This document shows, piece by piece, positions 1-37,048 of a DNA stretch of 37,048 nucleotides. Made by a program: the position numbers and the translations under genes. The number at the start of each line of letters is the position of its first letter. Position 1 is the first letter of the stretch. The DNA comes from Phycisphaera sp. (GTDB lineage: Bacteria; Planctomycetota; Phycisphaerae; Phycisphaerales; Zrk34): NCBI GenBank assembly GCA_016125285.1, contig WGMA01000084.1:1-37048 (forward strand), given 5' to 3'. The notes beneath the pieces were generated by a model. It made no database searches, was not told the origin of the DNA, and saw only the letters and a program-made list of their open reading frames with translations.

Positions 1-76
1 GAGCCACCGAAGCAACAGACTCACCGCGTTCGATCGCTTCGAGCATCTTCTGACGGGTCTGAACCGGAATAGGCAT
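1..76 (-). CDS. IS630-family transposase, N-terminal fragment (partial)
   Basis: Only the first 25 codons are inside the window. They start MPIPVQTRQKMLEAIERG, which resembles the N-terminal helix-turn-helix of IS630-type transposases (a short basic stretch, then an alpha-helical 'R..ML.AIE.GES...VA' pattern). The start at 76 is firm: a perfect AAGGAGGT lies at 90-83 with 6 nt spacing. The inverted repeat ends about 50 nt upstream, as expected for the 5' end of an IS. The C-terminal end of a protein of the same family appears at the right edge (36924-37048). The DDE catalytic residues are not visible, so the family call rests on the ends and the inverted repeats. Confidence 0.72.
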   Translation of the reverse strand, partial: MPIPVQTRQKMLEAIERGESVASVA

Positions 77-139
77 GACGCGACCTCCTTGTCGATGCCG
101 TATCATCGCATGTGCAACACGATCGCGCAAGATGCTCTA
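1..139 (-). mobile_element. IS630-family element, 5' terminal fragment
   Basis: The terminal 11 bases (127-137, GCAAGATGCTC) are the exact inverted complement of bases 36912-36922 at the other end of the window, and both copies are bordered by TA (138-139 and 36910-36911). Tc1/mariner-IS630 elements target TA and duplicate it, so the outer end of the element is placed at 137 with the duplicated TA outside it. The fragment holds the transposase start (76) and its Shine-Dalgarno site and runs off the left edge. It is the 5' end of a minus-strand copy. Confidence 0.8.
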
Positions 140-266
140 GGCCGCAAGCGGCTGTAGATGCCGGGGCGAGGTTTGCGTTTTTACATCCGGAGGGCAGGAA
201 GGTGCGTGCGGCGTCCCGTCGCGGCGCGCTAGACTGTGGTTGCGGAGTCACATCGAGGAGCCCGTC

Positions 267-941
267 ATGTCCGACCGCATCATGGATCCGTTTCGTCGTC
301 GCATCATTCACGGCATGGCGCTGGGCGCCGCGGCGTTGTGGACGCCGGGGGTGTTCGCCGAGGAGCTCGTCCTGACGCCGAAGCAGACGGAGGGGCCGTT
401 CTATCCGACGAAGCTGCCGCTGGACACGGATAACGACCTGCTGATCGTCAACGACAAGATCACGCCGGCCGTCGGCACGGTGACGCACCTGACCGGCAAG
501 GTGTTCGACGCGAAGGGCAGCCCGGTGCGCAATGCATTGGTGGAGATCTGGCAGGTGGATCACAACGGCATCTACCTTCATCCGAAGGAGCCGAAGCTCG
601 CCGACCGTGACGCGAACTTCCAGAGCTACGGGCGGTTCCTCACGGGGTCGAGCGGCGAGTACTACTTCCGCACGATCCAGCCGGTGCCGTATGGCGACGG
701 GCGCGTCCAGCGCACCGCGCACATCCACTTCGCCATCAATCGAGCCGACAAGCGGCTGCTCACCACGCAGTGCTACATCAAGGGCCACCCCGCGAACGCC
801 AAGGACATGATCCTCAACGGCATCCGCGACGCGAAGCAGAAGGCGTCGGTGCTCGTCGACTTCCAGCCGATCAAGGAGTCGAAGATCGGCGAGGTGGCGG
901 GGCGGTTCGACATCGTGCTGGGCTGGACGCCGGAGGCGTGA
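267..941 (+). CDS. Tat-exported intradiol ring-cleavage dioxygenase
   Basis: This 224-aa protein belongs to the intradiol dioxygenase family (protocatechuate 3,4-dioxygenase beta/catechol dioxygenase fold), which uses non-haem Fe(III) to open catechol-type rings between the two hydroxyls. Visible signatures are WQVDHNGIY (first Tyr ligand region), YYFRTIQPVPY (second Tyr) and the H-x-H pair in TAHIHFAI. The N-terminus has a twin-arginine leader (FRRRIIHGMALGAAAL, then a hydrophobic stretch ending GVFA), so a folded, metal-loaded enzyme is exported. I chose the ATG at 267 because GAGGAG lies at 255-260; a TTG at 240 would add nine unlikely residues. A TAGACT -10-like hexamer sits at 230-235. 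The stop codon directly abuts the stop of the convergent reductase gene, with no terminator space. The substrate is unknown; many secreted planctomycete and actinobacterial relatives are uncharacterised. Confidence 0.9.
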   Translation: MSDRIMDPFRRRIIHGMALGAAALWTPGVFAEELVLTPKQTEGPFYPTKLPLDTDNDLLIVNDKITPAVGTVTHLTGKVFDAKGSPVRNALVEIWQVDHNGIYLHPKEPKLADRDANFQSYGRFLTGSSGEYYFRTIQPVPYGDGRVQRTAHIHFAINRADKRLLTTQCYIKGHPANAKDMILNGIRDAKQKASVLVDFQPIKESKIGEVAGRFDIVLGWTPEA

Positions 942-1985
942 TTACTTCACGCCCGACTGCGGGATGCTCGACGAGCCGACCTTGTCTTCGAGTCCGTCGA
1001 TGATCATCGCGATCTGCGCCAACTCGTCGTCGCTGAGGTAGACCGAGCCGGCGGCGGCGTTCTCGATCGCCTGCTGCGGGTGGCGCGCGCCGACCAGCGC
1101 GTGCGTCGCGCCGGCCTGGGCGATCGTCCACGCGATGACCATCTGCGCCAGCGTCACCTTGTGGTACTCGGCGAACGGCCGGATCTGGTCGAGCGCTTCG
1201 TTGACGATCCTGCGGTTCTCAACGGTGAACCGCGCCCGCTGCGAGCGCAGGTCGTTCGGCGGGAACGTGCGGTCCGCAGTCATCTTGCCCGTGAGCAGAC
1301 CGTTGGCCAGCGGCGAGTACGCCAGCAGCGCGATGTCGTGCTCGGCGAGGTACGGCAGCTTGTCCTCCTCGATGCTGCGGTCGAGCATCGAGTACTTCTC
1401 CTGGTCGGTCGCGATCACGCCGAGGACGGAGCGGTAGCGCTCGATCTGATCGATGCTCGCGTTGCAGGGGCCGAACGCGCGGACCTTGCCCGCCTCGATC
1501 AGTTCCTTGATCGCGCCCGCGGTCTCCTCGATCGGCGTCGTCTCCTCCTGCCAGTGCGTCTGTAGCAGGTCGATGTGATCCACGCCGAGCCGCTGCAGCG
1601 ACTGGTCGACCTCGTATTTCACGGACTCCGGGCCGTTGTAGACGTAGACCTGCTTCGCGCCGTCGGGGCTGATCGCGTCTTCGTCGGTCTTGAAGAACGC
1701 GCGGCCCTTCGGCTCGTCGAGGTCCCACCGCATCCCGCACTTCGTGGCGATGATCACCTTGTCACGCCGGCCCTTGATCGCCTTGCCGACGACACGCTCC
1801 GACTCGCCCATGCCGTACATCGGCGCGGTGTCGATGATGTTGATCCCGGCGTCGATCGCGGCGTGGATGGTCTTGATCGAGTCTTCCTCGTCCTGCCCAC
1901 CCCACATCCATCCGCCGATCGCCCACGCGCCGAGACAGATCGCCGACGCGTCGATGCCGCTCTTGCCTAACGGTCGATACTGCAT
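942..1985 (-). CDS. aldo/keto reductase
   Basis: This 347-aa cytoplasmic (alpha/beta)8-barrel oxidoreductase is predicted to use NAD(P)H on aldehydes, ketones or sugars. The AKR catalytic tetrad is complete: Asp52 and Tyr57 in IIDTAPMYG, Lys82 in IIATKCGM and His144 in LLQTHWQ. The dinucleotide-binding C-terminal part (VGARHPQQAIENAAA) is present. The start at 1985 is supported by AAGGAG upstream (ccaaggagtcaccATG); a longer open frame reaches 2186 but overlaps the upstream gene and has no AKR homology. It lies 34 nt downstream of the ThuA-like gene on the same strand, so the two are probably co-transcribed. ThuA-like proteins and AKRs are often found in sugar-oxidation contexts, which is the only hint of a substrate class. 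Confidence 0.92.
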   Translation of the reverse strand: MQYRPLGKSGIDASAICLGAWAIGGWMWGGQDEEDSIKTIHAAIDAGINIIDTAPMYGMGESERVVGKAIKGRRDKVIIATKCGMRWDLDEPKGRAFFKTDEDAISPDGAKQVYVYNGPESVKYEVDQSLQRLGVDHIDLLQTHWQEETTPIEETAGAIKELIEAGKVRAFGPCNASIDQIERYRSVLGVIATDQEKYSMLDRSIEEDKLPYLAEHDIALLAYSPLANGLLTGKMTADRTFPPNDLRSQRARFTVENRRIVNEALDQIRPFAEYHKVTLAQMVIAWTIAQAGATHALVGARHPQQAIENAAAGSVYLSDDELAQIAMIIDGLEDKVGSSSIPQSGVK

Positions 1986-2019
1986 GGTGACTCCTTGGGA
2001 TCGCTTCGATTTGGGATGA

Positions 2020-2817
2020 TTACTTGGTGACCTCATCGGCGCCGTAGCCGGTCTTCGGCTTGCCGTCGTCGCCGAGCTTGTCGCACGCCCACAGCAGCCC
2101 GCGCGTGACGGTCGCGAGGTACACCGGGTCGGCGAAGGTTTCGTTGCTGTGTCCGAACGTCGTGCCGAACACGCGCGCCTTGCCATACTCGTGCACCCAG
2201 AACACCGGCTGCGAGTCGCCGGAGTGCTCGCTCTTCGACGTCGCCAGCGCGGTCGTGCCCGGCCAGACCTTCTTGAGGATGTACAGCTCGTCCTTCGGCG
2301 TCATCCAGCCGTCGGGGAAGCCCTTCATGATCGGGTGGTTTTTCTGCTCGGGCACGATGTGCACGGGGTAGTTGCTCTGGTTCTCGTGATGGAAGCTGGA
2401 CACGCCGAGGAACTCCCGCCAGTCGTCGACCTCGGCGGCGCGGTATGTGTGCATCGCGCAGTGGATGACGACCGCGGGCAGCCCCGCCTTGTGCACCGCG
2501 GTGATCTTGCGGATGTACGCCGGGTCCTTGGTGTCGGCGAAGCATTCGTTGTGCACCACGACGTCGAACTTGTCGCCCCAGTGCGGGTCGTTGTAGAGAT
2601 CGATCTCGCCCTTCGTGCCGGTGCGCGGGTCCTGCATGACGGTCCACTCGATCCGCGCGACCTTCTTCGAGGCGTTGACGAGCTGTTCGGACTGGTACTT
2701 GTAATCGTGGCAGCACCCGCCGGTGATCAGCAGGGCCCTGATCGGCTCCGGCGTCGCGGCGTGCGACGATGCGGTGAACAGGGCGATGGCGAGCAGGGCG
2801 GCGAAGATCGGTCGCAT
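2020..2817 (-). CDS. secreted ThuA-like domain protein
   Basis: This 265-aa protein has an N-terminal signal peptide (MRPIFAALLAIALFTASSHA, likely cut after SHA) followed by a ThuA-like domain (trehalose-utilisation family, class I glutamine-amidotransferase-like fold). Recognisable parts are ALLITGGCCHDY near the mature N-terminus, DVVVHNECFAD, AVVIHCAMHTYR, NHPIMKGFPDGW, and a C-terminal VFGTTFGHSNETFADP followed by RGLLWACDKLG. ThuA proteins are linked to disaccharide metabolism, but their reaction is not established; planctomycetes carry many secreted paralogues. I chose the internal ATG at 2817 over 2847 because the signal peptide starts there and AAGGAA lies upstream. It is the first gene of the thuA-AKR pair; its upstream region contains an inverted short-period repeat. 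Confidence 0.88.
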   Translation of the reverse strand: MRPIFAALLAIALFTASSHAATPEPIRALLITGGCCHDYKYQSEQLVNASKKVARIEWTVMQDPRTGTKGEIDLYNDPHWGDKFDVVVHNECFADTKDPAYIRKITAVHKAGLPAVVIHCAMHTYRAAEVDDWREFLGVSSFHHENQSNYPVHIVPEQKNHPIMKGFPDGWMTPKDELYILKKVWPGTTALATSKSEHSGDSQPVFWVHEYGKARVFGTTFGHSNETFADPVYLATVTRGLLWACDKLGDDGKPKTGYGADEVTK

Positions 2818-2832
2818 GGCGGATTCCTTTTT

Positions 2833-2927
2833 GAACCACGGAGACACAGAGTCACAGAAGTATCGCGAGGGCTAATCTTATAGAAAAACCTCAGTGGCGA
2901 CCTCTGTGTCTCTGTGCCTCTGTGGTT
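2833..2927. repeat. inverted pair of 8-bp-period repeats (CTCTGTGN)
   Basis: The right arm (2901-2927) reads CTCTGTGT-CTCTGTGC-CTCTGTGG and the left arm (2833-2860) is its near-complement (CACGGAGA-CACAGAGT-CACAGAAG). Together they could form a stem of about 27 bp around a 40-nt AT-rich loop. The right arm begins 10 nt after the permease stop codon and the left arm ends 16 nt before the thuA start. A third, degenerate copy lies at 12114-12140. Confidence 0.85.
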
Positions 2928-2936
2928 TTCCGCAGG

Positions 2937-5138
2937 TTAGACCCTGAACACCGCGCCGAGTTTCTTGCCGAGCATGAGGCTGGCGCCGACGAGGGTGAGG
3001 GTGAGCAGGGCCATGCCCCACACGCCCATGGCGCTGGCGATGTAGGGTCCGTCGCCGAGGCGTTCAAACAGCGAGTAGATCGCCTTGGTGATGGGGTAGT
3101 GCTCCTCGGTCTGGGCGAGGATGAGCGAGTCGGAGACCTCGAGCATGGCGAAGGAGAACGCCAGCAATCCGCCGGCGATGAGGTTCGCCATGATCAGCGG
3201 GACGACGACACGTCGCATCGTGTACATCGGCCCGGCGCCGAGGTTGACCGCGGCCTCCTCGAGCTCGCCGGACGTCTGTTCGAGCCCGGCCACCGCGGAG
3301 CGCACGACGTAGGGCAGGCGGCGGATGGCGTAGGCGATGACGAGGAAAAGGATCGGGTTGGGCGCCTGACCGGTCACCTGCATCATGTTCGCCAGGCGTT
3401 CGAGGTGGTGGTCTTTGAACCAGTCGGCCATCTGCGGCAACGGCCAGCGGAACGTCATCGCCACAAACCCGAACGCGAGCACGAGGCCCGGCACGGCCAG
3501 CGGCAGCATCGCCAGCGCGTCGGTCAGCTGCTTGAGCGGCTTGAGCACGCGCGAACGCACGACGAGCCAGGCGATGAGCAGGCCGAGCCCGATGTCGATC
3601 GACATCGCGAGGACGGAGTAGACGAGGCTGTTGCGGATGGAGCCGGACGCCAGGTCGTGGGTGAGCGCGCCGGTGAAGTGGTCGGTGGTCAGCGCGGTGG
3701 GCAGGGCGGTGCGGTACCACGAGCCGGGCTCGGCGAAGCTGGCGACGATCACGCCGAAGTGAGGCATCACGGCCAGCAGCGTGACGATCGCGAAGGGGAT
3801 CACGGCGAGCAGCGCCTTGCCGCCGGTCAGCCGGCGCGTCGATGTCGCCGACGCGGCGCGCGTCGCCATCGCGTAGGCGCGCCCGCCGAAGGCGTACTTG
3901 CCCAGCAGATAGAACATCACCGCTGCGCCGAGCATCACCGCGACCAGCGCGTACGGCCTCGGGTTGTTCGACATCTCCTGGATGCCCCAGAACACCTGCA
4001 CCGGCGTGACGTTGTAGTAGTCGAACATCAGCGGCGTGCCGAGCTCCGTGAACGACCAGATGAACACGATCGTCCCGCCGGCGAACAGCCCGGGCAGGAT
4101 CAGCGGCAGCGTGATGCGACGGAAGCGGTACCAGCGCGACGCGCCGAGGTTCTCCGCGGCCTGCTCCAGCGCCGAGTCGATGTTCGCCAGCGCCGCGGTC
4201 ACGTTGAGGAAGATGATCGGGTAGAGGTGCAGCGCCTCCATCAGCACGACGCCGATGATGCGACCGTCGATCTCCAGGTAGCCGGGGATGATCGTCAGGT
4301 GCCCGGTGTGCGAGAGGAACTCGCCGCCGAGCCAGTTGGTGGGCGCGGCGGGGTCCATCCAGCCCCAGTTGATCAGCAGCGCGTTCAGCGCGCCGTACCG
4401 CCCGAGCAGCTGGCGCAGTCCGATCGCGCCGACGAACGGCGGCAGGATCAGCGGCACCAGCACCAACGCCGAGAAGATCGACTTGCCGCGGAAGTCGTAC
4501 GACGTGGCGATCACCGCCAGCGGCAGCGACATCGCCAGGCACAGGCCCGTGGTGAGCACGGCGATGATGAAGCTGTTGATCAGCCCGTCACGCAGCAGCG
4601 GGTCGCGGAAGATGCCCGCGACATACTCCGAAGTGTATTCGCGCGCGGGTGTTGTCTGGATGATCCACTCAGGCGTGACCTTGACGGTGGACCCGTCCGA
4701 TGGTTCAACGATGACGGCGAGAACCGGTGGATCGGGATCAGAGCCTTCGACGATCGCAATGCGTCGCTTGTAACGCGTTCCGTCACGGGCTTTACCTGCC
4801 TGCCACCCATCGGGGCCAACTGCAAGCGAGCCGAGTCCATCCGGGCCGGCCCGCATCGAACCGTCCGCAGAGAATACAACGTCGGGGGAATCATCTGCGA
4901 AATGGATCGTGACCGACTGGTCCTTTTGCGTAGCGGTCACTCGCGTGCCGTTTGGACTCGTCGCGGTAAAGACGCCATCCTTTTCAGCGATCTTCGGATC
5001 GAGGTCCTTTACAAACCCCCCGGAGATCGTCAGCACGATGGGCCAGACGAGGAACGCGCCGAACACCGCCAGGCACGCGAGCAGCAGCGCGTAATGCGTA
5101 GCGGTCCGAACTGGCAGGAGCCGGCGGATCATGCGCAT
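2937..5138 (-). CDS. fused two-domain ABC transporter permease (iron(III)/thiamine type)
   Basis: This 733-aa inner-membrane protein contains two BPD-type permease domains in tandem, as in the FbpB/ThiP family for ferric iron, thiamine or related solutes. Each half carries an EAA loop that docks the ATPase: EQAAENLGASRWYRFRR in the first and EEAAVNLGAGPMYTMRR in the second. About 12 membrane segments are expected. Between the first transmembrane helix (about residues 14-36) and the segment LRDGLINSFIIAVLTTG lies an unusual extracytoplasmic insert of roughly 110-130 residues, where relatives have a short loop. Its codons use A/T at the third position far more than the rest of the gene. Neither a solute-binding protein nor an ATPase gene is in the window, so the substrate is unassigned. 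The start at 5138 has no Shine-Dalgarno sequence; TAAACT directly precedes it, so ATG 5132 could start a leaderless message. Confidence 0.88.
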   Translation of the reverse strand: MRMIRRLLPVRTATHYALLLACLAVFGAFLVWPIVLTISGGFVKDLDPKIAEKDGVFTATSPNGTRVTATQKDQSVTIHFADDSPDVVFSADGSMRAGPDGLGSLAVGPDGWQAGKARDGTRYKRRIAIVEGSDPDPPVLAVIVEPSDGSTVKVTPEWIIQTTPAREYTSEYVAGIFRDPLLRDGLINSFIIAVLTTGLCLAMSLPLAVIATSYDFRGKSIFSALVLVPLILPPFVGAIGLRQLLGRYGALNALLINWGWMDPAAPTNWLGGEFLSHTGHLTIIPGYLEIDGRIIGVVLMEALHLYPIIFLNVTAALANIDSALEQAAENLGASRWYRFRRITLPLILPGLFAGGTIVFIWSFTELGTPLMFDYYNVTPVQVFWGIQEMSNNPRPYALVAVMLGAAVMFYLLGKYAFGGRAYAMATRAASATSTRRLTGGKALLAVIPFAIVTLLAVMPHFGVIVASFAEPGSWYRTALPTALTTDHFTGALTHDLASGSIRNSLVYSVLAMSIDIGLGLLIAWLVVRSRVLKPLKQLTDALAMLPLAVPGLVLAFGFVAMTFRWPLPQMADWFKDHHLERLANMMQVTGQAPNPILFLVIAYAIRRLPYVVRSAVAGLEQTSGELEEAAVNLGAGPMYTMRRVVVPLIMANLIAGGLLAFSFAMLEVSDSLILAQTEEHYPITKAIYSLFERLGDGPYIASAMGVWGMALLTLTLVGASLMLGKKLGAVFRV

Positions 5139-5180
5139 AGTTTACGTGGGGGGCAACGCGGGTGCGAGCAAGCGCGTCGG

Positions 5181-6026
5181 TTAACCCAGCTCAAACGTCG
5201 TCACGCCGTACAGGCGTTCGAGCGGCAGCGGTGGGGCGTCGCCGGTGTACATGCGGGCGGTCTCGAAGACCTTGGTCATGCCGTGCCGCCTGGCCAGCGC
5301 GATCGCGTTGGCGTTGGTCTCGGGCACATCGAGGTAGATTGAGTCACCGGACGACACGCTGGCGGACAGGTGCGTGTAGATCGCCTCGGCGATCGCGGGC
5401 GTGTCGGCGAACAGCGGCCCGATCTTGTGACCGCTGCGGCAGGCGCGGATCACGCCGTAGCCGCGCATCGTGTCGCCGTTGACGCACGCGACGCCGGTCG
5501 ATTGCGGCAGGCGCGTCCACCGGTCCAGAAACGCGGTGCGACCGGCGGGGAAGAACGCGCGGTCGTACGCGCAGAGCTGATCGAACGACACGTTGCTCAG
5601 CGTTTTGAACCCTTCGCTCGAGACGTCGATCGAGCGGACCCGCCCCTCGTAACGGATGTTCGCGTAGGCGTACTGGAAGCCGGACTTGCGGTAGTTGTCC
5701 TGCTGGGCGACGACGCCGTCGAGCCCGACGTTGTGCCCGTCGAGCCTGCCCATCGCCGCGTCCCACAGCTGGATACCGTACCCCTTGCCGCGGTGCTCGG
5801 GCACGACGATGTAGAACCCCACGAAGCCGAACACGCCCTCGTACGACACCGCGGAGATGCAACCGATGGGTTCGCCGTCGAGCAGGCCGACGAGGTAGCC
5901 ATCGGGGTCCGCGGCGTAGAACGCGTCGGCGTCGTGCAGGCCGGGGTTCCAGCCCTCGTTCGCGGCGAGGTCGACCGCGAAGTCCAACTCGCCGCGCGTC
6001 ATCGTGCGTATTTCGAAACGACCCAT
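5181..6026 (-). CDS. GNAT family N-acetyltransferase with C-terminal GNAT-like domain
   Basis: This 281-aa cytoplasmic protein has an N-terminal GNAT fold that transfers an acetyl group from acetyl-CoA to an amine. Motif A is clear: FYIVVPEHRGKGYGIQLWDAA, in which HRGKGYG (residues 78-84) binds the CoA pyrophosphate. After about residue 130 comes a second domain (from GRVRSIDVSSEGFKTL to LYGVTTFELG) resembling the Acetyltransf_18 domain found in YitH/HolE-like two-domain GNATs. The substrate cannot be inferred. The start codon at 6026 fits the beginning of the conserved fold (MGRFEIRTMTRGELDFAV). A TAGACT -10-like element lies about 35 nt upstream (complement of 6062-6067). It is 42 nt upstream of the permease gene, though nothing links their functions. 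Confidence 0.85.
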   Translation of the reverse strand: MGRFEIRTMTRGELDFAVDLAANEGWNPGLHDADAFYAADPDGYLVGLLDGEPIGCISAVSYEGVFGFVGFYIVVPEHRGKGYGIQLWDAAMGRLDGHNVGLDGVVAQQDNYRKSGFQYAYANIRYEGRVRSIDVSSEGFKTLSNVSFDQLCAYDRAFFPAGRTAFLDRWTRLPQSTGVACVNGDTMRGYGVIRACRSGHKIGPLFADTPAIAEAIYTHLSASVSSGDSIYLDVPETNANAIALARRHGMTKVFETARMYTGDAPPLPLERLYGVTTFELG

Positions 6027-6131
6027 GATGTGCAGCCCCCAGTGCGCAACTTCTCTAAGCGAGTCTAGGCGGGAAACCCCAACAACTCCATCGGATGCTA
6101 ACGCCGCGCCTGCTTTGCGGCATCCCCGCGG

Positions 6132-6794
6132 TCAGGGTGCTTCGATGAAATCCATCAGCTCCATCGGGTGCTCCAGCACCGCCACCGCGCCGGTCTCGTG
6201 CAGCTCGTTGCGCGTCCGGAACCCCCACGCCGCGCCCAGCGCGATCATCCCCGCGTTCACCGCCGTCTGCATGTCCGCGTTGGAGTCGCCGAGGAACAGG
6301 CACTCGCCCGGCGGCGTGCCGAGCTTCGCGGCGATCTCGAGCGCGGCGGTCGGGTCGGGCTTCTTGGGGTGCGGCGGGCGGTGGCCGATCACGTCGACCC
6401 ACGTCCACCTGCTGAGCATCACCTTCGTCACGCCCACCGCCGCGTCGTGGACCTTGTTGGAGCAGATCGCGAACGGCACGCCGCGCCCGGTCAGCGTGTC
6501 GAGCAGCTCGGTCACGCCGTCGAACAGCGCGCTGTGGACGCACGGATGCTCGGCGTAGTATGCGCTGAACAGGTCAAAGCCGCGCTGCACCTGGTCGTCG
6601 TGGCCCGGCGGCAGCGCCTGCTTCATCAACCAGTCCGCGCCGTGGCCGATGAACTTGAGGTAGTCCTGCGGAGCGTGTGTCGGATGACCGAGCGTTTCGA
6701 GGGCGTAGTTGCCCGCCGCGGCGATGTCCGCGAGGGTGTCGACGAGTGTGCCGTCGAGGTCGAAGATAACGGCGCGACCGGTGCGAGAGGGCAT
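6132..6794 (-). CDS. gph: HAD family hydrolase, phosphoglycolate phosphatase-like
   Basis: This 220-aa cytoplasmic HAD phosphatase has all four motifs: FDLDGTLVDT with nucleophile Asp12 and acid/base Asp14 (motif I), the Ser of FAICSNK (motif II), the Lys of HPKKPDP (motif III) and GDSNADM (motif IV). The helical cap between motifs I and II has the GHGADWLMKQAL pattern typical of Gph-type C1-cap enzymes, which dephosphorylate 2-phosphoglycolate formed during DNA repair or oxygenation. The exact substrate cannot be read from sequence. The gene is divergent from coaE; its predicted promoter (TTGCCC, 16 nt, TACAAT) overlaps the coaE promoter. The leader is about 40 nt with no strong Shine-Dalgarno site. 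Confidence 0.87.
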   Translation of the reverse strand: MPSRTGRAVIFDLDGTLVDTLADIAAAGNYALETLGHPTHAPQDYLKFIGHGADWLMKQALPPGHDDQVQRGFDLFSAYYAEHPCVHSALFDGVTELLDTLTGRGVPFAICSNKVHDAAVGVTKVMLSRWTWVDVIGHRPPHPKKPDPTAALEIAAKLGTPPGECLFLGDSNADMQTAVNAGMIALGAAWGFRTRNELHETGAVAVLEHPMELMDFIEAP

Positions 6795-6815
6795 GACGGG
6801 GGTCTTTCTCGGGGG

Positions 6816-6843
6816 TTTACAAACGTTGCGAGGCGGCTATTGT
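6816..6843 (+). promoter_or_regulatory. sigma70-type promoter for coaE
   Basis: TTTACA (6816-6821) and TATTGT (6838-6843) are separated by 16 nt. Transcription would begin about 57 nt before the GTG of coaE. The -10 hexamer overlaps that of the divergent HAD gene. Confidence 0.45.
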
Positions 6844-6866
6844 ATGGCGGTCGATCGGCGGGGCAA
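6839..6866 (-). promoter_or_regulatory. sigma70-type promoter for the HAD phosphatase gene
   Basis: On the minus strand, TTGCCC (complement of 6861-6866) and TACAAT (complement of 6839-6844) are separated by 16 nt. The hexamer shares bases 6839-6843 with the plus-strand coaE -10, so both promoters could not be occupied at once. Confidence 0.5.
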
Positions 6867-6906
6867 CCCGTGGATCGCCCCTCGCCCGACGCCTGTGAGG
6901 CTCACC

Positions 6907-7527
6907 GTGACAACGCCTTCGACGAATCGAAAGCCGATCATCGGCCTGGCTGGCGGCGTGGGCTCCGGCAAGAGCTACATCGCGTCGCTGCTCGAGGACC
7001 TGGGCTGCATGGTGATCGACGCCGACGCGTCGGCGCGTGCCGCGCTGAAGCGTAACGACGTGAAGCGCACGCTCATCGAATGGTGGGGCGAAGGGATCCT
7101 CGACGAGCACGGCCACGTGGACCGGCGTCAGCTCGCCGACCGCGTGTTCGACGCCCCGGACCAGCGCAAGCGGCTCGAAGTGCTGATCCACCCGCTCGTC
7201 GCGGCGGATCGCGACGAGCAGATCCGCCTGGCGAACGCGGACCCGGACGTGCGGGCGGTCGTGCTGGACGTGCCGCTGCTGTTCGAGGTCGGCCTCGACG
7301 AGAAGTGCGACCGTGTGATCTTCGTCGACGCGCCCCGCGCCACGCGTTTGAAACGTGTTTCCGAGCAGCGGGGATGGACCGAAAAGGAGCTTGACCGTCG
7401 CGAAAAAAACCAGCTGCCACTGGACACCAAGCGTGCCAAGGCGCATAATGTGATAAGCAACGACAGCGAGTCGGATCGTTCCGCGCATCTCCGTGATCAG
7501 CTGAGACGAATCCTGGAAACATGCTGA
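6907..7527 (+). CDS. coaE: dephospho-CoA kinase
   Basis: This 206-aa cytoplasmic enzyme catalyses the last step of coenzyme A synthesis, phosphorylating the 3'-hydroxyl of dephospho-CoA with ATP. The P-loop GGVGSGKS is at residues 16-23. CMVIDADASAR follows (the CoaE 'DAD' motif), then HPLVAADRDEQIR, VVLDVPLLFEVGLDEKCD and the lid region QRGWTEKELDRREKNQLPL. The GTG at 6907 is preferred because CoaE proteins begin about ten residues before the P-loop and GAGG lies 6 nt upstream; an in-frame ATG at 6844 would add an unconserved 21-residue extension. The gene precedes rho with a 188-nt gap that contains hairpins. Confidence 0.93.
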   Translation: MTTPSTNRKPIIGLAGGVGSGKSYIASLLEDLGCMVIDADASARAALKRNDVKRTLIEWWGEGILDEHGHVDRRQLADRVFDAPDQRKRLEVLIHPLVAADRDEQIRLANADPDVRAVVLDVPLLFEVGLDEKCDRVIFVDAPRATRLKRVSEQRGWTEKELDRREKNQLPLDTKRAKAHNVISNDSESDRSAHLRDQLRRILETC

Positions 7528-7533
7528 ACTGCC

Positions 7534-7597
7534 GTATTCAATCCCTTCGGGATTGTTAAATACCCACCGAAAAGCTGCCGATCGCTGTTTGATCGGC
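7534..7597 (+). promoter_or_regulatory. two hairpins in the rho upstream region
   Basis: Hairpin 1 (7534-7563) pairs GTATT-CAATCCC with GGGATTG-(TTA)-AATAC around a TTC loop just after coaE. Hairpin 2 (7577-7597) pairs GCCGATC with GATCGGC around a 7-nt loop and is followed about 10 nt later by a short T run. Neither is a textbook terminator. They lie in the 188-nt coaE-rho gap and could end coaE transcripts or form part of a rho leader; rho is autoregulated through its leader in other bacteria. No other gene was seen in the gap. Confidence 0.4.
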
Positions 7598-7715
7598 GCA
7601 TTCCCTTTTGCCCGCGACGCGGCCCGGCCGGATGCCGATACGCCGCCGAACGTTCGATACTTCCCTCCACCGCTGCAATTCTTTTGCACTACGTATTTTC
7701 GGGAGATGATTACCG

Positions 7716-9236
<1,521 letters not shown>

Positions 9237-9243
9237 TTCCAGT

Positions 9244-9278
9244 GGTCAGGCGTCAGGAATCAGGCTTCAGAAATCAGA
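9244..9278 (+). repeat. heptad repeat (TCAGG family), five units
   Basis: Five consecutive 7-bp units (GGTCAGG, CGTCAGG, AATCAGG, CTTCAGA, AATCAGA) begin 7 nt after the rho stop codon and end just before the rho terminator. The same word in inverted orientation occurs at 11474-11508. Confidence 0.8.
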
Positions 9279-9282
9279 CTAC

Positions 9283-9309
9283 AACCCCCGTCGCGAGGCG
9301 GGGGTTTTT
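9283..9309 (+). terminator. intrinsic terminator of rho
   Basis: An 8-bp stem, AACCCCCG (9283-9290) with CGGGGGTT (9299-9306), closes an 8-nt loop and runs into TTTTT (9305-9309). Confidence 0.85.
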
Positions 9310-9373
9310 CTTTGCGAGCTTGTGACACGCGGTTGAACGTTGCAACGCTTCGTGGCGTATCGAATGACGAAGC

Positions 9374-10222
9374 ATGTCTGACCTGATCATCGCGTTCATC
9401 GTGCTCGTCGTCGTGTCTGCGCTGCTGGCGTGGGCGGGGTGGTGCTGCGGGCGCGTGCGACAGCGGTGGGTCGTCACGCTCGTGATGGGCGCGGCGGTCG
9501 CGGCGTGCGTGTTGTTTCTCTATTTCCTGCAGGACCGGCCGATCCTCGCTCGGCTGATCCCGTGGTCGGGCGTCGTCGTGCTCGGCGCGTGGGGCGTGCC
9601 GCTGTCGGCGTTCGGCGCGGGTGTGTTGATGACGGCGGGTCGCAGCCGGATGTGGCTGCGCGTCGTGTTCGCCGTCGCGCTGCTCGGCGCGGGCGCCTAC
9701 AGCAGCCTCATCCGGTTCACCGGCGACGTGCCGGCGTGTCGCGATCGCTGGATCGGCAACGTCTGTCTCCAGTCGCGCGACGGCAACTGCGGGCCCGCCG
9801 CGGCCGCGACACTCCTCGCCGCCCGCGACATCCACGCCGCCGAGGCCGAGATGGCTCGGCTTTGTCTTACGGGTCACAGCGGCACCACCTACCTCGGCCT
9901 CTATCGCGGACTCAAACGCGCCACCGCCGACACCGAGTGGGACGTCGAGCCGTTCACCGGCACGCCCGACGATCTGCGTAACATCGACGGCCCGGCGATC
10001 CTCTGGCTGATGCTTACCGACGAGGCCGCCCTCAACGACTCGCGCTACGAACAGCGTTGGGGTTGGCAATTTAACGTGCCGCACGCGGTGGTGCTGCTCG
10101 GCTTCAGCGACTCGGGTCGCCCGATCATCGGCGACCCCGCCGTCGGACCGGAGATGTGGGGCATGAACGCGCTGGACACGCTGTGGCGCGACGGCCGCGC
10201 GCTGCGGCTCGTGCGACGGTAG
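9374..10222 (+). CDS. membrane-anchored C39-like cysteine peptidase
   Basis: This 282-aa protein has three or four N-terminal transmembrane helices (about residues 3-24, 34-52, 60-82 and 92-110), then a papain-like domain of the C39 type. The catalytic set is visible: Cys139 in GNCGPAAAATLLAARD, His237 in VPHAVVLLGF and Asp254 in GDPAVG. C39 peptidases normally form the N-terminal domain of bacteriocin-exporting ABC transporters, where they cleave double-glycine leaders; here the domain stands alone at the C-terminus with no ATPase. The membrane topology would decide whether it faces the cytoplasm or the periplasm. The substrate is unknown and no double-glycine leader gene was seen nearby. 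The start at 9374 has no good Shine-Dalgarno sequence. The gene ends 4 nt from the stop of the convergent DUF4432 gene. Confidence 0.8.
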   Translation: MSDLIIAFIVLVVVSALLAWAGWCCGRVRQRWVVTLVMGAAVAACVLFLYFLQDRPILARLIPWSGVVVLGAWGVPLSAFGAGVLMTAGRSRMWLRVVFAVALLGAGAYSSLIRFTGDVPACRDRWIGNVCLQSRDGNCGPAAAATLLAARDIHAAEAEMARLCLTGHSGTTYLGLYRGLKRATADTEWDVEPFTGTPDDLRNIDGPAILWLMLTDEAALNDSRYEQRWGWQFNVPHAVVLLGFSDSGRPIIGDPAVGPEMWGMNALDTLWRDGRALRLVRR

Positions 10223-10226
10223 GTTC

Positions 10227-11405
10227 TTACGCCGGCGGCGCGCTGTCGTAGGTCGTCTCCGCGTCGCCCTGCAGCGCGGCGATGTCTTCGGTGGTCGCGC
10301 TGACGGCGTCGGCGTCGGGCTGGATCGCGATCTCGATCGACGTTTCGTGTGACGCGCCGCTGGCGAGCTTCATCACGCGGCCGGCCTTGCGTTCGCTGGG
10401 GCGCGGGTACGGGTAGTTCGTGCCGGGCTCCAAGCCCGTGACGTACCCGTCGGACTCCGGCTGCGTGTTCTTCCAGATCGTGAAGCACGGCAGCGCCGCC
10501 TTCCGCCACGACAGCGACACGCCGCGGTCCGCCTTGGCGTTCTGCAGCATCACCCTGGTCCAGCCCTCGTCGTCCGTGCACAGGTCGAGCATATAGTTCT
10601 GCTCGCTGTAGCCGACGGTCGGCGGGCCGATCTTCGCGTAGTTCTCCACGCCACCCTCGGTGGCGCGCTCGGTCATCGGCGTGACACGCGTCGCGGCCGC
10701 GACGATCCTCGCGCCGTCCTCCAGCAGCGGCGTGCCGTGGTTGACGTGATATAGCAGGCAGAACTCCTCTTCGCCCGAGCCGCGGTTGGTGATCGTGTCC
10801 GACACGCGGAAGCTCGACTCGCCGGGCACCGTGCTGATCTCCGTGCCCAGCGCGAACTTCGGCCCGAACAGCGACTCCTCCCGCACCAGTCCGCGGATCG
10901 TGATCCGGTACGGCGCCTCCTGCTGCACGAGCACCTCGACCTCCGACGCGGGCAGGTTCGAGATCTTGCCGTGCAGCGTCAGGTTGTTCGCCGGCGCCTC
11001 GCCGGGCGCGTGATGGTGCGTGTCTTCACACGGCGCGCCGAACCACTCCAGCCCGCAGCGGGCGACGTACTCGTTGAACCCTTCCAGCCAGCCGATGCCG
11101 CCGCGTGCGTCCGGCTCGATCCAGTTCGGGTGCACGACCTCAGTGACGGGCGAGTCCCATCCGAGCCGCACATCGCCGCACTCGGCGTCGAGGATGTTCA
11201 TCCCGCGCGTCGCGACGATGCGGAGTTTCATCCGCCCGTTGTCGACGACGATCAGGTCCACGCCTTCCTGCCGCCCGCCGTGCAGGCGCACCTTGCGGAC
11301 GGACCAGTTCACCGGACAGTCCGGCGTGACCTGCTCCCGCGAGACATGAAACGCGTCGACGTTGACGTTGAGCCGACTGCTGATGATGGTCTGGTGAAAT
11401 GTCAT
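10227..11405 (-). CDS. DUF4432 family protein (aldose 1-epimerase-like fold)
   Basis: This 392-aa protein matches the DUF4432 family of the galactose-mutarotase-like superfamily. Diagnostic stretches are LIVVDNGRMKLRIVATRGMNI near the start, GWLEGFNEYVARCGLEWFGAP, NNLTLHGKISNLPA, a central LLYHVNHGTPLLEDGA and a C-terminal LEPGTNYPYPRP. Mutarotase-like proteins bind sugars or sugar derivatives at conserved His residues; several His are present (HHHAPGE, LHGK, YHVNHG). The last 30 or so residues (DADAVSATTEDI...) are an acidic unconserved tail. No signal peptide is visible, so the protein is probably cytoplasmic. It lies 101 nt downstream of hisB on the same strand, separated by heptad repeats, and is unlikely to act in histidine synthesis. 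Confidence 0.83.
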   Translation of the reverse strand: MTFHQTIISSRLNVNVDAFHVSREQVTPDCPVNWSVRKVRLHGGRQEGVDLIVVDNGRMKLRIVATRGMNILDAECGDVRLGWDSPVTEVVHPNWIEPDARGGIGWLEGFNEYVARCGLEWFGAPCEDTHHHAPGEAPANNLTLHGKISNLPASEVEVLVQQEAPYRITIRGLVREESLFGPKFALGTEISTVPGESSFRVSDTITNRGSGEEEFCLLYHVNHGTPLLEDGARIVAAATRVTPMTERATEGGVENYAKIGPPTVGYSEQNYMLDLCTDDEGWTRVMLQNAKADRGVSLSWRKAALPCFTIWKNTQPESDGYVTGLEPGTNYPYPRPSERKAGRVMKLASGASHETSIEIAIQPDADAVSATTEDIAALQGDAETTYDSAPPA

Positions 11406-11414
11406 GAGTCACCC

Positions 11415-11508
11415 GATGCTGGATGCCGCGCGACTGCGTCGCTGATGCTGGATGTTGGATTGTGGTTGTCCGAGCTGACCGCTGACTCCTGTCTCCTGAC
11501 CACTGATC
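11415..11508. repeat. two heptad repeat families between hisB and the DUF4432 gene
   Basis: At 11415-11464 there are GATGCTG/GATGCCG units and, after a short break, GATGCTG, GATGTTG, GATTGTG. At 11474-11508 there are GCTGACC, GCTGACT, CCTGTCT, CCTGACC, ACTGATC, the complement of the TCAGG family after rho. The last unit runs into the hisB stop codon (11507-11509). The first family uses the same word as the array at 13338-13393. Confidence 0.8.
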
Positions 11509-12100
11509 AAAGCGACCCCTTCGTCGAGGGGATCTCGTCGTGCGTGATCTTCACCGCGTCGCGCAGGGCGCGGCCGAAGGCCTTGAAGATGCCCTCGGCG
11601 ATGTGGTGGTTGTTCGAGCCCCACGGCACGTGGATGTGCAGGTTCATCATCGCGTTGGCCGCGACGGCGTTGAAGAACTCCTCGACGAGCTGCACGTCGA
11701 ACCTGCCCGCGACCGGCGGATCGTCGCCGAAGCCCACGAACTGCACGTTGAACACGAACGACATGCGGCCGGACAGGTCGAGCGTCACCTGCGCCAGCGT
11801 CTCGTCCATCGGCACAGACGCGAAGCCGTAACGCTCGATGCCCTTCTTGTCGCCCAGCGCGTCGGCGATCGCCTGCCCGAGCACGATGCCGACGTCCTCG
11901 ACGGTGTGGTGATCGTCGATGTGCGTGTCGCCCATCGCGTTGACGTTGAACCCGAGCCGGCCGTGCTTGGCGATGTGGTCGAGCATGTGATCGAAGAAGC
12001 CGATGCCCGTGTCGATGTTGCGAGCCCCGCCGTCGAGATCGAGGCGCAGGTCGATGCTGGTCTCGTTGGTCTTACGCGCGATGTGGGATGAGCGTGACAT
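11507..12100 (-). CDS. hisB: imidazoleglycerol-phosphate dehydratase
   Basis: This 197-aa protein is the monofunctional bacterial form, without the histidinol-phosphatase domain of E. coli HisB. It removes water from imidazole glycerol phosphate to give imidazole acetol phosphate, the sixth step of histidine synthesis. The manganese-binding His-rich motifs are intact: FFDHMLDHIAKHG, THIDDHHTVEDVG, HIHVPWGSNNHHIAEGIFKA. The protein begins SRSSHIARKTNETSIDLRL, as expected. It lies 40 nt downstream of hisC, whose product acts on its product, so the pair makes a short operon that the DUF4432 gene may join. An 8-bp-period repeat occupies the hisC-hisB gap. Confidence 0.97.
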   Translation of the reverse strand: MSRSSHIARKTNETSIDLRLDLDGGARNIDTGIGFFDHMLDHIAKHGRLGFNVNAMGDTHIDDHHTVEDVGIVLGQAIADALGDKKGIERYGFASVPMDETLAQVTLDLSGRMSFVFNVQFVGFGDDPPVAGRFDVQLVEEFFNAVAANAMMNLHIHVPWGSNNHHIAEGIFKAFGRALRDAVKITHDEIPSTKGSL

Positions 12101-12113
12101 GGTATTGGCCTTT

Positions 12114-12140
12114 GTCTCGGTGCCTCAGTGCCTCTCTGTT
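12114..12140. repeat. 8-bp-period repeat between hisC and hisB
   Basis: The units GTCTCGGT, GCCTCAGT and GCCTCTCT (12114-12137) directly abut the hisC stop codon (12141-12143). They are a degenerate version of the CTCTGTGN words at 2901-2927, here inside a two-gene operon. Confidence 0.7.
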
Positions 12141-13208
12141 TTACAGCAACTCACCCATCGCCCCAAGCAGCGCGTCGTTCTGGTCGGGCGTGCCGATGGT
12201 GATGCGGAGCTTGTCACGCAGGCGGTCGGCGTCGAAGTAGCGGACGAAGATGCTGCGCTGCTTGAGCGCGGCGTAGAGGGTCGCGGCGTCGGGGTGCGTC
12301 GCGAGCACGAAGTTGGTCTGGCTGGGCACGCACGTCAGGCCGAGGTCCATCAGGGCGGTGATCACGCGGGCGCGTTCGTCGCGGACGGCGTCCCACGACT
12401 TGCGGGCGTCGTCGCGCGACAGCAGGGCGGCGATGGCGAGGCGCTGAGCGACGGCGTCGACGTTGTAGCTGTCCTTGGTCTTGGTGAGCATCGGCTCGAT
12501 CAGGCCGGGGTCGCCGATGCCGTAGCCGAAGCGCAGCCCGGCGAGGGAGTAGCCCTTGCTGAGCGTGCGGAGCAGCAGCACGTTGTCGAGCGCCTTGACG
12601 ATCTCGATCGCGTCGTATTTCAGCTCGGGGGTGACAAAGTCGACGTAGGCCTCGTCGATGAGCAGCACGCCGTCGAGTTCCTCGGCGAGGGCGGTCAGCG
12701 TCTCGGCGCGGGTGAGCAGGCCGGACGGCGCGTGCGGGTTGACGACGAAGGTGAGCTGGACGCCGGCGTCGTTGAGCTGCTCGGCGACGTCGGTCGGCGT
12801 GGGGATCGACCAGTCGTCGTTGAGCGGCACGGCGTGGACGGGCGAGTCGTGCACCGCCGCGAGCACGGGGTACAGCGAGTAGCACGGGTCGAGCGTGCCG
12901 ATGGCGCGGCCGGGCTCGACGAACGTGGTGATCGCCAGACGTAGCAGCTCGTCGCCGGCGTTCGTGGCGATCAGTTCTTCGACGTGCAGGTCGTGCACCG
13001 CCGCGGCGACCTCGCGGAACGGCGTGGCCAGCGGCGGGGGGTAGCGCCGCAGCATGTCCGGTTCGATTGCCTGCAGAGCCGCCATCACCGCGTCGGTCGG
13101 TGGGTACGGGTTCTCGTTGGTGTTCAGCTTGACCACCGACGCGTCGGCGGGCTGTTCGCCGGGCGTGTAGCCGTGCATGCGCTGGATGTTGGGCCGTTCG
13201 TAGGACAT
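12141..13208 (-). CDS. hisC: histidinol-phosphate aminotransferase
   Basis: This 355-aa PLP enzyme of fold type I moves an amino group from glutamate to imidazole acetol phosphate in histidine synthesis. The substrate-phosphate region VVKLNTNENPYPP is near the start. The cofactor residues are visible: Asn157 in VVNPHAPSG (the usual form is NPNNPTG), Asp185 and Tyr188 in LLIDEAYVDF, the Schiff-base Lys218 in LRTLSKGYSLAGLRFGYG and the Arg of LRITIGT. The ATG at 13208 starts the conserved frame (MSYERPNIQRMHGY); an open frame further upstream is only translated heptad repeat. TACAAT lies 10 nt before the ATG with no Shine-Dalgarno site, so the message may be leaderless. No other his genes are in the window. 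Confidence 0.95.
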   Translation of the reverse strand: MSYERPNIQRMHGYTPGEQPADASVVKLNTNENPYPPTDAVMAALQAIEPDMLRRYPPPLATPFREVAAAVHDLHVEELIATNAGDELLRLAITTFVEPGRAIGTLDPCYSLYPVLAAVHDSPVHAVPLNDDWSIPTPTDVAEQLNDAGVQLTFVVNPHAPSGLLTRAETLTALAEELDGVLLIDEAYVDFVTPELKYDAIEIVKALDNVLLLRTLSKGYSLAGLRFGYGIGDPGLIEPMLTKTKDSYNVDAVAQRLAIAALLSRDDARKSWDAVRDERARVITALMDLGLTCVPSQTNFVLATHPDAATLYAALKQRSIFVRYFDADRLRDKLRITIGTPDQNDALLGAMGELL

Positions 13209-13218
13209 CGCGAGGGAG

Positions 13219-13247
13219 ATTGTACCGAGGCGGGCACGGGGTGCCAG
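13219..13247 (-). promoter_or_regulatory. hisC promoter, probably leaderless
   Basis: On the minus strand, CTGGCA (complement of 13242-13247), 17 nt, then TACAAT (complement of 13219-13224). The -10 ends 10 nt before the hisC ATG, so transcription would start at or next to the start codon. Confidence 0.5.
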
Positions 13248-13272
13248 ATGCGGGATGGGTCGCTGCGCTTCC

Positions 13273-13393
13273 GATGCTCGATGCTGGATGGCTCGCTGCG
13301 ATCGCGATGCTGGATCGGCGTGGGTATACGATCGACACATCCAGCATCCAGCATCCAGCATCCAGCATCCAGCATCCAGCATCCAGCATCCAG
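13273..13393. repeat. inverted heptad array (CATCCAG)8 in the hisC-nudF divergent gap
   Basis: Eight perfect tandem copies of CATCCAG fill 13338-13393, followed by a degenerate TATCCGC. Upstream, the complementary words occur as GATGCTC-GATGCTG-GATGG (13273-13290) and GATGCTG-GAT (13306-13315), so the region can fold on itself. The array lies between the two divergent promoters and is the largest part of the 239-nt gap. Frames open across it only because a 7-bp repeat cycles through all frames; they are not genes. Confidence 0.92.
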
Positions 13394-13412
13394 TATCCGC
13401 CGCCCCCGGAAC

Positions 13413-13440
13413 TTGTCACGGCTACCGCCGCCCGTATCAT
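13413..13440 (+). promoter_or_regulatory. NUDIX gene promoter, probably leaderless
   Basis: TTGTCA (13413-13418), 16 nt, TATCAT (13435-13440): five of six consensus matches in each hexamer. The -10 ends 7 nt before the ATG at 13448, which fits a leaderless message. Confidence 0.6.
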
Positions 13441-13447
13441 CGCCCGC

Positions 13448-13969
13448 ATGAATACCGAATCTAACGAACGCCGCGTGCTCACCAGCGAAAAGTTCGCCGT
13501 CGACCTCGTCCCCGTGACGCTCAACGACGGCCGCGTCGTCGACAAGCACCGCATCACCCACCCCGGCGCGGTGATCATCCTGCCCGTGCTCGACGACGGC
13601 CGCGTGGTGATGATCCGCAACTTCCGCTACTCGGTGGGCCGTGAGCTGTGGGAACTGCCGGCCGGGACGCTCGAGGTCGGCGAAGACCCCGCGCTGTGCG
13701 CCGGGCGCGAGCTGATCGAGGAGGCGGGCTACGAGGCGTCGAGCATCGAGCCGATCAGCGCGTTCTTCACGATGCCCGGCCTGTGCACCGAGCGGATGCA
13801 CGCGTACGTCGCGCGCGGCCTGACGCACGTCGGCCAGGCGCTGGAGGAGAACGAACACATCGAGGTGGAGATCGTCACGATGGACGACGCGCTGGCGATG
13901 ATCCGCGACGGACGCATCGAGGACGGCAAGACGATCGCGACGCTGCTGATGCACCACGTGTACGGCTGA
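13448..13969 (+). CDS. NUDIX hydrolase, ADP-ribose pyrophosphatase-like
   Basis: This 173-aa cytoplasmic hydrolase splits a nucleoside diphosphate linked to another moiety. The full Nudix box G-x5-E-x7-RELIEEAGY spans residues 73-95 (starts GTLEVGED) and supplies the metal-binding glutamates. The preceding ELPAG and the pattern VVMIRNFRYSVGRELWELPAG match the ADP-ribose pyrophosphatase (NudF) group, and FFTMPGLCTERMHAYVA is the typical region after the box. The substrate is inferred from similarity only. The start at 13448 follows a promoter-like TATCAT by 7 nt; there is no Shine-Dalgarno site. A pair of palindromic repeats starts 7 nt after the stop. Confidence 0.9.
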   Translation: MNTESNERRVLTSEKFAVDLVPVTLNDGRVVDKHRITHPGAVIILPVLDDGRVVMIRNFRYSVGRELWELPAGTLEVGEDPALCAGRELIEEAGYEASSIEPISAFFTMPGLCTERMHAYVARGLTHVGQALEENEHIEVEIVTMDDALAMIRDGRIEDGKTIATLLMHHVYG

Positions 13970-13976
13970 AAGAACG

Positions 13977-14104
13977 CCTCTCCCCCAAGTGGGGGAGAGG
14001 TTGGGTGAGGGGGATGGATCAGCAAACACGCTGGCGACTCGCTGATCATGCGCGGTGTTCGAAGGATTGACCCTCACCCCAGCCATCTCCCTTGAAGGGA
14101 GAGG
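13977..14104. repeat. inverted pair of palindromic REP-like units
   Basis: Unit 1 is a perfect 10-bp hairpin, CCTCTCCCCC-AAGT-GGGGGAGAGG (13977-14000), followed by TTGGGTGAGGGGG. Unit 2, on the opposite strand, contains TCTCCCT-TGA-AGGGAGA (14086-14102) preceded by CCCTCACCCC (14071-14080). Both therefore have the layout hairpin plus GGGTGAGGG tail, facing each other across about 60 nt. They fill most of the gap between the NUDIX and rhomboid genes. Similar units are widespread in bacterial intergenic DNA. Unit 1 could also end NUDIX transcripts. Confidence 0.88.
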
Positions 14105-14132
14105 ATGTCAAGGCGTCGCTCGTTTGATCCGC

Positions 14133-14138
14133 TACACT
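14133..14138 (+). promoter_or_regulatory. -10-like element of the rhomboid gene
   Basis: TACACT lies 9 nt before the ATG at 14148, and no Shine-Dalgarno sequence is present. No good -35 hexamer was found, so the call rests on position and on the same pattern at neighbouring genes. Confidence 0.3.
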
Positions 14139-14147
14139 TCCCTTGTC

Positions 14148-15122
14148 ATGGGAATGCAGGACCGAGACTGGTACCGCGAGGACGATCCGCGGCGCACGAC
14201 GGCGGGCATGGGCAGCCCCGGCGATGCGCACGGCGAGCTCGGCGTGCGCCTGCGCGGCTGGTCCGTCACGACGTGGCTGCTGGTGATCAACATCGCGGTA
14301 TTCGTGATCGACGCCGTGCTGCTTGGAGCAGGCGTGGGTCACAACATCACGTACAGATTTCCGATGGACGGCAAGGTGCATGAGTTGCACGATGCAATCG
14401 GGGTGCTCGACTATTGGGGCTACTTCTCGATCGACACGCTGAGGCAGGGGCAGGTCTGGCGCGTGCTGACGTTCCAGTTCCTGCACGCCAACGTGATGCA
14501 CATCCTGTTCAACATGATCGGCCTGTTCTTCTTCGGGCCGATGATCGAGTACTACCTCGGCTCGAAGCGGTTCCTGGCGTTCTACCTGCTTTGCGGGATG
14601 GCGGGGGCGGTGGCGTACACGGGGCTGTGGTCGGCCGGCGTGCTGGTGCACTCGTCGGCGACCCACCTGGTCGGCGCGTCGGCGGGGATCTTCGGCATCC
14701 TGATCGGCGGGGCGGTGGTCGCGCCGAACTCACGCGTGCTGATCTACGGCATCATCCCGATGAAGCTGCGCACGCTGGCATGGCTGCTGGTCGGCGTTGG
14801 GGCGTACACGGTGCTGACGCGCGGCGGCAACGCCGGCGGCGAGGCGGGGCACCTCGGCGGGGCGCTGCTGGGGTTCGTGCTGATCAACCGGCCGCGCTGG
14901 CTCGACTGGGCGGACCGCATCGGGTTCGGTGGACGGACTGGACCGCGTGCGCCGCGCCGGGCGTGGGCGACCAAGAGCGAAAAGCCGCCCAAACCCTCGC
15001 GCAGCGAGGCGGAGATCGACCGCATCCTCGAGAAGGTCAGCAAGCAGGGCCTGGCGAGCCTGACCGACGACGAGAAACGCGCGCTGGCCGAGGACACCGA
15101 GCGGAAACGCGCAGGACGCTGA
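14148..15122 (+). CDS. rhomboid family intramembrane serine protease
   Basis: This 324-aa polytopic inner-membrane protease cleaves transmembrane segments of substrate proteins. The catalytic dyad is visible: Ser178 in LVGASAGIFG and His235 in GEAGHLGGALLG. The conserved HANVMHILFNMIG (residues 113-125, His and Asn of the oxyanion region) precedes them. About six helices lie between residues 40 and 248. A soluble C-terminal part carries SEAEIDRILEKVSKQGLASL (about 286-315), similar to the DUF6576 tail of some rhomboids. The next gene, a site-2-type protease, ends in almost the same tail. The start at 14148 (MGMQDRDWYREDD) follows TACACT by 9 nt without a Shine-Dalgarno site; ATG 14154 is an alternative. 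Confidence 0.92.
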   Translation: MGMQDRDWYREDDPRRTTAGMGSPGDAHGELGVRLRGWSVTTWLLVINIAVFVIDAVLLGAGVGHNITYRFPMDGKVHELHDAIGVLDYWGYFSIDTLRQGQVWRVLTFQFLHANVMHILFNMIGLFFFGPMIEYYLGSKRFLAFYLLCGMAGAVAYTGLWSAGVLVHSSATHLVGASAGIFGILIGGAVVAPNSRVLIYGIIPMKLRTLAWLLVGVGAYTVLTRGGNAGGEAGHLGGALLGFVLINRPRWLDWADRIGFGGRTGPRAPRRAWATKSEKPPKPSRSEAEIDRILEKVSKQGLASLTDDEKRALAEDTERKRAGR

Positions 15123-15156
15123 CGCGGCGACGTGCGTGTGAATGACCGGGGCAAGG

Positions 15157-15162
15157 TAAAAT
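15157..15162 (+). promoter_or_regulatory. -10-like element of the M50 protease gene
   Basis: TAAAAT lies 9 nt before the ATG at 15172, in the 49-nt gap after the rhomboid gene. No clear -35 was found. If used, it would give a leaderless message for the second protease independent of the first. Confidence 0.35.
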
Positions 15163-15171
15163 CAGGCAGAC

Positions 15172-16251
15172 ATGGGCTACGACGACCGACATTACGCCGA
15201 CGGCTTCAACGACGGCCCGGACGGCGGCAGCTTCTTCGGCAAGCTGTCGCGGCTGCTGATGTGGTCGTTCCCGGTCGGCACGTACTTCGACATCGCGGTG
15301 CGCGTGAATTTCTGGTTCATCCCGCTGTTCGTCGGGCGGCTGATGTACGACGTGGAGAAGGGCGGGATGGATGTCCTTCCGTGGTCGTTCCGTTGGATGG
15401 CGGTGATGTTCTTCAGCGTGCTGCTGCACGAGTTTGGGCACTGCTTCGCGTGCCGCGCGGTGGGCGGACAGGCGAACGACATCCTGATGTGGCCGCTGGG
15501 TGGGCTGGCGATGTGTCTGCCGCCGCGGCGACCCTGGCCGGAGTTTGTGACGGTGGTGTGGGGCCCGCTGGTGACGCTTATCCTGGCGTTGGGATCGTTC
15601 GGGATATTGGTGATGGTGACGGGCGAGTGGCTGCCGGTGTCACTGAATCCGCTGACGCCGTGGCGCTCGCGTCCCGAGGCGGGGATCAGCGGGCTCGTCG
15701 AGGACACGTTCCTCATCAACTACATCCTGCTGCTGTTCAACCTTGCGTTGCTGTTCTACCCGTTCGACGGCGGACGCCTGGTGCAGGTCGCGCTGTGGAA
15801 GAAGCTCGGGTACTTCAAGAGCATGGTCGTGGCGACGGGTGTGGGCATGGGCGGGGCGATCCTCATCGGCATGCTCGGGTTGTCGTTCGGCGAACTGATG
15901 ATCGTGCTCGTCGCGGTGTTCGGGTTCATCACCTGCTACCAGCAGCGCAAGCAGCTGAAGATGGCGGGGCCCGGCGCGTTCATGGACGACCACGGCGAGT
16001 CGTGGAAGACGGGCAAGATGACGTTCGGCGACTACCACGTCGACGACGAAGACAGCGAAGGGTTCTTCGAGCGGCGACGGCGGCTCAAGGCCGAGGCGCG
16101 GCGGGCGAAGCAGCGTGCGGCGCAGGAGGCGCTCGACGCGGAGATCGACCGCATCCTCGAAAAGGTCAGCGAGCAGGGCATGCAGAGCCTGTCGGCGAAA
16201 GAGAAGCGGACGCTGCAGACGAAGACGGAGCAGGAGCGGAAGGCGAAATGA
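15172..16251 (+). CDS. site-2 protease-like M50 family metalloprotease
   Basis: This 359-aa inner-membrane zinc protease has the metal-binding motif HEFGH at residues 86-90 (FSVLLHEFGHCFACR) and the third ligand Asp199 in LFYPFDGGRL, the M50 equivalent of NxxPxPxLDGG. Such enzymes cut membrane-embedded helices during regulated intramembrane proteolysis. There is no PDZ domain, so it resembles the compact SpoIVFB-like or group III forms rather than RseP. Helices flank the HEFGH segment and continue to about residue 255. A soluble tail of about 100 residues ends in AEIDRILEKVSEQGMQSL (from residue 323), matching the tail of the adjacent rhomboid. Two intramembrane proteases of different chemistry with one shared tail suggest a common partner or substrate. 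The start at 15172 follows TAAAAT by 9 nt. Confidence 0.92.
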   Translation: MGYDDRHYADGFNDGPDGGSFFGKLSRLLMWSFPVGTYFDIAVRVNFWFIPLFVGRLMYDVEKGGMDVLPWSFRWMAVMFFSVLLHEFGHCFACRAVGGQANDILMWPLGGLAMCLPPRRPWPEFVTVVWGPLVTLILALGSFGILVMVTGEWLPVSLNPLTPWRSRPEAGISGLVEDTFLINYILLLFNLALLFYPFDGGRLVQVALWKKLGYFKSMVVATGVGMGGAILIGMLGLSFGELMIVLVAVFGFITCYQQRKQLKMAGPGAFMDDHGESWKTGKMTFGDYHVDDEDSEGFFERRRRLKAEARRAKQRAAQEALDAEIDRILEKVSEQGMQSLSAKEKRTLQTKTEQERKAK

Positions 16252-16309
16252 CTCACGCGCGGGTTTACCCGGGACTGCGCTGCGCTTCGCCCCGGCTTGT
16301 GTGGGGCCA

Positions 16310-16338
16310 TGGTCACGTGGCGTCGATCGCCGTATGAT
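16310..16338 (+). promoter_or_regulatory. tgt promoter, probably leaderless
   Basis: TGGTCA (16310-16315), 17 nt, TATGAT (16333-16338). The -10 ends 8 nt before the tgt ATG and there is no Shine-Dalgarno site. Confidence 0.5.
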
Positions 16339-16346
16339 CCGCGACC

Positions 16347-17519
16347 ATGCCCGCACTGACCTTTGAGATCGAGCACGAGGACGCGTCCGGCGAGAGCCGC
16401 GCGCGGGTGGGGCGTGTCACGACGCCGCACGGCTCGTTCGACACCCCGGCGTTCATGCCCGTGGGCACCAAGGCGAGCGTCAAGGGCCTGCTGCCGGAGC
16501 TCGTGGCGGGCACGGGCGCGCAGATCATCCTCAACAACACCTATCACCTGACACTTCGGCCGGGCACGGACCGGATCGCACGGCTCGGCGGCGTGCACGG
16601 CCTGATGAACTGGCACGGGCCGATCCTGACGGACTCCGGCGGGTTCCAGGTGTTCAGCCTCGCCGACGTTCGCAAGATCACCGACGACGGCGTGACGTTC
16701 CGCAGCGAGGTGGACGGCCAGTACATCGAGCTGTCGCCCGAGGCGTCGATCAAGGCGCAGAACGAGATCGGCGCGGACATCATCATGGCGTTCGACGACT
16801 GCCCGCCGGCGTCGGTCGAGGACGTGTCGCCGGACAACGTCACGTCGGGTCGGCACGCGGTGTCGGCCGACGCGTACGCCGAGCGGAACGCCGTGGCGAT
16901 GGAGCGGACGCTGCGGTGGCTGGGGCGTTGCGTCGAGGCGCACGCCCGGCCGGACGATCAGGCGTTGTTCGGCATCGTGCAGGGCGGCGTGGACCTGGAG
17001 ATGCGAGCGGCGTGCGCCAAGGCGGTCACGGCGCACGACCTGCCGGGGTACGCGATCGGCGGGGTGGCGGTGGGCGAGGGGCCGGAGCAGATGATGCGGG
17101 TGGTGGATCACACGGCTCCGCTGCTGCCTCGGGACAAGCCGCGTTACCTGATGGGGGTGGGCTACGAGCGGGACATCGTGGGGGCGGTTCGTGCGGGGAT
17201 CGACATGTTCGACTGCGTGCTGCCGACGCGTAACGGGCGGAATGCCAATGCGTTTACGCGGACGGGTCAGATCCGGCTGAAGAACGCCCGTTTCGCGGAG
17301 GATCCCGAGCCGATCGAGCCGGGGTGCGACTGCGTGGCGTGTGCGGGCTATAGTCGGGCTTACCTGCGGCATCTGTTCCTGGCGGACGAGATGCTGGGGC
17401 CGATCCTGGTGAGCCTGCACAACCTCCGACATTTTCAGCGGTTGATGCTGGACATCCGGGCTGCGATCCGGCATGATGACTGGTCTTTGCTCCGGTCGGA
17501 ATGGCCGGTGCTGGGTTGA
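16347..17519 (+). CDS. tgt: queuine tRNA-ribosyltransferase (tRNA-guanine transglycosylase)
   Basis: This 390-aa cytoplasmic enzyme swaps guanine 34 of GUN-anticodon tRNAs for preQ1 in queuosine synthesis. The TIM-barrel active site is recognisable: Asp96 in ILTDSGGFQVFSL, MAFDDCPP (usually MAFDECTP), the substrate loop LFGIVQGG and AIGGVAVGEG, and the nucleophile region GIDMFDCVLPTRNGRNA (285-301). The zinc site is complete: Cys328, Cys330, Cys333 (CDCVAC) and His359 (SLHNL). The length is slightly above the usual 370-380 because of residues between 155 and 175. Placement before yajC and secDF is a widely conserved order. The start at 16347 fits the protein N-terminus; TATGAT 8 nt upstream suggests a leaderless message. 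Confidence 0.97.
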   Translation: MPALTFEIEHEDASGESRARVGRVTTPHGSFDTPAFMPVGTKASVKGLLPELVAGTGAQIILNNTYHLTLRPGTDRIARLGGVHGLMNWHGPILTDSGGFQVFSLADVRKITDDGVTFRSEVDGQYIELSPEASIKAQNEIGADIIMAFDDCPPASVEDVSPDNVTSGRHAVSADAYAERNAVAMERTLRWLGRCVEAHARPDDQALFGIVQGGVDLEMRAACAKAVTAHDLPGYAIGGVAVGEGPEQMMRVVDHTAPLLPRDKPRYLMGVGYERDIVGAVRAGIDMFDCVLPTRNGRNANAFTRTGQIRLKNARFAEDPEPIEPGCDCVACAGYSRAYLRHLFLADEMLGPILVSLHNLRHFQRLMLDIRAAIRHDDWSLLRSEWPVLG

Positions 17520-17537
17520 GGTTAGGACGACGGCTTT

Positions 17538-17617
17538 GGGATTGAGGATTAAGCGTTCGGCCGGACGCGCGCGTCCGGGGCGGTGATCCACAATCCGAAA
17601 TCCGCAATCCGCAATGG
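17538..17617. repeat. heptad repeats flanking an 18-bp palindrome (tgt-yajC gap)
   Basis: Left arm: GGGATTG-AGGATTA (17538-17551). Centre: the perfect 18-bp palindrome CCGGACGCGCGCGTCCGG (17561-17578). Right arm: CAATCCG, AAATCCG, CAATCCG, CAATGG (17591-17617), the inverse of the left word. The element begins 18 nt after the tgt stop codon and ends 12 nt before yajC, so it fills the gap. It may be a processing or partial termination site inside the tgt-yajC-secDF unit. Confidence 0.85.
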
Positions 17618-17629
17618 AGTGAAGCGACG

Positions 17630-18154
17630 ATGAGCTGGTACGCACAGATGACGTTGGCGCAGAACGACGCGCCGCCACCCCCGTCCACGCAGGTCGCCCC
17701 GGCGCCCGGCGGCGCGGCCCCGGCCGCGGGTGGGGACGCCACGCAGTCGACGACCGGCGCCCAGGGATCGCCGGACGGCAAGGCCGGCGCTTCACGCGAC
17801 CAGACCTTCCCGCCGATGATGCTGGTGATGGTGCTGATGGTCGTGGTGTTCTGGGTGCTGATCATCGTGCCTCAGCGGCGCGAGAAGAAGAAGCAGTCGG
17901 ACCTGATGAGCTCGCTGAAGAAGGGCGACAAGATCCAGACGATCGGCGGCATCCGCGGCACGCTCATCGAGGTGCGCGGCGACGAGGTCGTCCTGAAGAT
18001 CGACGAAAGCAACAACACCCGCATGCGCATGTCGCTGTCGGCGATCCAGGCGAAGATCGGCCCGGAGAAGGACGACAAGAACGCGGGCAAGGACGACGGC
18101 AGCAAGGACGAGAAGAAAGAAGAAAAGAAGGACACCGCCAAGGCGGCGACCTGA
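17630..18154 (+). CDS. yajC: preprotein translocase subunit YajC
   Basis: This 174-aa small membrane subunit joins SecD and SecF to assist the SecYEG channel. It has one transmembrane helix (about residues 61-81, MMLVMVLMVVVFWVLIIVPQ) followed directly by the family signature QRREKKKQSDLMSSLKKGD and the soluble domain KIQTIGGIRGTLIEVRGDEVVLKI. The Ala/Pro/Gly-rich N-terminal extension (about 55 residues) and the Lys/Asp/Glu-rich C-terminal tail (from about 145) are longer than in E. coli YajC (110 aa). The gene lies between tgt and secDF as in many bacteria. Its start has GGAG 11 nt upstream, a weak ribosome site. Confidence 0.93.
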   Translation: MSWYAQMTLAQNDAPPPPSTQVAPAPGGAAPAAGGDATQSTTGAQGSPDGKAGASRDQTFPPMMLVMVLMVVVFWVLIIVPQRREKKKQSDLMSSLKKGDKIQTIGGIRGTLIEVRGDEVVLKIDESNNTRMRMSLSAIQAKIGPEKDDKNAGKDDGSKDEKKEEKKDTAKAAT

Positions 18155-18220
18155 TCGAACGGACACCCCTCACCGGGCGAGGCGGGCCGCCAACCGGCGC
18201 GATCCGCGAGCCGCCCTTAA

Positions 18221-21200
18221 GTGCATGCCCTCATGACCCCAGAAGAAGTCCAAGCGTACGTGTATGGGTTCGCGATCGCCGGCGTGATCGCGGGCGTCAT
18301 CGCCATGATCCTGTTCTCCACCGAGAAGCGGTTGGCGGGCAAGGCGGCGGTCGTCGCGGCGGTCCTGCTGCTTTGCGGTTCGCCGCTGTTCCAGGGCCTC
18401 AAGAAGGGCCCGGACCTCGCCGGCGGCTCGACCCTCCTTTACGAGGTCACGATCCCTCAGGGGTCGAACACCGAAGAGATCATGCGGCAGACCATCCAGG
18501 TCCTGCAGAACCGCGTGGACCCCAACGGCGTGATGAACCTCACGTGGCGCGTCGAGGCGGGCAACCGCTTCGAGGTGCTGATGCCGCTGGCCGGCGACGA
18601 GGTCAAGGATCGCCGCGAGACCTTCAAGTCGCTGCAGGATTCGATCACGAAGGGCAACCTGCGCAAGCGTGACGTCATCGACGCGATGAAGCTCACGGAC
18701 CCCGAGCGCGCGACGCACATCGAGGCCCTCGCCGCGGGCGTGCCCGGGCGCGCCGAGCTGCTGAACAAGGCGGCCAAGGCGTACGAGAAGCTCGACGCGG
18801 CGCGGACGGTCTATAAGAACCTCAAGCCCGACACCCCCGAGTACATCGACGCCGCCGGCGACGTCGCCCGCGCCGGCCAGGTCTTCGACGACCTCGTCGA
18901 CCAGATCATCGACACGAACCTCGACGCGTCGACGATCACGCGCGTGCTGACGATGTCGACCAAGGACAAGAACGACGCGGACAGGAAGCCGATCGCCGAC
19001 TCCAGCCCCCGCGCCGAGGCGCTCAAGCAGCTCAAGACGCGTCACCCCAACCGCGCCGATCAGGTCGACCAGCTCGTCGCGGCCTACGACGCGTACATCA
19101 AGGTCAAGGGCCCGCTCGACGACCCCAAGGACCTCGAGCGTCTGATCAAGGGCGCCGGCGTGCTGGAGTTCCGCATCGCGGTGTCGAACCAGGAAGCGGC
19201 CGACGTGGCCAACCTGCGTGACCAGCTCCGCGAGCGCGGACCGCTCGGCCAGGACCGCGGCGCCTCGATGAAGTGGTACCCGATCGACAGCCTCGAGCAG
19301 TGGGTCGACCGGCCCAGCGAGCTGGCCAAGGCCCAGAAGGACCCGATCTCGTTCCTCGCCGGCCGCCGCCTGATCGCCGCGACCTACGACGACAAGATCT
19401 ACGTGCTGCTGTGGGACCGCGAGGGCTACGGCATCCGCAAGCAGGACCCGCGGTGGCAGCTGACGCGTGCCTACCCGACGCAGGATCAACGCGGCTTCCC
19501 GGCGGTCGGCTTCCAGCTCAACGAGGCCGGCGGCTCGATCATGGGATCGATGACCGATCACCACAAGGGTCGCCAGATGGCGATCGTGCTCGACGGACGC
19601 GTCTACTCGGCGCCGACGATCCAGAGCCAGATCCGCGACAGCGGCATCATCACCGGCGGGCAGGGCGGCTTCGGCAAGACCGAGCTCGACTACCTCATCC
19701 GCACGCTCAACGCCGGCTCGCTGTCGGCGAACCTCGTCGGCCCGATCTCCGTCCGCAACATGAACCCGTCGCTCGGCGCCGAGAACCTCAGGCGCGGCAT
19801 GCAGTCCACGCTCTTCGCGCTGATCGCCGTCGCCCTGTTCATGATGGTCTACTACTTCTTCGCCGGCTTCATCGCCGACGTCGCCCTCCTGGCGAACCTC
19901 GTGCTGATCCTCGGTCTGATGTCCGGCCTGCAGGCGACGTTCACGCTGCCCGGCATCGCCGGCATCGTGCTGACGATCGGCATGTGCGTCGACGCGAACG
20001 TGCTGGTGTTCGAGCGCATCCGCGAAGAACTCAACCGCGGCGTCGACATGAAGGCCGCGCTGCGCCTGGGCTACGAGAAGGCGATGTCGTCGATCATGGA
20101 CGGCAACCTGACGAACCTGATCGTCTGCTTCGTGCTGGGCTACACCGCCACGGCCGACGTCAAGGGCTTCGCCGTGACGCTGGGCATCGGCATCTGCGCC
20201 ACGCTGTTCGCCTCGCTGTTCATGACCCGCGTGATCTTCGACATCATGTACAAGTACATGGGCGCCGGCGAGATGAAGATGCTGCCGATGACGGTCAAGG
20301 CCGTCGAGCGGGCGCTGCATCCGAAGTTCGACTGGATCGGCCGGCGGCACGTGTTCTTCGGCATCAGCGGCGCGTTGATCGCGCTGAGCCTCGTGCTCAT
20401 CTTCGTCCGCGGCGGCGACATCCTCGACATCGAGTTCCGCGCCGGCACGGAGGTCACCTTCAGCCTCAAGGACGGCGACAAGCTGACCCGCAAGGAGGCC
20501 GAGGAACGCATCGACAAGGCCGGCGGCTTCGATACGTACAACGTCGTGCTCGTCGGCGACCTCGACGACAAGTTCCGCGCCTCGGAGTTCTCGGTCGTCA
20601 CGACCGAGTCTGACCGCGACCGCGTCTCCGAGAAGCTGCACGCCGCGTTCAAGGACGTGCTGTCGATCCAGCCCGCGCTGACGTTCGACGGCTCCGACCT
20701 GCCCGAGCTCAACCCCTTCGACGAGGGCGGCCGCCGGCAGTCCAAGCCCGCGCCCGTCTACCCGATCACCAAGGCCAAGCTCGACGAGGTCGTGCCCGGC
20801 CTGCGGGACAGCGGCGCCGAGGCGCCCGACTACCTCGGCGGCGTGGCGATCTACCTCAACCACATCGACCCGCCCATGAGCATCGACGTCCTGCGTGACC
20901 GCATCAAGTCGATGCGCCTGCGTCCGCCGTACAGCGACGAGGTGCCGTTCCGCACGTTCGACGTGTTCCCCGTGGAGCGGGCCGCGAATCAGCCCGACGC
21001 CGTCTCCTCCGCCGTCGTCGTCGTGCGCGACCCCGACGTGAGCTACTTCGAGTCGACGCCGCAGTGGGAGGCCGCCCTGGCCTCGATCGAGTGGGACCTC
21101 GTCCGCGACGCGCTGACGCAGGAGACCAGCTTCTCCAAGGTCTCCAGCTACGACCCCTCCGTCGCCGTCACCATGACCGAGCACGCCATCGAGGCCCTGT

Positions 21201-21760
21201 TCTTCTCGATCATCGCGATCGTCATCTACATCCGATTCCGATTCGGCAGCCTCCGCCACGGCCTGGCCGCCATCATCGCCCTCGTCCACGACGTGATCAT
21301 CACGCTCGGCCTCCTCGCCGTCAGCGCCTACGTCTACGACATCATCGGCGCCAACTTCCTGCTCATCGAGCCGTTCAAGATCAACATGCCGATCATCGCG
21401 GCCCTGCTGACGATCGTCGGCTACTCGCTCAACGATACGATCATCATCTTCGACCGCATCCGTGAGAACCGCGGCAAGCTCGCCGTGGCCTCCCCGGCGA
21501 TCATGAACGACTCGATCAACCAGACCATCAGCCGAACCCTCATCACGTCGGGCACCACGTTCCTCGCCATCGTCGTGATGTACTTCGACGGCGGCCCCGG
21601 CATCCACGGCTTCGCGTTCGCCATGACCGTCGGCATCATCGTCGGCACCTACTCGTCGATCGGCGTCGCGGCGCCGCTGCTGCTGATCGGCACGAAGTAC
21701 GGCCGCCTGTCCGCCTCGTCGCCGGCTTCCGATAAGGCCGCCCCCGAGCCGAGCCGCTGA
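18221..21760 (+). CDS. secDF: protein translocase SecDF fusion
   Basis: This 1179-aa inner-membrane protein fuses SecD and SecF, which use the proton gradient to pull preproteins through SecYEG on the outer side. The SecD half carries its helices with GIVLTIGMCVDANVLVFERI at about residues 583-602. The SecF half begins near WIGRRHVFFGISGALIALSL and ends TFLAIVVMYFDGGPGIHGFA, with GYSLNDTIIIFDRIRENR as its equivalent motif. The protein is longer than usual fusions (about 750-850 aa) because of two insertions in the periplasmic domains: a charged helical stretch at about residues 140-295 in SecD P1 and an insert at about 820-950 in the SecF periplasmic part. The GTG at 18221 is given; ATG 18233 (MTPEEVQAYVYGF) is equally possible, and neither has a Shine-Dalgarno site. 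A strong terminator follows. Confidence 0.95.
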   Translation: MHALMTPEEVQAYVYGFAIAGVIAGVIAMILFSTEKRLAGKAAVVAAVLLLCGSPLFQGLKKGPDLAGGSTLLYEVTIPQGSNTEEIMRQTIQVLQNRVDPNGVMNLTWRVEAGNRFEVLMPLAGDEVKDRRETFKSLQDSITKGNLRKRDVIDAMKLTDPERATHIEALAAGVPGRAELLNKAAKAYEKLDAARTVYKNLKPDTPEYIDAAGDVARAGQVFDDLVDQIIDTNLDASTITRVLTMSTKDKNDADRKPIADSSPRAEALKQLKTRHPNRADQVDQLVAAYDAYIKVKGPLDDPKDLERLIKGAGVLEFRIAVSNQEAADVANLRDQLRERGPLGQDRGASMKWYPIDSLEQWVDRPSELAKAQKDPISFLAGRRLIAATYDDKIYVLLWDREGYGIRKQDPRWQLTRAYPTQDQRGFPAVGFQLNEAGGSIMGSMTDHHKGRQMAIVLDGRVYSAPTIQSQIRDSGIITGGQGGFGKTELDYLIRTLNAGSLSANLVGPISVRNMNPSLGAENLRRGMQSTLFALIAVALFMMVYYFFAGFIADVALLANLVLILGLMSGLQATFTLPGIAGIVLTIGMCVDANVLVFERIREELNRGVDMKAALRLGYEKAMSSIMDGNLTNLIVCFVLGYTATADVKGFAVTLGIGICATLFASLFMTRVIFDIMYKYMGAGEMKMLPMTVKAVERALHPKFDWIGRRHVFFGISGALIALSLVLIFVRGGDILDIEFRAGTEVTFSLKDGDKLTRKEAEERIDKAGGFDTYNVVLVGDLDDKFRASEFSVVTTESDRDRVSEKLHAAFKDVLSIQPALTFDGSDLPELNPFDEGGRRQSKPAPVYPITKAKLDEVVPGLRDSGAEAPDYLGGVAIYLNHIDPPMSIDVLRDRIKSMRLRPPYSDEVPFRTFDVFPVERAANQPDAVSSAVVVVRDPDVSYFESTPQWEAALASIEWDLVRDALTQETSFSKVSSYDPSVAVTMTEHAIEALFFSIIAIVIYIRFRFGSLRHGLAAIIALVHDVIITLGLLAVSAYVYDIIGANFLLIEPFKINMPIIAALLTIVGYSLNDTIIIFDRIRENRGKLAVASPAIMNDSINQTISRTLITSGTTFLAIVVMYFDGGPGIHGFAFAMTVGIIVGTYSSIGVAAPLLLIGTKYGRLSASSPASDKAAPEPSR

Positions 21761-21792
21761 TCGACCGCGACTCGCCGCAAGTGATGGATGTC

Positions 21793-21830
21793 AAAAGACC
21801 ACGCGCTTCAGGCGCGTGGTCTTTTCTTTT
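21793..21830 (+). terminator. intrinsic terminator of secDF
   Basis: A perfect 14-bp stem, AAAAGACCACGCGC (21793-21806) with its complement at 21812-21825, closes a TTCAG loop and ends in a T-rich run (to 21830). The A run at the base would also serve the opposite strand, but the gene on the other side points the same way. Confidence 0.93.
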
Positions 21831-21924
21831 CGGCCGATTCATCGCGATCGAAACTGAAGCACATTGCCTTTCCCGGCCGATGTAATGTTTGTATCGACAT
21901 CCCAGAAATGTCACGGAGTGACCC

Positions 21925-22827
21925 ATGCGCCGGATTCCACGGAAGGAAAACCGCACGTCCCGCCGCCCGCGGCTCACCGCCCGCCGCGTGCGGCTTTGCA
22001 CGTTCAACATTCCCGTTCCCGCCCTCGCGATCGCGATCACGCTCGCCGCGTCGGTCTCCGTGTGGGCGCTGCCCCTCGGCGTCGCCTCGCCGGACTTCTC
22101 GGCCGTCAGTCCCGACGCCAACGACCTGACCCGCCGCGTGCTCGAGGCCCGCGCCCGTCAGCTTCTGCAGAGCGACGAGGTCAACCCCGCCGAGCTGATC
22201 CGTGAGCGCATCGAGCGTGTCAAGGCCGCACACCCGCCGGTGCCCGACGTCGTGTTGCCCCCGCCGCACGAGCTGGTCCCGCCGCCCGCGCCCGAGCCCG
22301 CCGCCCCGGCCGACGCCCAGCAGCTGTTCAACACCGCGCCCGCGCACGACGCCAGCCAGGCCGAGACGTTCAACCCGGTCCCGCATCCGGCCGCGCCCAC
22401 CACACGCTCCTACGAGGTCCAGAAAGGCGACACGCTCGGCGCGATCGCCGAGAAGCAGCTCGGCACCGTCAAGCACCTGCCTGATATCCTCAAGCTCAAC
22501 CCCGGCCTCGACCCCCGCAAGCTCCGCGTCGGTCAGTCGATCACGCTGCCCATCCTGGGCGACACACCAGCACCGGCCGACACCCTCGGCGCTCTCAAGC
22601 CGCATTCCGCGATCGTCACGCCGCCCGCCGCGGCCAAGCCCGCGCCCGCCGCGCCGCTCAAGACCACCACCGTCGAGAAGGGCGAAACCCTCGGCCACAT
22701 CTCCCAGCGTGTCTACGGCACCGTCCGCTACTGGAAGAACATCCTCGACGCGAACCACGACACGCTGAAGGACCCCAAGCATCTCCGCGTCGGCATGACC
22801 CTGAAGATCCCGCCGAAGCCGGAGTGA
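21925..22827 (+). CDS. membrane-anchored protein with two LysM domains
   Basis: This 300-aa protein has a basic N-terminus, one hydrophobic helix (about residues 30-50, uncleaved anchor or signal), a Pro/Ala-rich linker and two LysM repeats at 162-209 (SYEVQKGDTLGAIAEKQLGT) and 247-296 (TTVEKGETLGHISQRVYGT). LysM domains bind N-acetylglucosamine-containing polymers such as peptidoglycan, so the protein probably sits on the cell wall. No catalytic domain is present. The repeats end in RVGQSITLP and RVGMTLKIP, the usual LysM closing strand. The start at 21925 has CGGAG upstream. It is the first gene after the secDF terminator. Confidence 0.9.
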   Translation: MRRIPRKENRTSRRPRLTARRVRLCTFNIPVPALAIAITLAASVSVWALPLGVASPDFSAVSPDANDLTRRVLEARARQLLQSDEVNPAELIRERIERVKAAHPPVPDVVLPPPHELVPPPAPEPAAPADAQQLFNTAPAHDASQAETFNPVPHPAAPTTRSYEVQKGDTLGAIAEKQLGTVKHLPDILKLNPGLDPRKLRVGQSITLPILGDTPAPADTLGALKPHSAIVTPPAAAKPAPAAPLKTTTVEKGETLGHISQRVYGTVRYWKNILDANHDTLKDPKHLRVGMTLKIPPKPE

Positions 22828-22851
22828 TCCCAACCACGCGGATTTCCTGAG

Positions 22852-22874
22852 GCCCGGGGACTTGTTTCCCGGGC
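22852..22874 (+). terminator. hairpin after the LysM gene, possible terminator
   Basis: GCCCGGG (22852-22858) pairs with CCCGGGC (22868-22874), with two further weak pairs inside. No T run follows, so termination here is only suggested by its position 25 nt after the stop codon. Confidence 0.3.
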
Positions 22875-22987
22875 TTCACCATGCGCTGGCTGCGCCGGCC
22901 GGCGCGTATCGGATCGGCGATCGCTTTTTCTCCGCCCGTTTCATCGGCTACCATGCCGCAGATCGATTCCCACCAAGAGGTTCCACC

Positions 22988-24304
22988 ATGCGCACCTGCG
23001 TCATCGACATCCCCGGCCTGTCCAACCGATTGCTCGACGCGCTGCCCGACGAGACGCGGCCCGGCTGGCTCAACGAGTTGATCGACCTCGGTCGCTCCAC
23101 CATCAGGCCCGTACTGCCCGCGGTCACCATGACCGTGCAGGCGACCTACACGACGGGCCACACGCCCGCGGGCCACGGCATGATCGCCAACGGCCTGCCC
23201 GCCTATCGCCTGCCCGACATCCGCGACAACCTCGACCTGTCCAACTTCGAGAAGTACCGCTGCGCCGTCAGCTTCTGGGAGCAGTCCAACATGCTGCTCA
23301 CGGAGAAGCGCATCTGGAAGCGTACCGGCCGCACCGCCGCGACGCTGATGCTGCAGAGCTCGATGGATCAGGCGGCCGACGTCGTGGTCACGCCCAAACC
23401 CGAACACACGCCCGACGGCAAGACGATCAGCATGTGCTGGTCGGCGCCGACCGACCTGTACAACGACCTGCGCGAGCAGCTCGGCGAGTTCCCGCTGCAT
23501 CACTACTGGGGCCCGCTGGCGGGGATCAAGTCCAGCGACTGGATCGCCGCCGCGGCGCGACTCGTGTGGGAGCAGCACCCCTGCGACCTGCAGTGGGTCT
23601 ACATCCCGCAGATGGATTACGACCTGCAGAAGCTCGGCCCGGGCGACGAGCGATGCCTGGCGTCGCTGGGTCAGACGCTCGGCCTGCTCACACCGCTGGT
23701 CGAGAAGGTGCTGTCGCAGGACGGCCGGATCCTGCTGCTCAGCGAGTACGGCATGACGCCGGTGTCGCGCAGCGTGGCGCCCAATGCGCACCTCGCCGCG
23801 GCGGGCCTGCTGACGCTGACCGACTCGGGCGAGGTCGACTACGACAACAGCCGCGCGTTCGCGATGGTCGATCACCAGGTCGCCCACGTGTACACCGCCG
23901 ACGACACGGCCACCGCCGAGGTGCGGTCACTGCTGGAGTCGATGCCGGAGGTCGACGTGGTGTACGAGGGCGGCGAGCGCGCGTCCGTGGGCCTCGACAC
24001 GCCGCGCGCCGGCGACCTGGTCGCCTTCAGCCACACCGACGCGTGGTTCGAGTACCGCTGGTGGGACGACTGGTCCAAGGCCCCGGCGTACGCGTGGACC
24101 GTCGACATCCACCGCAAGCCCGGCTACGACCCGACCGAGATGTTCTTCGACCCGGTCAACAAGCGCATCGCCGCCGACAAGCCGCAGCACGTCAAGGGCT
24201 CGCACGGCGCGCTGCCGAAGGACAAGGCCGACTGGCCCGTGCTGCTGGGCTCGAAGGACGCCGCGAGCGAGATCGACGCGACGGACGTCGCGGAGCTGTT
24301 GTAG
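22988..24304 (+). CDS. type I phosphodiesterase / alkaline-phosphatase-fold hydrolase
   Basis: This 438-aa protein is of the nucleotide pyrophosphatase/phosphodiesterase group of the alkaline phosphatase superfamily, which uses two divalent metals. Visible elements are Asp7 in VIDIPGL (metal ligand), TTGHTPAGHGMIANG (region of the nucleophile), the metal-binding IPQMDYDLQKLGPGD, LLLSEYGMTPVSR and GSHGALP near the C-terminus. The N-terminus is not a signal peptide, so a cytoplasmic location is likely. The physiological substrate is not known. I chose the ATG at 22988 because AGAGG lies 8 nt upstream and the conserved fold starts immediately; an upstream in-frame extension is not conserved. Confidence 0.87.
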   Translation: MRTCVIDIPGLSNRLLDALPDETRPGWLNELIDLGRSTIRPVLPAVTMTVQATYTTGHTPAGHGMIANGLPAYRLPDIRDNLDLSNFEKYRCAVSFWEQSNMLLTEKRIWKRTGRTAATLMLQSSMDQAADVVVTPKPEHTPDGKTISMCWSAPTDLYNDLREQLGEFPLHHYWGPLAGIKSSDWIAAAARLVWEQHPCDLQWVYIPQMDYDLQKLGPGDERCLASLGQTLGLLTPLVEKVLSQDGRILLLSEYGMTPVSRSVAPNAHLAAAGLLTLTDSGEVDYDNSRAFAMVDHQVAHVYTADDTATAEVRSLLESMPEVDVVYEGGERASVGLDTPRAGDLVAFSHTDAWFEYRWWDDWSKAPAYAWTVDIHRKPGYDPTEMFFDPVNKRIAADKPQHVKGSHGALPKDKADWPVLLGSKDAASEIDATDVAELL

Positions 24305-24340
24305 CCTCTCGCGTCTTAGCACGGCCATCATCGCCCACAA

Positions 24341-24369
24341 TTGACGCCACCCGCCGCATTCTCCAGAAT
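24341..24369 (+). promoter_or_regulatory. sigma70-type promoter for the surface protein gene
   Basis: TTGACG (24341-24346), 17 nt, CAGAAT (24364-24369), in the 152-nt gap after the phosphodiesterase gene. The leader to the ATG at 24457 would be about 80 nt. Confidence 0.45.
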
Positions 24370-24456
24370 GATGATTGCTCGCGGTCGACTTCCGTCACGG
24401 GAGTCCGGTCCGCGACACGTCGATCCATGTTGCACGCATTCACTGGGGGTTGCGAG

Positions 24457-27400
24457 ATGTGTCGGACCATTCGATTGTTCAATCGCCTTCGCTCGCGTCG
24501 CGTCCGTCGTCGCCGTGAGCGACGTCGCGATGCGCATCGCCTCACCCCCGCGCTTGCCGTCATCGAACTCCTCGAGCAGCGCCTGCTGATGTCCGCGGTG
24601 ACGGCCGTCTCGCTGTCGCCCGAGCCGAACTCGCAGACCGCCGACCGGTACGCGACGGTGGTCGCAACTTTCGATCAGACGCTTAACGCCGCGACCGTCA
24701 CCGAAGACACCTTTGTCGTGCAGACGCTGCGCACCGCCAGACTGCTCGACGCCAACGGCGGCGTGTTCACGCTGACGACTGAAGACGCCACGGTCACGCT
24801 ACAGTCCGGTTCCGACTGGCGCGCCGGCGAGATCGTCCAGGTCACCATCACCGGCGGTATCGAGAACCCCGGCGGAGAGGGCGCGACGCCTTACGTGTAC
24901 CAGTTCCGCGTCACCGCCGAGAACGGCACCGGCGTATTCAACGACAGCGGACAGACGCTCGGAAACGCCGCGACCAGTCGCGTCGAGCTCGGCGACTTCA
25001 ACGGCGACAGCTACTTCGACATCTTCGAGACCACCGACGTCGGCAACCGCGTGTGGCTCAACGCCAACGACGGCTCCGGTGTGTTCACCGACACCATGCA
25101 GTCGCTCGGTTCCGCCGCGAGCACCGGCGTGGCGCTCGGCGATCTCGACGGCGACGGCGACGTCGACGCGTTCGTCGTCAACGGCGGAACGGCCGGCGAT
25201 ACCGTCTGGCTCAATGATGGCTCCGGCGTGTTCACCGACAGCATGCAGAGCCTCGGCGCGAGCGACAGCCGTGACGTGGCTCTGGGCGACCTCGACGGCG
25301 ACGGCGATCTCGACGCGCTGGTGACCTATGTCGGCGCATCGGATCGCATCTGGCTCAACGACGGCTCGGGCGTGTTCACCGCGACGGCGCAGAAGCTAGG
25401 TGGCTCCGTCGAGAGCGTCGGCGTGGCGATGGGCGACCTCGACGGCGACGGCGACCTCGACGCCTTCGTCGCGAAAGCCGACGGCGGCGACCCGGTCTGG
25501 CTCAACGACGGCTCCGGCACGTTCGCCTCGAACGGCCAGTCGCTGACGATGAACGCCAGCCGCGACGTCGAGATCGGCGACCTGGACGGCGACGGCGACC
25601 TCGATGTCGTCGTCGCCACCGACGCCGGCCTGATCCTATGGACCAACGACGGCTCCGCCCAGTTCACCCAGCACACGCAGACCGTCACCGACGCGATCAG
25701 CGCCCTGGCCCTCGGCGACCTCGACGCCGACGGCGACCTCGACCTCTTCGTCAGTTTCACCGATGACAAGCGCGTCCTGCTTAACGACGGCACTGGCGCG
25801 TTCTCCGCGAGCGGCGCGATGCTCGGCGGTACGGCCAGCGCGTCGATCACGCTCGGTGACATCGACCTCGACGGCGACATCGACGCGGTGACCGCCAATT
25901 CCGGCGCGGCCAATCGCGTCTGGGTCAACTTCACGAACACCGCGCCCGACACCATCGGCGATGCCTACGAAGTCGATGAGGACAACACGCTGACCGTCAC
26001 CGACGCGCTCGGCGTCCTGGCCAATGACAGCGACGTCGACGACGGTCAGACCCTCACCGCCGTTCTGCAGCAGGACGTGTCGCACGGCACGCTCACGCTC
26101 AACGCCGACGGCTCGTTCACCTACACGCCCGACGCGAACTACCACGGCCCCGACTCTTTCATCTACGTCGCCAACGACGGCACGGACGATTCGAACGGCG
26201 CGGTCGTCACGCTCACGATTCACTCGGTGAACGATCCGGTGGTGGCGGTGGACGACGGCGTCTTCGTCGTGCCGTACGGGGCGCCGCTGGCGTTCAACGG
26301 CCCGCTGCTTCTTCAGAACGACACCGACGCCGACATCGACGCGGTGCTGGCGGTGACCGCGGCGGACAACGCCGTGGGCGGGCAGCTCGACGTGCGGCTT
26401 GGGTCGGAGGGGCGGTTCAACGAAGCGGTCCCGGGCGACGCGAACCGGTTCGGTCGCTCGGTCGCGGTCGACGGCGACTGGGCGATGGTCGGCGCGCCGG
26501 ACTACGCGAGCAACGGTGGCGCGGTAACGGTGTTCCACCGCGACGAGGCCGGGTGGGCCTACCACTCGACACTCGTCGGCAGCGGCGCGTTCCCCGTCGA
26601 CTTCGGCCACGCGATCGATCTCGACGGCGACCGCGCGATCATCAGCGATTACCGCGAAGGTCCCGGCGGCGCTCGGATCGGAGCGGCCTACGTCTTTGAA
26701 CTTGTCGGCGGGTCCTGGGTCGAGCAGGTGCGACTCGCGCCGGCCGGCAACGACCTCGACTTCTTTGGTCTGGGCGTGTCGATCGACGGCGACTGGGTCG
26801 CGGTTGGCGCATCGGAGGTTGACCTGCCCTCAAAGGTCGACGCCGGCGCGGTCTACATGTATCACTTCGACGGCGATCACTGGGGCGAGTCCGCGCAGCT
26901 GACGCCGGACGATTCGGCCGCCGGCCAGCTGTTCGGCAACGTCGTTGAACTACGTGGCGACGACCTGCTCGTCGGGGCGTACCACGATTCCGGCGCGGCC
27001 AACGACGCGGGCGCCGTATACGCCTTCACCCGGCAGCAGGACACCTGGACCCAATCGCAGAAGCTGGTGGCCAGCGACGCCCACTCCGGTCATTCATTCG
27101 GCTACCGGCTCGATGCCCAGGGCGACCGTCTCGTGGTTGGCACGGTGCTCGACAATAGCGCGGGCGCCCGCTCCGGCGCCGTCTACGTCTTCGATCGAAC
27201 AGATGGCGTCTGGGCCGAGTCCGTCAAGCTTGTCGGCTCCGACGTCTCGACGAACTCCTACTTCGGCTTCGGCGTCGCCCTCGTCGGTAATCGTCTCTTC
27301 GTCGCAGCGCCGCAGGGCGATCCCAACAACTTCAGCCAGACCAACACCGTCGGCGCCGGACGAGTCTACGAGTTCGCGTACGATGGTGCGTGGGTCGAGG

Positions 27401-28656
27401 TACGCATCATCACCGCCGACGACGCCGCGTTTAACGCCAAGTTCGGCTCCGACATCGCTGCGGACGCCGACACGCTGATCGTTGGTTCGCTGGAGGCCAC
27501 CATCGACTCCGACGTCACAGGCGCTGCCTATATCTATTCGCCCAGCATCAAGGTCACGTTCACGCCGGACATGGGCTACTACGGGCCTGCGTCGTTCCGG
27601 TACACCGCCTCCGACGGCCTGACAACCGACACCGCGACCGTCAGTCTCCGCGTCAACGCGCCACCCGCGGCGACCGATGACGACTACGCCGTCGACCAGC
27701 AGACACCGCTCGTCGTCGCCTCCGGGCAGGGCGTGCTGGCCAACGACGACCCCGTCGACGGCGACGACATCACCGCCGTGCTCGTCGGCGACGTCGCCCA
27801 CGGCACACTCGCGCTCAACGCCGACGGCTCGTTCACCTACACGCCCGATGACGGGTTCTACGGCGCCGACTCGTTCACCTACCAAGCGACCGACGGCGTC
27901 GACAACTCCGGTGTCGTCACGGTGAACATCGACGTCCGCATCAACCTCGACATCGACGGCGTCGGCACGGTCCAGCCGCTGACCGATGGCATCCTTGTCA
28001 TCCGCTCGCTCGCGGGTTTCACAGGCGACGTGCTCATCACCGGCGCCCTCGGCGCGGGCGCGACGCGCACCACCGGCGAATCGGTCGCCGCGTTCCTCGT
28101 CGTCGCACGCGACCTGTTCCTCGATGTCGACGGCGACGGCCTGCTCCAGCCGCTGACCGACGGCATCCTGCTGCTCCGCTACCTCGCGGGCTTCACCGGC
28201 GACGTCCTCGTCACCGGCGCGACCGGCGCCGGCGCGACGCGCACCACCGGCCAGCAGATCGTCGACTTCCTCGACCCGTTCCAGCCCCCGGTCGCGCCGC
28301 CGCCGCCGGTGTTCCCCGAGACCGTCACGACCGTTGATCAGACCCCGCCCGCGCCGCAGCCGCTGCTCGTTGAGTCAAGCGACACGACCCCGGCCGCCAG
28401 CCCCGCGCCCGCGCCGCCGACCGTCGATCTGCTGTCCAACGCCCGCGCGATCGCCGCCGCCAACGACGCGCTCCACCGCCCGGCGCCCGCCGCGTTCGAC
28501 TTCGACTTCACGCCGCTCACCCCGACCGCGCTCGCCGCCGTTACCAACCTCGGTGTCATCAGGGCCCGCCTGCGCCTCATCGACCTGCTCGCCGCGCCCG
28601 CCGGGCCCGCCGCTCCGCTCCGCATCGATCCGCCTGCCGAGGGACCGTCGCCATGA
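24457..28656 (+). CDS. giant secreted protein with two beta-propellers and cadherin-like domains
   Basis: This 1399-aa protein carries a basic N-terminus and the planctomycete surface motif ELLEQRLLMSA (residues 37-47). Then come an Ig-like domain (about 48-155), a VCBS/FG-GAP propeller with seven Ca-binding GDLDGDGDLD-type loops (about 155-490), a cadherin-like domain (about 493-593), a second domain of that type (about 594-1066) that seems to be split by a seven-blade FG-GAP propeller (about 663-1028, repeats such as AGAVYMYHFDG), a third cadherin-like domain (about 1066-1163), two DVDGDG..QPLTDGILLLRYLAGF repeats resembling dockerin Ca loops (about 1163-1273) and a Pro/Ala-rich end. It is probably a calcium-stabilised adhesin or matrix protein; no enzyme domain is seen. 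I chose the ATG at 24457 (GGGGG upstream); ATG 24427 is possible. Confidence 0.88.
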   Translation: MCRTIRLFNRLRSRRVRRRRERRRDAHRLTPALAVIELLEQRLLMSAVTAVSLSPEPNSQTADRYATVVATFDQTLNAATVTEDTFVVQTLRTARLLDANGGVFTLTTEDATVTLQSGSDWRAGEIVQVTITGGIENPGGEGATPYVYQFRVTAENGTGVFNDSGQTLGNAATSRVELGDFNGDSYFDIFETTDVGNRVWLNANDGSGVFTDTMQSLGSAASTGVALGDLDGDGDVDAFVVNGGTAGDTVWLNDGSGVFTDSMQSLGASDSRDVALGDLDGDGDLDALVTYVGASDRIWLNDGSGVFTATAQKLGGSVESVGVAMGDLDGDGDLDAFVAKADGGDPVWLNDGSGTFASNGQSLTMNASRDVEIGDLDGDGDLDVVVATDAGLILWTNDGSAQFTQHTQTVTDAISALALGDLDADGDLDLFVSFTDDKRVLLNDGTGAFSASGAMLGGTASASITLGDIDLDGDIDAVTANSGAANRVWVNFTNTAPDTIGDAYEVDEDNTLTVTDALGVLANDSDVDDGQTLTAVLQQDVSHGTLTLNADGSFTYTPDANYHGPDSFIYVANDGTDDSNGAVVTLTIHSVNDPVVAVDDGVFVVPYGAPLAFNGPLLLQNDTDADIDAVLAVTAADNAVGGQLDVRLGSEGRFNEAVPGDANRFGRSVAVDGDWAMVGAPDYASNGGAVTVFHRDEAGWAYHSTLVGSGAFPVDFGHAIDLDGDRAIISDYREGPGGARIGAAYVFELVGGSWVEQVRLAPAGNDLDFFGLGVSIDGDWVAVGASEVDLPSKVDAGAVYMYHFDGDHWGESAQLTPDDSAAGQLFGNVVELRGDDLLVGAYHDSGAANDAGAVYAFTRQQDTWTQSQKLVASDAHSGHSFGYRLDAQGDRLVVGTVLDNSAGARSGAVYVFDRTDGVWAESVKLVGSDVSTNSYFGFGVALVGNRLFVAAPQGDPNNFSQTNTVGAGRVYEFAYDGAWVEVRIITADDAAFNAKFGSDIAADADTLIVGSLEATIDSDVTGAAYIYSPSIKVTFTPDMGYYGPASFRYTASDGLTTDTATVSLRVNAPPAATDDDYAVDQQTPLVVASGQGVLANDDPVDGDDITAVLVGDVAHGTLALNADGSFTYTPDDGFYGADSFTYQATDGVDNSGVVTVNIDVRINLDIDGVGTVQPLTDGILVIRSLAGFTGDVLITGALGAGATRTTGESVAAFLVVARDLFLDVDGDGLLQPLTDGILLLRYLAGFTGDVLVTGATGAGATRTTGQQIVDFLDPFQPPVAPPPPVFPETVTTVDQTPPAPQPLLVESSDTTPAASPAPAPPTVDLLSNARAIAAANDALHRPAPAAFDFDFTPLTPTALAAVTNLGVIRARLRLIDLLAAPAGPAAPLRIDPPAEGPSP

Positions 28657-29123
28657 ACCCCAAACTGCGTGTCATCCTGATCGGCGTCGTCGTCATCCTC
28701 GTCGGCGCGTACTGGACGCTGGCCGGCTCGAAGGGCGCCCCGCGCGCGGACGACCTCAAACGTGTCGACGGCCGGATCGACGAGGTCGTTATCTGGGTGA
28801 AGGACAACGCGATCGGCCAGGAGGTCCGCCGCTTCACCACGATCAAACTCGCCGACGGCAAGGGCAGCTACAAGTACTACGACGACCAGCCCCGCTCCGA
28901 GTCGCTTCGCCAATACCTGCCCGGCGAGCCGGTGTCCCTGCTCATCGACGACCGCTTCACCACCGGCGACGGCATGTTCGAGATCTGGGAGCTCAAACGC
29001 GGCGACCACACGCTGTCGACCTACGCCGACAACCTCAAAAACTACCCCGGCAGCGGCGCCCAGATGGTCATGGGCCTGATCGTCATCGCCGTCGGCGTGC
29101 TGATCATCAAGCAGAATCTGTAG
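28653..29123 (+). CDS. small membrane protein of unknown function
   Basis: I do not recognise this 156-aa protein with confidence. It has an N-terminal helix (about residues 6-24, VILIGVVVILVGAYWTLAG), a soluble middle part with VDGRIDEVVIWVKD...RRFTTIKLADGKGSY and a C-terminal helix (VMGLIVIAVGVLIIKQN). That layout, two membrane helices around a small beta-rich domain, resembles DUF3592-type proteins. Its ATG overlaps the stop codon of the giant surface protein by four bases (ATGA), so the two are translationally coupled and may work together, for instance in export or anchoring. Confidence 0.75.
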   Translation: MNPKLRVILIGVVVILVGAYWTLAGSKGAPRADDLKRVDGRIDEVVIWVKDNAIGQEVRRFTTIKLADGKGSYKYYDDQPRSESLRQYLPGEPVSLLIDDRFTTGDGMFEIWELKRGDHTLSTYADNLKNYPGSGAQMVMGLIVIAVGVLIIKQNL

Positions 29124-29598
29124 CGGCCGGCCGATTTGGGTGCCGACGCCTCGGCGATGCCGATGCAGATGTTCCGCGGTAAGATCGCTACATCGTGTCC
29201 CGCGCCGGTGCGTCGCTTCGTGCGCACCGGCGCGACGGGCGGTTGAGTTTTTGCGTCGGCATTGCGCGCCCCATTGGCGCTCCCTTTGCGCCCCGTCGCG
29301 CCCCTTTGGCGACCCGAATCGTTCTCGGCGCGTACGATCCGAGCCCCGTTGCGATCCCGCCCGAATACCGTTTCGCCACGGAAAAACAGCGGTTCACAAC
29401 GCGAAAAATCCCCCGCAGCGACGTAAGTCCCCGTCACGACGTCCCACGGCGTCGCGCGCGGCGCGGTCGGCGCGGGCGGAATCCGGCGTTGAGTTTTTGC
29501 GTCTTTCACCGCGGCGGGGCGATACTCGGACGTTGCCGCGTGTGAAAATCCGCGGGGTGTCGGCGGGACGCGGATAACGCCGATAGAATGAACTGCCT
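29124..29598. other. 475-nt gap without a convincing gene; hairpin and direct repeats
   Basis: Open frames here are rich in Arg and Cys, lack domains and appear on both strands in several frames, which is the pattern of noncoding GC-rich DNA. Visible structure: a perfect 12-bp hairpin with a 10-nt loop at 29201-29234 (CGCGCCGGTGCG and its complement), and a 16-bp direct repeat GTTGAGTTTTTGCGTC at 29242-29257 and 29486-29501. The A/T-rich core of that repeat stands out against its surroundings. A TAGAAT -10-like element closes the gap. Confidence 0.6.
29584..29589 (+). promoter_or_regulatory. -10-like element of the 58-aa ORF
   Basis: TAGAAT lies 9 nt before the ATG at 29599. No -35 was found and there is no Shine-Dalgarno site. 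Confidence 0.35.
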
Positions 29599-29775
29599 AT
29601 GAAGATGCCACCGATGAAAGTTGCGATACCGGTCGGGCTGTTGATCCTGTTGGGGATCGGCTACGCGGTGGTCCGCATGGACAACGCGGTGGCGACGAGC
29701 GCGGCGGACAAGGCCCTGGAGGAAAAGACGGGGGCCGGCACGCCGAGCGCGACGCCCGCGGGAGACACGCCGTGA
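29599..29775 (+). CDS. 58-aa single-pass membrane protein
   Basis: This short gene starts MKMPPMKVAIPVGLLILLG, with one hydrophobic helix (about residues 8-25), then a polar Ala/Thr/Pro/Gly tail ending AGDTP. It is supported by its position: its stop overlaps the GTG start of the DUF4230 gene by four bases (GTGA), and TAGAAT lies 9 nt upstream of its ATG. Codons are GC-ending like those of the neighbours. No family is recognised. It may be a membrane partner of the DUF4230 protein. Confidence 0.65.
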   Translation: MKMPPMKVAIPVGLLILLGIGYAVVRMDNAVATSAADKALEEKTGAGTPSATPAGDTP

Positions 29776-30431
29776 AGGGTGCGATGGTCACGATCGTGCT
29801 GATGATCTTCGCCGCGATGGGCGGCGGGCTGTACGTGCATTACGGCGCGCCCGGCCTGAAGGACCCCTTCCACCACGAGCAGATGCCCGACGCGCTGAAG
29901 ATCGAAAAGGTCCGCGAGCTGGCGGAGCTGGTCGTGCTCGACGTGCCGATCAGCGACGTGCACGTCAGCAAGATCGAGGGCACGACCGGCAGCATCAAGA
30001 TGATCGTGGCGGTGCACGGCGACGTGATGATCACCACCGATCTCGAGCACGCGAACTTCGATCTGATCGACTCCGAGAACCGCTCGGCGGTGCTGGTACT
30101 GCCGCGCCCGACGGCGCAGCGTCCGCGTGTTGATCACGACAAGACCCGCATCGTCGAGATCCAGCGCACGGGCCTGTGGAAGCTGCTGCTCGGCGACGCC
30201 GGCGAGGCCTCGCTGACCAACCGCGCGATGCAGTCGGCTCAGACGGTGTTGATTGATGCGGCAAACAAGCCGGAGCTGATCGAGCGTGCGTGCGGCCATA
30301 CCGAGATGGTCATGCGGAACTTCTTCGACGCGATGGGTTGGACGGTCGTGATCCAGTGGGACGACCAGCCGAAGAAGGCGTTGCCGCAGCCGTCGAAGCC
30401 GGCGACGACGACGACCGCCACGTCGGGCTGA
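29772..30431 (+). CDS. DUF4230 family membrane-anchored protein
   Basis: This 219-aa protein has one N-terminal helix (MVTIVLMIFAAMGGGLYVHYG) and an extracytoplasmic domain matching the DUF4230 pattern: ELAELVVLDVPISDVHVSKI, then VHGDVMITTDLEHANFDLID, VLVLPRPTAQRPRVDHDKT and a C-terminal AQTVLIDAANKPELIERA with FFDAMGWTVVIQWD. The function of this family is unknown; members are anchored envelope proteins. Translation begins at a GTG inside the stop of the upstream 58-aa gene, so the two are coupled. The last 20 residues are a Pro/Thr/Ala tail. Confidence 0.82.
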   Translation: MKGAMVTIVLMIFAAMGGGLYVHYGAPGLKDPFHHEQMPDALKIEKVRELAELVVLDVPISDVHVSKIEGTTGSIKMIVAVHGDVMITTDLEHANFDLIDSENRSAVLVLPRPTAQRPRVDHDKTRIVEIQRTGLWKLLLGDAGEASLTNRAMQSAQTVLIDAANKPELIERACGHTEMVMRNFFDAMGWTVVIQWDDQPKKALPQPSKPATTTTATSG

Positions 30432-30451
30432 TCGAATTTTCGCGCGGTTTG

Positions 30452-30481
30452 TTGAAACGCGCGCGTCCCGGGGCCTAGTAT
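30452..30481 (+). promoter_or_regulatory. sigma70-type promoter for the di-haem oxidoreductase gene
   Basis: TTGAAA (30452-30457), 18 nt, TAGTAT (30476-30481). The expected start near 30488 gives a leader of about 170 nt that begins just before two hairpins. Confidence 0.5.
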
Positions 30482-30491
30482 CAAAACGAGG

Positions 30492-30562
30492 GTGGGCGAC
30501 CGTAGGGGAAGACGCAAGTCTTCACGGGTTGCCCGCACATTTCGTCACAACGAAAACGTGCG
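30492..30562 (+). promoter_or_regulatory. structured 5' leader with two competing hairpins
   Basis: Hairpin 1 pairs GTGGGCGACC (30492-30501) with GGTTGCCCGC (30527-30536) and contains an inner GAAGAC-GCAA-GTCTTC stem with a GNRA-type loop (30508-30523). Hairpin 2 pairs CGCAC-TTTCGT (30534-30545) with ACGAAA-GTGCG (30550-30562). The two share bases 30534-30536, so their closing pairs exclude each other. This fits a regulatory leader, but it matches no riboswitch class that I recognise. Confidence 0.4.
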
Positions 30563-30656
30563 GACTCCATGGTGCTTCACGTGCGCGCCGGCGTAGGCGG
30601 GCACGCGGGTGTGGTGTTGTACGTTCGGGGGCCACGTCTATTTCGGGAGGACCGTC

Positions 30657-31985
30657 ATGGTCGAGTCACTTCGTTACTGGTGGAACAAGCCGTTTATCAA
30701 GGGTCGCGTCGGGTTCGTGCTGTTCGTGATCGGCGTGCTGGTCTGGCTGCTGGGGCCGGGGCTGCCGGTGATGCGTGGGCCGACGGCGAGCGACGCGGCG
30801 AAGGTCGCGGGGCGGACGCTGTTCGAGCACGAGTGGACGGTGCGCGACGCACTGGCGTCGGGCGACGGGCTCGGGCCGGTGTACAACGCCACGTCGTGCG
30901 TCGGGTGTCACAACCAGGGCGGCGCGGGCGGCGGCGGGGCGAACAGCGCCAACGTCGTGTCGTACTTCGTGACGCCGAATCGGCGCGACAAGCAGTCGGC
31001 CGCGGGCCTGATCCACAAGGCCGCGATCGCCGAGACGTACGCCGAGACCGAGGCGATGGTGCACGCGATGTACCCGATCGTGCCGAACACGCAGTACCGC
31101 GACCGGGGCTGCGTGTACACGCTGCCGGCGTTCGACCCGGTGCGGGTTGAACAGATCAACACGCCGCCGCTGTTCGGCCTGGGCTGGCTGGACCGCGTCT
31201 CGTCGCAGTCGATCAAGGCGAACCTGCGATCGAAGGTGTGGCGGAACATCAAGGAAGGGTTCGACGCGGGGGCGACGCAGGTGCCGGAGGGCCGCGTGCG
31301 TTACCTGTCGGACGGGCGTGTGGGCCGCTTCGGCTGGAAGGCGCAGTTCGCAACGCTCGAGGAGTTCACCGCCGCGGCGTGCGCCAACGAGTTGGGGCTC
31401 GGCAATCCGCTGATGGACCAGGCCACGCCGATGGGGCGCCAGCCGACGAAGGCGAGCGGGCAGGACATCACGCGTAGACAGTTCAACAACCTCGTGGCGT
31501 TTGTCGACACGCTGGACCGTCCGCGTCAGGTGCTGCCGGAGGACGAGGCGGCGCGCGAGGACGTGGCGCAGGGCGCGGCGTTGTTCCGCGACATCGGTTG
31601 CGCGGGGTGCCACACGCCGGACATCGGCGGCGTGACGGGCGTGTACAGCGACTTCCTGCTGCACCGCATCGTCGCGCCGAGCAGCGCGGGCTACGGCATC
31701 GAGGTCGTGGTGGACGAGCCGGTGTTCACCGGCGAGCCGGACGTGGACGAGTGGAAGACGCCGCCGCTGTGGGGCGTGGCGGACTCGGCGCCGTACATGC
31801 ACAACGGCGCGGCGTCGACGCTGACACGGGCGATCAATCTGCACGGCGGGTCGGCGGCGGGCGTGCTGAACGCGTACCGTCGTCTGCCCTACGCCCGCAA
31901 GGCGCAGATCCTCGCGTTCCTCAATTCGCTGAAGGCTCCGACGCCGGGCGACGTGAAGAGCGCAACGGTCGCCAGCGCCGAGTAG
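30657..31985 (+). CDS. di-haem oxidoreductase family protein (c-type cytochrome)
   Basis: This 442-aa protein has an N-terminal helix (about residues 19-38) and two c-type haem sites, CVGCH at 81-85 and CAGCH at 315-319. It fits the DHOR family (di-haem, putative peroxidase-like): RFGWKAQFATLEEF in the middle and TPPLWGVADSAPYMHNGAA near the end, where the Met or His may be an axial ligand. It is exported and probably membrane-tethered, acting in periplasmic electron transfer. The electron donor and substrate are unknown; no partner gene (such as imelysin) is adjacent. The start at 30657 is firm, with GGGAGG 6 nt upstream. It is preceded by a long structured leader. Confidence 0.9.
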   Translation: MVESLRYWWNKPFIKGRVGFVLFVIGVLVWLLGPGLPVMRGPTASDAAKVAGRTLFEHEWTVRDALASGDGLGPVYNATSCVGCHNQGGAGGGGANSANVVSYFVTPNRRDKQSAAGLIHKAAIAETYAETEAMVHAMYPIVPNTQYRDRGCVYTLPAFDPVRVEQINTPPLFGLGWLDRVSSQSIKANLRSKVWRNIKEGFDAGATQVPEGRVRYLSDGRVGRFGWKAQFATLEEFTAAACANELGLGNPLMDQATPMGRQPTKASGQDITRRQFNNLVAFVDTLDRPRQVLPEDEAAREDVAQGAALFRDIGCAGCHTPDIGGVTGVYSDFLLHRIVAPSSAGYGIEVVVDEPVFTGEPDVDEWKTPPLWGVADSAPYMHNGAASTLTRAINLHGGSAAGVLNAYRRLPYARKAQILAFLNSLKAPTPGDVKSATVASAE

Positions 31986-32000
31986 GCGTCGATCGACGCC
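31985..32000. repeat. 16-bp perfect palindrome between convergent genes
   Basis: GGCGTCGATCGACGCC is a perfect palindrome that starts on the last base of the oxidoreductase stop codon. It lies in the 65-nt gap to the convergent carB stop. With no T run it is not a standard terminator. Confidence 0.6.
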
Positions 32001-32050
32001 GGGTCACGCGCGGCGCGGTGCGCGTCGAAGGGGACGCGCATCGTGTCGCG

Positions 32051-35464
<3,414 letters not shown>

Positions 35465-35546
35465 GGGCGTGGTCTGATCTTTCTCGGGTGAAACGCGCGG
35501 GACCGGCGACGGGGACTTCCTGTCTGGCACCGGGTAAATCTCGGAG

Positions 35547-35575
35547 AAGATAGCCTTTGACGTCGGCAGTGGCAA
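35547..35575 (-). promoter_or_regulatory. carB promoter
   Basis: On the minus strand, TTGCCA (complement of 35570-35575), 17 nt, TATCTT (complement of 35547-35552). The leader would be about 76 nt before the carB ATG at 35464. It also rules against the longer frame that opens at 35575. Confidence 0.55.
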
Positions 35576-35704
35576 ACTGTTGGTTAATTGCCTGTCAATC
35601 GCGCCGTTCGGCGCAGAAGCGGGTAAAATGCACGGACTTAGTTTCCATCCGGGCTTGTCGATGCGTAATCAGTGCCCGGGCCTTTGTTTTCGGCAGGGAC
35701 GACG

Positions 35705-36583
35705 GTGAGCGATCATTCACCACAGATGGTTTTTGAAGAGGGGCCCGGTTTGCCGGCGTCCTCCGGTACCGGTCCGAAGTTCGGCCTTGTGGCGATCGAC
35801 CTCGACGGCACCTTGCTCCGCAGCGACAAGCAGCTGACCAAACGCACCGCCACCGCGATCAAGCAGTGCGTGCAGCGCGGCGTGCAGATCGTCCTCGCCT
35901 CGGCGCGGCCGCCCCGCGCCGTCAAGCAGATCTACAAGGTGCTCGGCCTCGACACGCTGACGATCCACTACAACGGCGCGATGATCTACGACATGCACGC
36001 CGAGAAGCACATCTACCACCGCGCGCTCGATCCGCAGCTCGCGCTGCAGATGATCCGTACGGCGCAGCAGATCGTGCCCGGCGTCGTCTCCGTCGTCGAG
36101 GTCCTCAACAAGTGGTACACCGACCGCGCCGACCCGCGATCCACCGACGAGACCGCCCTGAGCCGCAAGCCCGATTACGTCGGCCCGCTCAACGAGCAGA
36201 TCATCAACGAGCCGGTCACGAAGCTGATGCTGCTGGCGACCCCCGCGGCGATCCTCGAGATCCGCGCCGCGTTCGAGGAGCTGTTCCCGCTGCGGTACAC
36301 CTTCGCCGCGTCCGACGACTACCTCGTGCAGGTCATGCAGATCGGCGTCGACAAGGCCACCGCGCTGAAGTTCGTCTCCGAGTTGTACGGCGTCGAGCAG
36401 AAGAAGGTCATGGCCATCGGCGACGCGCCCAACGACATCAAGATGCTCCAGTGGGCCGGCATGGGCGTGGCCGTCGGCAACGCCTACGACGAAACGAAGG
36501 CCGCCGCGGACGCCGTCGTGCCGACCAACGACCAGGACGGCGTCGCCCACGCGCTGATCGAGTACGTGCTGGGTGGGGATTGA
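35705..36583 (+). CDS. Cof-type HAD-IIB family phosphatase
   Basis: This 292-aa cytoplasmic hydrolase of the HAD superfamily with a type IIB cap probably acts on sugar phosphates or cofactor phosphates. Motif I is VAIDLDGTLLRSDKQ (nucleophile about Asp32, second Asp34), motif II lies in IVLASARPPRAVKQ, the Lys of motif III in IGVDKATALKFV and motif IV is AIGDAPNDIKML. The cap starts after the IHYNGAMIYD segment. I chose the GTG at 35705 because AGGGA lies about 6 nt upstream; a GTG at 35672 would add 11 residues. A TAAAAT -10-like element lies at 35624-35629, but no -35 is clear. The gene converges on the small gene downstream. Confidence 0.9.
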   Translation: MSDHSPQMVFEEGPGLPASSGTGPKFGLVAIDLDGTLLRSDKQLTKRTATAIKQCVQRGVQIVLASARPPRAVKQIYKVLGLDTLTIHYNGAMIYDMHAEKHIYHRALDPQLALQMIRTAQQIVPGVVSVVEVLNKWYTDRADPRSTDETALSRKPDYVGPLNEQIINEPVTKLMLLATPAAILEIRAAFEELFPLRYTFAASDDYLVQVMQIGVDKATALKFVSELYGVEQKKVMAIGDAPNDIKMLQWAGMGVAVGNAYDETKAAADAVVPTNDQDGVAHALIEYVLGGD

Positions 36584-36596
36584 GTTGGTGGGGTTG

Positions 36597-36612
36597 GAAG
36601 CCCGTCGGCTTC
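36597..36612. terminator. short hairpin between convergent genes
   Basis: GAAGCC (36597-36602, one base offset at the end) pairs with GGCTTC (36607-36612) around a CGTC loop. It lies between the stops at 36583 and 36622, where a two-way terminator would be expected, but it has no T run. Confidence 0.25.
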
Positions 36613-36621
36613 AATCAGGAA

Positions 36622-36870
36622 CTAAGATCGGTTCTGCCGCTGATGGCCGCACTGAAGAACTCGGCCATCCTGAACAACCTTGAAATCTGTGAATCCCCCT
36701 TCGATGTAGACGGACGTCTGGTCGTCATGCCGATCGATGTGCAACCAAACGCCTTCTCCATCGACCTCCAATGCGAATTCCTCGCCACAAAGCATGGTGT
36801 AGTCTTCGCCAAACGGCTCGATGTAGAACACATGCGGTTTCGAGCCCGAGTTTTGGAATTCTGTTTTCAT
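36622..36870 (-). CDS. small conserved hypothetical protein
   Basis: This 82-aa protein starts MKTEFQNSGSKPHVFYIEPF, followed by GEDYTMLCGEEFALEVDGEG, then HIDRHDDQTSVYIEGGFTDF and ends LQCGHQRQNRS. It looks like a small beta-rich cytoplasmic protein of the 'EPWGDDY-lysine/glutamate' kind often seen in planctomycete genomes; its function is unknown. Codon use is less GC-biased than that of the neighbours, and the gene sits about 40 nt from an IS end, so it may be accessory DNA. TATAAC (complement of 36882-36887) lies 11 nt before the ATG with no Shine-Dalgarno site. Confidence 0.65.
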   Translation of the reverse strand: MKTEFQNSGSKPHVFYIEPFGEDYTMLCGEEFALEVDGEGVWLHIDRHDDQTSVYIEGGFTDFKVVQDGRVLQCGHQRQNRS

Positions 36871-36909
36871 GGGCTTTTTGGGTTATACGTAAGTCGGTAG
36901 GTCCCGCCT

Positions 36910-37048
36910 TAGAGCATCTTGCATCAATCAGTTTCATATCCACATGACCGCATGTAGTTGGCGCACTCGGTCGGATCGACCGTTTGCAGCACCTCGACCA
37001 ACGCCTGGCCGATCGCGTCGAATGCCCGGGCGGCGACCCGACGCAGCC
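36910..37048 (-). mobile_element. IS630-family element, 3' terminal fragment
   Basis: The inverted repeat GAGCATCTTGC (36912-36922) follows a TA (36910-36911) and mirrors the end at 127-139. The transposase stop codon (36924-36926) lies 1 nt inside the repeat. Including the TA, exactly 139 bases are visible, the same as at the left edge. Confidence 0.8.
36924..37048 (-). CDS. IS630-family transposase, C-terminal fragment (partial)
   Basis: The last 41 residues are visible, ending TVDPTECANYMRSCGYETD. The pattern ECANYMRSCGY matches the conserved C-terminus of IS630 transposases (typically ECANYxxxAGY). The preceding LRRVAARAFDAIGQALVEVL is the usual amphipathic helix. It is in the same orientation as the N-terminal fragment at 1-76 and has matching inverted repeats, so both are probably pieces of one IS family. 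The catalytic DDE domain lies outside the window. Confidence 0.82.
   Translation of the reverse strand, partial: LRRVAARAFDAIGQALVEVLQTVDPTECANYMRSCGYETD

Follow-up and report, generated by a model that had tools for sequence, protein, structure and literature searches.

Short cytoplasmic tails of RHBDL4 and the Derlins, eukaryotic relatives of the rhomboid proteases, recruit the p97 degradation machine, and the tail described below may be likened to them by analogy. In bacteria, the rhomboid YqgP of Bacillus subtilis serves as an adaptor of FtsH independently of its own activity (PMC7231995, in excerpt), and the Shigella rhomboids GlpG and Rhom7 remove orphan membrane proteins or subunits (PMC7232013, in excerpt). 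Among site-2 proteases, a CBS domain defines group III, and cascades of a site-1 followed by a site-2 cleavage are the common bacterial scheme, according to excerpts of PMC10202637. DUF6576, on the other side, is listed in Pfam (PF20216) as a family of unknown function. Could one such module, then, be shared by intramembrane proteases of unrelated folds? In our search of the literature on DUF6576, and on rhomboids together with site-2 proteases or Planctomycetes, which covered few subscription journals, such a shared tail was not described; the papers met on rhomboid proteases and Planctomycetes dealt with streptomycete rhomboids and with rhombosortase.

Here, we describe a case of this kind in a window of 37,048 nucleotides from Phycisphaera sp. 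(contig WGMA01000084.1), that is, the whole stretch of DNA that was analysed; its features are listed in Table 1. An earlier note on this DNA had claimed that two adjacent proteases of unrelated folds, one with a Ser/His pair and the other with a HEFGH motif, end in the same tail, and that this tail resembles DUF6576. The coordinates, the Pfam matches and the identity of the two tails (58% over 36 aligned positions) agree with the former claim, and the latter is borne out by DUF6576 matches over the curated cut-off of 27.3 bits in both the rhomboid (1.4e-8, 35.2 bits) and the M50 protein (1e-9, 38.8 bits). The families are known and their shared architecture is new. In the proteins read, DUF6576 is nearly restricted to two unrelated protease folds and has, besides, an SRP M-domain host, and our literature search met neither of these facts in print.

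Table 1. Features of the gene pair and its neighbours in the window (coordinates of the window)
Feature	Coordinates	Strand	Basis
NUDIX hydrolase, conserved upstream neighbour	13448..13969	+	Pfam NUDIX 6.9e-18; start set by us at the first ATG past the repeat array
Rhomboid serine protease, 324 aa, C-terminal DUF6576	14148..15122	+	ORF from ATG 14148 to stop 15122; Pfam
Catalytic Ser codon, S178 in GASAG	14679..14681	+	alignment
Catalytic His codon, H235	14850..14852	+	alignment
Rhomboid tail, helices 285-300 and 307-323	15000..15116	+	AlphaFold2 model
DUF6576 match in rhomboid tail	15003-15092	+	profile match
Site-2 protease (M50), 359 aa, C-terminal DUF6576	15172..16251	+	Pfam
HEFGH zinc motif (H86, E87, H90)	15427..15441	+	sequence
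D199 in FDGGR, presumed third metal ligand	15766..15768	+	alignment
M50 tail, long helix 298-335, turn, helix 342-358	16063..16245	+	AlphaFold2 model
DUF6576 match in M50 tail	16135-16218	+	profile match
tgt, tRNA-guanine transglycosylase, conserved downstream neighbour	16347..17519	+	TIGR00430 over cut-off
yajC, Sec translocon accessory subunit	17630..18154	+	TIGR00739 over cut-off
secDF fusion, Sec translocon subunits	18221..21760	+	TIGR01129 and TIGR00966 over cut-off

The first protein of the pair matches Pfam Rhomboid (3.4e-24, 86.1 bits against a cut-off of 22.6). In an alignment of 65 rhomboids, which takes in two untailed neighbours (L145 and L148), the position of S178 is Ser in 61 rows and that of H235 is His in 60. 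The AlphaFold2 model (65-row alignment) has a mean pLDDT of 86.9, and its top Foldseek matches in the PDB are GlpG structures. The two residues in a GlpG-like fold mark the protein as a rhomboid (S54) of predicted proteolytic activity. Rhombosortase (TIGR03902) was rejected, the score being 41 bits against an NCBIfam cut-off of 84. The nearest working model is the YqgP-FtsH adaptor; however, the extra part of YqgP is an N-terminal cytosolic domain, according to an excerpt of PMC7231995, whereas the one found here is a C-terminal hairpin held in common with the M50 protein.

The second gene lies on the same strand, 49 bases downstream of the rhomboid stop, and its product matches Peptidase_M50 (7.5e-11). 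Among 65 aligned M50 rows, H86 is kept in 60, E87 in 63 and H90 in 58, while the position of D199, which from the M50 family we take to be the third metal ligand, is Asp in 61. The AlphaFold2 model (65-row alignment) has a mean pLDDT of 88.6, and MjS2P (E 3.0e-10) and SpoIVFB (E 7.9e-6) are its top Foldseek matches in the PDB. The HExxH motif, the distal Asp and the S2P fold, as read from alignment and model, are those of a site-2 protease with predicted catalysis. Neither PDZ, the mark of group I, nor CBS, the mark of group III, occurs among its Pfam matches to E 1. The protein resembles MjS2P and SpoIVFB in fold, motifs and lack of a PDZ match, but differs from them in having no CBS match and in the DUF6576 tail at its end.

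Both tails are predicted by AlphaFold2 as two helices joined by a short turn, with pLDDT values of 92-97 for the M50 tail block from residue 301, and of 80, 97, 97, 94 and 85 for the rhomboid block from residue 281. A Leu, Gly, Leu, Glu and Leu are invariant in all 54 aligned tails from both kinds of host, which argues for a specific fold or surface. The tail is strictly terminal, since the DUF6576 match ends no more than 10 residues from the frame end in all 183 distinct tailed ORFs of set 1 (see below), and its mean net charge is +2.2 on rhomboids and +1.8 on M50 proteins. The established topology of GlpG and SpoIVFB puts their C-termini in the cytoplasm, from which both tails should face the cytoplasm. 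A PDB sequence search with the tail at E up to 10 returned 2n2t (OR303; E 0.97, 17 positions) as the sole match, and thus no solved structure of the tail. The tail has by eye a pattern like the G..(I/L)T.EE of SHOCT (PF09851), likewise a short, mainly C-terminal domain (PMC3581485, in excerpt). The kinship that this pattern prompted was rejected, since the hhalign probability was below 1% against 12 SHOCT rows; the profiles are dissimilar, and SHOCT joins numerous other domains, as excerpts of PMC3581485 state, whereas DUF6576 occurs here nearly only on intramembrane proteases.

How widely does the tail occur? A six-frame search of the source genome (6.09 Mb, 97% complete) at E 0.001 gave exactly two DUF6576 matches, both in this pair. 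This genome gave four matches to Rhomboid, and its M50 matches are spread over four reading frames and as many contigs. The other members of both families are without DUF6576, and the three other rhomboids, read from stop to stop, close with sequence unrelated to it; therefore, the tail singles out one rhomboid and one M50 protein. Among named genomes, the search for relatives yielded one locus, with 100% identity to the query. DUF6576 is present in 195 of 201 genomes of the window's order and in 268 of 294 genomes of a phylum-wide draw, the 26 phylum genomes with no match including some incomplete ones.

The hosts were read in two overlapping sets, whose counts are not additive. Set 1 consists of the loci of the best-scoring matches, and its 183 distinct tailed ORFs comprise, by our own profiles, 127 rhomboids, 53 M50 proteins and 3 without class; among the latter, L031 comes from a locus where a different frame encodes an M50, and both L048 and L052 are clipped at the locus edge. 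In a first batch of 110, Pfam found 81 rows with Rhomboid and 27 with M50, and in a second batch of 73, it found 46 and 22. Set 2, meant to offset the bias towards best matches, takes every DUF6576 match in 57 genomes, 55 of which were picked for many copies, weak scores or kinship, and two more from the family labelled f24. Our own profiles called 59 rhomboids, 29 M50 proteins, 12 without class and 2 without tail among its 102 rows. After single checks, the tally became 60 rhomboids, 31 M50 proteins, 6 SRP M-domain proteins, 1 without host class (L174, an 82-aa frame that abuts the edge of its stretch) and 4 sub-cut-off chance matches. A Pfam scan of 91 rows, from which the M-domain rows, L230 and the chance matches were left out, gave Rhomboid in 59 and M50 in 30, one of the 60 rhomboids being missed by Pfam Rhomboid at E 0.001. 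L230 has no other Pfam family, a weak score of 16.4 bits against our M50 profile and, by eye, an FPMDG motif, and is likely a degenerate M50.

It should be noted that the line between real and chance matches was drawn by host and position besides score, and some accepted matches are below the Pfam cut-off, e.g., two of the six M-domain tails in the genome search. The rejected ones are L257 and L258, inside ChaN-PDZ proteins at 16 bits, and L206 and L256, at 22-23 bits and missed by our own tail profile, which by eye seem to resemble a SpoIIM-type N-terminus. Among the Planctomycetota proteins read, then, DUF6576 is carried by hardly any proteins other than intramembrane proteases. To the question of the earlier note whether it marks only such proteases, the six set 2 matches on SRP M-domain proteins are the exception.

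These six exceptions all belong to f24, each of whose 7 genomes has two SRP_SPB genes, one strong and one weaker. The strong one has a frame of 505-560 aa and is by size the canonical Ffh; the weaker one has frames of 197-316 aa or forms the end of long stop-to-stop frames, and in 4 of the 7 genomes the two are on one contig, less than 3 kb apart. Pfam places DUF6576 behind the weaker gene in 6 of the 7 genomes (L181, L187, L196, L207, L201 and L263), over the cut-off in 4 of 6 in the genome search and 2 of 6 in the protein scan. The product of the weaker gene is a signal-sequence-binding domain that stands by itself and bears the tail of the proteases; it is not a protease, which hints at the handling of signal sequences and transmembrane segments during synthesis. 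The literature search found no paper on SRP M domains in Gemmata.

Outside Planctomycetota, plasmid records were searched with two queries made from the tail; at E up to 10, one matched 3 records and the other 6, mostly of Bacteroidota. The Bacteroides, Prevotella and Gemmatirosa (Gemmatimonadota) records have one DUF6576 match each, and their three scanned proteins all have Rhomboid plus DUF6576 over the Pfam cut-offs, a host survey of three proteins that hardly covers the breadth outside the phylum. The Parabacteroides match is an annotated rhomboid. Further matches were in Phocaeicola and in Anabaena (E 8). Among 14 control genomes, DUF6576 occurs in one, Bacteroides ihuae.

The arrangement of the pair was followed in 86 genomes of the order, namely the places listed in the order draw together with the genomes of family f1; in families f2 and f4, two-match genomes were favoured. 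Exactly one tailed rhomboid and one tailed M50 are found in 65 of these 86 loci (f2 34/36, f4 25/25, f3 4/15, f1 2/9, f94 0/1), with no recognised gene between them in 64 of the 65, the exception being L354, where a tgt frame is listed between. The order is rhomboid-M50 in f1 and f3 and M50-rhomboid in f2 and f4. The conserved neighbours tested for were NUDIX, tgt, yajC and secDF, other genes being scanned in the window itself, and the arrangement NUDIX-[pair]-tgt-yajC-secDF is found again and again across f1 to f4, including f3 loci with the rhomboid alone. Observations of this sec neighbourhood are limited to the window's order, and genes that adjoin do not necessarily act together. No Rfam family was found in the window.

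The pair is not universal in the order. By hand count of the order draw, two DUF6576 matches occur in 56/67 genomes of f2, 33/67 of f4, 4/51 of f3, 3/9 of f1 and 7/7 of f93/f94, and a single tail in 44/51 of f3 and 32/67 of f4; in the single-tail f3 loci mapped, the tail is on the rhomboid in 11/11. Two matches do not always mean a pair, for example in G198 with two tailed rhomboids, or in the f94 locus read with a rhomboid alone. Tailed M50 genes were also found without an adjoining tailed rhomboid. Outside the order, no rhomboid and M50 were side by side among the loci read (3-8 kb stretches), and several genomes have a tailed rhomboid and a tailed M50 at separate places. The conservation of the pair in Planctomycetota stands for much of the order, while adjacency was not seen beyond it. 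As to what could have told against the earlier note, neither a tail on many unrelated membrane proteins nor a pair devoid of conservation was encountered in the proteins read.

Did the two gene orders (f1/f3 versus f2/f4) arise independently? In the M50 tree of all 67 rows, a starred branch splits f2 and f4 from the rest. Once the 7 longest rows are dropped, the 36 order rows form one side of a branch with support 93, not starred. In the rhomboid tree, the rhomboids of the order group together apart from two very long branches, with L342 placed outside and an untailed rhomboid (L364, own genome) inside the order group. The M50 trees were thinned to every second f2/f4 M50, and the rhomboid tree to one in four of the f2/f4 rhomboids and one in three of the phylum rhomboids. 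On these trees, one origin with a swap of gene order seems likelier than independent origins. In three f1 genomes (L145, L148 and L210), an untailed rhomboid has as its neighbour an M50, or a second rhomboid, that does carry the tail, and two of the three are close in the tree, which suggests about two losses of the tail in f1.

Within a genome, the two tails resemble each other slightly more than do tails from different genomes of a family. The mean within-genome identity is 0.445 versus 0.425 in family-wise shuffles. Values as high were reached in 4 of 5000 shuffles, in 35 of 5000 when GC was corrected for, and in 17 of 5000 when a reduced alphabet was used along with the GC correction. By family, 6 of 5000 shuffles were as high in f4 and 704 of 5000 in f2, where the effect is thus not seen. 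This small likeness agrees, as weak evidence, with a partner in common or with rare gene conversion. At least one of H86, E87, H90 and D199 is missing in 8 of 65 M50 rows, and S178 or H235 in 6 of 65 rhomboid rows, the untailed L145 and L148 not among these. The loss is clear in several rows, such as L019 with QQ for HE, and misalignment is possible in others; judging from the clear ones, some apparently dead proteases keep the tail.

What could such a tail do? If DUF6576 were an oligomerisation hairpin, the tails would pair and join the rhomboid and the M50 protein for the hand-over of a cut substrate, a reading that we consider rather unlikely. The adjacent and co-oriented genes in 64 of the 65 order loci with both, as well as the small within-genome likeness, would suit it; however, single-tail genomes are so many that heterotypic pairing cannot be the general role, and self-association is the form that is still conceivable. 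The same genomes weigh on the proposal of the earlier note that the two proteases cleave one after the other in a signalling pathway, i.e., regulated intramembrane proteolysis with the rhomboid as site-1 and the M50 protein as site-2 protease of one signalling substrate. Two protease classes that adjoin, with an adjacency conserved in the order, do match the site-1/site-2 scheme given in excerpts of PMC10202637. Nevertheless, no specific support for it emerged, 44 of 51 f3 genomes being single-tailed and tails occurring also on degenerate proteases and on the SRP M-domain protein. Moreover, the M50 protein is of the PDZ-less MjS2P/SpoIVFB type, and processing by SpoIVFB needs no site-1 protease, as an excerpt of PMC10202637 has it, so that we regard sequential cleavage as quite improbable.

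A tail that is short, net positive on average and strictly C-terminal could also serve to stabilise the proteins or to anchor them at the membrane surface, having spread through recombination between genes and having no specific partner. This is in our opinion unlikely, since the five invariant residues imply a specific fold or surface, DUF6576 is on no other protein of the source genome, and tailed M50 genes exist with no tailed rhomboid beside them. A hairpin with five invariant residues that is C-terminal on two unrelated folds, and that occurs both singly and in pairs, points instead to docking on a partner outside the pair. Of the earlier note's suggestion that a shared tail implies a common partner, location or substrate, a common cytoplasmic partner is thus retained as the most economical reading.

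With about even confidence, we propose that DUF6576 is a cytoplasmic docking module by which one shared partner would bind both proteases, most probably for quality control at the Sec translocon. We infer the cytoplasmic side, the existence and identity of the partner and the quality-control role alike. According to this proposal, the hairpin at the cytoplasmic C-terminus would bind the putative partner, which would hold the rhomboid, the M50 protein and some dead versions at one site. Their job may be the clearing of failed, orphan or leftover transmembrane segments beside the translocon, where the rhomboid and the site-2 protease would cut within or next to the membrane and the partner would take over the product. 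FtsH or another AAA protease, the ribosome and subunits of the translocon are the candidates for this partner. Translocon quality control is our first choice because the hosts handle transmembrane or signal segments, the genes adjoin yajC-secDF, and the published roles of rhomboids are of this kind.

A wider form of the docking proposal can be put forward tentatively, as possible though doubtful: DUF6576 may be a tag by which proteins that deal with hydrophobic segments but are otherwise unrelated (rhomboids, site-2 proteases, their dead relatives and, in one family, the SRP M-domain protein) come together at a single cytoplasmic hub, located at the Sec translocon or the ribosome exit. If so, the hub would be an undescribed membrane-protein triage assembly, with a logic comparable to the recruitment of p97 in ERAD. 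Here, a module is common to two unrelated intramembrane protease folds and present in most of the sampled genomes of the phylum, and whatever binds it is a candidate for a common regulator of where bacterial rhomboids and site-2 proteases work.

Two genomes from the family to which the window belongs have a second rhomboid, itself bearing the DUF6576 tail, in the place of the M50 protease (loci L143 in G198 and L145 in G302), and at L145 the first rhomboid is without the tail. A tandem of two rhomboid genes was also found at L260, in a Bacteroides record, where the tail is carried by the second one and the tandem is followed by an endonuclease/exonuclease/phosphatase gene.

The tail is also present on a protein of another kind. 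All seven genomes of the Planctomycetota family f24 encode a free-standing SRP M-domain protein alongside the canonical Ffh, and this protein bears the tail in six of them (L181, L187, L196, L201, L207, and L263); the ffh gene is located less than 3 kb from the M-domain gene in 4/7 genomes. Among the 91 tailed rows of alignment A6, taken from set 2 (every DUF6576 match of 57 genomes), two additionally match a trypsin-like peptidase domain, which may possibly reflect a fused neighbouring frame. Weak DUF6576-like hairpins (22-23 bits) were observed at L206 and L256, in sequence that by eye resembles the N-terminus of SpoIIM-type membrane proteins.

Tandem repeats observed in the window are listed below. 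The CATCCAG array lies upstream of the likely NUDIX start codon (ATG at 13448), separated from it by 50 bases.

Tandem repeats in the window
Repeat	Unit	Copies	Position	Location
Short array	CATCCAG (7 bases)	8.7	13338-13398	
Long imperfect repeats	147/291 and 174 bases		25065-25604 and 27945-28273	within large ORF

In the alignment, metal-binding or catalytic residues are missing from the tailed M50 proteins L019, L081, L155, L303, L305, L316, L322, and L326, and these proteins are likely pseudoproteases.
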